From the NCBI RefSeq assembly GCF_003967035.1, contig NZ_AP018560.1, positions 1,883,001 to 1,947,000 of the forward strand: a stretch of DNA of 64,000 nucleotides, in the 5' to 3' direction. This stretch comes from Aerosticca soli. GTDB taxonomy: Bacteria; Pseudomonadota; Gammaproteobacteria; Xanthomonadales; Rhodanobacteraceae. The translations under genes were made by a program, and so were the position numbers. The notes beneath the pieces are model-generated. The model was not told the DNA's origin. It was given only the letters and a program-made list of their open reading frames with translations, and made no database searches. This document shows positions 1 through 64,000 of the stretch, in pieces; the first letter of the stretch is position 1; every line of letters starts with the position of its first letter.

Positions 1-354
1 GAGCAGGTAATCGAAGCGGAGACGGATGCGGGCGCGATCGGCCAAGTCCTGCTGCGAGGCCAGGCAGGCGCGCAGCAAGTCCTCGAGCATGGGCGCGTCC
101 AGCGTGCGCGTGCTCAGGCACTCATCGACCAGCAGATAAAGCCGCGACATGTGGATGCCGCGCCTGTCCGGCCGCAACAGGTTGACGAACACGCCGACTT
201 CAGCCGGCGCGCGCTGCACGCCGTCGCCGCCGTCGAATGCGACCGGCGCCGCGATGCCGTCCATGCCAACCCAATCGAGCACACCGGCATGATGCGGCTG
301 CCCGTGGAGGGCGATGTCGGGCATGGAGCGGGCGGGGTTTTCGTGACTGTGCAT
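1..354 (-). CDS. folE2: GTP cyclohydrolase FolE2 (type IB), truncated by window edge
   Basis: The first 118 residues are present; the rest lies left of position 1. FolE2 converts GTP to 7,8-dihydroneopterin triphosphate, the entry step to folate and to queuosine, in the cytoplasm. The call rests on the family signatures LDWVGMDGIAAPV (residues 26-38) and RGIHMSRLY (65-73), the latter diagnostic for FolE2 rather than FolE1. The ATG at 354 has a GGAAG Shine-Dalgarno (SD) about 7 bases upstream. It is the last visible gene of a minus-strand run ubiG-gph-squalene-synthase-like-folE2, 89 bp after its neighbour. A second queuosine gene, queG, lies at the other end of the window, which is probably coincidence. 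Confidence 0.88.
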   Translation of the reverse strand, partial: MHSHENPARSMPDIALHGQPHHAGVLDWVGMDGIAAPVAFDGGDGVQRAPAEVGVFVNLLRPDRRGIHMSRLYLLVDECLSTRTLDAPMLEDLLRACLASQQDLADRARIRLRFDYLL

Positions 355-443
355 CGAGGACTTCCACGCACACGGCATGCCGTGCAGGACCGGTTATTTT
401 GGCCCACGCTGGGCCACGGCGACAGACCGCGGGAAAAACCCCA

Positions 444-1298
444 TCAGCCCGCTGCGGCGTGCCAGCCGCGCGCCGCGCGCCAGGCCGCAAACGGCAGACC
501 GGGATCGGTGCGCCCGTCGCCCCGCTGCAGGACCGCCAGCGGCCGCTCGGCGCGACGCGCCCGTCGCAGCAAGCGGGCATCCCCGCGCGCGGCCAGGGCG
601 CGGAAAACGCTGAGTGGCCCCGGCAGTCGCAGGGCGTCTTGCCAGGCCTGCGCCAGATCGTCGAGCTGCGCGCGCACGGCCGCGGTGCGCTCGGCGGAGT
701 CCTCGCGCAAGCGGCCACGGTCGAGGCCGAAGCGGGCCAGCCGCGTCATCGGCAAGGCCAGGCGTTCGCGCTCGGCATCGTCCTCCAAGCGGCGCAGCGC
801 AAAGAGCAGATGACCGAGCGCGGCCAGCCGCGCCGCACGCGCCGCCGGAACGGACGGCCCGTACCACCAGGCCGTCTCCAGGACCGCGAGCGCGCCGTGC
901 AGCTTCAAGCTGGCGTCGAGCTGGGTCGCGAAGTCGGAGGCGGTGCCTGCTTCGAGCCCGGCCAGCGCGGCCTGCACCGGCGCCAGCCACAGCGCCATCG
1001 GCAGCGCGCTGGCGCGGGCTTCGGCAAACAGCACGCGGCTCAAGGGGTGATGCGGCCGGCCGTGGGCCGCCTCGTCGAGTTCCTGCGCCCACCAGTGCAG
1101 CTTGCCCGCCGCCACGTGCGGCTCGCGGATGCCGTAGGCGGCGCCGAGCCATTCATGCTCCAGCGCTGCCAGGGCGAGGTGCCCGGGATACACGGACGGA
1201 TCGACGAACGCCAGCGCCACGCGCTGCTGCGGCTGCGCGGCCAGCCAGGGTTCGACATGGCTCCACCAGGCCTCGCGGGTGACGGCCGGCGCGCTCAT
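444..1298 (-). CDS. Squalene/phytoene-synthase-like protein, first Asp-rich motif absent
   Basis: A 284-residue all-helical protein of the squalene/phytoene synthase superfamily. The recognisable blocks are KLHWWAQELDEAAHG followed by RPHHPLSRVL (residues 66-90, the phytoene-synthase E-L-D-x-A-x-x-G-x-P-x-H-P region) and a degenerate second motif ALRRLEDDAERERLALP (167-183). The first aspartate-rich DDxxD-type motif that binds diphosphate-Mg in true synthases is not visible; the matching stretch reads ALEHEWLGAAYG (45-56). It therefore looks more like the NDUFAF6-type branch than a working prenyl-condensing enzyme. The ATG at 1298 overlaps the gph stop (ATGA), so it is translationally coupled. 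Membership of the superfamily is fairly sure; function is unknown. Confidence 0.75.
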   Translation of the reverse strand: MSAPAVTREAWWSHVEPWLAAQPQQRVALAFVDPSVYPGHLALAALEHEWLGAAYGIREPHVAAGKLHWWAQELDEAAHGRPHHPLSRVLFAEARASALPMALWLAPVQAALAGLEAGTASDFATQLDASLKLHGALAVLETAWWYGPSVPAARAARLAALGHLLFALRRLEDDAERERLALPMTRLARFGLDRGRLREDSAERTAAVRAQLDDLAQAWQDALRLPGPLSVFRALAARGDARLLRRARRAERPLAVLQRGDGRTDPGLPFAAWRAARGWHAAAG

Positions 1299-1969
1299 GC
1301 GGCGCGATGAAGACCGAGCAGCGCGGCCAGATCCTGCGGGCGCTCGACCAGGCAGTCGGCGCCCCACGCCATGGGATCGCCGCCGTTGAGATACCCCCAG
1401 CCCACTGCCACGGTGTAGAGCCCGGCGGCCTTGCCGGCCAGCACGTCGCGGCGGTCATCACCGACGAACACGCCGCGCGACGGCTCGATGCCGGCCTGGC
1501 TGCAGGCCAGCCGCACCGGGGCCGGATCGGGCTTCTTGACCGGCAGCGTGTCGCCGCAGACCAGCGCGGCCAGGCGCGGGCGCCAGCCGATGCGCTCGAG
1601 CAGCGCGCAGGTCAAGGCGCCGGCCTTGTTGGTGACGATGCCCCAGGGCAGGGCGCGGGTCTCGAGCTGCTGCAGGAGCTCCGGGACGCCGGCGAAGGGG
1701 CGCGTGTCGTGCGCGATGCGCTGGCCGTACAGTTCGAGAAAGCGCGGCAGGCGGCGCGCGAGAGCGGCCTCGTCCTCGTCGAACGCGCAACGCAGGACCG
1801 CCATGGCGCCGCTCGAGACCACTGGGCGCACGCGTTCCAGCGGCGGCGCGGCGACCCCGGCCTCGTCGGCATAGGCGACCAGCGCGGCATGCAGGTCCGG
1901 AGCGCTGTCGAGCAGGGTGCCGTCGAGATCGAACAGCACGCCGTCGATGGCGGTGGGCGGCGACCTCAT
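1295..1969 (-). CDS. gph: Phosphoglycolate phosphatase (HAD family)
   Basis: A 224-residue HAD-superfamily hydrolase that would dephosphorylate 2-phosphoglycolate or a related small phosphate ester in the cytoplasm. Motif I is FDLDGTLLDS (residues 13-22, nucleophile Asp14, acid/base Asp16), motif II is the Thr in IVTNK (111-115), motif III is VKKPDP (144-149), and motif IV is VFVGDDRRD (167-175). The helical cap between motifs I and II fits the phosphoglycolate phosphatase group. The gene overlaps ubiG upstream and the squalene-synthase-like gene downstream by 4 bp each. ubiG-gph adjacency is common in proteobacteria. Substrate is assigned by family and position, so a related HAD substrate is possible. 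Confidence 0.9.
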   Translation of the reverse strand: MRSPPTAIDGVLFDLDGTLLDSAPDLHAALVAYADEAGVAAPPLERVRPVVSSGAMAVLRCAFDEDEAALARRLPRFLELYGQRIAHDTRPFAGVPELLQQLETRALPWGIVTNKAGALTCALLERIGWRPRLAALVCGDTLPVKKPDPAPVRLACSQAGIEPSRGVFVGDDRRDVLAGKAAGLYTVAVGWGYLNGGDPMAWGADCLVERPQDLAALLGLHRAA

Positions 1970-2676
1970 GCCGGCTTCCTCGCGCCCAGGAGATAGTTGA
2001 TCGCCGGGTTGCGGCTCAACGCGGCCTTGCGGGTGAGCGGGTTGTAGGCAAGACCGGAGAGATCCTGCAGTTCGAGCCCGTACCGGCGCAGCAGCCTGGC
2101 CAGCTCCGAGGGCTTCAAGAACCTGGCGTAATGGTGGGTGCCGCGCGGCAGCAGCTTGAGCACATATTCGGCGCCGAGGATCGCCGCGCCGAAAGCAAGC
2201 GGCGTGCGGTTCAGGGTGGACATGAAGAGCCAGCCGCCGGGCCGCAGCAGAGCGGCCAGATCGGCCACCAGCGCGGCCGGGTCGGGCACGTGTTCGACGA
2301 GTTCCATGCAGCACACCGCGTCGAAACCGGCCGGCTCGGCGCGCGCGAGCTCGCTGGAGGATTGCACGCGGTAATCGACCTTGAGCCCGGACTCGTGCAG
2401 ATGCAGTCGCGCGACCTCGATCACCCGCTCGCCACGATCGATGCCGACCACCTCGGCGCCGGCGCGGGCCAGCGCCTCGCTCAAGAGCCCGCCGCCGCAG
2501 CCGACGTCGGCCACCCGCGCGCCGCGCAGATCCACGTGTGCGGCGATGTAATCGAAACGCACCGGGTTGAGATCGTGCAGCGGGCGCGATTCGCCGTCCG
2601 GGTCCCACCAGCGGGCGGCCAGTTCGCCGAAGCGGGCGATCTCGGCCGGATCGGCGTTGTCGAGGACGAGGGTCAT
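1966..2676 (-). CDS. ubiG: Ubiquinone biosynthesis O-methyltransferase UbiG
   Basis: SAM-dependent methyltransferase, 236 residues, catalysing the two O-methylations of the ubiquinone ring at the inner face of the cytoplasmic membrane. Family features are WWDPDGESRPLHDLNPVR (residues 23-40), motif I VADVGCGGGLLSE (55-67) with acidic residue Asp80, and the PGG block of motif III. The start is taken at the ATG at 2676 because GGAGA lies six bases upstream; a TTG four codons earlier overlaps that ribosome-binding site. It is the first gene of the minus-strand run and faces the glycine-zipper gene across a 122-bp divergent intergenic region. Confidence 0.95.
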   Translation of the reverse strand: MTLVLDNADPAEIARFGELAARWWDPDGESRPLHDLNPVRFDYIAAHVDLRGARVADVGCGGGLLSEALARAGAEVVGIDRGERVIEVARLHLHESGLKVDYRVQSSSELARAEPAGFDAVCCMELVEHVPDPAALVADLAALLRPGGWLFMSTLNRTPLAFGAAILGAEYVLKLLPRGTHHYARFLKPSELARLLRRYGLELQDLSGLAYNPLTRKAALSRNPAINYLLGARKPA

Positions 2677-2731
2677 GGCTTTCTCCAAACCTTGAGACGG
2701 AACCGCGCCGGCGGCCCGAATGTTTGCATCC

Positions 2732-2761
2732 TTGACCGGACGGTCACGGCAGGGTCGATAA
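2732..2761 (+). promoter_or_regulatory. Candidate promoter with palindromic operator before the glycine-zipper gene
   Basis: TTGACC at 2732-2737 and CGATAA at 2756-2761 (18-bp spacer) make a modest sigma-70-type promoter 38 bp upstream of the ATG at 2799. A perfect 14-base inverted repeat, TGACCG-GA-CGGTCA, lies at 2733-2746 over the -35 element and spacer, the shape of a TetR-family operator. The palindrome is seen directly; the promoter and the repressor class are inference. Confidence 0.4.
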
Positions 2762-2798
2762 GTTTTTCAGCAAATCCATCCATGGCGAGGGTCAATCC

Positions 2799-3134
2799 AT
2801 GAACAAGCGTAGCTCCATCGCCCTGCTGCTGGCGCTCGGTGCCCTGAACGGGCTGCCGCAGGCGGCGCAGGCCCAGCAAAAGCGCGTCGTCTGCGAGGAC
2901 GTGCAGGTCAAACACACCGATTCGGGCGACAAGAACCGTATCGCCGGCACCGCGATCGGCGCGGCGGCGGGCGGCCTGGTCGGCCACCAGATCGGCGGCG
3001 GCACCGGCAAGACCCTGGCCACCGTCGGCGGTGCGGTGGCCGGTGGCGTGGTCGGCAACAAGGTGCAGAAATCGCATCAGGACGCAAACGCCACCTACAC
3101 CACCGAGCGCCGCTGCCACGAAGTCGAGGACTGA
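2799..3134 (+). CDS. Glycine-zipper 2TM domain outer-membrane/periplasmic protein
   Basis: A 111-residue exported protein with a signal peptide ending near AQA (residues 23-25). A glycine-zipper segment follows at about 48-80 (AGTAIGAAAGGLVGHQIGGG, then GGAVAGGVVG), typical of the Rickettsia 17-kDa-antigen/SlyB-like family. There is no lipobox cysteine, so it is probably periplasmic or membrane-inserted rather than a lipoprotein. Two cysteines (in VVCEDV and RRCHEVED) could form a disulfide. GAGG lies eight bases before the ATG. It stands alone between ubiG and ispH, and a palindrome in its promoter suggests regulated, perhaps envelope-stress, expression. Precise function is unknown for the family. 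Confidence 0.85.
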   Translation: MNKRSSIALLLALGALNGLPQAAQAQQKRVVCEDVQVKHTDSGDKNRIAGTAIGAAAGGLVGHQIGGGTGKTLATVGGAVAGGVVGNKVQKSHQDANATYTTERRCHEVED

Positions 3135-3161
3135 CCGGCGGCAAAGCGCCTGCCAGGCCCA

Positions 3162-4115
3162 TCAGGTGCGTGCGGTCTCGCCGCCACGCAGGACCTTGGG
3201 CAGCGCGAAGGTGATCGTCTCCGGCTCGCCATCGAGCTCGCGCACGCCGGTCGCGCCCCACGACGCGAGCCTGGCGATCACCTCGCGCACCAGTTTCTCC
3301 GGCGCCGAGGCGCCGGCGGTCAGGCCGATCCGCGAGACGCCCTCGAGCCAGCCGCGCTCGATGTCTTCCGCGCCGTCGATGAGATGGGCGCGCACGCCTT
3401 CCTTCTCGGCCAGTTCGCGCAGGCGATTGGAGTTGGAGCTGTTCACCGAACCCACCACCAGCACCAGCTCGGTCTGCGCGGCCAGCCTGCGCACGGCGTC
3501 CTGGCGGTTCTGCGTGGCGTAGCAGATGTCGTCCTTGCGCGGCCCCTCGATGGCCGGGAAACGCGCACGCAGCGCCGCGATGATGGCGCGGGTATCGTCC
3601 ACCGACAGCGTGGTCTGGGTCACGTAGGAGAGCCGCTCGGGATCGCGCACCACGAGGCGGGCGACGTCCTCGACCGACTCGACCAGCAGGATCTCGCCCG
3701 CATGGCGCGCGTCCCACTGGCCCATGGTGCCTTCCACTTCCGGGTGGCCGGCATGACCGATCAGCACCACGCTGCGGCCGAGCCGACCGAGCCGCGCCAC
3801 CTCCATGTGCACCTTGGTCACCAGCGGACAGGTGGCGTCGAACACCTTGAGCCCGCGCCGCGCCGCCTCCTCGCGCACCGCCTGCGGCACGCCGTGGGCG
3901 CTGAAGATCAGCGTGGCGCCATCGGGCACCTCGGCCAGATCCTCGACGAAGACCGCCCCGGCAGCGCGCAGGCGATCGACCACGTGACGGTTGTGCACGA
4001 CCTCGTGGCGCACGTAGATCGGCGCGCCGAAGGCTTCCAGCGCGCGCTCGACGATGGCGATGGCGCGATCCACGCCGGCGCAGAAGCCGCGCGGATTGGC
4101 AAGCAGGATGTCCAT
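3162..4115 (-). CDS. ispH: 4-hydroxy-3-methylbut-2-enyl diphosphate reductase
   Basis: Last enzyme of the MEP isoprenoid pathway, reducing HMBPP to IPP and DMAPP with a [4Fe-4S] cluster. At 317 residues it is full length. The three cluster cysteines are Cys12 (PRGFCAG), Cys96 (DATCPLV) and Cys198 (DDICYAT); the substrate-pocket residues His41, His124 and Glu126 ([13 protein letters not shown]) are all present. The gene follows lspA by seven bases, so it is probably the tail of the murJ-ribF-ileS-lspA-ispH run. Unlike the Escherichia coli order there is no fkpB between lspA and ispH. Confidence 0.97.
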
Positions 4116-4122
4116 GACGCAA

Positions 4123-4623
4123 TTATCGCACGCCCTTGTGCGTGCGCCCGCCGCGCCAGCCGAACACGAACAGCGCCACCGCGCCCACGGTGATCGCGCA
4201 ATCGGCCAGGTTGAAGACCGGATAGCTCCACTGGCGGTAGTGCACGTGGATGAAATCGGTGACCTGGCCCAGCCGCCAGCGGTCGATCAGGTTGCCGACC
4301 GCGCCGCCGATGATGAGTGCGAGCGGCAGCGCGGTGCGCCAGTCGCGGCGCGGCGTGCGCACGAGCCAGAGGACGAGCGCCACGCCGATCGCCAGCGCCA
4401 GGGCGATGAAGAACCAGCGCTGCCAGCCGGAACCCGCGGCAAGAAAACTGAACGCCGCGCCGGTATTGAAGGCGAGCGTCCAGTCGAGCAGGCCGGGAAT
4501 CACCGGCCGCGTGGTGCCGAGCGGCTGCAGGGCGGTGAGCGCCCAGTGCTTGCTGCCCTGGTCGAGCGCCACCACCAGCGCGGAGAGCGCCAGCCAGGGC
4601 AAGGCGTTGGACGGCATCCGCAT
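4123..4623 (-). CDS. lspA: Prolipoprotein signal peptidase (signal peptidase II)
   Basis: Integral membrane aspartic protease that removes the signal peptide from diacylglyceryl-prolipoproteins. The protein has 166 residues and four membrane segments. Conserved blocks are DQGSK (21-25), FNTGAAFSF (52-60), [10 protein letters not shown] (106-115) and FNLADCAI (137-144); the catalytic pair would be Asp114 and Asp141. Two in-frame ATGs, at 4623 and 4617, are possible; the first is used here and gives standard catalytic numbering. No clear SD is visible, which fits coupling to ileS, whose stop is five bases upstream. Confidence 0.95.
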
Positions 4624-4628
4624 GCGTT

Positions 4629-7484
4629 TTAGAACCAGTGCCGGGTTTCGCCCGGACCTTCGACATTGCCGACACAGCGGCTGCACAGCTGCGGATGGCG
4701 CGGGTCGCTGCCCACGTCCGGACGGTGGTGCCAGCAACGCACGCACTTGGCCGCCGTGCTCGGCGCGGCCGCGACCCAGACTTCGCCCTCGCCCAGTTCC
4801 GCGCGGACGGCGTCGGTGGGCGGCGCGGCGAGCGGCTGCAGATGCACCTCGGAGGTGATGAAGAAAAAGCGCAGCTCCGCCGCCGCCGGCGCCAGCCGGG
4901 CCAGCGTGGCCGGATCGGCATGCACGCTGAGTTCCGCATCGAGCGCGGCGCCGATCCGCTCGGCCTTGCGCAGCGGCTCCAGCGCCCGCGTGGCCGCCTC
5001 GCGGATGGCCAGCAGATCGGCCCACCAGCGTCGCCGCTCGGGCGTGCCCTCGGTGGCGGCGAGGCCTTCGTACCAGGTCTCGAACAGCACGCTCGCCCCG
5101 CGCGTGCCGGGCAGGTGCCGCCAGATTTCCTCGGCGGTGAAGGCGAGCACCGGCGCCAACCAGCGCACCAGCGCCTCGGCGATGCGGTACATCGCGCTCT
5201 GCGCGCTGCGCCGGCCGTGGCTGTCGGTCGGCATGGTGTAGAGCCGGTCCTTGGTGATGTCCAGATACAGCGCACCCATGTCGTTGGTGCAGAAGTTCTG
5301 CACCCGCGCGATGACTTCCGGAAAGTCGTAGCGCTCGTAGGCGGCGGTCACCGCCTGCTGCACGTCGAAGGCCTGCTGCACGGCCCAGCGGTCGAGGGCG
5401 AGGCCATCGCCGACCGCGACGAGATGCGTGGCCGGATCGAAGCCGTCGAGATTGCCGAGCAAAAAGCGGGCGGTGTTGCGGATGCGCCGGTAGCTGTCGC
5501 TGACGCGCTTGAGGATTTCCTCCGACAGCGACATCTCGTTGCGGTAATCGGTGGAGGCCACCCACAGGCGCAGGATGTCCGCGCCCAGGCGGTCCATGAT
5601 GTCCTGCGGCTCGATGCCGTTGCCGAGCGACTTGGACATCTTGCGGCCCTGCGCATCCACGGTGAACCCATGGGTGAGCAGCTGCCGGTAAGGCGGCCGG
5701 CCATCCAGCATCGAGGCGGTGAGCAGCGAGGAATGGAACCAGCCGCGGTGCTGGTCCGAGCCTTCCAGGTACAGGTCGGCCGGAAAGCGCAACACGTGGG
5801 CATGCGAGCCGCGCAGCACGTGCCAGTGGGTGGTGCCCGAATCGAACCACACGTCCAGGGTGTCGCGGTTCTTCTCGTAATGCTCGGCCTCCTCGCCCAG
5901 GAGCTCGCGCGGATCCAGGCTCTGCCAGGCCTCGATGCCGCCCCGCTCCACCCGTTGGGCGACCGCCTCCAGAAGTTCGTCCGTGCGCGGATGCAGCTCG
6001 CCGGTTTCCTTGTGCACGAAAAACGCCATCGGCACGCCCCACTGGCGCTGGCGCGAGAGCGTCCAGTCCGGCCGTTCGGCGATCATGCCCTGCAGGCGCT
6101 GCTTGCCCCAGGCGGGGAAGAACTCCGTCGCCTCGACGCCTTCCAGCGCGGTCTGGCGCAGGGTCTTGCCGCCGTCGCGGGGCGCGATGTCCATGCCGGC
6201 GAACCATTGCGACGTGGCGCGGTAGATGATCGGCGTCTTGTGCCGCCAGCAATGCATGTAGCTGTGGGTGTAGGCCTCGCGATGCAGCAGTGCGCCTGCG
6301 CGTTCGAGCGCGTCGGCGATCAGCGGGTTGGCCTTCCACAGGAACATCCCGCCGAACAGCGGCAGCCAGGAGGCATACACGCCATTGCCCATCACCGGGT
6401 TCAGGATGTCGGCATCGGCCATGCCGTGGGCCTTGCAGGAGAGGAAGTCCTCCACGCCATAGGCCGGCGCCGAATGCACGATGCCGGTGCCGGTGTCCAG
6501 GGTCACGTAGTCGGCCAGATAGACCGGCGCGGTGCGCGCGTAGCCGGGATCGACCTCGTAAAGCGGATGGCGAAAGCGCAGTTCGGCCAGCGCCCGGCCG
6601 GGCGCGGTGGCGAGCACGTGACCGGTGAGTCCGTAGCGGGCAAGGCACGGCTCGACCCGGGCCGCGGCCAGGATCAGCAGGCCGTGCGGGGTTTCCACCA
6701 GGGCGTAGTCATGATCCGGGTGCGCATTGAGCGCCTGGTTGGCCGGGATCGTCCACGGCGTGGTGGTCCAGATCACGATCGCGCCGCGCGCCGACGGCAA
6801 CCCGGCAAGCCCGAAGGCCCGGGCCACGGCGGCAGGATCGTCGAAGGCGAAGGCCACGTCGATGGCGATGTCGGTCTTGTCCTCGTATTCCACCTCGGCC
6901 TCGGCCAGCGCCGAACCGCAGTCGAAGCACCAGTTGACCGGCTTCAGGCCGCGATAGACGTAACCCTTGCGCATGATCGCGGCCAGGGCGCGGATCTCCC
7001 CGGCCTCGTTGCCGGGCGCCATGGTGAGGTAGGGGTTTTCCCAGTCACCGAGCACTCCCAGCCGCTTGAAATCGGCCTTCTGCTTGGCGATCTGCTCGGT
7101 CGCGTAGGCGCGCGCCCTCGCCTGCACCTCGGCGGCGGGCAGGCCCTTGCCGTATTGCTTCTCGATCTGGATCTCGATCGGCATGCCATGGCAATCCCAG
7201 CCCGGCACGTAGGGCGCATGGAAGCCCGCCAGCAGCTTGGATTTGACGATGACGTCCTTGAGGATCTTGTTGATCGCATGGCCCAGGTGGATCGTGCCAT
7301 TGGCGTAGGGCGGGCCGTCGTGCAGCACGAACAGGGGCCGGCCGGCGGTCTTTTCCTGGATGCGCGCATAAAGATCCATGCGTTCCCATTCGGCAAGCCA
7401 GGCCGGCTCGCGCCTGGGCAGATCGCCGCGCATCGGAAAGTCGGTCTGCGGCAGGTTGATGGTGTACTTGTAATCCTGGCTCAT
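4629..7484 (-). CDS. ileS: Isoleucyl-tRNA synthetase
   Basis: Class I aminoacyl-tRNA synthetase, 951 residues, charging tRNA-Ile. Seen in order: the HIGH-type motif HLGH at 66-69 within [14 protein letters not shown], the CP1 editing domain, KMSKS around residue 613 ([11 protein letters not shown]), the anticodon-binding helices, and a C-terminal zinc finger CVRCWHH...CSRCVGN. The zinc finger marks it as the bacterial IleS1 type, which is usually mupirocin-sensitive. It sits between ribF and lspA in the conserved gammaproteobacterial order. An overlapping open frame of 994 codons on the opposite strand (4638-7622) is a GC-rich shadow. Confidence 0.98.
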
Positions 7485-7545
7485 GGCTCGAGGCTTGAAA
7501 GGGCGATAAAAGGCTTTGAAAAACGAAACGCTCGGGGCAAAAGGC

Positions 7546-8496
7546 TCAGGCCTCGGCCAGACGCGGATTCATCCCCAGGATCTCGCGGGCACGGCGCGCG
7601 TCGACGTCCATTTGCGCCTTGAGCGACTCCAGGTCGTCGAAGCGCTGCTCGTCGCGCAGCTTGGCGACGAATTCCACCGCCATGCGCTGACCGTACAGGT
7701 CGCCGTCGAAATCGAACAGATGCACTTCGAGCAGCGGCCGCGCGACCTGGTTCACCGTCGGACGCACGCCCAGGCTCGCCACGGCCGGCCAGCTGCAAGG
7801 GCTCTGGCCAAGACCCACGCGCACGGCAAAGATGCCCTGTACCGGACTCACCCGCCGGCCCAGCGCGATGTTGGCGGTGGGAAACCCGAGCGCCCGACCC
7901 AGCCGGTTGCCGTGGCCGACCCGGCCGGTGATCACGAACGGGTGGCCGAGCAATTCGGCGGCACCCGAGCATTCCCCGGCGGCGAGCAGGGCACGGATGC
8001 GGCTGGCCGAGATGCGCGCGCCGTTCATGGTGACCGGCGGCATCACCCGGGTGGCAAAACCCCATTGCGCGCCCAGCCGCTCGAGCATGGCCACGTCGCC
8101 GCGGCGGGCATGGCCGAAACGGAAATCCCCGCCCACCCACACCTCGCGCGCGGCGAGCCGGTGCACCAATACCTGCTGCACGAAATCCTCGGCGGACATC
8201 GCGCTCAAGCGGGCGTTGAAGCGCAGCAGCAACGTGTGCGCGATGCCGGCGGCGGCCAGACCTTCCAGCTTGTCGCGCACGCCGGAAAGCCGCGGCAGCG
8301 GCGCGGGCGAAAAAAAGGCACGCGGCAACGGCTCGAAACTCACCACCGCCGGCAGGCAGCCGGTCGCCTGCGCGCGCTCGCACACCTGCGCCAGCAGCAT
8401 CCGATGGCCACGGTGCAGGCCGTCGAAAGCGCCGATCGCCACGATGCTGCCGCCGGGTGCCAGGCCAGGCCCGGCAAGGTCCCGGGAGAGTCTCAT
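7546..8496 (-). CDS. ribF: Bifunctional riboflavin kinase / FAD synthetase
   Basis: Makes FMN from riboflavin and then FAD. The N-terminal nucleotidyltransferase domain carries [10 protein letters not shown] (residues 22-31) and a later SASRIR segment. The C-terminal flavokinase domain carries [16 protein letters not shown] and the VASLGVRPT segment. Length (316 residues) is normal. Tandem ATGs at 8499 and 8496 are both possible; the second leaves slightly better spacing to an upstream GGCGG. It is 61 bp from ileS and 16 bp from murJ, in the conserved murJ-ribF-ileS order. No FMN riboswitch is visible upstream. Confidence 0.96.
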
Positions 8497-8512
8497 CATC
8501 CGCCGAGTATAG

Positions 8513-10120
8513 TCAGGCACCGCGCAGTTCGCGTAGTTTGAAGCCGCCAGCGAACAGCGCCAGCGCATACGTCGCGGCACCGCCGCCGACCAGCACGGCC
8601 AGGCGGACGACACGCCAGGCGGTGGGAATGGCCGTCCAGTCCGGCCACCACCAGCGACCGGCCAGGAGCACGCCACTCATCGCCAGACAAGCCAGCGCCA
8701 CGCGCAGCAGGTGGCGCGCCCAGCCGGGCTCGCGCCGATAGACGCCCGCCTGCTTGAGACCCCGCCAGAGCAGCCAGAGGTTGAGATAGCTCGCACTGGC
8801 GCTGGCCAGACCGAGCGCCATGTGCAGGCCGGGCACCGCCGCGACCGCCTGCAGCCACGGCAGCCGATGCTGGGCAGGGGTTGCCCACCAGGCAAACAGT
8901 GCGGCCAGAAAGAGGAAATTGAGCGCCATGTTGGCGACCAGCGCGGCCACGCCGGCGTGCACCGGCGTGCGCGTGTCCTGCCGCGCGTAGAACGCCGGCA
9001 GCAAGACCTTGACCAGCGCGAAGGCCGGCAGACCGAAGCTGAGGGCGCTGATCGACAGCGTCGCCATGCGGGTGTCGAACGCCGTAAACCGACCATGCTG
9101 GAACAGCGTGGCCACCATCGGCTCGGCCAGCAGCAACAGGCCGAACATCGCCGGCACCGCGATCAGCAGCGCGGTGCGCAGCCCCCAGTCCAGCGCCCTG
9201 GAAAAGCCCTCATGATCGGTGGCCACGTGATGGCGCGACAGCGAAGGCAGGATCACGGTGCCGAGCGCCACGCCGAATACGCCGAGCGGCAGCTCCAGGA
9301 AGCGGTCGGCCTGCGACAGCCAGCTCTGCGCGCCGGTGATGAGATAGGCGGCGATCACCGTATCGAGCAGCAGATTGATCTGCGCGATCGACGAGCCGAA
9401 CAGCGTCGGCACCATCAGCCGCAGGATCCGGCGCACGTCCGGATGCCGCCACCCCCAGCGCGGCCAGGTCAGCAGATCGAGCCCGTGCAATGCCGGCAGC
9501 TGGAACAACAGCTGCAGCACGCCGGCGGCGAGCACCGCCCAGCCCATCGCCAGGATCGGCGGATCGAACCGGCGCGACAGCCACAGCGCGCCGGCGATCA
9601 TGCACAGGTTGAGGATCACCGGCGTGATCGCCGGCAGCGCGAAGCGATGGAAACTGTTGAGCACGCCACCGGCCAGCGCGGTCAGCGACACGAACAGCAG
9701 GAAGGGAAAGGTGAGCCTGAGCAGGCGCGTGGTCAGCGCGAGCTTCTCCGGCGAACCGGCGGCGCCCTGCGCGAACAGCGAGGCCACCTGCGGCGCGAAG
9801 ATCATGCCGAGCGCGGTCACCACCAGCAGCACGCCACCGAGGGTGCCAGCCACGCGGGACAGGAGCTCCTTCAGCCGCGCGGGGTCGCCTTGCGCCTTGA
9901 CCTCGGTGAACACCGGCACGAAGGCCGTGGAGAACGAGCCCTCGGCGAACAGCCGGCGCATGAAATTGGGAATGCGAAAAGCCACCCAGAAGGCGTCGGT
10001 CGCCGCATTGGCGCCGAAAGCCGTGTTGATCGAGATGTCGCGCACCAGACCGAGCACGCGCGAGATCATGGTCATGCTGCTGAAGGAAAGCAGCCCGCGA
10101 AACAGGCTCGGAGTCTTCAT
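8513..10120 (-). CDS. murJ: Lipid II flippase MurJ
   Basis: Polytopic membrane protein of 535 residues with about 14 hydrophobic segments, MOP-superfamily fold. It flips undecaprenyl-linked peptidoglycan precursor to the periplasmic side. The N terminus SRVLGLVRDISINTAFGAN and RIPNFMRRLFAEGSFSTAF are hallmark MurJ/MviN blocks and contain the positively charged residues that line the cavity. It leads the minus-strand run and is divergent from rpsT, the same arrangement as in many gammaproteobacteria. Confidence 0.97.
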   Translation of the reverse strand: MKTPSLFRGLLSFSSMTMISRVLGLVRDISINTAFGANAATDAFWVAFRIPNFMRRLFAEGSFSTAFVPVFTEVKAQGDPARLKELLSRVAGTLGGVLLVVTALGMIFAPQVASLFAQGAAGSPEKLALTTRLLRLTFPFLLFVSLTALAGGVLNSFHRFALPAITPVILNLCMIAGALWLSRRFDPPILAMGWAVLAAGVLQLLFQLPALHGLDLLTWPRWGWRHPDVRRILRLMVPTLFGSSIAQINLLLDTVIAAYLITGAQSWLSQADRFLELPLGVFGVALGTVILPSLSRHHVATDHEGFSRALDWGLRTALLIAVPAMFGLLLLAEPMVATLFQHGRFTAFDTRMATLSISALSFGLPAFALVKVLLPAFYARQDTRTPVHAGVAALVANMALNFLFLAALFAWWATPAQHRLPWLQAVAAVPGLHMALGLASASASYLNLWLLWRGLKQAGVYRREPGWARHLLRVALACLAMSGVLLAGRWWWPDWTAIPTAWRVVRLAVLVGGGAATYALALFAGGFKLRELRGA

Positions 10121-10205
10121 GTCCGGGAAGGGCCCGCCGATGGCGCTCGAAACGCGCTAGTCTGACAGGCCGCGCCGCATCGCGGCAGCTCCCCGGGCGC
10201 CGGCA

Positions 10206-10234
10206 TTGACGCCACGTTCTGGCCCTCGCATAAT
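10206..10234 (+). promoter_or_regulatory. Sigma-70 promoter of rpsT
   Basis: TTGACG (10206-10211) and CATAAT (10229-10234) separated by exactly 17 bp form a near-consensus promoter about 48 bp before the rpsT start. Inferred from sequence only. Confidence 0.72.
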
Positions 10235-10281
10235 TGGCGGCCTTTTTCCAGCCAGTCATTTTCTTTTTTGGAGTTTCCGCC

Positions 10282-10545
10282 TTGGCCAACATCAAGTCCG
10301 CGAAGAAGCGCGCGCGCCAGTCCGAGCAGCGCCGCCTGCGCAACGTCAGCGCCCGCTCCATGGTGCGCACCGCGATCAAGAAGGTCGTCAAGGCCATCGA
10401 GGCCAAAGACAAGGCTGCCGCCACGGAAGCTTTCGCCGCCGCCCAGCCGGTGATGGATCGCTACGCCGCCCGCGGCCTCATCCACAAGAACAAGGCCGCC
10501 CGGCACAAGAGCCGCCTCACCGCCAGGATCCGCGCGCTGGGCTGA
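10282..10545 (+). CDS. rpsT: 30S ribosomal protein S20, TTG start
   Basis: Ribosomal protein S20, 87 residues, highly basic and binding the 5' domain of 16S rRNA. It begins [17 protein letters not shown] after the initiator. The start is TTG at 10282, preceded by TTGGAG with an 8-base spacer; no in-frame ATG fits the family N terminus. A UUG start is also used by E. coli rpsT, where the poor initiation codon takes part in translational feedback by S20. That the same feedback acts here is an inference from the conserved start. The gene is monocistronic with its own promoter and terminator. Confidence 0.96.
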
Positions 10546-10567
10546 AAACGCGCGCGCCCTGCCTCGG

Positions 10568-10598
10568 AAAAAGCCGGCCCAAGCGAGCCGGCTTTTTT
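10568..10598 (+). terminator. Rho-independent terminator after rpsT
   Basis: AAAAAGCCGGC at 10568-10578 pairs with GCCGGCTTTTTT at 10587-10598 around an 8-base loop, 23 bp after the rpsT stop. The A and T tracts on both sides would let it act in both directions, so it may also stop transcripts from the convergent acyl-CoA dehydrogenase gene. Confidence 0.9.
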
Positions 10599-10670
10599 CT
10601 TGGGGTAACGCTTGGGCCGTGCAGGCAGCCCGCGCCGGGCGATGTCCATCACCGCCACGACGCGAACTTC

Positions 10671-11831
<1,161 letters not shown>

Positions 11832-11964
11832 CGGGCGGCTCCGCAACGCAAAGGGCCGCGCATTCTAGCCCGCCGCGGCGGGCGCTCCTGGTGCAACTGC
11901 AGCATACGGCGGTCCGGTCGTCGGCTTGGCTTGACGCCGGTCGGCCCGCGCCCGTAGCCTTGTC

Positions 11965-11988
11965 ATCTTTCAATCGCGATAAATGGAT
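11965..11988. promoter_or_regulatory. Candidate operator: 24-bp interrupted palindrome before the ArsR-metH operon
   Basis: A perfect central 8-mer ATCGCGAT (11973-11980) is flanked symmetrically by ATC (11965-11967) and GAT (11986-11988) and by a T/A pair at 11970 and 11983; 16 of 24 positions are symmetric. It ends six bases before the GTG start of a gene encoding an ArsR-type DNA-binding domain, the usual place for an autoregulatory site. Binding is inference. Confidence 0.45.
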
Positions 11989-11994
11989 ACATAG

Positions 11995-12921
11995 GTGGAT
12001 CTTTCCGCCGCCTCCAACCTGCTGCGCCTGCTCGCCGACCCCACCCGGGTGCGCCTGCTCGCCCTGCTCGAGGGCGAAGAGCTCACCGTCGCCGAACTGG
12101 CGGCGGTGCTGCAACTGGCGCAGCCGCGCGTGTCCACGCATCTGGCCAAGCTCAAGGAAGCCGGTCTGGTGCGCGACCGCCGCGCCGGCGTGTCCGCTTA
12201 TTACCGCGCCAACCACGAGGCGGACGGCTCGACGCAGACGCTGCTGCGCTCGCTGCGCGGCTGTGTCGACGACGCGCTGCTGCGCGAGGATGCCGAACGC
12301 CTGCCCGGCGTGCTCGCCCAGCGCGCTCGCGCCGAAGGCTGGGCCGACACCGTGGCCGGCGACATGGAGCGGCATTATTCCCCGGGGCGCACCTGGGAAA
12401 CCCTGGCCCGCGCGCTGCTGCAGCTCCTGGAAACCGGCGACGTGCTCGACATTGCCTCGGGCGACGGCATCACCGCCGAGCTGCTGGCTCCGCATGCGCG
12501 TTCGATCGTCTGCGTGGATTCCAGCCCGCGCGTGGTGGAGGCGGCCAGCCGTCGCCTGCAGGCATTCGCCAACGTCGAAGTCCGCCAGGGCGACATGCAC
12601 GCGCTCGAACTCGGCGAACGGCGTTTCGATCTGGTGCTGATGCTGCACGCGCTGACCTATGCCGAGCGTCCCGCGCAGGCGGTGGCCGAGGCTGCGCGCT
12701 GGCTGCGGCCGGGCGGCCGCCTGCTCGCCGTAACCCTGGGCCGGCACGACCATCGCGCCGTGGTCGAGCCGTTCGATCATCGCAACCTGGGCTTCAGCGT
12801 GCGCGAACTGGAGGGCCTGGCCACGGCGGCCGGCCTGCAGGTGAGCAGTTGTCGCCGACTGAGCCGCGAGCGCAAGGTACCGCATTTTGAAGTGAACAGC
12901 CTGCTCGCCCATCGACCGTGA
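11995..12921 (+). CDS. ArsR-family regulator fused to a SAM-dependent methyltransferase domain
   Basis: A 308-residue two-domain protein. Residues 1-90 are an ArsR winged helix ([12 protein letters not shown], recognition-helix region [17 protein letters not shown]). It lacks the ELCVCDL metal-binding box, reading ELTVAEL instead, so a metal signal is unlikely. Residues about 145-260 are a class I methyltransferase fold with motif [16 protein letters not shown] (150-164) and [13 protein letters not shown]. The start must be GTG at 11995, because the nearer ATG at 11983 meets TAG after two codons. It is followed after 10 bp by metH, so the likely role is SAM/SAH-responsive control of methionine synthesis, similar to the SahR regulators known from Proteobacteria. 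That role is inferred from context. Confidence 0.88.
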
Positions 12922-12931
12922 GAAAGCACCC

Positions 12932-13993
12932 ATGACCGCCCTGCCCTGGCTGTATCCCGACCGCGTGCGGCGCCTCGAGGAGGCCCTGTGCACGCGCATC
13001 CTGGTCTTGGACGGCGCGATGGGCACGATGCTGCAAGCCCACCACCTGCAGGAAGCGGATTTCCGCGGCCAGCGCTTCGCCGCCGAACATACCGGACACC
13101 CAGGCTGCGAGCTCAAGGGCGACAACGATCTGCTCAATCTGACCCGGCCCGAGCTGGTGCGCGACATCCATGCCGCCTATCTCGCTGCCGGCGCCGACCT
13201 CGTCGAGACCAATACCTTCAACGCCACCCGGCTCAGCCAGGCCGACTATCACCTGGAAGAGCTGGCCTACGAGCTCAATCTCGCCGGCGCCCGCATCGCC
13301 CGCGAGGCCTGTGCGGCCGCCGAGGCGCGTACGCCGGACAAGCCGCGGTTCGTCGTCGGCGTGCTCGGCCCGACCAGCCGCACCGCCTCGCTGTCGCCGG
13401 ACGTCAACGATCCCGGCTACCGCAACGTCACCTTCGAAGAGCTGCGGCTCAACTATGCCGAGGCCCTGCGCGGGCTGATCGAGGGTGGCGCCGAGCTCAT
13501 CATGGTCGAGACCATTTTCGACACGCTGAACGCCAAGGCCGCGCTGTTCGCCCTGGCCGAGGATTTCCGCGCGCGCGGCGCCCGCCTGCCGGTGATGATC
13601 TCCGGCACCATCACCGACCGTTCCGGCCGCACCCTGTCCGGGCAGACCGCCGAGGCGTTCTATTACGCCGTGCGTCACGCCAGGCCGCTGTCGGTGGGAT
13701 TCAACTGCGCGCTCGGCGCCGCCGACTTGCGCCCGCACTTGGAAACGCTGGCGGCGATCGCCGAGTGCCGTGTCAGCACCCACCCCAACGCCGGGCTGCC
13801 CAATGCCTTCGGCGGCTACGACGAAACGCCGGCACAGATGGCCGCGATCATCGGCGAGTTCGCCCGCGAAGGCCTGCTCAACCTGGTCGGCGGCTGCTGC
13901 GGCACCACGCCCGCGCACATCGCCGCCATCGCCGAGGCGGTGGCGGGGGTGCCGCCTCGCGCACTGCCGCAAGCGCAGGAGGCGGCGGCATGA
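12932..13993 (+). CDS. metH: Methionine synthase, homocysteine-binding module (split MetH, part 1)
   Basis: A free-standing 353-residue homocysteine S-methyltransferase domain equivalent to the N-terminal module of single-chain MetH. It holds the zinc ligands Cys259 (GFNCALG) and Cys322/Cys323 (GGCCGTTP), and the N-terminal [10 protein letters not shown] block. It binds and activates homocysteine for methylation by methylcobalamin carried on the partner encoded 52 bp downstream. The gene lies 10 bp after the ArsR-methyltransferase gene. The split is intact, with good start and stop codons, so it is a genuine two-gene arrangement and not a frameshift; the same split is known in xanthomonads. 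Confidence 0.93.
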
Positions 13994-14045
13994 CGCCCGG
14001 CAGCTGCGCGCGGCCCGCCCCTTCGCCCGCGAAGCGGAACCGCCG

Positions 14046-16847
<2,802 letters not shown>

Positions 16848-16854
16848 GCGATGC

Positions 16855-17169
16855 TCAGCGCTCCTGCGCCGGCGCCACCATGCGTCCATGGCGCAGATGC
16901 ACCATGACGTTGTAGAGCGACACGAACATCGGGAAGGCGTTCTGGATGATGCCCACCGAATCGTTCTTGCCCCAGATGAAATACGCCAGAGTCAGCACGC
17001 TGCCGATGATCGACAGGTACCAGAACGACATCGGCATCACCACGCGCTTCAACTTCTTGGTCGCGTAGAACTGCACGAACCAGCGCGCCGTGAACAGGAA
17101 AGTGCCGACGTAGCCGACGAGTTTCCAGGGCGTGATGGTCACGGGCACGAGACTTGAGGCATCGATCAT
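16855..17169 (-). CDS. Small membrane protein with lipid-A-disaccharide-synthase N-terminal (LAB_N) domain
   Basis: A 104-residue protein with three predicted membrane segments (about 14-30, 45-63, 72-90) and the LAB_N signature FTARWFVQFYATKK together with PMSFWYLSIIGS. LAB_N domains occur fused to some LpxB proteins and as separate small proteins beside lipid-A or glycolipid genes; their fold resembles small multidrug/sugar-lipid transporters. Here it stands alone, convergent with metH part 2 (7-bp gap) and beside tRNA-Val, with no lipid-A gene adjacent. No SD is obvious before the ATG at 17169. A membrane role in glycolipid handling is plausible but unproven. Confidence 0.82.
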   Translation of the reverse strand: MIDASSLVPVTITPWKLVGYVGTFLFTARWFVQFYATKKLKRVVMPMSFWYLSIIGSVLTLAYFIWGKNDSVGIIQNAFPMFVSLYNVMVHLRHGRMVAPAQER

Positions 17170-17219
17170 GGCTTGAACACAGGCGGCGGCCGGCGGGCCG
17201 ACGAGTATAGCAACGGCGC

Positions 17220-17248
17220 TTGACCCGATCCGGAGAGGTGCTTATAGT
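17220..17248 (+). promoter_or_regulatory. Promoter of tRNA-Val
   Basis: TTGACC (17220-17225) and TATAGT (17243-17248) with a 17-bp spacer, ending 15 bp before the mature tRNA 5' end. Near-consensus sigma-70 promoter. Confidence 0.82.
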
Positions 17249-17263
17249 TGCCGGCTCCTGAGC

Positions 17264-17338
17264 GGGCGGTTAGCTCAGCGGTAGAGCACTGCCTTCACAC
17301 GGCAGGTGTCACAAGTTCGATCCTTGTACCGCCCACCA
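17264..17338 (+). tRNA. tRNA-Val (anticodon CAC)
   Basis: Complete 75-nt cloverleaf: acceptor GGGCGGT/ACCGCCC, D-arm TAGCTCAGCGGTAGAGC, anticodon stem CTGCC/GGCAG enclosing loop TTCACAC (anticodon CAC), T-arm loop TTCGATC, and an encoded CCA end. It has its own promoter and a terminator starting six bases after the CCA. Confidence 0.97.
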
Positions 17339-17343
17339 TGTTT

Positions 17344-17384
17344 AAAAAAACGGACGCCATCTCGAAAGGGTGGCGTCCTTTTTT
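17344..17384. terminator. Bidirectional terminator between tRNA-Val and pilE
   Basis: GGACGCCA (17352-17359) pairs with TGGCGTCC (17371-17378). An A-run at 17344-17350 and a T-run at 17379-17384 flank it, so it can terminate the tRNA transcript (plus) and the converging minor-pilin operon (minus). Confidence 0.9.
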
Positions 17385-17414
17385 GCGCCCCGTGCCTGGG
17401 CTAACCCAAGCACT

Positions 17415-17900
17415 TCACCAGCAACCGGCAGGCGTGCGGGCGCCGGTCTGGTCGATGCCGAGCGGCGTGCACGCCGCATCGCGCGATGCCTGTGCGCTGC
17501 CGGCGCGCGCGGTCGCCTGGATCGTATAGGTGGTGTCGGTGGGCTGGCCGGCGGCGAAGGCGTAGCTGTAGTCCGCGCCGGTTTGGCCGTTGGCCGCGCA
17601 ATCGAGGGTGGGCAGCGTGATCGCGTTTTCGCTGGTGTCCTTGCTGTAGCGCAGGTTGGTGGTGTAGTAGCGCTCCATGAAATTGGCATATTCCGACAGG
17701 CAGCCTTCGGCCGCCACGCGCTTGGTCTTGACCACGTGGCGCATGTAGGAAGGCAGGGCGATCGCGGCAAGGATCGCGATGATCGCTACCACGATCATCA
17801 ATTCCACCAAGGTGAATCCGCGCGCACGGGCAGGTGTCCGCGCGGCGTCGCGACGGCCGGCATCCGTCGCGGTGTCTGCATGTGGAAGGCCTTGGCTCAT
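17415..17900 (-). CDS. pilE: Type IV pilin PilE-like (minor pilin) precursor
   Basis: A 161-residue prepilin. The leader ends ...ARARG with cleavage before FTLVELMIVVAIIAILAAIALPSY (Gly28/Phe29, Glu at mature position 5), the type IV pilin N-terminal helix. A short globular domain follows, with a C-terminal Cys pair (DAACTPLG, AGCW) that could close the D-region. The leader is about 28 residues, much longer than the 6-8 usual for type IVa pilins. SD AGGAG lies just upstream and overlaps the stop of pilY1 (8-bp gap), so it is the last gene of the operon. Likely a minor pilin assembled under the PilY1 tip complex. Confidence 0.93.
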   Translation of the reverse strand: MSQGLPHADTATDAGRRDAARTPARARGFTLVELMIVVAIIAILAAIALPSYMRHVVKTKRVAAEGCLSEYANFMERYYTTNLRYSKDTSENAITLPTLDCAANGQTGADYSYAFAAGQPTDTTYTIQATARAGSAQASRDAACTPLGIDQTGARTPAGCW

Positions 17901-17908
17901 CGGGGCTC

Positions 17909-20900
17909 CTACGGGCTGATCAATTCACGCCACGATACACGCTGCAACGCACTGACGGTCGGCGGTGAAAAAGTATTTACGCTGGTATTGGTGCCATTGT
18001 CGAAGCTGACCAGCATATGGCTACCAACGAAGATCGGATTATTGGGTAGCGATGCAAAACCGATACCTGCCGCAGGTTTGTCATTAATCAGGTCGCCTGT
18101 ATCCACATTACCGCTACCGTTGAGGTCGAAGAATACTGCCGAAGGATTGGTTCCCGTGAAAGGATCAATAGCCATGATCCAACCCTTGCCGGAGGGGTTG
18201 CACGCATCGGCGGCCTTCGGGATGCGCGTGGTACCAATCAACAATCCGTTCAGCACGTTCGGCGTCACTATGCGCTCGCCTTGCTGCACGGCTGCGCCAT
18301 CCACCCCGGTCGGCGACAGCAAATCGATGTACCAGCCGGCCTTGCCAGTGATATTAGAAGCATCGGTCAGGGTGGTGACCGTGCGGCCCGGCAGCGTGTT
18401 GGCGTCACCCGCCGTTTCGCTGGTGATCGAGCGTTGTGCCAACGCGCTGCGGTCCTTGTGCGTGGTGCCGTCTACCGCTGGGTGATTGGTGCTGTCGGTC
18501 GAGGAAACGATCAAGCCGTACCAGGTCTGTGTACTCATGTCCGCCAAATCGTCACGGGAAAGATATTTACCCGTGCCAAAAAAGATCCAGACATTCCCGC
18601 TCTGTGGATCCTTGCCTATGCTCATGCCGGCGGTAATCGGCTGCGCGTTGTTGCTACTGTCCGTAGCCGTGAACAGCTTGACGCCGCTGCTGCTGGGCGT
18701 GGCGGTGGCCGTGGTGCTGCCGGTGTTGAGCGTGAACGACCACACGTTGCCATCCGCATCGCCCGCATAAGCCACCGTGCTGATGCCGTTGGCCAGCGTG
18801 CCAATCCACACCGCCGGCGCCGCCAATCCGGTCGTGTCGGTGGTTTGGTGCACGTCGAGCGTGCCGTCGGAAAGCCCGAATTGCAGCAGCGCGGCCTTGC
18901 CGGCAGCGCTGTTGTAGCCATTGCCCATCAATACCGACCAGACGCCATCGGCGGTCTGCGCGATCACCGGCTTGCCGGTCATCTGGCCAATGTAGTTGCT
19001 ATTGGTCTTGCCGTCGCCAGCCGAACGTTCCCACAGGAACTGGATATTGGTCGGATCAGTGACGTCGAGCGCGTAGACCGATTTGGCCGTACCCTTGCCA
19101 GTGCTACCGACCAGCACGGTGTGCCAGGCGCTACCGAAATAGGCATCGGCCACCGTTAGTTCGCCGTCGTTGAAATACTCGTGTGATACCGTATCCCCGT
19201 AAGCCGGATTGGCCAGATCCTTGAGTCCACTGGTAATCACCGCCCCAGGTAAATAGGCATAAGTTTCCAAGCCACTACCAGCGTCGAAGGCATGTAGAAA
19301 TCCATCGTTGGCAGCTACGTATACCGAAGGTGATCGGGAGGCTTGATCGACGGCGAAGGTGCCATAGCTGGCCGTGCCTGTGAAGGTTTGCATGCCGAAA
19401 AGGTCCAACCCCGGCGCAGCGACATAGATAGGTTGCGAATCGACGATATCACCCAGTGACACCTCGCGAGTCCGGAAACTTCCACCATGAGCCATATCTT
19501 TGGAGCTATCGCCGCGCAAATAATTAATCATATCCGCTTGAGCGCTCGCCGATCCGCCAAGTGCATTCAATTGATCACTGGCAAGTGCCGGCAGACTTCC
19601 GTCAGCCGAAACTTTGAATTCCATATAATCAGTTCCGTTGTAACTCCATATATGCCTGCTGCCTGCAGTCGGCATTCCGGTAGATGCTGTCCATATGGGT
19701 GTCGATCCGATAACCCCAGAGTTTATATTGAAGGCTTTAAGATCACCCGTCCATTTAATGGTGTAGTAATAAGCCTGATACGCTACTGTACCAGTCTGTG
19801 TCTGAGTGGAATTCGCCGCCAAGCTGGCACCGGTGCCTACACGCGAAGAAGCGCGGCGCAAGGCCGAGGTGAGTCCAGCCACAAAACTTTCCGGATCGGT
19901 TGCCGAATAAAAACCACCATGACCATTGACCGCAGCATGAGCAAGGTCGGCAATATTGTATTTACTGTTAGATGCAGGCGTTGGCCAACTGAAGTTTGTT
20001 ATGGGAGATCCCCCGTTGGACCAGGAAAAAATTTGATCTACGGTGGCCGTGCTCGGTGTGATACCCACAGGAGGAAACCCCATGCCCATCGTGAATGTCA
20101 CCATGTGCTGCCAGAAGGCAGGGTCATCCGTATTGGTGGGAACTACATTTGCCGTGCTCGGACGCAGATCAGCCTTCCAGTATTTCATGGCTACGTCGGC
20201 CAAGGTATCGGAGTTTCCGACAGGCGTCACAGTCTGCGTGCAGAACCCCTGATTGGTAGTCAACGTCCAGCCCGCTGAGCAAAAAGGCGTTTGGGTTGGA
20301 TTTGTACCTTTCTTGCATATATACGTGCTGCCAACAAGTGTTCGGGTATAACCCGAATCACATGATGAATTGACAGTTTGCAGATACGGCGTCAAATTTA
20401 AATCGGTGTAAGGCAGTGCGGGCGTATAAGTGTAGCTATTACCATTCGGGTTGGATATGGCCGATCCGACCGTGCCGTCCTGGTCGCCGATGCCCGAAGG
20501 TGCAGTATCATCGTTCCAGAACCCGTCCGTAGTCAGAATGGTATAGGACTGCCGACATGCTAGTTCCTTGTGCTCATTCTCGGCATAATTGGGGTCGGAT
20601 GACATCGTGGTCCACGGCTGATCTGTTTTATAGTATTGACCTACCGCATCCAACGCATTGCGCAACGGCGTTTCACCATTGGCCGCAATACTGGTTACCC
20701 AATTCCAGAAACTTGCTTTCTGCGTACCTGAAGAGCCATCGCCAAGTGGCTGAACCTCGGCGACTTTCACATTGGTTGCGCCAAAGGTTGCATTCAATGT
20801 GGGCAGGTTACTGTTGTTTTGACCATTGATGGATCCGAACCCGACACGGAACTTACTATCAAGCCCCGCGAAGGTTCTCAATAAACCGGTCTTAGCCATC

Positions 20901-21919
20901 AGTAACCGAGTTCGATAATAGGAATACCAGTTGGCGATATTTTGTCCCGCCTTCACCCCGACAGGAGCAGCGACGCCTGAAATATCATTCTCGTTTACAC
21001 AATTTGCCTGATCCGCGGCATTGAACAACAAATTGCATTGGGTGCCCGAAGCAACATAATGCACCTGGTAACCTCCGATGGGTCCAGTTACATAGGTAAA
21101 ATATGATTTATAGGTCCAGTTGACACAGACACCCAGGTAAAGACTTCCCGACGCGCAACCCAAACTTTTCGCAGCCACCGGATAATGGCAAAGACCATCC
21201 GCCTGGAGCGTGGTTCCGCCTGGACACGTCATTCCTACATGATTGGCCGCATACCAGGTGTCAACGGGAGTGCCCTCGACCCATACCCGATGTCTGCACA
21301 TGGAACTTACGGGACCATAATCGCCCGAGTTACATTTCCAAGTATCCGTAGGCGCCACGGGATCACGGATGCATTGTGTCGGATCGGCTGGATTTTCATG
21401 ATAATTCGTCGCACAGCGAACGATCGGCGGACCAAGATCGGTCTTGCTGACCGGTAGATTCGTGTAATAATACAACGTGTGACTACCATCGGCACTGTCA
21501 TAATAAGTGGTTATATTCTGACTATGCGTCGTGTCCAGATAAGCGTCCTTGTATGCCGACGTCAATCCCGGAGAATTGGGATACGGCGTACCATTCGCAT
21601 GCACAGGCAGGGTATAAAGGATGGTTGGGTTGTAATAAATTCCATTGACGTTGGAATTCCTAGCTCCGTTAGCGCTTTGATCGGCTAGATAACCCCAATC
21701 CGGCATGAAATCGTAATTCATGGAGCCCGAATCATCCAGCATGAGCATCATGTTGGGCGGTAACGTGATCTGAACAATCAGCGGTGACGGATCTATAGTG
21801 ACTTCCGTCGCCTGCGCCAACGGCGCGATGAAAAAACCCAGCATCAATACCAGCAGACTGCTGCCCAGCAGTCGCCCGAGGACGGACACGGCCCTGCGCA
21901 TTAATCGATGCAAATGCAT
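17909..21919 (-). CDS. pilY1: Type IV pilus tip adhesin / assembly factor PilY1
   Basis: A 1336-residue exported protein with signal peptide (residues 1-37, ending PLAQA). A von Willebrand A-like segment starts with a MIDAS motif LDDSGSM (61-67). A cysteine-rich stretch at about 165-290 follows, and a C-terminal PilC/PilY beta-propeller (about 830-1300) contains GDADGNVW near 1051 and an EF-hand-like DLNGSGNVDTGD loop near 1263 that should bind calcium. It caps the pilus, promotes adhesion and counters retraction. The start at 21919 has GGAG eight bases upstream and gives a clean signal peptide; an ATG at 21961 overlapping the pilX stop (TGATG) is an alternative. About 18.5-21.9 kb is visibly AT-richer than all neighbours. 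Confidence 0.95.
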   Translation of the reverse strand: MHLHRLMRRAVSVLGRLLGSSLLVLMLGFFIAPLAQATEVTIDPSPLIVQITLPPNMMLMLDDSGSMNYDFMPDWGYLADQSANGARNSNVNGIYYNPTILYTLPVHANGTPYPNSPGLTSAYKDAYLDTTHSQNITTYYDSADGSHTLYYYTNLPVSKTDLGPPIVRCATNYHENPADPTQCIRDPVAPTDTWKCNSGDYGPVSSMCRHRVWVEGTPVDTWYAANHVGMTCPGGTTLQADGLCHYPVAAKSLGCASGSLYLGVCVNWTYKSYFTYVTGPIGGYQVHYVASGTQCNLLFNAADQANCVNENDISGVAAPVGVKAGQNIANWYSYYRTRLLMAKTGLLRTFAGLDSKFRVGFGSINGQNNSNLPTLNATFGATNVKVAEVQPLGDGSSGTQKASFWNWVTSIAANGETPLRNALDAVGQYYKTDQPWTTMSSDPNYAENEHKELACRQSYTILTTDGFWNDDTAPSGIGDQDGTVGSAISNPNGNSYTYTPALPYTDLNLTPYLQTVNSSCDSGYTRTLVGSTYICKKGTNPTQTPFCSAGWTLTTNQGFCTQTVTPVGNSDTLADVAMKYWKADLRPSTANVVPTNTDDPAFWQHMVTFTMGMGFPPVGITPSTATVDQIFSWSNGGSPITNFSWPTPASNSKYNIADLAHAAVNGHGGFYSATDPESFVAGLTSALRRASSRVGTGASLAANSTQTQTGTVAYQAYYYTIKWTGDLKAFNINSGVIGSTPIWTASTGMPTAGSRHIWSYNGTDYMEFKVSADGSLPALASDQLNALGGSASAQADMINYLRGDSSKDMAHGGSFRTREVSLGDIVDSQPIYVAAPGLDLFGMQTFTGTASYGTFAVDQASRSPSVYVAANDGFLHAFDAGSGLETYAYLPGAVITSGLKDLANPAYGDTVSHEYFNDGELTVADAYFGSAWHTVLVGSTGKGTAKSVYALDVTDPTNIQFLWERSAGDGKTNSNYIGQMTGKPVIAQTADGVWSVLMGNGYNSAAGKAALLQFGLSDGTLDVHQTTDTTGLAAPAVWIGTLANGISTVAYAGDADGNVWSFTLNTGSTTATATPSSSGVKLFTATDSSNNAQPITAGMSIGKDPQSGNVWIFFGTGKYLSRDDLADMSTQTWYGLIVSSTDSTNHPAVDGTTHKDRSALAQRSITSETAGDANTLPGRTVTTLTDASNITGKAGWYIDLLSPTGVDGAAVQQGERIVTPNVLNGLLIGTTRIPKAADACNPSGKGWIMAIDPFTGTNPSAVFFDLNGSGNVDTGDLINDKPAAGIGFASLPNNPIFVGSHMLVSFDNGTNTSVNTFSPPTVSALQRVSWRELISP

Positions 21920-21960
21920 GACAATGTGCTCCGAATGTCGATACGCTGCAGTTGTAGACA

Positions 21961-22572
21961 TCACGAACCTAACTTGACCATAGTCTGCAAGAAGACGACC
22001 GAGCGATTGCCGATTTCATCTGGCGGCGCGCTGCGCACGGTGATGCGGTAATACTTGCTACCGTTCTGCTGTGGCACGCACGGCGCGCCATAACTATTGC
22101 ATGTTGCATTTTGTTGTTGCCCGCCAGAGCCAACACCGGTACCTAGATGCTCGACGACGTATTGTGGTTGCCCAGCCGCAAGTGCTCCCGCATCAAACTG
22201 GGTGGGGTCGTTACCGGTGGTTACATTGATAATCTTGCCGGCGGGCAGATTCGGATCATTGAAGGGATTGGCGTAGCAAAGCCCTCCACCGCTGGCCTGG
22301 TCGCATTCGCGCGCGATGGTTTGATCGCTGGCGAGCTTGGCCATCGCCGCGCGCATGCCCGCCTCGGCGGCCTGAAAGGCGACTTGGCGGTCGTAGAGGT
22401 TGGCGGCCATCTTGTTCTGCAAGAGCGTGCCGCGAATGGCCGCCAGCCCGACCAGGGTGATGACGACCAGCAGCACCAGCGCCACGACCAGCGCCACGCC
22501 GCGCTGGCGACGCGACGCCGGCGAACTTGCGCGGCGATGGATGGTGATGGTGTTCGATGCGCGTGTGTGCAT
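21961..22572 (-). CDS. pilX: Type IV pilus minor pilin PilX
   Basis: A 203-residue PilX-family protein. The leader ends SRRQRG, and the mature helix VALVVALVLLVVITLVGLAA is followed by the family block NKMAANLYDRQVAFQAAEAG, which is typical of PilX rather than other minor pilins. Residue +1 is Val instead of Phe and the canonical Glu5 is replaced, as usual for PilX. It starts one base after pilW ends and its stop overlaps the possible upstream start of pilY1. Together with FimT, PilV, PilW and PilE it should form the priming complex at the pilus tip. Confidence 0.93.
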   Translation of the reverse strand: MHTRASNTITIHRRASSPASRRQRGVALVVALVLLVVITLVGLAAIRGTLLQNKMAANLYDRQVAFQAAEAGMRAAMAKLASDQTIARECDQASGGGLCYANPFNDPNLPAGKIINVTTGNDPTQFDAGALAAGQPQYVVEHLGTGVGSGGQQQNATCNSYGAPCVPQQNGSKYYRITVRSAPPDEIGNRSVVFLQTMVKLGS

Positions 22573-22573
22573 G

Positions 22574-23611
22574 TCAGTTCACCCGGTTGCGCACGGTGGT
22601 GACGGAAGTGAGGGTCCGTGTGATCGGCTTGGCATCGGTGCCGGCGCGCTGGTCGCTGCTTTGCAGCGTCAACGTGGCCTGCACCGCATCGACACTGGCC
22701 CAGTTGGTCACGGCATCGGCGGCCACGAAGTTCGCATTGCCGACCTGGTGAAAGGCCAGCGCGAGCCCGGTCACGCCGCGCACCATTTCCTCGGCAACGG
22801 GAGCGGCCACGCCGGTACTGCCGGTTTCCACGACCCGGCGGTACAGCGACTTGCCGCCATCGGCATTGTTGCCCACGTACCAGTCGGCGGCGGAAAGCTT
22901 CGATGCCATGCCGTTGACGTGGAAGTTGTAGCTGCCGCTGCCGCTGCACGAGGTGGGATAGTGCAAGTCCTGCGTGCAATTGCCCGGCGTGCCGCTGGTG
23001 CCGTAGCTGTATGTCCCAGCGGAGACGCTGCTGATCTGCACCAGGGCCGCGTGATCGGTATCGCAGACGACGATGATGTCGCCCGCCTGGAAGCCAGGAC
23101 TCGCCTCGTTGAAGGTGAACGCACCGGGCGTACTGGTCTTGACGCTGACGCCACCGTTCTGCGCGCCGATCAGCATGAGCGATACGGTGCCGGTAACTTT
23201 CTGCGCGGCGCCGGTGCCGACGGTGACGGATGGGTCGGGCTGGCTGCTGGTGAAGCCGACGAGGGCATTGTTCCAGTCCGCCCACCAGTCGGTGCCACCG
23301 TTGAAGGGCCCGTTCTTGAGCACGTTGACGACGCGGCCGCTGTTGTCGCAGCCGGTCATGCCGGCGGTGCGAATGTCGCGTGCCATCATCTCGAAGGCGA
23401 CGCGCGCGTTCTCCTGCACGTCGACCAGTGCCTGATTGGTGCGGTAGGTCTGCTGGCCGGCCAGGAACACGCTGGCGGCACCGGCGATGACGATGAGGCC
23501 GAGCAGCATCGCGACCATCAGCTCGATCAGGGTGAAGCCGGCCGGCGCCGAGCGCGTCCGGGCGGCATCCCTGCGCGGCGCATGCACACATGCCGGATGG
23601 CGGATACTCAT
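22574..23611 (-). CDS. pilW: Type IV pilus minor pilin PilW
   Basis: A 345-residue prepilin with cleavage site APAG/FTLIELMVAMLLGLIVIAG (Gly25). It then has the PilW-type region QTYRTNQALVDVQENARVAFEMMARDIRTAGMTGCDN and a large globular domain with a final TLTSVTTVRNRVN, all family-typical. The ATG at 23611 overlaps the pilV stop (TGATG), so the two are coupled. The 25-residue leader shares RRDAART with the pilE leader, as if the two were copied from one another. Confidence 0.93.
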   Translation of the reverse strand: MSIRHPACVHAPRRDAARTRSAPAGFTLIELMVAMLLGLIVIAGAASVFLAGQQTYRTNQALVDVQENARVAFEMMARDIRTAGMTGCDNSGRVVNVLKNGPFNGGTDWWADWNNALVGFTSSQPDPSVTVGTGAAQKVTGTVSLMLIGAQNGGVSVKTSTPGAFTFNEASPGFQAGDIIVVCDTDHAALVQISSVSAGTYSYGTSGTPGNCTQDLHYPTSCSGSGSYNFHVNGMASKLSAADWYVGNNADGGKSLYRRVVETGSTGVAAPVAEEMVRGVTGLALAFHQVGNANFVAADAVTNWASVDAVQATLTLQSSDQRAGTDAKPITRTLTSVTTVRNRVN

Positions 23612-24087
23612 CACAGCATGCCCCGGGTGAGTACGGTCTGTGTATGGCTGCCGCCGGTGCCGGCGCGGCTGTCGTCGAAGGTGATGGTGACCGTGCAATC
23701 CACATTGTTGCCGGTGGCCGTGCAGGCGATCGCGCCGGTGGTGCTGTCGGCCTTGCCGAGGTTGTTGCCCAGTTGCTGGCACCACTGGTTGAGCTGGTAG
23801 TTGGCCAGCGAACCGGAAGCATCCGGGCAGGCCGTGGCCTTGATCGGCTGGGCGGTGTTGTACTGACCAGCGCTGGCACTGGCGTAGTCGGCACGCATGG
23901 CATCCATGATGGAATAACTGGCGATGGTGGCCATGCTGCGCGCCATGGCGCTGTTGTTGGTAGAAAGGGACTTGGCCAGCAAGGCCCCCATGCCGAGAAA
24001 CCCGATGGAAAGCACCAAAACGGCCACCAACACTTCGATCAGGCCGACGCCCCTCTGGCGTTTCTCAAAAAATGGCGGCTGTTTCAT
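23611..24087 (-). CDS. pilV: Type IV pilus minor pilin PilV
   Basis: A 158-residue prepilin, leader MKQPPFFEKRQRG, cleaved before VGLIEVLVAVLVLSIGFLGMGAL (Glu at mature position 5), the PilV/GspI-like signature. The chosen ATG at 24087 forms an ATGA overlap with the fimT stop; an in-frame ATG at 24093 would add two residues. Four cysteines in the globular part could form disulfides. Second gene of the operon. Confidence 0.9.
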   Translation of the reverse strand: MKQPPFFEKRQRGVGLIEVLVAVLVLSIGFLGMGALLAKSLSTNNSAMARSMATIASYSIMDAMRADYASASAGQYNTAQPIKATACPDASGSLANYQLNQWCQQLGNNLGKADSTTGAIACTATGNNVDCTVTITFDDSRAGTGGSHTQTVLTRGML

Positions 24088-24689
24088 GGGCATGCACCGG
24101 ATGAGGTGACGACGCTCAGCGACGAACCGGCAGTCATGTTGACGATGCGGTGGTTGTTCGTGCTGATCGCGTCAGTACAAATGTCAGCGACCTGCCCCGC
24201 ATACGGCTTGCTGTCACCGATCGCGACGGCCAGTCCGTCGCCGCCGAAACGCAGGGCCTTGAGGTTGCCTTTGAGCCTGATCGGCGCTTGCAAACCGGCG
24301 ACGCCCGTACCGACCTTGGTGGCAGCGCCGGCGATCAGCAGATAGACGGCCCCCGTTTCCGTGCCGCAGGCAGTGCCCAGGGTGTCGCCGCCGTTGGTCG
24401 ACGCGTCATTGCTGCATAGCTGAGCACTGGCATTGCGCTTGATCGCCTCGACCCGGCCGGCATTCACGGCGGCGACCACTTCGTTGGCGGCGGTATTGAG
24501 CCGGCTCGACAAGGTGATCGAACGAAAACTGGGCACTGCCATGGCCAACAGCACCACGGCCACCACCAGGGTGATCATCAGTTCGATCAAGGTCACCCCG
24601 GCCTGGCAGCCCGCGACGGGCCATGAGGATTCCGCCCGCAGCTTCATGCAGCCTCGTGTGCAGCGCCTTCGCAAGGACTCAAGCCCCAT
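24084..24689 (-). CDS. fimT: Minor pseudopilin FimT/GspH family
   Basis: First gene of the minor-pilin operon, 201 residues. The leader ends GCQAG and is cleaved before VTLIELMITLVVAVVLLAMAVPSF. The next block, FRSITLSSRLNTAANEVVAAVNAGRVEAIKRN (mature 24-55), is the GspH/FimT signature. The ATG at 24689 is used; an ATG at 24647 with GAGG six bases upstream would give a 17-residue leader and is equally plausible. FimT proteins have been linked to DNA binding in natural transformation of relatives; whether this one does so cannot be judged here. Confidence 0.88.
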   Translation of the reverse strand: MGLESLRRRCTRGCMKLRAESSWPVAGCQAGVTLIELMITLVVAVVLLAMAVPSFRSITLSSRLNTAANEVVAAVNAGRVEAIKRNASAQLCSNDASTNGGDTLGTACGTETGAVYLLIAGAATKVGTGVAGLQAPIRLKGNLKALRFGGDGLAVAIGDSKPYAGQVADICTDAISTNNHRIVNMTAGSSLSVVTSSGACP

Positions 24690-24823
24690 GTCATGGTTTC
24701 CCCTGTGCTGACCACCTTAACCTCCCATGGCGGAAGCCGGCCAAGCTCCACCGGATGAGTGGCAGGTTTTCGCCGACCGGCGTGCTGATGAGCTGCCGGA
24801 ATTGCCCACATTGTGCCGGGAGC

Positions 24824-24853
24824 TTGCAGGCCGCTCTCGATGGACCGTAAACT
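24824..24853 (+). promoter_or_regulatory. Promoter of tRNA-Thr
   Basis: TTGCAG (24824-24829) and TAAACT (24848-24853), spacer 18 bp, 13 bp before the tRNA. The 24690-24866 interval otherwise holds nothing recognisable apart from whatever promoter drives fimT leftward. Confidence 0.6.
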
Positions 24854-24866
24854 TTCAAACTTACCC

Positions 24867-24942
24867 GCCGGAATAGCTCAGCTGGTAGAGCGGCGCATTC
24901 GTAATGCGTAGGTCGTAGGTTCGAATCCTATTTCCGGCACCA
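24867..24942 (+). tRNA. tRNA-Thr (anticodon CGT)
   Basis: Complete 76-nt cloverleaf: acceptor GCCGGAA/TTCCGGC, D-arm TAGCTCAGCTGGTAGAGC, anticodon loop TTCGTAA (CGT), T-loop TTCGAAT, encoded CCA. No integrase or tRNA-fragment repeat nearby, so not an occupied attachment site. Confidence 0.97.
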
Positions 24943-25027
24943 GGTTTCCAGGCGCACGCCGGTTGGCAAAGCCGCCGGCGGCATCCATGTCGTCGGCATT
25001 GTTCGCCTGTTCCCGAGGCCGAGGCAG

Positions 25028-26458
25028 ATGCCGATCCGCTCCCCGCTTGCATCGACCGCCAGCCGCCTGCTCGCCGAGCAGGCGCTGAGTCGTGCGGCCG
25101 GTGCGCCGCTGATCGCCGGCAACGCGGTCGAGCTGCTGATCGACGCGCCGGCGCATTACGAGGCCTGGCTGCGGGCGATCCGCGGCGCCGGGCGTTACAT
25201 CCTGCTCGAGAACTACATCATCCGCGACGACGAGGTCGGCCGCGCCTTCCGCGACGCGCTGGCCGAACGTGCCCGCGCCGGCGTGCGGGTGGCGGTGATC
25301 TATGACTGGATGGGTTGCCTCGTCCAGACACGGCATGGCTTCTGGCAAGCGCTGCGCGAGGCCGGCGGCGAGGTGCGCGTGTTCAACCCGCCGCGCCTGG
25401 GCCAGCCGTTCGGCTGGCTGAGCCGCGACCACCGCAAACTGCTCACCGTCGACGGCGTGCAGGGCTTTCTTTCCGGCGTGTGCATCAGCGCCAAGTGGCT
25501 GGGGGATCCCAGGCGAGGCATCCCACCGTGGCGGGACACCGGCGTGGCCCTGCGCGGCCCGGCCGTCGCGGAGCTGGAGCAGGCCTTCGTGCAGAGCTGG
25601 CAGAGCCTGGGGCCGCCGCTCGACTTTGCGCTGGGCGAGCCGGCCGTCGCCGGCGAAGTCGCCCTGCGCGTGATCGCCACGCAACCGGCTACGGCCGGCA
25701 TGTACCGGCTGGACCAGCTGATCGCGGCGATGGCGCGCAAGACGCTATGGCTGACCGACGCCTATTTCGTCGGCGTGGCGCCTTACGTGCAGGCGCTTGC
25801 CGCCGCCGCGCGCGACGGTGTGGACGTGCGCCTGCTGGTGCCCGGCAGCAGCGACATCCCGGTGGTCGCCGGGCTGTCGCGCGCCGGCTACCGGCCGCTG
25901 CTCAAGGCCGGCGTGCGCGTGTTCGAATGGAACGGCTCCATGCTGCACGCCAAGACCGCAGTGGCCGACGGCCTGTGGGCGCGAGTGGGTTCATCCAACC
26001 TCAACGTGGCCAGCTGGCTCAACAACCACGAGCTCGACGTGGCCATCGAGGATGCCGGTTTCGCCACGCAATTGGCCGCGCAGTACGAACAGGATCTGAC
26101 CCATGCCACCGAGATCGTCCTGGCGCCGCGACGCCGCTTGCGTGGCGAGCGCGTGCGCAGCAGTCACGCACGGCCCCACCGGCCTCATGGCGCGGGAGGC
26201 AGCTCCAGCCGCGCTGCGGCCGGTGCCCTGCGCATCGCCAACACCGTCGGCGCCGCACTGACCGACTACCGCGAGCTCGGCGACACCGAAACCGCGCCGC
26301 TGCTGGCCGCCATGTGCGTGCTGCTGCTCATCGCGCTGATCGGTGCCCGCTGGCCCGCCGTGCTGGCCTGGCCGCTGGCGGCCGGCGCGGCGTGGACCGC
26401 CTTCAACCTCGGCGTGCGGCTTTGGCAACGGCTGGACCGCAGGCGCCGCAGGCCTTGA
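25028..26458 (+). CDS. Phospholipase-D-superfamily cardiolipin synthase-like protein
   Basis: A 476-residue protein with two HKD motifs: HRKLLTVDG (His135) with a following G/S, and HAKTAVADG (near His307) with GSSNLN after it. These are the paired active-site halves of the PLD/cardiolipin synthase superfamily, most like ClsB. It would transfer phosphatidyl groups at the inner membrane. Unlike classical ClsA it has no N-terminal membrane anchors; instead it carries a basic linker (about 360-390) and two hydrophobic segments at about 420-460. The ATG is only three or four bases after GAGG. It lies just downstream of tRNA-Thr and upstream of fadD; a shared lipid role is possible. Confidence 0.88.
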   Translation: MPIRSPLASTASRLLAEQALSRAAGAPLIAGNAVELLIDAPAHYEAWLRAIRGAGRYILLENYIIRDDEVGRAFRDALAERARAGVRVAVIYDWMGCLVQTRHGFWQALREAGGEVRVFNPPRLGQPFGWLSRDHRKLLTVDGVQGFLSGVCISAKWLGDPRRGIPPWRDTGVALRGPAVAELEQAFVQSWQSLGPPLDFALGEPAVAGEVALRVIATQPATAGMYRLDQLIAAMARKTLWLTDAYFVGVAPYVQALAAAARDGVDVRLLVPGSSDIPVVAGLSRAGYRPLLKAGVRVFEWNGSMLHAKTAVADGLWARVGSSNLNVASWLNNHELDVAIEDAGFATQLAAQYEQDLTHATEIVLAPRRRLRGERVRSSHARPHRPHGAGGSSSRAAAGALRIANTVGAALTDYRELGDTETAPLLAAMCVLLLIALIGARWPAVLAWPLAAGAAWTAFNLGVRLWQRLDRRRRRP

Positions 26459-26489
26459 TCGGCTCGGCGAGGCGACATCGCAACGCAGC

Positions 26490-26518
26490 TTGAGGCGCAT
26501 GCGAACGCATGTTTGAAT
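26490..26518 (+). promoter_or_regulatory. Candidate fadD promoter with palindrome in its spacer
   Basis: TTGAGG (26490-26495) and TTGAAT (26513-26518) with a 17-bp spacer form a weak sigma-70 promoter 38 bp before fadD. The spacer contains a perfect inverted repeat CATGCG-AA-CGCATG at 26498-26511, placed as a repressor site would be. The palindrome is certain; the assignment of promoter and regulator is inference. Confidence 0.45.
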
Positions 26519-26555
26519 CGGCCCGGCACAAGCCTTTCGATTAAGGATCGAGTCC

Positions 26556-28232
26556 ATGAGCAACGAGCGACCGTGGCTGGCCCATTACCCTCCCGGCGTC
26601 CCCGCCGAGATCGATGTCAATCGCTACGCCTCGCTCACCGCGATCGTGGAAGAGGCTTTTGCGCGCTATCGCGAACACCCGGCCTTCCATAATTTCGGCA
26701 AGACCCTCAGCTACGCCGACATCGACGCACTGAGCCGCGCCTTCGCCGGCTACCTGAGCGGCGAGCTCGGCCTGGTCAAAGGCGACCGGGTTGCGATCAT
26801 GCTGCCCAACGTCCTGCAATATCCGGTCGCCCTGTTCGGCGCCCTGCGCGCGGGCCTGGTGGTGGTCAACACCAATCCGCTGTATACGCCCCGGGAGCTC
26901 AAGCACCAGCTAGTCGATTCCGGCGCCAAGGCGATCGTCATCCTCGACCATTTCGCGCTCACCCTGCAGGAAGTCATCGCCGAGACGGCGGTCGAGCACG
27001 TGGTCATCACCGGCATCGGCGATCTGCTCGGCTTTCCCAAGGGGCCGCTGGTCAATTTCGTGCTGCGCCATGTCAAGAAGATGGTGCCCGCGCACGCCCT
27101 GTCCAAAGCCGTGCGCTTCAAGACGGCGCTCGAGCGTGGCGTCCGGCATCCGCTGCCGGCGGTGACGCAGACCCTGGACGACCTGGCCTTTCTGCAATAC
27201 ACCGGCGGCACCACCGGCGTGGCCAAGGGGGCCATGCTCACCCATCGCAACATGGTCGCCAACGTGTTGCAGGCCGGCGCCTGGATCGGGGTCAGCCTGA
27301 AGCCCGGCCGGGAAACCGTGATCACCGCGCTGCCGCTCTATCACATCTTTTCGCTGACCGCGAACGCGCTGGTGTTCATGCACCTGGGCGGCTTGAGCTG
27401 GCTGATCACCAACCCGCGCGACATGCCCGCCTTCGTCAAGGAATTGCGCGCGTCGAAGTTCACCGCCATCACCGGCGTCAACACGCTGTTCAACGCCTTG
27501 TTGAATACGCCGGGTTTCGCCGAACTCGATTTCTCCCACCTGCGCCTGAGCCTGGGCGGCGGCATGGCGGTCCAGCGGGCGGTGGCCGAGCGCTGGAAGA
27601 AAGTCACCGGCTGCACCCTGATCGAAGCCTACGGCCTCACCGAGACCTCGCCCGCCGCCTGCATGAATCCGCTCGACCTCAAGGCTTACAACGGTTCGAT
27701 CGGCCTGCCGATTCCATCGACCGAAGCGGCGATCTGGTCGGAGGACAACCAGCCGCTGCCGCCCGAGGCGGTGGGCGAGCTGATGATCCGCGGCCCGCAG
27801 GTCATGAAAGGCTACTGGAACCGCCCGGACGAAACCGCCAAGGTGCTGACACCGGATGGCTGGCTGCACACCGGCGACATCGCCCGGATGGACCGGGAGG
27901 GCTTTTTCTACATCGTCGACCGCAAGAAGGACATGATCCTGGTGTCCGGCTTCAACGTCTACCCGAACGAGATCGAGGATGTCCTGATGCAGCACCCGGG
28001 CATTGCCGAGGTGGCCGCCGTGGGCGTGCCGGACGAGCACTCCGGCGAGGCGGTGAAGCTGTTCGTGGTGCGCAAGGACCCGGCACTCACCATCGAGGAC
28101 ATCAAGGCGTTTTGCCGCGAAAACCTGACCGGCTACAAGCGCCCCAAACACATCGAGTTTCGCGACACCCTGCCCAAGAGCAACGTCGGCAAGATCCTGC
28201 GCCGCGCGTTGCGTGATGAGTCTCCACGCTGA
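26556..28232 (+). CDS. fadD: Long-chain fatty-acid--CoA ligase
   Basis: Adenylate-forming acyl-CoA synthetase of 558 residues, activating fatty acids for beta-oxidation and lipid synthesis at the inner membrane. Seen: P-loop [16 protein letters not shown] (about 214-229), the central motif [11 protein letters not shown], the hinge block [16 protein letters not shown] followed by [20 protein letters not shown], and the C-terminal lysine region [10 protein letters not shown]. Length matches FadD. SD AAGGA lies eight bases upstream of the ATG. The upstream palindrome suggests fatty-acid-dependent repression. Confidence 0.96.
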
Positions 28233-28312
28233 GGCGTTTTCCTGCGCGCGCGGCGCATCCGGCGATGACGATGAAGCCGCTCGGCGCCACCCGAATGCGC
28301 CCGCACGAGGCT

Positions 28313-28675
28313 TCAATCACTCCACGGTTCGAGGATGTCGGCATAGCCGCCGAGCAGGTTCCACAGCGGCACCTGCTTGTCCTCGGGGATGTGCGAATAG
28401 GCCATGCCCAGGTGATGCGGCGAGAGCCGGGCGACCACGGCCTCCAGATGGATGTGCAGATCACGCCCGAAGATGAGGTCCAGCACCCATGTCTCACCGG
28501 GCTGTCCCTGCCAGTCGGGCGGCCGGCGCAGCAAGGCGCCGCTGGCGGAGATGTCGACGAGTTCGGTGGGATGCGAGCGTTCGCCGCGGCTCATCAGCAC
28601 GGTCGTCTCGATGCGCATCCGCGCCGGCCGCAGATGCCCGGCGCCGGCACCCCTGCCCTTGTCCTCATCCTGCAT
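28313..28675 (-). CDS. PilZ-domain protein
   Basis: A 120-residue protein with a PilZ fold signature DISASG (41-46, the D/NxSxxG loop) followed by the beta-strand pattern and HHLGMAYSHI near the end. The N-terminal arginine motif is imperfect: R16, R19 and R21 in LRPARMR instead of RxxxR. Binding of cyclic di-GMP is therefore likely but not assured. The start is set at 28675 because GGGAGG lies five bases upstream; a longer form in the same frame has no ribosome-binding site. Convergent with fadD (80 bp). Confidence 0.8.
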   Translation of the reverse strand: MQDEDKGRGAGAGHLRPARMRIETTVLMSRGERSHPTELVDISASGALLRRPPDWQGQPGETWVLDLIFGRDLHIHLEAVVARLSPHHLGMAYSHIPEDKQVPLWNLLGGYADILEPWSD

Positions 28676-29221
28676 GTCTGCCTCCCGCGTCATGTCCATG
28701 GGCCGGTGTGATCTCGCCGGGATTTTAGCAACGACCATGCCGCGGGGCCGGCGGCGGCAACCGCAAGGATGCCCGGCATCGACACCGACGATTTCCGGTC
28801 GGCGCTTGACGCGCACAGACACAAACTGACCGGCCAACGCACCCTTGCCCGACCTTGCCCACGGCGATTTTTTCGTGCTGGACTTGCCGCGCGGCAGCCG
28901 CTAACCTTGAGCTTCATACGTTGCGGCGATCCGCGCCTGAGTCTCTCGGGCGACCAGTCCGTACGCGACGAGGCATGTCGACGGGCGTCCGCTTGCAAGC
29001 GCTATCTCCCGCCTGACCTTGCCTTGAAGAGATACCGCACCGGCGGCCATTCCGGGACGTGACAGGCATCCGCGGGCTCCCTGATCGACGGGAGCCCGGG
29101 CACGTCCGGCATGGCGAGCGCAACGAGCACAGCGTCCGTACGCGCCGCCGGTGATCGCCCTGTGTCGCGAGAACCTTGCTGCATGCGCGTCCAGCCCATG
29201 CACCCTCAAGAATACGCATCG
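28676..29221. other. Gene-free 546-bp interval
   Basis: The only stretch above 300 bp without a supportable gene. Open frames in it (for example 28769-29062 plus and 28690-28998 minus) have no recognisable protein pattern, no credible SD, and arginine-rich shadow composition. It holds a perfect 9-bp hairpin (29073-29098) and must contain the promoters of the PilZ gene (leftward) and scpA (rightward). Local base composition is slightly lower in GC than the flanks. Confidence 0.7.
29073..29098 (+). other. Perfect 9-bp hairpin upstream of scpA
   Basis: CGGGCTCCC (29073-29081) and GGGAGCCCG (29090-29098) enclose the loop TGATCGAC. No T-run follows on either strand, so it is not a classical terminator; it could be a leader structure. 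Confidence 0.5.
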
Positions 29222-30103
29222 ATGACGTCCGAGCCAGTACCCGCGCCCGTGGAGCCTTTCGCGGCGCCCCAGCAGCAGGAAATGCCACTGGCGATCGTGC
29301 GCGGCGAACCGCTGCTCAAGATGCCGCAGGACCTGTACATCCCCCCGGATGCGCTGGAAGTGATCCTGGAAGCCTTCGAGGGGCCGCTGGACCTGCTGCT
29401 GTACCTGATCCGCCGACAGAACCTGGACATCCTGGACATCCCGATCGCCGAGATCACCCGCCAGTACATGGCCTACATCGACATGATGCGCGACGTGATG
29501 CGCCTGGAGCTCGCCGCCGAGTACCTGCTGATGGCCGCGATCCTGGGCGAGATCAAGTCGCGGCTGCTCCTGCCGCGCCCGCCCGTCGAGGAAGGCGCGG
29601 AAGAGGACCCGCGCGCCGAGCTGGTGCGTCGGCTGCAGGAATACGAACGCTTCAAGCAGGCCGCCGAGGATCTGGACGCCCTGCCGCGCATGGAGCGCGA
29701 CACCGTGCCGGCGCGCGCCGATGCCGGCGAGCACAAGGTGATCCGCCTGCCGCCGCCGCTGGAACTCAAGGAACTCCTGCTCGCGCTCAAGGACGTGCTG
29801 CACCGCGCCGAACTGTTCGGCCATCACGCGATCCGCCGCGAGGCGCTCAGTGTGCGTCAACGCATGGGCGAGCTGCTGCAAAGACTGGACGCGCACCGTT
29901 TCGAACGCTTCGAGCAGCTGTTCGATCCCGGCGAAGGCCGGCTCGGCGTGGTGGTGACCTTCCTCGCCCTGCTGGAGCTTGCCAAGGAAATGCTGATCGA
30001 AATCGTGCAGGAGGCGCCGCTGGCGCCGATCTACCTACGCGCCAAGGCCACCACGACGGAAGCAGACGACGACCGCTCGCCTGCCGCCCTGGCCGGCCCC
30101 TAG
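29222..30103 (+). CDS. scpA: Segregation and condensation protein A
   Basis: Kleisin subunit (293 residues) that bridges the SMC heads in the chromosome-condensing complex with ScpB. Family blocks are FEGPLDLLLYLIRRQNLDILDIPIAEIT, then LAAEYLLMAAILGEIKSRLLLPRP, and a C-terminal winged helix (VVTFLALLELAKE). The ATG at 29222 gives the N terminus seen in relatives (QQEMPLAIVRGEPLLKMPQDLYIPPDALEVIL shared block begins near residue 20); in-frame ATGs at 29183 and 29198 cannot be excluded because none has a strong SD. scpB follows after 27 bp. Confidence 0.93.
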   Translation: MTSEPVPAPVEPFAAPQQQEMPLAIVRGEPLLKMPQDLYIPPDALEVILEAFEGPLDLLLYLIRRQNLDILDIPIAEITRQYMAYIDMMRDVMRLELAAEYLLMAAILGEIKSRLLLPRPPVEEGAEEDPRAELVRRLQEYERFKQAAEDLDALPRMERDTVPARADAGEHKVIRLPPPLELKELLLALKDVLHRAELFGHHAIRREALSVRQRMGELLQRLDAHRFERFEQLFDPGEGRLGVVVTFLALLELAKEMLIEIVQEAPLAPIYLRAKATTTEADDDRSPAALAGP

Positions 30104-30130
30104 CGCTTGCCGACACCGATCCTAAGGCCC

Positions 30131-30811
30131 ATGCCGATCGAGCCATTGAAACCGATACTCGAGGCCGCCCTGCTCGCCGCCGGGCAGCCGCTCAGCCTGG
30201 TGCAGCTGTGCGCGTTGTTCGGCGAGGACGAAGGCGTCAGCCGCGAGGACGTCGCCCGCGCGCTGGAGGCGCTGGCCGCCGATTGCGCCGGGCGTGGCGT
30301 CGAGCTCAAGGAAGTCGCCTCCGGGTTCCGCTATCAGGTGCGGACGACGTTTCAGCCCTGGGTGGCCCGGCTGTGGACGGAAAAGCCGGCCCGCTACTCG
30401 CGCGCCCTGCTCGAAACCCTGGCGCTGATCGCCTACCGCCAGCCGATCACCCGGCCGGAGATCGAGCAGATCCGCGGCGTGGTGGTGTCCTCGAGCATCA
30501 TCAAGACACTGGAAGAGCGCGAGTGGATCCGCGTGGTCGGCCATCGCGACGTGCCCGGCCGGCCGGCGCTGTACGGCACCACCCGCGCCTTCCTCGATTA
30601 CTTCAACTTGAAGTCGCTGGACGAACTGCCGCCGCTGTCGGCCATCCGCGACCTGCAGGACCCGCAGCTGACCCTGGCCGAAGCCGCGGCCAGCCTCGGC
30701 CCGCCGGCAAGCGACGACGGCCCGCCGCGCGAGACCGCGGCGGCGACCGACTTGCCGGCCGAACCTTTCCCGGCGCGCGCCGACGGCGCCGCCACACATC
30801 GAGATTCCTGA
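30131..30811 (+). CDS. scpB: Segregation and condensation protein B
   Basis: A 226-residue protein with tandem winged helices that dimerises and binds ScpA. Recognised by [21 protein letters not shown] at the N terminus and by the second-domain block [32 protein letters not shown] followed by [16 protein letters not shown]. The C-terminal 40 residues are Ala/Pro-rich and variable. The ATG at 30131 is preceded by AAGG. It is followed by rluB after 14 bp; scpA-scpB-rluB is a widespread gammaproteobacterial order. Confidence 0.95.
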
Positions 30812-30825
30812 GAGGAGCATTGCGC

Positions 30826-32112
30826 ATGACTGCGCCGCACAAAGCCGTGCTGTCTTTGAAACGTACACGCCCAGAAGGCGAACCGGCGCTGGAAGAGCGC
30901 CTGCACAAGGTGATGGCCAATGCCGGGCTCGGCTCGCGCCGGATGCTCGAACAGCGCATCCTGGCCGGCGAGGTGCAGGTCAACGGCACCGTCGCGGAGA
31001 TCGGCACCAGCGTGCGCGCCGGTGATCGCGTCACCTTCGACGGCAAGCCGTTCGTGGTCGCCACCGACACCCGCCACGAGGCCGAGGTGATCGCCTATCA
31101 CAAGCCCGAGGGCGTGGTCACCACCCGCGACGATCCGGAAGGACGCCCGACCGTGTTCGAACAGCTGCCGCGCATCAAGGGCGCGCGCTGGATCAGCGTG
31201 GGCCGGCTCGACATCAATACCACCGGCCTGCTGCTGCTCACCACCGACGGCGAGCTCGCCAATGCGCTGATGCATCCGCGCAACGGCCTGGAGCGCGAAT
31301 ACCTGTGTCGCGTGCATGGCGAGGTGCCCGACGAGGTGATCGAAAAACTCAAGACCGGCGTGGAGCTCGAGGACGGCCTGGCGCGCTTCGACGACATCGC
31401 CCTGATCAGCCGCGGCGGCAGCCACAGCTGGTTCCGCGTGGTGATCCGCGAAGGCCGCAACCGCGAGGTGCGCCGGCTGTGGGATTCGCAAGGCTTCCTG
31501 GTCAGCCGGCTCAAGCGCATCCGCTACGGCAACGTGACCTTGCCGCGCAACCTGCGCCGTGGCGATTTCCAGCCGCTGGATGAGGACAGCATCCGCGAGC
31601 TGCGCGCCGCCGCCGGCCTCGGTGCGCCGCAGCCGGTGCTGACCTTGAGCCCGGTGCTGCACCAGCGTCGCGCCAGTCGCGGCGTGGTCGAATACCGCCC
31701 GGAACGCGGCGCCGGCACCGCCTGGAGCGGCGCCTACCAGGACGAGGCACGCGAACTGCGCGCCTTCGACCGCATCCACGAGGAACCCTCGCGCGGGCGC
31801 GGCGGCAAGCCGGCGCGGCCCGGACGCGAGGTCAACGGCAACGTGCTCCGGCCCGAACGCGGCCCCAAGCAGCGCAAGAACAAGCGTGGCGTGGCGCCGG
31901 GCCAGGAGTTGCCCTCCGTGCGCACCTGGTTTGCCGGCGACAGCCGCGAGGGCGGCGGCGCGGCTGGTGCACGGCGGCCCGGCGGCGCCCGCCCCTTCGG
32001 CGGCAATCGGCCGCAGGGCGATCGCCCAAGCCAGCCACGGCCCGGCAACCGACCGCCGGGCAAGCGTCCGCCCGGTGGCGGTTCACGGCCGCGCGGCGGC
32101 CGGCGCGGCTGA
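30826..32112 (+). CDS. rluB: 23S rRNA pseudouridine-2605 synthase with long basic tail
   Basis: S4 RNA-binding domain (about 24-70, RLHKVMANAGLGSRRMLEQRI) followed by an RsuA-type pseudouridine synthase domain with catalytic Asp129 in SVGRLDINTTGLLLLT and NREVRRLWDSQGFLVSRLKRI. It would modify U2605 of 23S rRNA. SD AGAGGAG. The protein has 428 residues; from about 295 on, the tail is Gly/Arg/Pro/Lys-rich and of low complexity, ending RPPGGGSRPRGGRRG. Such tails occur on RluB of relatives and probably add nonspecific RNA affinity. Confidence 0.94.
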   Translation: MTAPHKAVLSLKRTRPEGEPALEERLHKVMANAGLGSRRMLEQRILAGEVQVNGTVAEIGTSVRAGDRVTFDGKPFVVATDTRHEAEVIAYHKPEGVVTTRDDPEGRPTVFEQLPRIKGARWISVGRLDINTTGLLLLTTDGELANALMHPRNGLEREYLCRVHGEVPDEVIEKLKTGVELEDGLARFDDIALISRGGSHSWFRVVIREGRNREVRRLWDSQGFLVSRLKRIRYGNVTLPRNLRRGDFQPLDEDSIRELRAAAGLGAPQPVLTLSPVLHQRRASRGVVEYRPERGAGTAWSGAYQDEARELRAFDRIHEEPSRGRGGKPARPGREVNGNVLRPERGPKQRKNKRGVAPGQELPSVRTWFAGDSREGGGAAGARRPGGARPFGGNRPQGDRPSQPRPGNRPPGKRPPGGGSRPRGGRRG

Positions 32113-32203
32113 AAACTTAAAACCGCCTTGCACGCGGCGCCCGCGCATCATACGGGGAAAACCTTGGGACGGTGCGCGGGGCGTCGGTGCCCTGCGGCGT
32201 GTC

Positions 32204-33013
32204 TCAAGGCAACTGCAGGGTGAAGGCGTCGGCGTCCATCCAGGCCGGGAAACGTTCGCGGTGGGCGAGCAGCGCGGCCGGATCGAGCGTGACCGTGGCC
32301 ACCTGCTCCTGCGCGCCGAATGCGATCATCATCTGGCCCTGCGGATCGATCGCCGCGCTGTCGCCGGCATAGGCCAGCCCATTGCCATCCACGCCGACGC
32401 GGTTGACGCCGACCACGTAGCTCAAGTTCTCGATCGCCCGCGCGCGCAGCAGCACGCGCCAGGGCTCGCGCCGCGGCGCCGGCCAGTTGGCGACGAACAC
32501 GGAAAGATCGTAATCCATGCCGCCCGGCGCGCCTTCCATGCGGCGATTGCGCAACCAGACCGGGAAACGCAGGTCGTAGCAGACCTGCGGCAACACGCGC
32601 CAGCCGTCGAGCTCGACGATGAGGCGCTCGCGCCCGCTGCCGTAGCGGGTGTGCTCGCCGGCCATGCGGAACAGATGTCGCTTGTCGTACGTGGCGAAGC
32701 TGCCGTCCGGGCGCATCCACAGCAGGCGGTTGTAGACGCGGCCGTCCTCGCCGCGTATGGCCAGGCTGCCGCACAGCACCGCGTCCATTTCCTCGGCCAG
32801 CGCCTTGAGCCAGGCCACGCCCTCGCCGTCCATCGTCTCGGCGCTGGCGCCGACGTCGTTGCTGAAGCCGGAGAGGAAAGTCTCCGGCAGCACGATGAGA
32901 TCGCTGCCGGCACAGCTGCGCACCAGCGCGCCGTAGTAGTCGCGGTTGGCCGGGGCGTCGTGCCAGCGGGTGGCACCCTGGACCAGCGAGACACGTAGCG
33001 GTTGCAGGCTCAT
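32204..33013 (-). CDS. yafV: Omega-amidase / nitrilase-family hydrolase (YafV-like)
   Basis: A 269-residue carbon-nitrogen hydrolase with the Glu-Lys-Cys triad Glu44 (VLPETFLSGFS), Lys111 (YDKRHLF) and Cys145 (QVCYDLRFP). YafV-type omega-amidases hydrolyse 2-oxoglutaramate and 2-oxosuccinamate. The ATG overlaps the stop of the aminotransferase gene by 4 bp. That pairing fits a known logic: glutamine-dependent transamination of 4-methylthio-2-oxobutanoate (KMTB) yields 2-oxoglutaramate, which the amidase removes, pulling methionine formation forward. The first gene makes the amide, the second destroys it. Confidence 0.92.
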   Translation of the reverse strand: MSLQPLRVSLVQGATRWHDAPANRDYYGALVRSCAGSDLIVLPETFLSGFSNDVGASAETMDGEGVAWLKALAEEMDAVLCGSLAIRGEDGRVYNRLLWMRPDGSFATYDKRHLFRMAGEHTRYGSGRERLIVELDGWRVLPQVCYDLRFPVWLRNRRMEGAPGGMDYDLSVFVANWPAPRREPWRVLLRARAIENLSYVVGVNRVGVDGNGLAYAGDSAAIDPQGQMMIAFGAQEQVATVTLDPAALLAHRERFPAWMDADAFTLQLP

Positions 33014-34155
33014 AGACGGCGCAGCCGCTCGGCGGCGGCCTCCAGGGTGGCATCGCTCTTGGCAAAGCACAGCCGGATCAGGCGCGTCCCCGGCGCCTGT
33101 GCGTAGAACGGCGTCAGCGGAATCGCCGCCACGCCGGCTTCACGCACCAGCCATTCACAGAAGGCGACGTCGTCCACGTCGCGGATCGCGGCGTAATCGA
33201 CGAGCTGGAAATAGCCGCCGGCCACCGGCAGCAGCTTGAAACGCGAAGGGGCGAGCAGCGCGCGGAAGCGGTCACGCCGGGCCTGGTAGAAGGCCGGCAG
33301 CCCGAGATAGTGCTCGGGCGCGGCGGCCAGGAACTCGGCGAACGCCGCCTGGGCGGGATGGAAGGTGCAGAAGGTCACATACTGGTGAACTTTGCGGAAT
33401 TCCGCCGACAACGCCGCCGGCGCCACCGCATAGCCGACCTTCCAGCCCGTGCAGTGGTAGGTCTTGCCGAAACTGGAGATGACGATGCTGCGCGCGGCCA
33501 GCTCCGGATGGCGCAGCACGCTCTGATGCAGCGCGCCGTCATAAACGATGTGCTCGTAGACCTCGTCGGCAAGCACCACGATGTCGGTATCGCGTACCGT
33601 TTCGGCCAATGCCTCCAGGTCAGCCGCCGACCACACCGCACCGGATGGATTGTGCGGACTGTTGGTAATGATCATTCGCGTGCGTGGAGTGATCGCCGCC
33701 CGCACGCGCGTCCAGTCGACGCCGAAAGCGGGAGGGTCGAGCGGCAGGTGCACGGCCTGCGCACCGGCCAGTTCGATCGCCGGCTCATAGCTGTCGTAGG
33801 CCGGATCGAACACGATCACCTCGTCGCCGGCGCGCACCAGCGCGGCGATGGCGCAAAACAGCGCCTCGGTGGCGCCGGACGTCACCGTGATCTCGCGCTC
33901 GGGGTCGGGTGTCCGGCCGTAGAGACGTGCGGTCTTGCGGGCGATTTCCTCGCGCAGGGGCGCGAGGCCGATGCCCGGTGCGTACTGGTTGCAGCCTGCG
34001 GCCATTGCCCGGCTCACCGCCTCGCGCAGCGGTTCGGGAGGATCGAAGTCGGGGAACCCCTGGCCGAGATTGAGCGCCCGGTGCTCCTGCGCCAACCGGC
34101 TCATCACGCTGAAGACGGTGGTGCCGACCTTGGGCAGTTTGGTGGATACGAACAT
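33010..34155 (-). CDS. ybdL: Methionine aminotransferase (YbdL-like, PLP)
   Basis: Class I PLP aminotransferase, 381 residues, family of YbdL and glutamine transaminase K. The PLP lysine is Lys231 in SSFGKTYHCTGWKVGY; other pocket residues are Asn169 (NSPHNPSG), Asp197 and Tyr200 (LADEVYEHIVYD), and the final Arg in GTRLIRLCFAKS. It transaminates methionine or aromatic amino acids against 2-oxo acids. Overlapping with the omega-amidase gene, it is probably part of a methionine salvage step. The nearby metH operon is not linked to it directly. Confidence 0.92.
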   Translation of the reverse strand: MFVSTKLPKVGTTVFSVMSRLAQEHRALNLGQGFPDFDPPEPLREAVSRAMAAGCNQYAPGIGLAPLREEIARKTARLYGRTPDPEREITVTSGATEALFCAIAALVRAGDEVIVFDPAYDSYEPAIELAGAQAVHLPLDPPAFGVDWTRVRAAITPRTRMIITNSPHNPSGAVWSAADLEALAETVRDTDIVVLADEVYEHIVYDGALHQSVLRHPELAARSIVISSFGKTYHCTGWKVGYAVAPAALSAEFRKVHQYVTFCTFHPAQAAFAEFLAAAPEHYLGLPAFYQARRDRFRALLAPSRFKLLPVAGGYFQLVDYAAIRDVDDVAFCEWLVREAGVAAIPLTPFYAQAPGTRLIRLCFAKSDATLEAAAERLRRL

Positions 34156-34222
34156 GTCGAGCCGTTTGGATGTCCAAATGCCAAGCCTAGCATGGCGCTC
34201 TTGACGGGCGATGCACGGCGTT

Positions 34223-35416
34223 TCACGGCGCTGCGACCTGCCCCGCCGCCAGTCGCGGCCGCACCATCGGTACGGTGAGCATGGTGCTGGCCACGGCCAT
34301 CAGCAGCAACGCGGTGAACGCCGCCGCGCTGATCACGCCGCGGTCGAGCAGGATGTTGGTGAAGATGATCATGATCAGCGCCTTGGTCTGCAGCAGCCAG
34401 CCGATCGTCCACGCCTCCCCGCGCCGCCAGCCGAGCACGCGCCCGGCCAGCGCCACGCCGGCGAGCTTGCCGATCACCGCGGCGGCAAGCAGCCATGCCG
34501 CGGCGATGAACACCGCCCAGCCGCCCACCGCCCAGCTGGTGCGCAAGCCCGTGGAAAGGAAGAACACCGGCATCAGCACCAGCAGCACGTGGTGGCGCAG
34601 CAGATCCAGCCTGGCCAGATCGAACCAGTCACGATCGAGCACCGCGCCAGCGAGGAACGCGCCGACCATGAAGTGCAGGCCGGCGTAATCGGCGGTGAAG
34701 CCGCACGCGGCCAGCCAGATCGGCAGCACGTACCAGCGGTCGGACTCGCGCAGCCGTCGCATCAGCGCGCGGAACGGCCAGGCCAGCACGATGAAACCGG
34801 CGATGAAGGCCAATTGCCGGCCGACCCGCGCCCAGTCGAGCAGGATCAGCGCCAGCACCGCCCAGATGGCCAGATCGTCCAGGCTCGCGTAGCGCAGCAC
34901 GCGCTGACCCAGCGGTGCCCGCAGGATGCCGAGCTTCTCCATCAGCAGCATCAGGATCGGCAGGGCGGTCACCGCGCAGGCCATGCCGACGCCGAGCACG
35001 AACTGCCAGCCGCGTCCCGCCGTGCCCAGCCAGCCGGCGCCGCTGGCGAGCAGGCCGAGCGCGGCGAGCGCACCGAGCAGCAGCGGAAAGCCCAGCGCGC
35101 AGGCGGCGGTGAGCACGGTCTCGCGCCGATGGCGCCAGCTCTGCTTGAGGTCCAGTTCGAGTCCGGCGATGCACACGAACAGCATTACCGCCCACCACGC
35201 CACACCGTTGAGGGTCTGGATCACCGCCGGGTTGAACACGGTGGCGTAGTAACGCGGGAAGGCCGCGCCGAGCACGCCGGGCCCGAGCACGATGCCGGTG
35301 AGGATCTGCACCACCACCAGCGGCGCGACATAGTCGGTGCGCCCGAGCCGCCAGATGAGATACGGCAGCCCGAAGATGATCGTCATCGCGATCAGGAAAG
35401 TCTCGCTGGTTCCCAT
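34223..35416 (-). CDS. Cation/proton antiporter of the CPA2 type
   Basis: A 397-residue polytopic protein with about 12 membrane segments. The block LTGIVLGPGVLG (near residue 40) and SLDDLAIWAVLA (near 175, the family's acidic D-D core) identify a monovalent cation:proton antiporter-2. There is no C-terminal Rossmann TrkA domain, so it is shorter than KefB/KefC. The ATG at 35416 follows a GGGGG SD. It is divergent from the GH31 gene across a 199-bp region. Ion specificity cannot be read from the sequence. Confidence 0.85.
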   Translation of the reverse strand: MGTSETFLIAMTIIFGLPYLIWRLGRTDYVAPLVVVQILTGIVLGPGVLGAAFPRYYATVFNPAVIQTLNGVAWWAVMLFVCIAGLELDLKQSWRHRRETVLTAACALGFPLLLGALAALGLLASGAGWLGTAGRGWQFVLGVGMACAVTALPILMLLMEKLGILRAPLGQRVLRYASLDDLAIWAVLALILLDWARVGRQLAFIAGFIVLAWPFRALMRRLRESDRWYVLPIWLAACGFTADYAGLHFMVGAFLAGAVLDRDWFDLARLDLLRHHVLLVLMPVFFLSTGLRTSWAVGGWAVFIAAAWLLAAAVIGKLAGVALAGRVLGWRRGEAWTIGWLLQTKALIMIIFTNILLDRGVISAAAFTALLLMAVASTMLTVPMVRPRLAAGQVAAP

Positions 35417-35615
35417 GGCGCCCCCTACTCGAAGCGGCGATTGTCGGCACGACCGTGCGACGCACGCAATCGGCGCGGAATCGCCGCGATGCAGCAATGC
35501 AAAGGCGGCATTCGGTCCGATGAATACGTATGCAGACGCGCCGGCGGAGACCGATGGCTGACTACCATCGCCGACAGCGCGCCCGATGCGATGGCGCCCG
35601 TCCAGGAGACCGCCC

Positions 35616-37943
35616 ATGTTCCGACGTCCGCTGCTCGAATGCCTGCTCGCGCTCGGCCTTGCGCTCGCGCCCGCCGTGCTCATCGCCGATACGCCGGCGG
35701 ATGCGGCACGCGCCACCCTGGAGGTGCCGCTGCGCGGCGACACTCTGCATGTGGAACTGATCGCGCCGAACATCGTGCATTTGAGCTATCGCACACAGGG
35801 CCAAGCGGCAGCGCCGACGCTGCTGATCGACCCGGCATGGCAGCCGAAGGCACCGGCGGATGTCCGTCGCGATGCGTCGGGCAACGCGCTGTCCACGGCG
35901 ACGCTGCGCGTGCAATGGGAGGACAAGTCGCACGCGCTCGCGATATCCGGCGCCGATGGCCGCACGCTGTTGCGCGTCGACGATCCGGCCGCGCTCGCGC
36001 ATGGCGAGCTTTCCGTGCGTCACGGCGCCGGCCAGCCGCTCTACGGGGTCGGCGGCTACGACGCCTTCCAGACCGATGTCTCCGCGGGATTGCTGCGCCA
36101 GGGCCAGCTGCGCGCCGAAGCCGGTCAGCAGGGCAACGCCGGCGCGCCGCTGGTGTGGAGCACCGCCGGCTACGGCGTGCTGCTCGATGCGCTGGGCGCG
36201 GACGTGCGCCTGGACGGCGATCGCATCGCGCTCAAGAACACGCACGCACGCGATGCCTATCTCATCGTCGGTCGTCCGGCGGCTATCTTCGCCGGCATCG
36301 CGCAGCTCAGCGGCCGCACGCCACTGTTTCCGAAATGGGCGATGGGGTTCACCAACAGCCAGTGGGGCATCGACGAAAAGGAGCTGCTCGCCATCGTCGA
36401 GGGCTATCGCAGCCGGCACATTCCGCTCGACAACTTCACCCTCGACTTCGACTGGAAGGCCTGGGGCGAGGACTGGGGCGAGTTCCGCTGGAACGAGAAC
36501 AAGTTTCCCGATGGTCCGAGCGGCAAGCTGAAGGCCATGCTCGATCCGCACGGCGTGCATCTGACCGGCATCATGAAGCCGCGCATCCACGTCGATACCG
36601 TCGAGGGCCGCTATGCCACCGCGCATGGCTTCTGGGCCGCGGCAAGCCAAGAGGCACCGGATTATTTCTCGAAGAAACCGGTGCGCGAGCTCGACTTCGA
36701 CAAACCCGAAGTGCGTGCGTGGTTCTTCAACGATCACCTCAAGCACAGCTTCGACACCGGCATCGTCGGCTGGTGGAACGACGAGGCCGACGACATCGGC
36801 AGCAACACCCAGTTCACCAACATGCAGCGGGCGATGTACGAAGGCCAGCGCGCGCATTCGCCGCTGCGCGTGTGGTCGATCAACCGCAATTTCTATCTCG
36901 GCGCGCAGCGTTATGCCTACGGGCTGTGGTCGGGCGACATTCCCACCGGCTTTGCCAGCATGGCTGGTCAGCGCGCGCGCATGCTGAGCGCGATCGACGT
37001 CGGCGCCATGCAGTGGGGCATGGATGGCGGCGGCTTCAAGGACGGCACGCCGACGCCGGAGAACTACGCGCGCTGGGTTCAGTTCGGCGCGTTCACGCCG
37101 ATCTTCCGCGTGCACGGCGTGCTCGGCCAGAAACGCCAGCCGTGGGTGTACGGACCGGTGGCGGAAAAGGCCGCGAGCGCGGCGATTCGTCTGCGCCAAT
37201 CGCTGGTGCCCTACATCTACAGCTACGAATACGCGCGCCGCACCGGCGGCGTCGGCTTGGTACGGCCGCTCTTTTTCGACTGGCCGGACGATGCCAACCT
37301 GCGCAACGACGTCGAGGCCTGGCTGTTCGGCGACTGGCTGCTGGTCTCGCCGGTGGTCGAGCAGGGCCAGCGCGAGAAGGCGATCTACCTGCCCGCCGGC
37401 GACTGGCTCGACTGGTTCACCGGCGAACGTCTCGAAGGCGGCCGGCGCATCGTCCATCACGCCGATGCGGAGGGCTGGAGCGACATCCCGCTGTATGTGC
37501 GCGAAGGCGCGATCATCCCGATGCAGGCGCCGGAGGATTACGTCGGCCAGCATCCGCTGAGCGAGCTCACCGTGGAGATCTTCCCCGCCGCACGCGAAAG
37601 CCGCTTCACCTACTACGACGATGACGGCAGCACCTATGCCTACGAACGCGGCGAGGATTTTCGCCAGACCTTCACCGTGCGGCGCGACGACGACGGCGCG
37701 CATGTCGATCTCGCCGCCACCCAAGGCGCTTACCGGCCGGCGCTGAAGACCTACCTGCTGAGAGTGCACGGCATCGCCGCTGTGCAGGTCGCGGACGCCG
37801 CCGGGCTGAAGCGCTACGACGATCCCGACACCCTGCAGAAAGCGGCGGAGGCCGGCTGGGCCAGCGGCCGCGACCGCTTCGGCGAGGTCACCTGGATCCG
37901 CCTGCCGGCCGGCGATGCGCATCGACTGCTGCTGACGCCGTGA
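35616..37943 (+). CDS. Secreted/periplasmic glycoside hydrolase family 31 (alpha-glucosidase-type)
   Basis: A 775-residue GH31 enzyme with signal peptide (residues 1-20, LLALGLALAPAVLIADT). It has an N-terminal beta-sandwich, a catalytic barrel and a C-terminal beta domain. The proposed nucleophile is Asp389 in GWWNDEADD and the acid/base candidate is Asp470 in QWGMDGGGF; FTLDFDWKAWGEDWG gives the metal/sugar-facing strand. The ATG at 35616 has SD AGGAGA eight bases away. It leads a locus with a second glycosidase and a sugar transporter, pointing to uptake of alpha-linked oligosaccharides after extracytoplasmic cleavage. Alpha-xyloside or alpha-galactoside specificity is not excluded. Confidence 0.9.
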   Translation: MFRRPLLECLLALGLALAPAVLIADTPADAARATLEVPLRGDTLHVELIAPNIVHLSYRTQGQAAAPTLLIDPAWQPKAPADVRRDASGNALSTATLRVQWEDKSHALAISGADGRTLLRVDDPAALAHGELSVRHGAGQPLYGVGGYDAFQTDVSAGLLRQGQLRAEAGQQGNAGAPLVWSTAGYGVLLDALGADVRLDGDRIALKNTHARDAYLIVGRPAAIFAGIAQLSGRTPLFPKWAMGFTNSQWGIDEKELLAIVEGYRSRHIPLDNFTLDFDWKAWGEDWGEFRWNENKFPDGPSGKLKAMLDPHGVHLTGIMKPRIHVDTVEGRYATAHGFWAAASQEAPDYFSKKPVRELDFDKPEVRAWFFNDHLKHSFDTGIVGWWNDEADDIGSNTQFTNMQRAMYEGQRAHSPLRVWSINRNFYLGAQRYAYGLWSGDIPTGFASMAGQRARMLSAIDVGAMQWGMDGGGFKDGTPTPENYARWVQFGAFTPIFRVHGVLGQKRQPWVYGPVAEKAASAAIRLRQSLVPYIYSYEYARRTGGVGLVRPLFFDWPDDANLRNDVEAWLFGDWLLVSPVVEQGQREKAIYLPAGDWLDWFTGERLEGGRRIVHHADAEGWSDIPLYVREGAIIPMQAPEDYVGQHPLSELTVEIFPAARESRFTYYDDDGSTYAYERGEDFRQTFTVRRDDDGAHVDLAATQGAYRPALKTYLLRVHGIAAVQVADAAGLKRYDDPDTLQKAAEAGWASGRDRFGEVTWIRLPAGDAHRLLLTP

Positions 37944-38070
37944 GGCAACGACCGCTGTTGCACCGCCGCTACCGTCCCGATCGACGGCATGCCATAAAAC
38001 AAAAAAAGGAACTTTACGGTGCATCCATGATGAACCATCGACCTTTGCACACTTGCTGCTGGATTCGGTC

Positions 38071-40251
38071 ATGCTGAGCGTCTTGCTCGCCGCGGGCCTG
38101 GCGGTGGCGCCGGCCGCCGGCTTCGACGGCGCGAAGCTCGAATGGCGGGGTCAGCAGGCGCACATGACGTCCGCAGCCGACGGCGGCTACGTGCTCGACG
38201 GCCCGTTCGGCACGCGCCGCATTCCCGCCGCGCCGCTGCGCAGCCAGACCGCCAGTCCGCTGGTCGACGGTCTGTTCGCGATGGCGCAGCAGGAACTGGC
38301 CGAGGACAGCGTGGATGCCATCCGTGACCCGGCCTACGATCATGGCGCGCCGATGCCGTGCCGCTGCTATGTCACCGGCGTGAAGTGGCCCTACGTGTGG
38401 ACGCGCGACGTGTCCTACGCGATCGACCTCGGCCTGTGGCGTTTCGATGCGCAGCGTGCGCGCGACAGCCTGCGCTTCAAGCTCTCCGAGGCACGCGCGG
38501 GCACGCCGGGGCTGTACGTGATGCAGGACACCGGCTCGGGCGGCAGCTGGCCGATCAGCACCGACCGCGTGGTGTGGTTCCTGGCCGCGCGTCACCTGCT
38601 CGACGATCCCGGCTTCGCCGCCGATGCCCGGCGCGCGCTGCGCGACACGCTGGCGCAGGAACGCGCCTACGCCTACGACGCCGCGTTCGGCCTGTATCGC
38701 GGCGAGACCTCATTCCTGGACTGGCGCGAGCAGACCTATCCCGCGTGGACGCAGAACGACGTGGCCTTCATCGGCCAGTCCTTCGCGCTCTCGACCAACG
38801 TGCTGCATTACCAGGCGCTCGAACTGGCCGCCACGCAGGCGCAAGCGCATGGCGATGCCCAGGTCGCCACGGACTATCGCGCGCAAGCCGATGCGCTCAA
38901 GGCCGCCATCAACCGGCATTTCTGGCGCGAGGATCGCGGGCTGTACATGAGCTACATCGGCGGCGACGGCACGCCGTACGACACCTACGACCTGCTCGGC
39001 ACCGCGCTCGCCGTGAGCAGCGGCGTGGCCACGGGCGAGCGTGCGCGAGAGGCGCTGGCGCACTACCCGACCTGGCCCGCCGGCAGTCCGGTGATCTGGC
39101 CCGAGCGACGCGACCAGCCGGTCTACCACAACCGCGCGATCTGGCCGTTCGTCAGCGCCTACGCGCTGCGCGCCGCGCGCGCCACGGACGATCCCGCGCG
39201 CATCGCGCACGAGCTCGTCTCGATCCTGCGCGGCGCCGCGCTGGCCGGCTCGAACATGGAGAACTACGAGCTCCAAACCCAGGCCGTGCACGTGGACGAA
39301 GGCACACTGAGCGGCCCGGTGGTCAATTCGCCGCGCCAGCTCTGGTCGGTGGCGGCCGCGCTCGAGGCGGTGCTCGAAGGCGTGTTCGGCCTCACCGGCG
39401 AGGATCGCATCGAGCCGAAGCTGCCGGCCGCGCTGGTGCCGGCACTGTTCGGCAAGGGCCGCGCCATCGCGCTCGACCTGCCCGACCGGCGCATCGTGCT
39501 GCAACGGCCCGCGGCCATCGACGGCAACCTGCTGGTGACCGACCACATCGACACGCAGGGCAGGCTCGTCACGGTGACGCTGAAGGCCGTGCATGTGCGC
39601 GACACGCCGCTACGGCTCGATGCGCCGCTCTACGCGCCCGAGGCGCCGCCCGCACCCGCCGCCGAGGCCGATGGCGACGGCTGGCGCGTGCGCGTGGAGG
39701 GCGGTGCCGCACTGCTGTACGTCGACGGCCGACCGCATGGCCGTCTGGACGGCCAGGCGTCCATCCCCGGGCAAGCCGGTCTGCTGTGTCTGAGCGCCAC
39801 CCGGGTCGACGCGAACGGCATCGAGTCCCTGCACAGCCCCGACACCTGCGTCGGACCGATCACGCGCCTCGAGGGCGGTCCGCCCCGCGCATGGACGGCG
39901 CCGACGGACGGCCCTTTCCGCGTGGCGCTCGACTACACCAATCCGCACGGCCCGATCAACACCGGCATCACCGCCGCGGTGAAGATGCTGGTGATCGCAT
40001 GCGAGGGCGCCGCCTCGCAACGCGTGCCGCTGGTGATGCCGCACAGCGTCGGCGCGCAGCGCTCGACCTTCGGCACGTTCACGGCGCGCGCCGGCGCGGG
40101 CTGCCGTTTCACGCTGGAGGACGGCTTCAACATGAGCTATCTCGCCCGCGCCGTGCATTACACCGCCGAGGCCGGCGGCGCGACCGGGCCGCTCAATGAG
40201 GCGCAGATCCACGCGCTCGTCCTCGCCCCGCTGGCCAAGGACACGCCATGA
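38071..40251 (+). CDS. Six-hairpin (alpha/alpha) glycosidase-like protein
   Basis: A 726-residue protein with the six-hairpin glycosidase core (about 60-500): GVKWPYVWTRDVSYAIDLGLW, then YPAWTQNDVAFIGQS, and NRAIWPFVSAYALRAA. Its fold resembles GH15/GH37/GH63-type toroid enzymes, followed by two beta-sandwich-like regions (about 520-700). No in-frame ATG precedes 38071; TTG at 38053 is an alternative. The first residues MLSVLLAAGLAVAPAAG look like a signal peptide lacking its basic N-terminal region. The stop overlaps the transporter start (ATGA). With GH31 upstream it probably trims alpha-glucans or related sugars; substrate unknown. Confidence 0.8.
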   Translation: MLSVLLAAGLAVAPAAGFDGAKLEWRGQQAHMTSAADGGYVLDGPFGTRRIPAAPLRSQTASPLVDGLFAMAQQELAEDSVDAIRDPAYDHGAPMPCRCYVTGVKWPYVWTRDVSYAIDLGLWRFDAQRARDSLRFKLSEARAGTPGLYVMQDTGSGGSWPISTDRVVWFLAARHLLDDPGFAADARRALRDTLAQERAYAYDAAFGLYRGETSFLDWREQTYPAWTQNDVAFIGQSFALSTNVLHYQALELAATQAQAHGDAQVATDYRAQADALKAAINRHFWREDRGLYMSYIGGDGTPYDTYDLLGTALAVSSGVATGERAREALAHYPTWPAGSPVIWPERRDQPVYHNRAIWPFVSAYALRAARATDDPARIAHELVSILRGAALAGSNMENYELQTQAVHVDEGTLSGPVVNSPRQLWSVAAALEAVLEGVFGLTGEDRIEPKLPAALVPALFGKGRAIALDLPDRRIVLQRPAAIDGNLLVTDHIDTQGRLVTVTLKAVHVRDTPLRLDAPLYAPEAPPAPAAEADGDGWRVRVEGGAALLYVDGRPHGRLDGQASIPGQAGLLCLSATRVDANGIESLHSPDTCVGPITRLEGGPPRAWTAPTDGPFRVALDYTNPHGPINTGITAAVKMLVIACEGAASQRVPLVMPHSVGAQRSTFGTFTARAGAGCRFTLEDGFNMSYLARAVHYTAEAGGATGPLNEAQIHALVLAPLAKDTP

Positions 40252-41741
40252 ACCGGCCGCTGCCCAAGCCGGAACTCTCCTTCTGGCAGATCTGGAACAT
40301 GTGCTTCGGCTTTCTCGGCATCCAGTTCGGTTTCGCGCTGCAGAACGCCAACGTCAGCCGCATCTTCCAGACCCTGGGCGCGGACGTGTCCTCGATACCC
40401 GGGCTGTGGATCGCCGCACCCGCGAGCGGGCTGATCGTGCAGCCGATCATCGGCTATTGCTCCGACCGCACCTGGACCCGGCTGGGCCGGCGCCGTCCCT
40501 ACTTCCTCGCCGGCGCCGTGCTGGCCTCGCTCGCGCTGCTGGCCATGCCCAACGTGTCCTCGCTGTGGCTCGCCGCCGGCCTGCTGTGGGTCATGGACGC
40601 CTCCTTCAACGTGGCGATGGAGCCTTTCCGTGCCTTCGTCGGCGATCAGTTGCCGGAACGGCAGCGGCCGCTCGGCTACACCATGCAGAGTTTCTTCATC
40701 GGCATCGGCGCGGTCGTCGCCTCGGCGATGCCCTGGCTGCTGACCCGGCTGGGCGTGGCCAACACGGCCTCGGCCGGCACCCTGCCGGACACGGTGAAGG
40801 GAGCCTTCTACATCGGCGGCGCAGTGCTGTTCGGCGCGGTGGCTTGGACGGTGTTCCGCAGCCGCGAGTATCCGCCGGTGATGCTCGCCGCCTTCGACGA
40901 CGGCGAGGCGGAGCCTGCGCCGGCGGCCGACGCCGCCCGGGCTTGGCGCCCGGGCGTGCTGATGCTCGCGGCCGGCGCGGCGGTGATCGCGCTGATCCAA
41001 CGCTACGCGCTGGAACACGATCTCTATCTCCTGGCCGGCGGCCTGATCGTATTCGGCCTGGCCTTCGTATGGCTGAGCCGCACCCGCCGGCGCGGCCCGC
41101 TGGCCGAAGTGCTGGCCGATCTCTATGCCATGCCGGAGGCCATGCGGCGCCTGGCCTGGGTACAACTCTTCACCTGGTTCGCGCTGTTCGCGATGTGGAT
41201 CTACACCACCGCCGCGGTCACCGCCGTCCACTACGGCACCACGGACATCCATTCGGCCCGCTACAACGAAGGCGCCAACTGGGTGGGCATACTGTTCGCC
41301 GCCTACAGCGGGTTCGCCGCGCTGGCTGCCATCGTCATCCCGTGGATGGTGCGCCGCTGGGGTCTGCGACGGAGCCACCTCGTCAACCTGTGGCTGGGCG
41401 GGGCCGGCCTGCTTTCGTTCCTGCTGATCCGCGACCCGCACTGGCTGCTGCTCTCCATGCTGGGCGTGGGCTTTGCCTGGGCCTCGATCGTCTCGCTGCC
41501 CTATGCCCTGCTGTCGGACTTCCTGCCGCCGGAGAAGATGGGCGTGTACATGGGCATCTTCAATTTCTTCATCGTGATCCCGCAGCTCATCGCCGCCAGC
41601 GTGCTTGGCCTCCTGCTGCGCCGCTATTTCCACGATCAGGCGATCTGGGCGCTGGTGCTGGGCGGCGTCAGCCTGCTGCTCGCCGGCCTGTGCACCCTGC
41701 GCGTGCACGAGCCGCGGCGCGGGGTCGAACCGCTGCCCTGA
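40248..41741 (+). CDS. Sugar:cation symporter, GPH/SLC45-like MFS
   Basis: A 497-residue 12-segment membrane protein. NMCFGFLGIQFGFALQNAN in segment 1 and PASGLIVQPIIGYCSDRTWTRLGRRRPY in the 2-3 loop are the sucrose/maltose-porter signature of the MFS sugar transporters (SUT/SLC45-like). Later LPPEKMGVYMGIFNFF matches the family's second repeat. It would import maltose, sucrose or an oligosaccharide released by the two glycosidases upstream. It overlaps the six-hairpin gene by 4 bp; the operon ends four bases before a convergent metallo-beta-lactamase-fold gene. Confidence 0.9.
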   Translation: MNRPLPKPELSFWQIWNMCFGFLGIQFGFALQNANVSRIFQTLGADVSSIPGLWIAAPASGLIVQPIIGYCSDRTWTRLGRRRPYFLAGAVLASLALLAMPNVSSLWLAAGLLWVMDASFNVAMEPFRAFVGDQLPERQRPLGYTMQSFFIGIGAVVASAMPWLLTRLGVANTASAGTLPDTVKGAFYIGGAVLFGAVAWTVFRSREYPPVMLAAFDDGEAEPAPAADAARAWRPGVLMLAAGAAVIALIQRYALEHDLYLLAGGLIVFGLAFVWLSRTRRRGPLAEVLADLYAMPEAMRRLAWVQLFTWFALFAMWIYTTAAVTAVHYGTTDIHSARYNEGANWVGILFAAYSGFAALAAIVIPWMVRRWGLRRSHLVNLWLGGAGLLSFLLIRDPHWLLLSMLGVGFAWASIVSLPYALLSDFLPPEKMGVYMGIFNFFIVIPQLIAASVLGLLLRRYFHDQAIWALVLGGVSLLLAGLCTLRVHEPRRGVEPLP

Positions 41742-41745
41742 AGGC

Positions 41746-42504
41746 TCAGCCGGCGTCCGCGCGTAGCGGCCAGGGCATGGGCAGGGCCAGCCGCTGGCCC
41801 GGCCGGGCGACACGGTAGCCGCGCGCGGCCAGCACTGCGCCTTCGGCAGCGCTGCCGTAGTGGTAAAGCACGAGCCGCGCGCGCAGCTCGGGGTCGTACT
41901 CGCGCTCGATGTCCTCGATCCCGCTGTGCGAAGGGTTGCCATGCAGGGCGCAGTCGTGGGCCACCAGCTCGCCATGCGCCGCCTGCTCGGCCAATACCTC
42001 GGGAATCGGCCGGGTGTCACCGGTGAAGACGAAACTGCCGCGCAGGGCGAGACCGAACGACGTACCCGGCCGATGATGCCGGGTGGCAAAGACGTCGAAC
42101 CAGGCGCCGTCCAGCCAGAAACCGCGCGAGCAGGGCAGCAGGCGGAACGCCTCCCAGAAATTCACTCCGCCCTCGGCGAGCACGCCGGGATAATCGGCGA
42201 TCCGCCCCTGCAACCACGGCACCAGTGCGGCATGCACGAACACGCGGGTGCGGCCGCGCCAGGCAGGGTCGAACCACAGCCGGCCGAAAAGCCGTTCCAT
42301 GCCGCCCACGTGGTCGAGATGAACATGGGTGAGATAGAGCGCCGCCGGCGGCTCGCCGTAGGCATCGAGATAACGATCCGGCGTATCCGGGCCGCAATCG
42401 ATCAGCAGCCACGGCGCGCCGTCGCGCTCGATCACCGCAGAGGCGGAGCCGAGCGCGGCGGCATGCGCCGCACCCGCGCCCAGAAAATGCAGGTCGAGCC
42501 TCAT
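41746..42504 (-). CDS. Metallo-beta-lactamase-fold hydrolase
   Basis: A 252-residue protein with THVHLDH (residues 59-65), the metal ligand set His60, His62, Asp64, His65, plus a downstream HH (ATRHHRPG), FTGDT (Asp) and a C-terminal His (VLYHYGS). The fold resembles the PhnP/RNase-Z-like small MBL hydrolases. It overlaps kdkA by 4 bp, so it is probably expressed with an LPS-core gene. I know of no characterised LPS role for such an enzyme; a phosphodiesterase or a lactone/cyclic-phosphate hydrolase is possible. Two metal sites are predicted. Confidence 0.85.
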   Translation of the reverse strand: MRLDLHFLGAGAAHAAALGSASAVIERDGAPWLLIDCGPDTPDRYLDAYGEPPAALYLTHVHLDHVGGMERLFGRLWFDPAWRGRTRVFVHAALVPWLQGRIADYPGVLAEGGVNFWEAFRLLPCSRGFWLDGAWFDVFATRHHRPGTSFGLALRGSFVFTGDTRPIPEVLAEQAAHGELVAHDCALHGNPSHSGIEDIEREYDPELRARLVLYHYGSAAEGAVLAARGYRVARPGQRLALPMPWPLRADAG

Positions 42505-43241
42505 CCGGCGAAAGTCCTCGCATAGGCCTCGAGCAGCACCGTCCAGAGCGTGCGCTCGAAGCGGTCAGGATCGTCCGCGCCGGCCCCGAGTTTGCGCAGC
42601 GACCGGTGCAGGCGGCGCAGGTTGGCCATCCGCCAGCGCCGCGCGGGCTTGCGCAGGCGGCCGCGGTCGAAATCGATGAGGTAAAGCTGCCCGGGCGTCA
42701 CCAGCACGTTGTGGGCATTGAGGTCGGCATGCTCGACGCCGGCGCGATGGAAACGGGCGACGAGCGCCCCCACCGCGCGGGCCAGCTCGGTATCGAAGGC
42801 GCCGGCGGCAAGACACTCGGCCAGCGTGCGGGCATTCTCGATGCGGCGGGTGATGAGGTCGGCGTCGTAGAAGCAGGCGCCCACGCGCCGGTAGCGTGCC
42901 GCCACCGGCCGCGGTGCCGGCAAGTCGCGTCGGGCGAGCGCAAGCAGCAGCCTGAACTCAGCGAAACTGCGCGTGCGCGCCTCACCGGTCCACAGATACC
43001 GGTCGCCGAGCAGCACGGCGATGCGCCCGCCGCGCCGATAATGGCGCCATACGCAAGGGCCGAGTGGCGTGTCGAGCATCGCGATGCGGCCGCGACCGCC
43101 GATTTCCTCATGCAGCGCGCCGCGTGCGCGCCAGGCATCCGCATCGAACCAGCGCTCGTCGATCGGCACCGGCACATCGGCGATGCACAGCAGCGCGCCA
43201 TCCGTGCCGGCGCGGCGGGTTTCCTGCATCATGCCGGCCAT
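42501..43241 (-). CDS. kdkA: 3-deoxy-D-manno-octulosonic acid (Kdo) kinase
   Basis: Small protein-kinase-fold enzyme of 246 residues that phosphorylates the single Kdo of lipid A, required for the opsX-type core. The catalytic loop is HADLNAHNVL (171-180, Asp173) and the metal-binding DFD-like loop is LIDFDRGR (188-195, Asp190). The ATG at 43241 has GGAAG upstream. It is divergent from opsX with only 29 bp between start codons. That pairing fits a core where heptose is added to phosphorylated Kdo, as in Haemophilus and Xanthomonas. Confidence 0.94.
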   Translation of the reverse strand: MAGMMQETRRAGTDGALLCIADVPVPIDERWFDADAWRARGALHEEIGGRGRIAMLDTPLGPCVWRHYRRGGRIAVLLGDRYLWTGEARTRSFAEFRLLLALARRDLPAPRPVAARYRRVGACFYDADLITRRIENARTLAECLAAGAFDTELARAVGALVARFHRAGVEHADLNAHNVLVTPGQLYLIDFDRGRLRKPARRWRMANLRRLHRSLRKLGAGADDPDRFERTLWTVLLEAYARTFAG

Positions 43242-43270
43242 GTGTCTTCCGCTCGACGACCCGCGTTGCC

Positions 43271-44329
43271 ATGTCCGCCGATTCTAGCCTCGCGCCGGCC
43301 GCCTTGTGTCTGCTCCGCACCTCGGCGATCGGCGATGTCACCCATGTCGTGCCGCTGGTGCACACGCTCCAGGAGGCCTGGCCGCAGACACGGCTGAGCT
43401 GGGTCGTCGGCAAGCTCGAACACACCCTGGTCGGCGACCTGCCCGGGGTGGAGTTCGTGGTCTTCGACAAGCGGCGCGGCCTGGCCGGCATGCGCGAGGT
43501 ATGGCGGACGCTGCGCGGGCGCCGCTTCGACGCCCTGCTGCACATGCAGGTCGCCCTGCGCGCCAACCTGCTCAGCCTGGGCATCTCCGCCCGCCGCCGG
43601 ATCGGTTATGACCATGCCCGCGCCAAGGACCTGCACGGCCTGGTGATCAACGAGCGCATCCCGGCGCGCAGCGGCCAGCACGTGCTGGAGGCGATCGGCA
43701 GTTTCGCCGAGCCGCTGGGACTCAAGCAGTCCCGCGTACGCTGGGACCTGCCGATCCCCGCCGAGGCACGGGACTGGGCCCTCGCACAACTGCCGGGCGA
43801 GGTTCCGACCCTGCTGGTGAGTCCGGCGTCCAGCCACGTCCTGCGTACCTGGCGGCCGGAGCGCTATGCGACGGTCATCGATCACGTGGCCACGCGCGGC
43901 TGGCGGGTGGCGTTGGTCGGCGGACGCGGCACCGCCGACCGTGCCCTGGCCGATGCCATCCTCGCCCATTGCCGACGCCCACCGCTCGACCTGACCGGCA
44001 AGGACACGCTGAAACGCCTGCTGGCACTGATGACCCGCGCCCGACTGGTGCTGAGCCCGGATTCCGGGCCGATGCACATGGCCAATGCGGTCGGCACGCC
44101 CGTGCTCGGCCTGCACGCGGCGAGCAACCCGGACCGCTCCGGCCCCTACTCGGACCGCCGCTGGTGCGTGAACTGCTACGACGCCGCCGCGCGTCGCTTC
44201 CTCGGCAAGCCGGCCGCCGCCCTGCCCTGGGGCACCAAGATCGAATATCCGGGCGTGATGGATCTCATCACCGTGGAGGCCGTCATCGAGCGCTTCGAGG
44301 CCTTTGCCGCTCATGCCGGTCTGGCTTGA
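43271..44329 (+). CDS. opsX: Lipopolysaccharide heptosyltransferase I (OpsX type, GT9)
   Basis: A 352-residue GT-B glycosyltransferase of family 9. The N-terminal RTSAIGDVTHVVPLVHTL (16-33) and the C-terminal LSPDSGPMHMANAVGTP (about 260-276) are the heptosyltransferase blocks. Divergence from kdkA supports the OpsX assignment: transfer of the first heptose onto phosphorylated Kdo at the cytoplasmic face of the inner membrane. The ATG at 43271 lacks a clear SD; the open frame extends upstream into kdkA without a better start. Confidence is high for family, moderate for the OpsX versus WaaC choice. Confidence 0.88.
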   Translation: MSADSSLAPAALCLLRTSAIGDVTHVVPLVHTLQEAWPQTRLSWVVGKLEHTLVGDLPGVEFVVFDKRRGLAGMREVWRTLRGRRFDALLHMQVALRANLLSLGISARRRIGYDHARAKDLHGLVINERIPARSGQHVLEAIGSFAEPLGLKQSRVRWDLPIPAEARDWALAQLPGEVPTLLVSPASSHVLRTWRPERYATVIDHVATRGWRVALVGGRGTADRALADAILAHCRRPPLDLTGKDTLKRLLALMTRARLVLSPDSGPMHMANAVGTPVLGLHAASNPDRSGPYSDRRWCVNCYDAAARRFLGKPAAALPWGTKIEYPGVMDLITVEAVIERFEAFAAHAGLA

Positions 44330-44347
44330 ACGAAGGGCCGGCGTTTT

Positions 44348-44716
44348 TCAGCGCGTATGCAGCCAATGCACGTAAATGCCATGGGCGCGATCCTCGTTGC
44401 GCCGGCCCTCGCGGCCGTCCATGACCATGCACCAGACCGCCCGCAACGTGCTGCCGGTCGGCCGTTCCACCCGCACCAGCTCCCCTTTGGGGATGAAAAA
44501 GCGCGTCTCCACCACCAGGACGTGGTCCTTTTCGTAGACCAAGCGTCCGGGCCGCGCCGTAAGGGCGTGCCAGCCGATGTAGACCTGCACATCCTGGGCG
44601 ATGAAACCGCCGCGATTGTCCAGCGACCAGTGCTCGGTGCGCTCGAGCAAGGACTTGATGTGGGGATCATCCCAGTCGGTGTGTCCGGGGCGATCCGGTG
44701 GCTTGTTCCGGTTCAC
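44348..44716 (-). CDS. Conserved-looking hypothetical protein
   Basis: I do not recognise this 122-residue protein. The GTG start at 44716 is convincing because AGGTGG lies five bases upstream, and codon use matches the neighbours. It has no signal peptide or membrane segment. It is predicted to be mostly beta-strand from about residue 30 (RGGFIAQDVQVYIGWHALTA, then LVYEKDHVLVVETRFFIPKG) and ends in a Trp/His-rich HGIYVHWLHTR. It is convergent with opsX (18-bp gap) and upstream of the transporter remnant, so context gives no role. Confidence 0.7.
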   Translation of the reverse strand: MNRNKPPDRPGHTDWDDPHIKSLLERTEHWSLDNRGGFIAQDVQVYIGWHALTARPGRLVYEKDHVLVVETRFFIPKGELVRVERPTGSTLRAVWCMVMDGREGRRNEDRAHGIYVHWLHTR

Positions 44717-45815
44717 GATGCCACCTGTTGCCTACAGGCGGGCCACGGTCTGCCCGCGTCCATCCCATGCCACTCCCGATCCTGATTTGCCTGCAGCGGT
44801 CATCCTGTCGCTCCGGCGCATTCCATGCAAGCGATGATTTCAAAGGCCTCGAGGTCGCGTGCCGACTTCACGCGGCAGGCCTGGGCGCAAGCCACAAGGC
44901 GACGAGGCTCACGATCGCAGCCGCGGCCAGATAGTGACCCACCGCCGCCAAACCGTGCCCACGGGCGAGCCAGGTAGCCAGGTAAGGCGCCGGGGAAGCG
45001 CCGAGTATGCCGGCGACATTGAATGCCAGCGAGGCGCCGGTATAGCGCACCGCGGTCGGATACAGGTGAGCGAGCACCGCGCCGAGCGGACCGTAGGTCA
45101 GCCCCATCGCACCGAGCCCGACGGCCAGGAACAGCAGAGACCGCGCCAGGCTCCCGGCCACGAAAAGCTGTGCGAAACCCATACCGAAAAGGAAGATCAG
45201 CAGCGTGGCGGCGATCAGCATCGCACGTCCGCCAAAGCGGTCGGCGAGCCTGGCCGACATCGGAATCGCCGCCGCGAAGAACAGCACGCCGATCATCTGC
45301 AGCAGCAGGAACGTCTGTCGCGGATAGCCGAGCTGGCTGGTGGCCCAGCTCAGCACGAACACCGTCATGAGGTAGAACAGCACGAACGTGGCCAGACCGG
45401 CGAAGATGCCGGTGATCAATGCGCGCGCATGGCGGGTGAGCACGGCCGCGACCGGAACACGCTCGCGCTCCTGTCGCACCAAGGCCTGCACGAAGGCCGG
45501 CGTCTCGGTAAGCCGCAGGCGCACCCACAGGCCGAGCACCACCAGCACCGTGCTGACCAGGAAGGGCACGCGCCAGCCCCAGGCGAAAAAAGCCTGGTCG
45601 CCGATGAGCGCCGTCAGCAGCAGGAACAGACCCGCCGAACAGAAAAAACCGATCGGAGCGCCAAGCTGCGGGAACATGCCGTACCAGGCCTGCTTGCCGG
45701 GCGGCGCATTCTCGACCGCGAGCAGCACGGCGCCGCCCCATTCCCCGCCCAAGCCCAGCCCCTGCCCGAACCGGCACAGCGCGAGCAAGGCCGGCGCCGC
45801 CACGCCGATGTGCGC

Positions 45816-45819
45816 ATAG
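45816..45819. repeat. Left target-site duplication ATAG
   Basis: ATAG immediately left of the IS, repeated at 46980-46983. Four bp with a central TA is the size expected for IS5-group elements. Confidence 0.88.
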
Positions 45820-45834
45820 GGAAGGTCTGAACAA
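45820..45834 (+). repeat. IS5 left terminal inverted repeat
   Basis: GGAAGGTCTGAACAA; matches the right end at 46965-46979 exactly in inverse. Confidence 0.93.
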
Positions 45835-45883
45835 CTCCGTCACTTTCGGCCACAATCGGCCATTGCTTCAAGGGGCGAGTTCG

Positions 45884-46852
45884 ATGCAGCTTTCGTTTGG
45901 TGATGCCGAGGATCTGGTCGGTCGCAAGCGCACACGGCGCGAGGTGTTCCTTGCCGAGATGGATCAGGTCGTGCCGTGGAAGGCGCTGCTGGCGCTGATC
46001 GAGCCGCATTATCCGAAGCTGGGCCGGCCCGGCCGGCAGCCTTACCCCTTGGCGACGATGCTTCGGATCCACTTCCTGCAGCAGTGGTATGCCTTGAGTG
46101 ACCCGGCGACGGAAGAGGCGCTGGTCGATACGCCGGTGATGCGCCGCTTTGCCCGGATTGGTGGCATGGGCGACATCCCGGACGAGACGACGATCTTGAA
46201 CTTCCGGCGCTTGCTGGAGACGCACGGTCTGGCCGAAAAGATCTTCAAGCAGGTCAATGCGCATCTTCAGCGCAAGGGCCTGAGCCTTCGCTCGGGCACC
46301 ATCGTGGACGCGACGATTATCAATGCACCGAGTTCGACGAAGAACCGGGAGGGCGAGCGGGATCCTGCGATGCATCAGACGAAGAAGGGCAACCAGTGGT
46401 TCTTCGGGATGAAGGCGCACATCGGGGTGGACGATGCCTCCGGGCTGGTGCACCACGTGGAATGCACGGCGGCGAACGTGGCGGACGTGACGCAGGCGCA
46501 CAAGCTGCTGCACGGCAAGGAGGACGTGGTGTTCGGCGACAGTGGCTACATCGGTGCCGAGAAGCGCGAGGAGATGCAGGACGTGGATGCGGTGTTCCTG
46601 ATCGCGAAGAAGCCTTCGGTGATCAAGGCGATGAAGCGCAAGCGCGATCAGCGGGAAGCGAGGGCGTTGGAGCGCTTGAAGGCGAGCGTCCGTGCCAAGG
46701 TCGAGCATCCGTTCCGTGTGATCAAGCGGCAGTTCGGCTATACGAAGGTGCGCTATCGCGGCATCGCGAAGAACGCGGCACAGGTGCTGACGCTGTTCGC
46801 GCTGTCGAACCTGTGGATGTCGCGCCGGCGCTTGATGCCGGCGGCGGGATAA
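45884..46852 (+). CDS. IS5-group DDE transposase
   Basis: A 322-residue transposase. The N-terminal block (RRPYPLATMLRIHFLQQWY region) is followed by the DDE core: Asp142 (GTIVDATIINAPSSTK), Asp219 (VVFGDSGYIGAEK) and Glu274 (AKVEHPFRVIKRQFGY). It closely follows the E. coli IS5 InsH pattern (RDPAMHQTKKGNQWFFGMKAHIGVD region shared in form). The ATG at 45884 follows an AAGGGG. Frame intact, so probably active. Confidence 0.96.
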   Translation: MQLSFGDAEDLVGRKRTRREVFLAEMDQVVPWKALLALIEPHYPKLGRPGRQPYPLATMLRIHFLQQWYALSDPATEEALVDTPVMRRFARIGGMGDIPDETTILNFRRLLETHGLAEKIFKQVNAHLQRKGLSLRSGTIVDATIINAPSSTKNREGERDPAMHQTKKGNQWFFGMKAHIGVDDASGLVHHVECTAANVADVTQAHKLLHGKEDVVFGDSGYIGAEKREEMQDVDAVFLIAKKPSVIKAMKRKRDQREARALERLKASVRAKVEHPFRVIKRQFGYTKVRYRGIAKNAAQVLTLFALSNLWMSRRRLMPAAG

Positions 46853-46964
46853 GTGCGTCCGCTGGACGGGGAAAGCCGTCTGGCGGCATGGCAAAAGGTG
46901 GAATTCCGAGCGGATTGACGGGATTTCGGCCTTCGAGGCTCGGAAATAACGTGGGTTTGGCGGA

Positions 46965-46979
46965 TTGTTCAGACCTTCC
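46965..46979 (-). repeat. IS5 right terminal inverted repeat
   Basis: On the minus strand reads GGAAGGTCTGAACAA, identical to the left end. Confidence 0.93.
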
Positions 46980-46983
46980 ATAG
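46980..46983. repeat. Right target-site duplication ATAG
   Basis: Second copy of ATAG; removing the IS and one copy restores the transporter reading frame. Confidence 0.88.
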
Positions 46984-47399
46984 GTCGGCAGCAGGCCGAT
47001 CAGCACGGTGGAAACGCCCATCGTCAGCAGCGCAGCGACCAGCGTCACCTTGCGACCGTGGCGATCGCCGAAATGGCCGAAGACCACCGAGCCCACCGGG
47101 CGGGCGAAAAAGGCCAGCGCAAACGTGGCCAGGGACTGCAGCGTCGAGGAAGTCGAATCGCTCGCGGGAAAGAAGAGCCGCGGAAACACCAGCACCGCCG
47201 CGGTGGCATAGATGTAGAAATCGAAAAACTCGATCGTAGTCCCGACTAGGCTGGCAAGCAGCACCCGTCGGGCAGTGGCCGGCGGCGCGGTGTCTTTTGG
47301 GCTCATCCCGCTCCCTCGATGCGTGCGAACGCAACCGATGCTAGCAAAGCGCGACGCGGCATCTCACCGATGATCGCGCGAGGCTTTGCACGCAACACA

Positions 47400-47437
47400 C
47401 GACACCCGCCGGCAGGATACCCTGCCCGCGGGTGTCG
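47400..47437 (-). terminator. Strong hairpin after rplS operon
   Basis: A 17-bp stem with one mismatch: 47400-47416 pairs with 47421-47437 around the loop ATAC, 45 bp after the rplS stop. The minus strand continues TGTGTTGCG, only mildly T-rich, so termination may be partly Rho-assisted. It lies between the 3' end of rplS and the start of the transporter remnant. Confidence 0.7.
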
Positions 47438-47482
47438 AAGAACAACGGTCGCAACCGGCTGGAAAGCCGGGCCGCGGCAGCC

Positions 47483-47872
47483 TTATTCGGCGGCCTGTTG
47501 CCGGGCGGCCTTGGCCGCTGCCGCAGCGGCGACGTCTTCCTTGATGCGCGCCGCCTTGCCTTCCAGACCGCGCAGGTAATAGAGCTTGGCGCCGCGCACC
47601 TTGCCCTTGCGCTTGACCTGCACGGACTCGATCGCCGGGCTGTGCGACTGGAACACGCGCTCGACGCCGGTGCCGTGCGAGATCTTGCGCACGGTGAAGG
47701 CCGAATGCAGACCACGGTTGCGCTTGGCGATGACGATGCCTTCGAAGGCCTGCACGCGCTCGCGGTTGCCTTCCTTGACCTTGACGTTGACGACCACGGT
47801 ATCGCCGGGGCCGAACTCCGGCAATTGGCGCGTGATCTGCGCGGCTTCGAACTGTTCGATGATCTTGTTCAT
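47483..47872 (-). CDS. rplS: 50S ribosomal protein L19
   Basis: Ribosomal protein L19, 129 residues, at the 30S-50S interface. Begins [20 protein letters not shown]; the core [31 protein letters not shown] and the [17 protein letters not shown] end are characteristic. The Ala-rich tail KAARQQAAE is usual in relatives. The ATG at 47872 has SD AGAGG; the open frame extends 19 codons upstream with no SD. Last gene of rpsP-rimM-trmD-rplS. Confidence 0.97.
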
Positions 47873-47959
47873 GGCAACCTCTGTGGTGTGTGCGATGCCG
47901 TCCAGGCGCCGCTTTTCAATGAAAAACAACTCCGGACCGGCTGCCCGGGCCAGACAGCC

Positions 47960-48712
47960 TCACGGCACGCGCGAGGCCAGATATTCGCGGCGGAACTCAT
48001 CCAGCAAGGCGCGCGACTCCTCGTCCAGCACGCATTGCGAGAGAAGATCCGGCCGCCGCAGCCAGGTGCGACCCAGCGACTGCTTGAGGCGCCAGCGCCG
48101 GATCGCCGCATGATCGCCGCCCTGCAGGACCGCCGGCACGTCGCCGTAGGGATCGTGCAACGGTTTGGCGTAATGCGGGCAATCGAGCAGGCCGTCCGTG
48201 AACGAATCCTGCGTCGCCGACTGCGCATCGTTCAGCGCGCCTTCCTGCAACCGTCCCACCGCGTCGATCAGCACCGCAGCGGCGAGTTCGCCGCCGGACA
48301 GCACATAATCGCCGATGGAAAGCTCCTCGTCGACCTCGTGCGCGAGCAGACGCTCATCCACGCCCTCGTAACGACCACACAGGAGCGCGATGCGCGGCAT
48401 GCCTGCCAATGCCGCCACCCTGCCCTGCGTGAGCCGCGCTCCCTGCGGACTTAGGTAAATCACATGCGCGGGCGCCGGATCCGCCTGGCGCATCGCCGCC
48501 AGCGCGGTGCGCAGCGGCTCGATCCGCATCACCATGCCCGGTCCGCCGCCGCAAGGACGGCCGTCCACCGTGCGGTGCGCGTCGGTGGCGAAATCGCGCG
48601 GGTTCCACGTCGCCACCTGCAACAGTCCGCGCCGCTGCGCCCTACCCACCACGCCGATCTCGGCGCACTGGCGCACGAACTCGGGGAACAGCGTGACGAC
48701 GTCGATGCGCAT
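47960..48712 (-). CDS. trmD: tRNA (guanine-37-N1)-methyltransferase
   Basis: SPOUT-class methyltransferase, 250 residues, making m1G37 in tRNAs reading CNN codons and preventing +1 frameshifting. Seen: [12 protein letters not shown], the trefoil-knot SAM loops [23 protein letters not shown] and [19 protein letters not shown], and the C-terminal DNA/RNA-binding extension beginning [12 protein letters not shown]. The ATG at 48712 matches the family N terminus. It sits 23 bp after rimM. Confidence 0.97.
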
Positions 48713-48735
48713 GGGGCCCAGATACCGCAATCGCT

Positions 48736-49251
48736 CTAGAACTCGGGGTCCCAGTCCACCACCATGCGCCCGCCGGCCAGGTCCACCGCGTGCACATACA
48801 CGCCCTGCACGAAGGGAATCAACCGTTCCCGACCGTCCACTCCGTCGACCACCACCACGTCATTGGCGCCGGTGGCGAAGAGGTGGCTGACCTTGCCGAG
48901 CACCCTGCCTGACGTATCGATGACCTCGAGGCCTTCCAGATCGACCCAGTAGTACTCGCCTTCACCGGGTGGCGGCAGACACTCCCGGTCGACCCAGATG
49001 TCACGTCCGATCAGTGCCGCTGCCGCATCCCGGTCATCCACGCCGGGCAGATGGGCCACCAGCCCCTTGCCCTGCGCACGACCGCTGATGCCGGCGATCT
49101 CCCGCGTGTCACCCGGCGCCATGTCCAGCAGCCAGGGCTGATAACGGAAGATCTGCGTACGCGGCTCGGTCCAGGATTCCAGCTTGACCCAGCCCTGCAC
49201 GCCGTACAGCCCGACGATGCGCCCGACCAGGACGCGCCGACCGGCCGTCAT
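48736..49251 (-). CDS. rimM: Ribosome maturation factor RimM
   Basis: A 171-residue factor for 30S maturation that binds S19. The N-terminal RimM barrel ([24 protein letters not shown]) and the C-terminal PRC-barrel ([33 protein letters not shown]) are both complete, with the hallmark tail MVVDWDPEF. It starts four bases after rpsP ends. Confidence 0.96.
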
Positions 49252-49255
49252 CGAC

Positions 49256-49510
49256 TCAGGCGGCCTGCTGCCGGCCGGCTTCCTTGACGAGCGCGGCGAC
49301 CTTGTCGCTCAGCTGGGCGCCTTTAGCCACCCACTCCTGCACGCGCGCCACGTTGAGCTCGAGTCGCTTGTCCTTGCCTGCAGCGGTCGGGTTGTAAAAA
49401 CCCAGGTTCTCGATGCTGCGCCCGTCGCGCTTGCTGCGCTGATCGGTCACCACGACGTGATAGAACGGGCGGCCCTTGGCGCCGCCGCGCGAAAGACGAA
49501 TCTTGACCAT
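49256..49510 (-). CDS. rpsP: 30S ribosomal protein S16
   Basis: Ribosomal protein S16, 84 residues, essential for 30S assembly. [31 protein letters not shown] and ENLGFYNP are the family blocks. First gene of the rpsP-rimM-trmD-rplS operon; the 182 bp to ffh must hold its promoter. A TAAAAT -10-like hexamer on the minus strand at 49576-49581 is a candidate, but its -35 is poor. Confidence 0.96.
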
Positions 49511-49692
49511 AGTCGACACTCCAGAGGCCGGCGGCGCCGGCGAACGCGTCCGCAATGGGACGCGGTGAACGCGCAATTTTAGCGAAAATCGGACGAAAGG
49601 AAAGGGGCGGCCGCAGGGACGCCTTCGCGAGCCCCGAAGCATCATCGGCGCGGCGCAACCGCCAAGCCCGCCCGGCGGCAAGCCAAGGCGGT

Positions 49693-51072
49693 TCAGCGCA
49701 TCGGCGGCAAACCACCCATGCCGCCCATGCCCTTCATCGCGCCGCGCATCTGCCGCATGAGGCCCTTGCTGCCGCCCTTGGCCAGCTTGGACATCATCTT
49801 TTCCATCTGCTGGTACTGCTTGAGCAGGCGGTTGACGTCGGCCGGCTGGGTGCCCGAGCCGCGTGCCACGCGGGCGCGCCGCGAGCCGTTGAGCAGGTCC
49901 GGATGGCGGCGCTCCTTCTTGGTCATCGACTGGATGATGGCGATCATCCGCTTGATCTCGCGATCGTTGACCTTGGACTTGACCGCGTCGGGCAGGCTCG
50001 CCATGCCGGGCAGCTTGTCCAGGAGACCCGCCAGACCGCCCATGTTGCTCATCTGCTCGAGCTGGCCCTGCATGTCGTTCAAGTCGAAGCGCTTGCCCTT
50101 GATGACCTTCTCGGCGAGCTTCTGCGCCTTTTCCTGATCGACCTTGCGCTCGACCTCCTCGACCAGGCTCAGCACGTCGCCCATGCCGAGGATGCGCTGG
50201 GCGATGCGGTCGGGATGGAACGGCTCCAGCGCGTCGGTCTTCTCGCCGGCGCCGAGGAACTTGATCGGCCGGCCGGTGACGTAGCGCACCGACAGCGCCG
50301 CGCCGCCGCGCGCATCGCCGTCGGTCTTGGTCAGCACCACGCCGGTGAGCGGCAGCGCCTCGGCGAAGGCCTTGGCGGTGTTGGCGGCATCCTGGCCGGT
50401 CATCGCATCGACCACGAACAGCGTCTCGACCGGCTGGATGGCCGCGTGCAGCGCCTTGATCTCGGCCATCATCGCCTGATCGACGTGCAGGCGGCCGGCG
50501 GTGTCGACCAAGAGCACGTCGACCACTTCGCGCTTGGCCGCGGCGATCGCATCCCTGGCGATCTGCACCGGGTCCTGGCCCGCCGCGGAGGGGAAGAACT
50601 TCACCCCGACCTGCTCGGCCAGCGTGCGCAGCTGCTCGATGGCGGCCGGACGATAGACGTCGCAGCTCACCACCATCACCTTTTTCTTTTTGCGCTCGGT
50701 GAGGAAGCGCGCGAGCTTGGCCACGGTGGTGGTCTTGCCCGCGCCTTGCAGGCCGGCCAGCAGCACCACCGCCGGCGGCGTGGCGGCGAGATTGAGCTCG
50801 CTGTTGGCGGTGCCCATCAACGCCGTGAGCTCGTCGCCGACCACTTTCACCAGCGACTGGCCGGGCGTGAGGCTCTTTAGCACCTCCTGGCCGACCGCGC
50901 GCACCTTGACGCGCTCGATCAGCGCCTGCACCACCGGCAAGGCGACGTCGGCCTCGAGCAGCGCGATGCGCACCTCGCGCAGCGATTCGCGGATGTTTTC
51001 CTCGGTCAGCCGGCCGCGACCACGCAGGCGATTGACGGTGGCAGACAGGCGTTGGCTCAGGGATTCGAACAT
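49693..51072 (-). CDS. ffh: Signal recognition particle protein Ffh
   Basis: SRP54 homologue, 459 residues. N domain, then GTPase with G1 [11 protein letters not shown]3 VDTAGR, G4 [10 protein letters not shown] and the [10 protein letters not shown] linker, then the Met-rich M domain ending [13 protein letters not shown], which binds 4.5S RNA and signal sequences. It targets inner-membrane proteins co-translationally. It is divergent from the CcsA-like gene (110 bp) and lies next to rpsP, a common gammaproteobacterial neighbourhood. Confidence 0.98.
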
Positions 51073-51182
51073 GCGGGCATTTCAACGATGGGCGATATGA
51101 TGCTGATTATAGCCGACGCAGATCGCCACTCCGGCAGCCGTGAGCGTCTGGCAGACCCGCGGCTGTGCCACACTTGCGCGCC

Positions 51183-51983
51183 ATGCTGACCGTCGCCGCC
51201 CTGCTCGCCATCGCCGATTACCTGCTCGCCGCCGGATTGCTAGCGCGGCCGCTGCTGGGGCATGGCACGCCGGGCGAACGTCAGCGTGGCGCGCTCGCCT
51301 TTGCGGCGCTGGCCGTGGTGGCGCATGCCGGCATGCTGCTCGGCATGCACCGCGGCGCGCTGGACCTGCATTTCTTCGCCGCGCTGTCGCTGGTCGCCTG
51401 CGTCATCGCCGCGCTCACGCTGCTGGTCAACCTGAGCCGGCCGGTGGCCGCGCTCGGCGTGATCGTGTTTCCGCTCGCCGCGCTGCTGGTGGCCATCGAC
51501 GCCTTCGCCGCACCGCCGACCGCGCCGCAACCGCTGGACTGGCAGATCAAGCTGCACGTCACCCTTGCCCTGCTCGCCTTCGGCGTGCTGTCGATCGCCG
51601 CGGTGCTGGCGATCCTGCTGGCGGTGCAGGAACGCGCGCTGCGCCATCGCCGCATCGGGCCGTGGCTGCGCGCGCTGCCGCCACTGACGCTCACCGAGAC
51701 GCTGCTGTTCCGGTTGATCGGCGCCGGCTTCGCGCTGCTCACGCTGACCCTGCTCACCGGCATCCTGTTCGTCGACGACCTGTTCGGTCAGCACCTGGTG
51801 CACAAGACGGTGCTGTCGATCGTCGCCTGGCTGGTGTTCGGCGCGCTGCTCTACGGCCGCTGGCGGCATGGCTGGCGCGGCCGGCGCGCGATCAACCTGA
51901 CCCTGACCGGGATGGCGCTGCTCGTGCTCGCCTTCTTCGGCAGCAAGCTGGTGCTGGAACTGATCCTGCACCGCGCCGCGTGA
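51183..51983 (+). CDS. CcsA/YpjD-like cytochrome c assembly-family membrane protein
   Basis: A 266-residue protein with eight predicted membrane segments of the CcmC/CcsA (HemX/YpjD) family. Conserved histidines are His130 (QIKLHVTLALLAFG) and the pair in QHLVHKTVLSIVAW, possible haem or haem-adjacent ligands. It is the usual inner-membrane gene divergent from ffh in gammaproteobacteria; a direct role in cytochrome c maturation is not established for the YpjD branch, which lacks the WWD tryptophan motif here. Start ATG 51183. Confidence 0.85.
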   Translation: MLTVAALLAIADYLLAAGLLARPLLGHGTPGERQRGALAFAALAVVAHAGMLLGMHRGALDLHFFAALSLVACVIAALTLLVNLSRPVAALGVIVFPLAALLVAIDAFAAPPTAPQPLDWQIKLHVTLALLAFGVLSIAAVLAILLAVQERALRHRRIGPWLRALPPLTLTETLLFRLIGAGFALLTLTLLTGILFVDDLFGQHLVHKTVLSIVAWLVFGALLYGRWRHGWRGRRAINLTLTGMALLVLAFFGSKLVLELILHRAA

Positions 51984-51984
51984 G

Positions 51985-53358
51985 TCAGCGGCAGGCCTCC
52001 AGCGCCTCGGCCAGGCGTTCCACGCCGACCACTTCGAGTTCGCCGACGCGGCCTTTTTTCGGCGCGTTGGCGCGCGGCACGATGGCGCGGCGAAAGCCGT
52101 GCTGCGCGGCCTCCTTCAGGCGTTCCTCGCCGTTGGGCACCGGACGGATCTCGCCGGACAGACCGACCTCGCCGAAGGCGATGGTCTTCTCCGGCAGCGG
52201 CTTGTCGCGCAGCGAGGACAGCACGGCAAGCAGCACCGGCAGATCGGCCGCGGTCTCCTGCACGCGGATGCCGCCGACCACGTTGACGAACACGTCCTGG
52301 TCGTAAGCCGCCACGCCGCCGTGCCGATGCAGCACGGCGAGCAGCATGGCGAGCCGGTTCTGTTCGAGGCCGAGCGCGACGCGGCGCGGATTGCCGAGCG
52401 AGGATTGATCGACCAGCGCCTGCACCTCGACCAAGAGCGGCCGCGTGCCTTCGCGGGTGACCATCACCGCGCTGCCCGGCGTCGGCCCGCTGTGCGCGGA
52501 GAGGAAAATCGCCGAGGGATTGGGCACCTCGCGCAGGCCCTTCTCGCCCATCGCGAACACGCCGAGCTCGTTGACCGCGCCGAAGCGGTTCTTGAATGCG
52601 CGCAGCACGCGGAAGCGGCTGCCCGATTCGCCCTCGAAATACAGCACCGCATCGACCATGTGTTCGAGCACGCGCGGACCGGCGATGCCGCCTTCCTTGG
52701 TCACGTGGCCGACCAGGAACACGCTGGTGCCGGTCTCCTTGGCGTAGCGGGTGAGCCGCGCGGCGGTTTCGCGCACCTGGCTCACCGAACCCGGCGCCGC
52801 GGTCAGCAGTTCCGTCCACAAGGTTTGAATCGAATCGATCACCAACACGCGCGGACGCGCCTGCGCGGCCTGTTCCAGGATGCGCTCGACACCGGTCTCG
52901 GCCAGGGCATGCAGGGGCGCGAGCGGCAGGTCGAGCCGCTGCGCGCGGGCGGCGACCTGGGCCAGCGATTCCTCGCCGGTGACGTAGACGCTGGGCAGTT
53001 GCGCGCCGAGCCTGCCGAGCATCTGCAAAAGCAGCGTGGACTTGCCGATGCCCGGATCGCCGCCGATCAGCACCACCGAACCCTGCACCAGCCCGCCACC
53101 GAGCACGCGGTCGAATTCGCCGATACCGGTCTGCGTGCGCGCCTCGGCGCCGAGCGCCACCTCGGCGAGCGGCGTGACCCGCGCCGCGCCGGCGACTTGT
53201 CCGGCGTAACTGCCGCGCGTGGCCGGCGATGCCTTGGCCGGCTGCAGCACGATTTCCGCGAGCGTGTTCCACGCGCCGCAGTCCACGCACTGGCCCTGCC
53301 ACTTGCTGTGTTCGGCGCCGCAGTCGGCGCACACGTAGGCGGTCTTGGCTTTGGCCAT
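51985..53358 (-). CDS. radA: DNA repair protein RadA
   Basis: A 457-residue RecA-like repair ATPase that drives branch migration of recombination intermediates. Seen in order: N-terminal zinc finger CADCGAEHSKWQGQCVDCG (residues 10-28), Walker A GGDPGIGKST (near 97-106), the RadA-specific KNRFGAVNELG, and a Lon-protease-like C-terminal domain with inactive site (GEVGLSGEIRPV). Convergent with the CcsA-like gene (1-bp gap). Confidence 0.97.
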   Translation of the reverse strand: MAKAKTAYVCADCGAEHSKWQGQCVDCGAWNTLAEIVLQPAKASPATRGSYAGQVAGAARVTPLAEVALGAEARTQTGIGEFDRVLGGGLVQGSVVLIGGDPGIGKSTLLLQMLGRLGAQLPSVYVTGEESLAQVAARAQRLDLPLAPLHALAETGVERILEQAAQARPRVLVIDSIQTLWTELLTAAPGSVSQVRETAARLTRYAKETGTSVFLVGHVTKEGGIAGPRVLEHMVDAVLYFEGESGSRFRVLRAFKNRFGAVNELGVFAMGEKGLREVPNPSAIFLSAHSGPTPGSAVMVTREGTRPLLVEVQALVDQSSLGNPRRVALGLEQNRLAMLLAVLHRHGGVAAYDQDVFVNVVGGIRVQETAADLPVLLAVLSSLRDKPLPEKTIAFGEVGLSGEIRPVPNGEERLKEAAQHGFRRAIVPRANAPKKGRVGELEVVGVERLAEALEACR

Positions 53359-53401
53359 GGAAGGCGTCGATTCCGTGAGGGATGCGTCGCAAAAGTATGC
53401 G

Positions 53402-53415
53402 TGCGACGCGTCGCA
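53402..53415. promoter_or_regulatory. 14-bp perfect palindrome upstream of radA
   Basis: TGCGACGCGTCGCA, with a related TGCGTCGCA at 53383-53391 and TGCTGCGAC after it. It lies 44 bp before the radA ATG and beside the sulfurtransferase stop; it could be an operator or the stem of a transcript end. Seen directly; role unknown. Confidence 0.4.
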
Positions 53416-53439
53416 TCTGCTGCGACCGCCCTTTTCGCG

Positions 53440-54291
53440 TTATGCGTCCGCGCCGCGCGCGACCGGACGCGACGGATCGCTCACCCAGCCGCTCCACGAG
53501 GGCGCGTACAGGCGCGAGCCGCAAAGCCCGGCATGCTCCATCGCCAGCACGTTGTGACAGGCGGTGACGCCCGAGCCGCACATGTGCACCACCGACTGCG
53601 GCGGATGGCCGCCGAGCAGCGGCAGGAATGCCTCGCGCAGCGCCTGGGCCGGCTTGAAACGGCCGTCCGGCTGCAGGTTCTCGGTATAGGGATGATTGCG
53701 CGCGCCCGGCACGTGGCCGGCCACGCGATCGAGCGGCTCGACCTCGCCGCGAAACCGCGGCGCGGCGCGCGCGTCCAGGATCACCGGCGCACGGCGCAGC
53801 TCGTCCGCATCGAGCACCACACGGTTGGCATCGAAGTGCAGCGTGGCGCGTGTCGGCGTGCGCTCGGGCACGCTGGTCTCGAGTGGCAGGCCGGCCGCCC
53901 GCCAGGCGGCCAGACCGCCATCGAGCACCGCCGCCGGCACCCCCGCCCAGAGCAGGAGCCACCACAAGCGGGCGGCGGCCATCGCGCCGCCGGCATCGTC
54001 GTAACAGACCACCTGCAAGTCCGGCTGCCAGCCCCAGCGGCCGAGCGTGGCCGCGAAGGCTTCCTCGCGCGGCAAGGGATGCCGGCCCAGGCCCTGCCCC
54101 GCGCGGGAGGGATCGGACAGGTCACCATGCAGCTCGGCATGGACGGCGCCCGGCAGGTGGCCGGATCGATAATCGCGCCGGCCCTTGTCGGCATCGGCGA
54201 GATCGCAGCGGCAGTCGACGATGAGCACCCGCGCAGGCGGCAGGGCGGCGAGTGCCACGGCGTCGATCAGGGTGGCATAGCGAGGGTTCAT
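53440..54291 (-). CDS. sseA: Rhodanese-type sulfurtransferase (SseA-like)
   Basis: Two tandem rhodanese domains, 283 residues. The first is inactive; the second has the catalytic loop MCGSGVTACHN with Cys238. The CGSGVTAC loop is that of 3-mercaptopyruvate sulfurtransferases (SseA/TUM1) rather than thiosulfate sulfurtransferases. It transfers sulfane sulfur in the cytoplasm. The start overlaps the nudL stop by 4 bp, so the nudL-sseA pair is translationally coupled in the order DUF1289-nudL-sseA. Confidence 0.9.
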   Translation of the reverse strand: MNPRYATLIDAVALAALPPARVLIVDCRCDLADADKGRRDYRSGHLPGAVHAELHGDLSDPSRAGQGLGRHPLPREEAFAATLGRWGWQPDLQVVCYDDAGGAMAAARLWWLLLWAGVPAAVLDGGLAAWRAAGLPLETSVPERTPTRATLHFDANRVVLDADELRRAPVILDARAAPRFRGEVEPLDRVAGHVPGARNHPYTENLQPDGRFKPAQALREAFLPLLGGHPPQSVVHMCGSGVTACHNVLAMEHAGLCGSRLYAPSWSGWVSDPSRPVARGADA

Positions 54292-54893
54292 GCGTGTCCC
54301 ATCCTCGTCAGCAGATTGTGCAGGATCGCCGCGGTGGCACCCCAGATGCGGTAACCCTCGTGCTGGAACTCGACCATCGGCCGATGCCGGCCGGCGAATT
54401 CCATCGTGTAGCGGCGAAGGTTGGCCGGATCGAGCACGAACGCAAGCGGCACCTCGAAGACCGCCGCGACCTCGTCCGGCGCCGGCCGCAAGACGGCATG
54501 CGCGGCCACGCGGGCGACCACCGGCGTGATGCGGTAGCCGCTGATGGTGTCGAAGGCCTCGAGATAGCCGAGCGGCGTGACCTTTGCCGGATCCAGGCCG
54601 ATTTCCTCCTGGCTCTCGCGCAGTGCGGTGGCCACCGGGTCGGCATCCTGCGGATCCCGGCGACCGCCGGGGAAGGCGACCTGGCCGGCGTGTGCGCTCA
54701 GCCGGTCGTTGCGCCGGGTGAGCAGGAACCGTGGCTGGCTGCCCTCGCGCAGCCCGACCAGGACGGCGGCCGGACGCCGCGGCCCGTCACCGATCCATGC
54801 GCGCATGTCGTCCTGGTTCCAGGCCATGCCCTCCGGCGGTTCGGTCAGCGGCAGCAGGGCGCGCGCGATGGCGTCGAAGGCGTCCGCGCTCAT
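54288..54893 (-). CDS. nudL: NUDIX hydrolase, coenzyme A pyrophosphatase type
   Basis: A 201-residue protein carrying the CoA-pyrophosphatase motif: LLTRRNDRLSAHAGQVAFPGG (about 58-78) followed by the Nudix box GGRRDPQDADPVATALRESQEEIGL, with the RESQEE catalytic helix intact. The first Nudix Glu is a Gln/Asp-type variant (DPQD), which may lower activity. It would cleave CoA into 4'-phosphopantetheine and adenosine 3',5'-bisphosphate. Overlaps the genes on both sides by 4 bp. Confidence 0.9.
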   Translation of the reverse strand: MSADAFDAIARALLPLTEPPEGMAWNQDDMRAWIGDGPRRPAAVLVGLREGSQPRFLLTRRNDRLSAHAGQVAFPGGRRDPQDADPVATALRESQEEIGLDPAKVTPLGYLEAFDTISGYRITPVVARVAAHAVLRPAPDEVAAVFEVPLAFVLDPANLRRYTMEFAGRHRPMVEFQHEGYRIWGATAAILHNLLTRMGHA

Positions 54894-55087
54894 GGCTGCA
54901 GGCCGCGCCGGGGCAGCACTTCACGCATCAGGTAAAGCCGCTCGTCCTCGTCCATCGACCGCCAGTGGGCGATCTCCCCGGCCGTGCGCCGACAGCCCAG
55001 GCACAGGCCGCGACGATCCAGCCGGCAGACGCCGATGCAGGGGGTGCTGGGGGAAGCGGCCGGAACCTCGACGGACATCCCGCGCAT
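54890..55087 (-). CDS. DUF1289 small cysteine-rich protein
   Basis: A 65-residue protein with the DUF1289 pattern CIGVCRLDRRGLCLGCRRT, four cysteines spaced for an iron-sulfur cluster or zinc, then IAHWRSMDEDERLYLM. It overlaps nudL by 4 bp. The start may be ATG 55087 or 55078; neither has a clear SD. Function of the family is unknown; adjacency to thiol/CoA chemistry here is suggestive only. Confidence 0.85.
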   Translation of the reverse strand: MRGMSVEVPAASPSTPCIGVCRLDRRGLCLGCRRTAGEIAHWRSMDEDERLYLMREVLPRRGLQP

Positions 55088-55114
55088 GTTAGCCGATGCG
55101 CGAGCGCGTCCGCC

Positions 55115-55825
55115 TCACTTGATGTCGAGCAGCTCGATGTCGAACACCAGCGCCTCGTTGGGACCGATGCGCGGCAGCTGGCCGTGCTCGCCGTAGGCGA
55201 GCTGCGGCGGGATCACCACCTTCCAGCGGTCGCCCACGTGCATGCGCGGGATCACGTCCTGCCAGCCGCGGATGACCTGGTTGACGGTGAAGGTGACTGG
55301 CGCGCCATGGGCCCAGGAGCTGTCGAATTCGGTGCCGTCGACCAGCATGCCGCGGTAATTGACGGTGACCGTGCTGGTGACGCTGGGACTGACCTTGCCG
55401 TCCCCCTTCTTGATCACCGAGTACTGGATGCCCGAGGGCAGCTGCACCACGCCCGGCTGGCGCGCATTCCGGGCCATGAACTCGGCGCTGCGACGCGCGT
55501 TTTCGGCGGCCACGCGCTGGAATTCGGCCACCGCCTTGGCGTGCATGACCTCGTCGAGCGCACGCAGCTGGTCGCGCATGTCCTGGATCGGCACGCCGGG
55601 CGGCCGTTTGGCGTAGGCATCCTGGATCGCCTTCTGCAGCGTGGCCAGATCCACGTCCGGATCGCCGTCGGCGAACTGGCTGCCGATCTGATAGCCGATC
55701 GCGTAGGACAGCTTTTCCCGGTCCAGCCGGGGCGGCGCCTTGGCCGCCGCGTTGCCGCGGTCCTGCGCCTGCGCGGCCCCTGCCAGGGACAGCAGCCCGC
55801 ATGCCAGCCAGCGCAGTCGTGTCAT
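55115..55825 (-). CDS. FKBP-type peptidyl-prolyl isomerase (FkpA/Mip-like), periplasmic
   Basis: A 236-residue exported isomerase: signal peptide (1-20, ending AAQAQ), N-terminal dimerisation helices (KLSYAIGYQIGSQF, then a long helix to about 120), and the FKBP domain (about 135-235: VTVNYRGMLVDGTEFDSSW, VIRGWQDVIPRMHVGDRWKV, ALVFDIELLDIK). It would fold outer-membrane and secreted proteins. The ATG at 55825 follows GGAGAT; the frame is open further upstream without an SD. Confidence 0.93.
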   Translation of the reverse strand: MTRLRWLACGLLSLAGAAQAQDRGNAAAKAPPRLDREKLSYAIGYQIGSQFADGDPDVDLATLQKAIQDAYAKRPPGVPIQDMRDQLRALDEVMHAKAVAEFQRVAAENARRSAEFMARNARQPGVVQLPSGIQYSVIKKGDGKVSPSVTSTVTVNYRGMLVDGTEFDSSWAHGAPVTFTVNQVIRGWQDVIPRMHVGDRWKVVIPPQLAYGEHGQLPRIGPNEALVFDIELLDIK

Positions 55826-55971
55826 GCCCGATCTCCGAAAAACGGCATCCTTCATCGTAGTCGCATGGCGCCGCCCGTGCGAACGGCGGCCCTCGTCACT
55901 TTGAATCCGCCGGGCGGCAAAGGTTCCCGTTACCATGCCATTCCATGCCTCGACGAGGAACCTGAAAGCCC

Positions 55972-56754
55972 ATGGCCTACCGCAATCTGGCGATCGAGCA
56001 GCGCGGCGCGGTGCGCACGATCACCGTCAACCGCCCCGACAAGCTCAATGCGCTCAACCGCGACACGCTCAATGAACTGACCATCGCCTTCGGCCAGGCC
56101 GCGCAGGACGACGCGGTGCGCGCGGTGGTGCTGACCGGTGCGGGCGACAAGGCCTTCGTCGCCGGTGCCGACATCGCCGAGATGCACGCCTACACGCCCG
56201 CGCAGGCGCAGGCTTTTTCGCGCGCCGGACAACGGCTGATGAGCACCATCGAGCGGCTCGGCAAGCCGGTCGTCGCGCGCATCCAGGGCTTCGCGCTGGG
56301 CGGCGGCATGGAACTGGCGATGGCCTGCCATCTGCGCGTGGCTGGCGAGAAGGCGAAGTTCGGCCAGCCGGAAATCAATCTCGGCCTGATCCCCGGTTTC
56401 GGCGGCACCCAGCGCCTGCTGCGCCTGGCCGGCCGCAGCGCCACGCTCGAGCTGTGTCTGACCGGCGCGATGATTTCCGCATCGCGCGCGTACGAGCTCG
56501 GCATCGTCAACCGCGTGGTGGCCCCCGAGGCCCTGGACGAGACGGTGAACGCGCTCGCCGACCAGCTCGCCGCCGCCGCGCCGCTGGCCGCCGCCGGCAT
56601 CCTCGATGCGGTGCTGCAGGGGGGCGAGACCGCGCTCGACCAAGGCCTGGAATTCGAAACGCAGACGTTCGCGCTGATGTTCGCGAGCCAGGACATGCGC
56701 GAAGGCACATCCGCGTTCCTGGAAAAACGCAAGGCCGCGTTCAGGGGCGCTTGA
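55972..56754 (+). CDS. Enoyl-CoA hydratase/isomerase
   Basis: Crotonase-fold enzyme of 260 residues, hydrating 2-enoyl-CoA in beta-oxidation or a related pathway. The oxyanion-hole loops AFVAGADIAEMHAY (60-73) and FALGGGMELAMAC (106-118) are present. Both catalytic glutamates are conserved: one in FGQPEINLG, the other in TLELCLTG. It is monocistronic, divergent from the FKBP gene. No dehydrogenase partner lies beside it, so substrate specificity is open. Confidence 0.93.
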   Translation: MAYRNLAIEQRGAVRTITVNRPDKLNALNRDTLNELTIAFGQAAQDDAVRAVVLTGAGDKAFVAGADIAEMHAYTPAQAQAFSRAGQRLMSTIERLGKPVVARIQGFALGGGMELAMACHLRVAGEKAKFGQPEINLGLIPGFGGTQRLLRLAGRSATLELCLTGAMISASRAYELGIVNRVVAPEALDETVNALADQLAAAAPLAAAGILDAVLQGGETALDQGLEFETQTFALMFASQDMREGTSAFLEKRKAAFRGA

Positions 56755-56801
56755 TCGAATCCCCGGGCATCCACCGGCCGGGGAGATGCCCGAGGCGTGC
56801 G

Positions 56802-57722
56802 CTAGTGCTGCGAGCCGCGGTACTTCTTCTCGCCCGCGGTGACGGCGATGTCCAGCCGGTTCTCCGGCGGCGCCAGCGGACAGGTGGCGAACGGCGTGAA
56901 GGCGCACGGCGGGTTGTAGGCGCGGTTGAAGTCCAGCACCACCTTGCCCGGCTTATCGAGGCCACCGGCCGGCAACGCGGCGTAGAGGAAGCGCGCGGCG
57001 CCGTAGGTCTCCTTGCCGGAGGTGCGGTCGGCAAAGACGAAAAACAGCTCGCCGCCGGGCTCTTCCTGGTAGGGCAACAGCTCAAAGCGCCGTCCGTCAC
57101 GCTCGAACACCGCGCGCCCAGGCACCGCAACCTTGTCGATGGTACCGAGCGCGGTGCCGATCTCGAGCCTGTGCGGCGGCACGAACGGCTCCCAGTCGGC
57201 CTCGATGCGCCAGGCCGGATCGGCCGGGTAGTAGTCCAGGCCGAGGAAGTGCGTGCGCGTCGCGGCGTTGGCGTCCTTGACGCGCAGCGCCTTGCGGCCA
57301 TCGCGGTCGATCACGTAGAAGCTCGCGCTGCCGAAGGCCACCGTGGTCGGCTGGGGCGCACGGCCGTCGTCGATGAGCTCGGCCTCGCGTAGCGGCTTGC
57401 CGTCGATGCTGGCTGCGACGCCCTCGGCGAGCGCGATGCGCACGCGTCCGTCCGCAGCCAGCGTGACCACGCCCAGATGCTCGGGACCGACCGGCAGCAC
57501 GATGTCATTGTCGGCGGCGTGCCCCACGCGGTTGGCGCCGGCCTCGAGCCATGCGAGTCCGACCAGACTGAGCCAGCCGTCCGGTGCCGTGAGTCGCACC
57601 AGGCGTTCGCGCTGCCAGGCGCGGGTCTCCGCGGCGAAATCGGTACCGGCGCTGGAGGCAAAGGCGGGCATGAAGGCGACTCCGAACGACAACAGGGAAA
57701 ACAGCCAGCGGCGGCTACGCAT
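56802..57722 (-). CDS. DUF1684 exported protein
   Basis: A 306-residue protein with a signal peptide (RWLFSLLSFGVAFMPAFASSAG). The conserved DUF1684 blocks are RLTAPDGWLSLVGLAWLEAGANRVG and DFNRAYNPPCAFTPFATCPLAPPENRL near the C terminus, with the PPCAF...TCPLP cysteine pair. The biochemical role of this family is unknown; it is common in Gram-negative bacteria and archaea. ATG 57722 is used, and ATG 57731 adds three residues. Confidence 0.85.
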   Translation of the reverse strand: MRSRRWLFSLLSFGVAFMPAFASSAGTDFAAETRAWQRERLVRLTAPDGWLSLVGLAWLEAGANRVGHAADNDIVLPVGPEHLGVVTLAADGRVRIALAEGVAASIDGKPLREAELIDDGRAPQPTTVAFGSASFYVIDRDGRKALRVKDANAATRTHFLGLDYYPADPAWRIEADWEPFVPPHRLEIGTALGTIDKVAVPGRAVFERDGRRFELLPYQEEPGGELFFVFADRTSGKETYGAARFLYAALPAGGLDKPGKVVLDFNRAYNPPCAFTPFATCPLAPPENRLDIAVTAGEKKYRGSQH

Positions 57723-57799
57723 GCGGACCATCCGTGCATCGCAGTGGGTTTGGCAGTATGGACGTCCAGACGTCCGCTGGCAATGCGGGCGACAGGCGC

Positions 57800-59605
57800 T
57801 CAGCGACCGCGCAGGAACAGCCGGTCGAGTTCGGCCAGGCCGAGTTCGGTCCAGGTCGGGCGGCCGTGATTGCACTGTCCGGAACGCTCGGTGGCCTCCA
57901 TCTCGCGCAGCAGCGCATTCATCTCGGGAAGGGTGAGGCGCCGCCCCGCGCGCACCGAGCCGTGACAGGCCAGCGTGGCGAGGAGTGCGTTTTCCCATTC
58001 CTCGAGCCGGCGCGAGCTGCCGTGCTGGGCAAGCTCGGCGAGCACGGCGCGGGTGAGTTCGGCCACATCCGCACCTTCCAGCAAGGCCGGGATGCGCCGC
58101 ACCACAACCGAGGTCGGCCCGCCGCGCGAGAGTTCCAGGCCCCAGGCGGCCAGCGATTCGGCGTGCTCCTCGGCGGCAGCGGCCTCGCGCGCGCTCACCG
58201 CGAGCGTGACCGGCACCAGCAGCAACTGCGAGCGCAGGCCGGTGCCACTACGCGCGGCCTTGAGCTTCTCGTAAGTGATGCGCTCGTGGGCGGCGTGCAT
58301 GTCGACCAGCACCAGACCACGGGCGTTCTCGGCGAGGATGTAGATGCCCTTGAGCTGGGCGATGGCGAAGCCGAGCGGCGGCGTGTCTTCCGGCGTCGAG
58401 GCGACCACGGCACGTGCCGGGGCGGCTGCGGACTCGCCGAGCAGGGCGGCATAGGCGCCGAGCGGATCCTCGCGCACACCGAGCGCCAGGCGACTCTGGC
58501 CGTCCGCCTGCGGCCACGATCGCATGGGCGCCGCCGATGCCGCGCCGCCGACCGCCATGCGCAGCGTGCCCTCGTCCTGCGGCACCGCGGCAGGCACCCG
58601 CCCCGCGCGGGTCTGAGCCAACGCCTCGTGCAGGCTGCGGAACAGGAAATCGTGCACCAGCCGCTGCTCGCGAAAGCGCACCTCGTGCTTGGCCGGATGC
58701 ACGTTGACGTCCACCCCGGCCGGATCGAGTTCGAGATACAGCACGAAGGCCGGCTGGCGACCGTGGAAGAGCACGTCGGCGTAGGCCTGGCGCACCGCGT
58801 GCGTCACCACGCGATCGCGCACGCGGCGGCCATTGACGTAGAAATACTGCGCATCGGCCTGACCGCGCGCGGCGCTCGGCAGGCCGACCCAGCCTGACAG
58901 CCGCAGCCCCGCGGCCGCCTGTTCGATGCGCAGGCTCTGCGCCGGAAACTCCTCGCCGAGCACCGCCGCCACGCGTTCGAACAGCGCCGCCTCGTCGGCC
59001 GCGGCCTTCCACAAACGCACCGGCTTGCCGTTGTGGCCGAGATGGAATGCCACGTCGGCACGCGCCAGCGCGAGCGACTTGACCAGATCGTCGATGTGCG
59101 CGAACTCGGTGCGCTCGGCACGCAGGAACTTGCGTCGCGCCGGCACGTTGTAGAAGAGATCGCGCACTTCGACGCTGGTGCCCGGCGGATGCCGCGCGGG
59201 CCGTACCGGCTGCATGCGACCGCCGTCGACCTCGATGCGGAAGGCCTCTTCGCTGCCGGCCTCGCGGGAGGTGAGCGCAAAGCGCGACACCGCGGCCATG
59301 GAAGCCAGCGCCTCGCCGCGAAAACCCATGCTGGCCACGCGCTCGAGATCGTCGAAGCTGGCGATCTTGCTGGTGGCATGTGCGGCCACCGCGAGCGGCA
59401 ACTGCGCCGCGGCGATGCCGCCGCCATCGTCGCGCACGCGGATCAGGCGCAAACCACCCTGCTCGATCTCCACCTCGATGCGCGTGGCGCCGGCGTCCAG
59501 GCTGTTCTCGACCAGCTCCTTGACCACCGAGGCGGGCCGCTCGATCACCTCGCCGGCGGCGATCTGGTTGACGAGGTCGATGGGCAGGGCGCGGATGGCT
59601 GGCAT
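57800..59605 (-). CDS. mutL: DNA mismatch repair protein MutL, endonuclease-type
   Basis: A 601-residue GHKL ATPase: [27 protein letters not shown] holds the ATP-lid Asn and Glu. The C-terminal domain contains [12 protein letters not shown] (about 433-445), matching the D-Q/M-HA(x)2E(x)4E endonuclease motif, with ACHGSVRAG and GQCNHGRP completing the zinc site. E. coli MutL lacks this motif and uses MutH; this one should nick DNA itself, as in Pseudomonas. It is followed by no miaA inside the window but precedes amiB-tsaE-nnr in the conserved order. Confidence 0.97.
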
Positions 59606-59656
59606 CCACCAAGCTTAAAGGCGATCCGCGGCCGCGCCCAAGCGCAAGGCGTCTTT

Positions 59657-61213
59657 TCAGCCGGTCGGAATGGCGAGCACGGTGCCCACGCGCACGCTGT
59701 CGCTGCGGATGTTGTTGGCGCTCTTGAGCGCGCCGACGCTGACGCCGTACTGGCGCGCGATGCTGCGCAGGCTTTCGCCACGACCGACGCGATGGAGATC
59801 GCCCACGCCCTGGTCGGCACGCGGCGGCGTGGCGGCCGCCACCGTGGACGCAGTGCCCTCGCCGGCGGATGCGAGCAGGCCGCTGCGGCGGGCCGCCTGC
59901 GCGGCGAACCAGGTGCCGGGCGGCGGCGTGGCGGTGAAGTAGTCCTGGACGCCGCCCATCACCGCCTGCGCCAGTGCGCGCTGATGGGCCGGATCGCGCA
60001 GCTTGCGCTCCTCGGTGGGATTGCTGATGAACGCGGTCTCGACCAGGATCGAGGGCACGTCGGGCGAGCGCAGCACCACGAAGTTGGCGCGCTCGACATA
60101 GCCGCGATGGGTGGGGCCCAGTCGGCCAAGCGCACGCAGCACGTTGCCGGCGATCGCCTCGCTGGCCTGCATCGCATAGCCCTGCTGCATGTCCAGCAGC
60201 ACGGCGGCAAGGCCGTCGTCCTTGTCGTCCAGGGTGACGCCGCCGATCAGGTCGGCGCTGTTTTCGCGGTCGGCCAGCCAGCGCGCCGCCTCGGAGGTCT
60301 TGCCGCGCGGGGAAAGCACCCAGACCGACGAGCCGCGCGCATCGCCGCTGACGTAGGCGTCGGCATGCACCGAAACGAACAGGTCGGCATTCTTGGCGCG
60401 GGCGATCTGATAGCGCCGCTTGAGCGGGATGAAATAGTCGCCGTCGCGGGTCAGCACGGCCTGCATGCCCGGCTGCCGGTTGATCTCCGCGGCCAGCGCA
60501 CGCGCCACCGCCAAGGTGACGTTCTTCTCCAGCGTGCCGCCGGGGCCGTGTGCACCGGGATCCTCGCCGCCATGGCCGGCGTCGATCGCGATCACCACCT
60601 TGCGGTCGCCCTTGAGCAGCAGCGCCGCCTGACGCGTGGTCAGGGTGCCGTTACGCGCGCTGCGCAAGGCGGCGGCGACGGGCGCCGGATCGTCGCGGAC
60701 GGCTGCCGGAGCGGCAGGCGCGGCGGCGGGGCTGGACGACACCGTGGGCGTCGCGTCCGTGCGCGCGGCGGCAGCCATTACAGCGGCGGGAACGTTAGCG
60801 GAAGTCGTCGCCACGGCGCGGCCGGGATAGAGGTCGAGCACCAGCCGATAACCGTGACCGTCCATCGGCCGCAGCACGAAGCTCTTGGGTTGCGTACCCG
60901 GCCGCACCTCGACCTCGAGACGCAGGCGATCGCCCTGCTGCCCGCTGCGCAGACCGCGGTAGAGGCCGGTCGGTGCGGGCGCGGTGAAGCCGCGGCCGGC
61001 ACGGCTGGCGGGCAGTTCGAGCACGACGCCGGCATCGCGTGGGTCGGAGACCACCTCGGCGGGGCCGGAAAGGTCGAACACGACGCGGGTGTAGGCCGGA
61101 CCCGCCCAGGCGCGTGCGGCCTGGATCTCGGCCGCGGAGGCGGCAGGGCTGGACAAGGCCAGCACGGCGGCCAGCCCGATCGATCGCCCCCAACGTGTCC
61201 GCAACGCGCCCAT
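59657..61213 (-). CDS. amiB: N-acetylmuramoyl-L-alanine amidase with AMIN and LysM domains
   Basis: A 518-residue exported hydrolase: signal peptide ending SAA (about 1-28), AMIN domain (about 30-130), Ala/Pro-rich linker, amidase_3 catalytic domain starting VIAIDAGHGGEDPGAHG with zinc residues in HGG, LEKN and SVHAD, and a C-terminal LysM (HRVGRGESLRSIARQYGVSVGALKSANNI). It splits daughter-cell peptidoglycan. The amiB name follows position between tsaE and mutL and the LysM; amiC is the alternative name used in relatives. The 139 bp before it include a 7-bp stem hairpin (61285-61308). Confidence 0.93.
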   Translation of the reverse strand: MGALRTRWGRSIGLAAVLALSSPAASAAEIQAARAWAGPAYTRVVFDLSGPAEVVSDPRDAGVVLELPASRAGRGFTAPAPTGLYRGLRSGQQGDRLRLEVEVRPGTQPKSFVLRPMDGHGYRLVLDLYPGRAVATTSANVPAAVMAAAARTDATPTVSSSPAAAPAAPAAVRDDPAPVAAALRSARNGTLTTRQAALLLKGDRKVVIAIDAGHGGEDPGAHGPGGTLEKNVTLAVARALAAEINRQPGMQAVLTRDGDYFIPLKRRYQIARAKNADLFVSVHADAYVSGDARGSSVWVLSPRGKTSEAARWLADRENSADLIGGVTLDDKDDGLAAVLLDMQQGYAMQASEAIAGNVLRALGRLGPTHRGYVERANFVVLRSPDVPSILVETAFISNPTEERKLRDPAHQRALAQAVMGGVQDYFTATPPPGTWFAAQAARRSGLLASAGEGTASTVAAATPPRADQGVGDLHRVGRGESLRSIARQYGVSVGALKSANNIRSDSVRVGTVLAIPTG

Positions 61214-61352
61214 GACGCGGATTGAACGCCAGCCCGCGAGCGTTTGCAAGCGCGTTTTTTCAAGGATATCCAAAGCCTGCGTAACCTTGGTGAGAGTCCG
61301 GACCAAGGCTTGCCGGTAAAAGCCGGTTACACGGGCTGGTTTCGCAAGGAAC

Positions 61353-61841
61353 TCAGCCCGCACCCGCCAGGCCGCCGGCGCATTCCCCCAGCCGCGCCAG
61401 CACCCGCGCACCACGGGGACTGGCCGCCTGCAGCGATGCGCGACGTCCACCGCCCGCATGCACCAGCCGCACGCGCAGATCTGGCGGCGGCAATGCGCCC
61501 TCGCCATGCTCGGGCCATTCGACCAGCACGAGCGCCGCAGGCTCGCTCAGCGCGTCCAGTCCCAGCCAGGCGAGCTCGCCGGGGTCGGCGATGCGGTAGA
61601 GGTCCAGATGCCAGGCGGTGCCGGTCGGCAGCGCATAGGATTCGACCAGGCTGTAGGTCGGGCTCTTGATCCGCCCGCCGACGCCGAGCGCGGTCAGCAG
61701 GGCGCGCACGAGATGGGTCTTGCCGGCGCCGAGCTCGCCGCTCAGCAGCACCACCAGTCCGCCATCCAAGGCCCGGGCCAGCGCCTCGGCGAGCGCCGTG
61801 GTGGCGGCCGGATCGGGCAGCTCGATCTCGAGCGTGTTCAT
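61353..61841 (-). CDS. tsaE: tRNA threonylcarbamoyladenosine biosynthesis ATPase TsaE
   Basis: A 162-residue P-loop ATPase of the TsaB-TsaD-TsaE complex making t6A37 in ANN-reading tRNAs. Walker A is SGELGAGKTHLVRALL (about 34-49), followed by KSPTYSLVESY and DLYRI (switch region), then LVLVEWPEH. The ATG overlaps the nnr stop by 4 bp. The queG-nnr-tsaE-amiB-mutL block is a conserved gammaproteobacterial neighbourhood. Confidence 0.96.
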   Translation of the reverse strand: MNTLEIELPDPAATTALAEALARALDGGLVVLLSGELGAGKTHLVRALLTALGVGGRIKSPTYSLVESYALPTGTAWHLDLYRIADPGELAWLGLDALSEPAALVLVEWPEHGEGALPPPDLRVRLVHAGGGRRASLQAASPRGARVLARLGECAGGLAGAG

Positions 61842-63325
61842 GTGCTCGGCGCCCCGTTGAGAAGCCGGCGCAGCGGCAGCAGCAAATCGCTGGCGATGAG
61901 CCCGCGCTCGCCGGCCTCGGCCGCCGCCAAGTCGCCGGCGCGGGCATGCAGACCCACGCCCAGGCAGGCGGCCTGCCAGGGCGTGAGGTGCTGGGCGAGC
62001 AGCGCGGCGATGACCCCGGTCAGGAGATCGCCCATGCCGCCCGAGGCCATGCCCGGATTGCCCCACGGGCACACGGCGAGCCGGCCGTCCGGGGCGGCGA
62101 TCAGGCTGCCGGCGCCCTTCAGCACCACCACCGCCTGGTAGCGCGCGGCCAACGCACGCGCCGCGGCGAAACGGTCGGCCTGCACCTCGGCGACGTCGCC
62201 GCCGAGCAGGCGCGCGGCCTCACCCGGATGCGGCGTCAATACCGCCGGCTGGGTAAACCGGCGCGGCGCTCGCGCCAGCAGGTTGAGCCCGTCGGCATCG
62301 AGTACCAGCGGCTTGCCGCTGTCGAGCGCGGTGAGCCACAGCGCATGGCCCCAGGCGCCCTGCCCCAGCCCCGGCCCCACTGCCAGTGTGGTGGCGCGGG
62401 CCAGCAGCGGGCCGAGCTCGGACACGCCCTCGACCGCGTGCGCCATCAGCTCCGGGCGGGCGGCGTTGAGGGCGGACAGGTGCGCACCGCGGGTGGCCAC
62501 GCTGACCAGCCCGGCACCACACCGCAACGCGGCCTCGCCGCACAGGCGGATCGCCCCGGCGGTGCCGTGTTCGCCACCGACCGCGAGCACGTGACCGTTG
62601 TCGCCCTTGTGCGCATCGCGCGCGCGCGGCGGCAGCCCGGCGCTCGCCAACAACCGCGCATCCGGCGCCAGAGCCTCGCGCAGCGCTGCCGGCAGGGCGA
62701 GATCGTCCAGCCATACCGGGCCGGTGTGGGCCGGCGCGGCGCCGGTATAGAGCCCGCGCTTGGCGACGATGAAGGTGACGGTGAGCGCCGCGCGCACCGC
62801 CGGTCCCGGCACCTCGCCGGTGTCGGCATTCACCCCGGAAGGCACGTCCAGCGCCAGCACCGGCGCGCCGTGCGCGGCGAGCGCCTGGACCAGCGCCGCC
62901 GCCTCGCCTTCCAGTGCTCGCTTGAGTCCGGTGCCGAACAGGGCATCGACGATCACCTCGACCTCGGGCAGCGACATGCCGAGCTGCCATCGCACGGGCG
63001 TCAGGCCGGCCTCCACACAGGCGGCGCGCGCGCGGCCCGCATCGCCGCTGGCCGGCGCGGCGAGCTCGATGAGGGTCACCTCCAGGCCACGGTCGCAGGC
63101 CAGGGCGGCGAGCTGGTAGCCGTCGCCCCCGTTGTTGCCCGGGCCGCAACACACCAGCAGCCGGCGCGCCTGCGGCCAACGACCGAGCAATGCCGCGAAC
63201 GCCGCGCTGGCGGCACGGCGCATCAGCGTGTAGCCCGGCATGCCGAAGGCTTCGCTCGCACGCCGATCGAGCATACGTGCCTGCTCGACGGTGTAGAGAT
63301 CCAGGTCGGCCCGGTCGATCTGCAT
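61838..63325 (-). CDS. nnr: Bifunctional NAD(P)H-hydrate repair enzyme
   Basis: The N-terminal NAD(P)HX epimerase domain (1-220, CCGPGNNGGDGYQLA and VDALFGTGLKR) is fused to a C-terminal ribokinase-like ADP-dependent dehydratase (220-495, HKGDNGHVLAVGGEHGTAGA, AVLTPHPGEAARL, WGNPGMASGGMGDLLTGVI). It repairs damaged NADH/NADPH. The start is taken at 63325 because AAAGGG lies about ten bases upstream; an in-frame ATG three codons earlier overlaps that site. The 495-residue length is normal. Confidence 0.95.
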   Translation of the reverse strand: MQIDRADLDLYTVEQARMLDRRASEAFGMPGYTLMRRAASAAFAALLGRWPQARRLLVCCGPGNNGGDGYQLAALACDRGLEVTLIELAAPASGDAGRARAACVEAGLTPVRWQLGMSLPEVEVIVDALFGTGLKRALEGEAAALVQALAAHGAPVLALDVPSGVNADTGEVPGPAVRAALTVTFIVAKRGLYTGAAPAHTGPVWLDDLALPAALREALAPDARLLASAGLPPRARDAHKGDNGHVLAVGGEHGTAGAIRLCGEAALRCGAGLVSVATRGAHLSALNAARPELMAHAVEGVSELGPLLARATTLAVGPGLGQGAWGHALWLTALDSGKPLVLDADGLNLLARAPRRFTQPAVLTPHPGEAARLLGGDVAEVQADRFAAARALAARYQAVVVLKGAGSLIAAPDGRLAVCPWGNPGMASGGMGDLLTGVIAALLAQHLTPWQAACLGVGLHARAGDLAAAEAGERGLIASDLLLPLRRLLNGAPST

Positions 63326-63436
63326 GGCAAGCATCCCTTTACGAAGACTGCCGGCCATTCTCGGCCCAAGCCGGCCCGGGATGAAGTGGAAAACGCCAAC
63401 GACCGCCGCGGCGGCGCCACCACTACAATGGCCGCC

Positions 63437-64000
63437 ATGTCCGCCATGCCGCCCGATTACGCCGCGCTCGCCCGCGACATCAAGCAGTGGGCGCGCGAAC
63501 TCGGCTTTGCCGCGGCAGGCATCAGCGATGTCGAGCTCGAAGAGGACGAGCGGCACCTGGAAGGCTGGCTGGCCGAGGGCCTGCACGGCGCGATGGATTA
63601 CATGGCACGCCACGGCCGCAAGCGCAGCCGGCCGGCCGAGTTGCAGCCGGGCACGCGGCGGGTGATCAGCGTGCGCATGGATTACCTGCCGGCGCAGGCG
63701 CGCGATCCGTGGCAGGTGCTCGGCGATGGAGAGCTCGCCTACGTCGCCCGCTATGCGCTCGGCCGCGACTACCACAAGCTGATGCGCAGCCGGCTGCAGC
63801 GGCTGGCCGAACGCATCCAGGCGGCGATCGGCCCGTTCGGTCACCGGGTTTTCGTCGACTCGGCGCCGGTGCTGGAAAAGGCGCTGGCCCGCCATGCGGG
63901 GCTGGGCTGGATCGGCAAGCACACGCTGTTGATTGATCGCCGCGCGGGCTCGTATTTCTTCCTGGGCGAGCTTTACACCGACCTGCCGCTGCCGGTGGAC
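63437..64000 (+). CDS. queG: Epoxyqueuosine reductase QueG, cut by right window edge
   Basis: The first 188 residues of the cobalamin- and [4Fe-4S]-dependent reductase that makes queuosine from epoxyqueuosine in tRNA. DIKQWARELGFAAAGISD, then YMARHGRKRSRPAELQPGTRRVISVRMDYLPA, and YALGRDYHKLMRSRLQRL followed by VDSAPVLEKALARHAGLGWIGKHTLL are diagnostic. The iron-sulfur cysteines lie beyond the edge. Starts at 63428, 63437 and 63446 are in one frame; 63437 gives the best match to relatives. A TACAAT at 63424-63429 could be its -10, in which case the mRNA would be nearly leaderless. Divergent from nnr. Confidence 0.92.
   Translation, partial: MSAMPPDYAALARDIKQWARELGFAAAGISDVELEEDERHLEGWLAEGLHGAMDYMARHGRKRSRPAELQPGTRRVISVRMDYLPAQARDPWQVLGDGELAYVARYALGRDYHKLMRSRLQRLAERIQAAIGPFGHRVFVDSAPVLEKALARHAGLGWIGKHTLLIDRRAGSYFFLGELYTDLPLPVD

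Follow-up and report, generated by a model that had tools for sequence, protein, structure and literature searches.

Organization of the samR–metH1–metH2 locus

The window, the whole 64,000-nucleotide stretch of Aerosticca soli DNA that we analysed, contains a promoter-like region and a palindrome followed on the plus strand by samR, metH1 and metH2. In window positions, the features are:

11931–11936, plus strand: −35-like element TTGACG
11955–11960, plus strand: −10-like element TAGCCT, at a spacer of 18
11965–11988, plus strand: predicted SamR operator, an imperfect 24-bp palindrome lying 3′ of the −10 element and 5′ of the start codon
11995–12921, plus strand: samR, 308 amino acids, an ArsR helix-turn-helix plus a class I methyltransferase domain
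12037–12174, plus strand: ArsR helix-turn-helix HTH_5 (Pfam), residues 15–60, without the metal-box cysteine
12445–12726, plus strand: methyltransferase core Methyltransf_11 (Pfam), residues 151–244
12932–13993, plus strand: metH1, homocysteine-binding half of methionine synthase (profile matches)
14046–16847, plus strand: metH2, the methionine synthase half with the pterin, cobalamin and activation domains (profile matches)

The samR reading frame begins with a GTG codon. A start at 11965 was ruled out because of an in-frame TAA at 11980, and position 11965 is therefore the first base of the palindrome. Between the end of the samR stop codon at 12921 and the first base of metH1 at 12932 lies the 10-bp gap that a sequence-only reading had placed between a fusion gene and metH; the cobalamin-dependent methionine synthase is split into two genes. 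The ATG at 14046 was picked by eye as the metH2 start, while the domain search ran from 14052. Farther along the window, the minus strand carries a ComP-like minor pilin (17415–17900; PF16732 match) and, adjoining it, a 1351-residue open reading frame (17909–21964) that by eye resembles a PilY1-type pilus protein.

The same gene order was found in nearly all the relatives. Across 109 loci, made up of the best 80 of at least 461 relatives and 29 more that may overlap with them, metH1 lies downstream of samR on the same strand in 108, and in 104 the gap does not exceed 100 bp (longer gaps measure 153, 170, 565 and 565 bp). The sole locus of the 109 with no metH1 match after samR is L069.

Domain architecture of SamR

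Pfam profiles matched HTH_5 (E = 4.8e-16) and Methyltransf_11 (E = 1.2e-20) within SamR, bearing out the earlier description of an ArsR domain fused to a class I methyltransferase fold. The same description held that the metal box is lacking. The 11-residue stretch of SamR that corresponds to the ArsR metal box contains no cysteine, in agreement with the claim, and none is present there across 25 aligned SamR sequences.

The AlphaFold model of SamR (mean pLDDT 84.9, pTM 0.55, residues 115–132 below 50) supports both predicted domains, not their mutual placement. Compared with solved methyltransferases, residues 128–308 of the model align to TleD–SAH with a Z-score of 20.4 and an rmsd of 3.3 over 180 aligned residues. 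Whole-length Foldseek matches had an rmsd of about 20 and were set aside.

A conserved palindrome between the promoter and samR

The palindrome ATCTTTCAATCGCGATAAATGGAT is symmetric at 16 of its 24 positions and ends 6 bp 5′ of the samR GTG, exactly where the sequence-only reading had located it. It also contains the ATC–10 nt–GAT arrangement given for SamR sites in the text of PMC4239095. The bare core ATCGCGAT occurs five times in the window, compared to 2.4 expected, and 7 of 100 shuffles reach that count; we therefore rejected its significance. The evidence for the palindrome is the conservation of the whole element, not of the core octamer.

We searched the 120 bp upstream of samR in the best 80 of at least 461 relatives, a sample drawn mostly from Dyella, Rhodanobacter, Luteibacter and their allies. 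In 79 of these 80, a site differs from ATCYYTNNATCNNGATNNARRGAT at one position at most, with no mismatch in 66 and one in 13. In the remaining relative the site lies 271 bp upstream, bringing the predicted operator to 80 of the best 80. The operator ends 3–6 bp 5′ of the samR start in 77 of the 80; insertions have shifted the conserved operator 271, 61 and 49 bp from the start in L016, L020 and L054, respectively. Among 40 distinct sites, the flanking ATC..GAT and the outer ATC and GAT are invariant, and the central dinucleotide is GC in 30 and AA in nine. By strict text match, the same best 80 of at least 461 relatives have TTGAC located 17 nt before TA[GC]NCT in 57 cases and 18 nt before it in two more.

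Predicted SamR sites in the A. soli genome

A loose initial pattern, allowing three mismatches, returned 62 sites, mostly noise, compared to 12 in the control, and it was replaced by a footprint-derived pattern. The refined motif, at up to three mismatches, has five matches in 2.87 Mb and none for the reversed control. Three of the five precede samR–metH, metK (901789–901812, with the metK profile match from 901834) and metF (728953–728976, with the metF match on the minus strand ending at 728914). The metF site is weak (three mismatches, PWM score 8.1), and it is positioned like the metF sites of relatives. Near the other two matches, C1:654783–654806 and 1947107–1947130, each with three mismatches, no methionine gene was identified, and they may be due to chance.

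The sequence-only reading had looked to metE, metK, ahcY and metF for further copies of the palindrome. Copies stand before metK and metF, and its regulatory interpretation thus survives the half of the preset refutation that concerned copies of the palindrome near other methionine genes; the expectation failed at ahcY, which has no upstream operator in the A. soli genome, and at metE, for which the genome yielded no match. Methionine synthesis in A. soli apparently depends on the cobalamin-dependent MetH.

The ahcY gene (738052–739416, minus strand) is instead preceded by a SAH riboswitch match (739507–739589; 52.3 bits, cut-off 37). Likewise, metX2 has a SAM-I riboswitch and lacks an upstream operator (best PWM score −9.0). 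From this distribution of operators and riboswitches, it therefore appears that SamR would hold metH, metK and metF in A. soli, while RNA sensors would hold ahcY and metX2.

The predicted regulon in relatives

Of 41 genomes, A. soli included, 38 contain a full-length SamR match; G030, G035 and G040, of the same order, contain only a partial one. At up to two mismatches, we found 74 operator sites in 26 genomes, compared to three matches of the reversed pattern (one in G008 and two in G032); G030, lacking a full-length SamR, has no such operator site. By position, 25 sites belong to samR, 20 to metK, 12 to metF, six to metE, five to ahcY and three to metX2, with three unassigned. One of these last lies 252 bp upstream of a PF01053 (metB-type) gene, so that 72 of the 74 sites in the 26 genomes are upstream of methionine genes; the other two are at G002:C4:440280 and G029:C1:1290888. 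Since the regions upstream of samR served to train the motif, the 25 sites there cannot count as independent of it, and the independent evidence consists of the 47 sites at other methionine genes.

In a weight-matrix scan, scores of at least 8 were obtained upstream of metK in 23 of 25 genomes, metF in 17 of 26, ahcY in five of 26 and metX in none of 25, compared to eight of 3082 shuffled windows. We therefore rejected canonical metX as a SamR target (no site in 25 of 25 genomes). G029 has SamR and no metK site. In nine of the 26 genomes metF has no site of its own, in part because the gene is positioned behind metK–ahcY, as are the site-less copies of G028 and G031–G034. A metE match exceeds the cut-off in eight genomes, of which G008 and G010 have no site within two mismatches upstream of the gene. 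The predicted sites in relatives widen the published SamR regulon.

Operators stacked on riboswitches

In five of the 26 genomes (G001, G004, G008, G010 and G025), a predicted operator is located at the ahcY promoter, upstream of the SAH riboswitch, whose match starts 11–65 nt after it. The sequence directly 3′ of the operator is ATAAT in three of these genomes, ACAAT in G010 and ATACTT in G001, as if the operator abutted a −10 element. Weaker sites with the same arrangement occur in G014 (PWM score 5.5) and G011 (2.6), and G012 has one scoring below zero.

Four genomes of other families, G031–G034, have SamR and carry metK, ahcY and metF on the same strand with 84–294 bp between profile matches. 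Their metK operators score 25.6, 21.3, 33.1 and 9.2, and a riboswitch scan with stricter filters gave no SAH riboswitch match in them. G028 is the only riboswitch-bearing genome of the 26 with the metK–ahcY–metF order; G030 has it as well, without a riboswitch, a full-length SamR or an operator. The placement of ahcY behind an operator-bearing metK in riboswitch-free genomes is a pattern and not a test, because the filters lose weak riboswitch matches and the genomes are related.

Other riboswitch classes are joined by predicted operators too. For metX2 (G025, G026 and G027) and metB (G028), 33–38 nt separate the end of the operator from a SAM-I riboswitch match. At metE, all six operators fall within the 5′ end of a cobalamin-riboswitch match; because of this overlap, the inverted repeat there is probably, though not certainly, in part an RNA structure. 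Searching the full-text literature for a joint operator and riboswitch at ahcY matched only the main text of PMC4239095. The predicted ahcY operators in five of 26 genomes and the candidate metX2, metB and metE operators at riboswitches go beyond that text.

Comparison with SamR, SahR and MetJ

SahR, reportedly described by Novichkov et al. in 2014 and summarised in PMC4239095, resembles the A. soli protein in combining an ArsR helix-turn-helix with a methyltransferase-like domain and in its SAM-cycle targets. The sequence-only reading had named it as the nearest precedent; it is indeed a related regulator, but the exact precedent is SamR, which Leyn et al. (2014; PMC4239095) predicted in Xanthomonadales as a distant SahR homologue. 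In that account, samR precedes metH1–metH2 and a 24-bp palindrome lies in their common upstream region; PMC5343134 lists SamR with four genomes and 17 sites, and the literature search also led to PMC11774046. The A. soli protein agrees with published SamR in being of the ArsR family with about 30% identity to SahR, in its place before metH1–metH2, in its upstream 24-bp palindrome and in having metK and metF among its predicted targets. It differs in a smaller set (samR–metH, metK and metF only) and in belonging to Rhodanobacteraceae, whereas the paper covered four Xanthomonadales genomes; moreover, the sites in relatives include ahcY, which the text of PMC4239095 excludes. Judged by sequence, the A. 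soli gene is SamR, a further case of the predicted family: a strongly conserved putative regulator, now seen in one more family of that order. Among the papers that the full-text search brought up, none reports experiments on SamR, in a literature with few subscription journals.

Unlike the 20-bp palindrome of SahR, the A. soli site measures 24 bp and has conserved ends ATC and GAT; and while ahcY belongs to the SahR core regulon in the text of PMC4239095, the A. soli ahcY has no operator. The same text places SahR in two gamma-proteobacterial groups, and PMC8877191 reports a sahR mutant of Ensifer aridi and gives SAH, by citation, as the effector in Desulfovibrio. MetJ likewise acts on methionine and SAM synthesis genes, but its operators are tandem AGACGTCT boxes, and published accounts of it concern other gamma-proteobacterial groups.

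Of the 398 genomes sampled from the phylum, 90 have a match to the SamR profile with an E-value of at most 1e-30. The ten matches of this order have E-values of at most 5.3e-154, and the 80 of other classes range from 3.7e-53 to 2.0e-39; from their architecture and the published distribution, we infer that the latter are SahR. Elsewhere in the class, no match at this threshold is listed for the 398 genomes, with the best five candidates per genome scored, and because of this restriction the result is no evidence that SahR is absent from the class. In an alignment of 25 SamR and the best 20 of the 80 SahR-type sequences, the two types are 23–38% identical to each other (mean 32%). A single branch divides them, with FastTree local support of 1.0 on one side of the midpoint root and 0.57 on the other. 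Invariant positions common to both include D152, G156, G158, D175, D200, H251, H262, G266 and F267, and type-specific ones include D157, H218, T221 and N264. Motif I reads SGDG in SamR and TGTG in the SahR type; GDG loops also occur in ordinary methyltransferases, and we rejected this difference as undiagnostic of the ligand.

Proposed mechanism and alternatives

The reading that we prefer, with a probability of roughly 0.8, is that SamR binds 11965–11988, blocks samR–metH1–metH2, acts on metK and metF, and senses SAH and/or SAM with its methyltransferase-fold domain. The ArsR domain, presumably as a dimer, would bind the 24-bp operator; dimerization and a ligand are both presumed here. SamR bound just downstream of the −10 element would block transcription of samR–metH1–metH2, a repressing action suggested by the operator's position and by SahR, and it would also act on metK and metF elsewhere in the genome. 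By homology with SahR, the methyltransferase domain likely senses SAM or SAH: either or both, bound in the cofactor pocket, would change DNA binding in step with the state of the SAM cycle. As to which, we slightly favour SAH as an inducer, as in SahR, a choice that we hold at about even odds.

The metabolite could instead be SAM acting as a corepressor, which would make SamR a MetJ-like end-product repressor, differing from the preferred reading in ligand and direction only. The fold of MetJ differs from that of SamR. SAM was the suggestion of Leyn et al., argued in the text of PMC4239095 from the exclusion of SAM-cycle genes except metK from the SamR regulon; that text also named the effector as an open question in 2014. 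The constancy of metK, unmatched by any target besides samR–metH, speaks for SAM, as do the sites upstream of metX2 and metB, which occur in four genomes from other families, and the A. soli ahcY, which has its own SAH riboswitch and no operator. However, ahcY carries an operator in five of 26 genomes and stands behind an operator-bearing metK in G031–G034; consequently, the published argument from ahcY lying outside the regulon is weakened, and the question of the SamR ligand is reopened. Canonical metX, untargeted in 25 of 25 genomes, also counts against SAM, and SahR, the relative with a reported ligand, responds to SAH. Taken together, we regard SAM corepression as somewhat less likely than SAH induction. 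The stacking of operators on riboswitches cannot separate SAM from SAH, because either ligand would duplicate one RNA sensor. One predicted repressor over three riboswitch classes offers a compact natural system for comparing how protein and RNA sensors of SAM, SAH and B12 divide their task.

Two further explanations concern what kind of protein SamR is. The conserved motif I glycines, D175 and D200, together with H251 and H262 (invariant in the 25 SamR and 20 SahR-type sequences) and H253 (conserved in SamR only), would suit a working enzyme with regulation as a second role. But gene order and operators tie SamR to regulation, and its nearest relatives of described function are regulators in the text of PMC4239095, making an enzyme improbable. 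Automatic annotation would name SamR an ordinary ArsR/SmtB metalloregulator, since the family model NF033788 (‘metalloregulator ArsR/SmtB family’) matches it at 82.3 bits, above the cut-off of 55. The missing metal-box cysteine, the methyltransferase domain, and neighbours and sites that are methionine genes leave that name scarcely credible.

A bolder and rather unlikely extension of the preferred reading is that SamR could be a DNA-level sensor of methylation potential, with SAM and SAH competing for one pocket and thereby setting a shared level for the methionine cycle, stacked over the SAH riboswitch of ahcY, the SAM-I riboswitches of metX2 and metB and the cobalamin riboswitch of metE. 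If so, ahcY in several genera would be controlled by an AND gate in which protein and riboswitch read the same metabolite pair.
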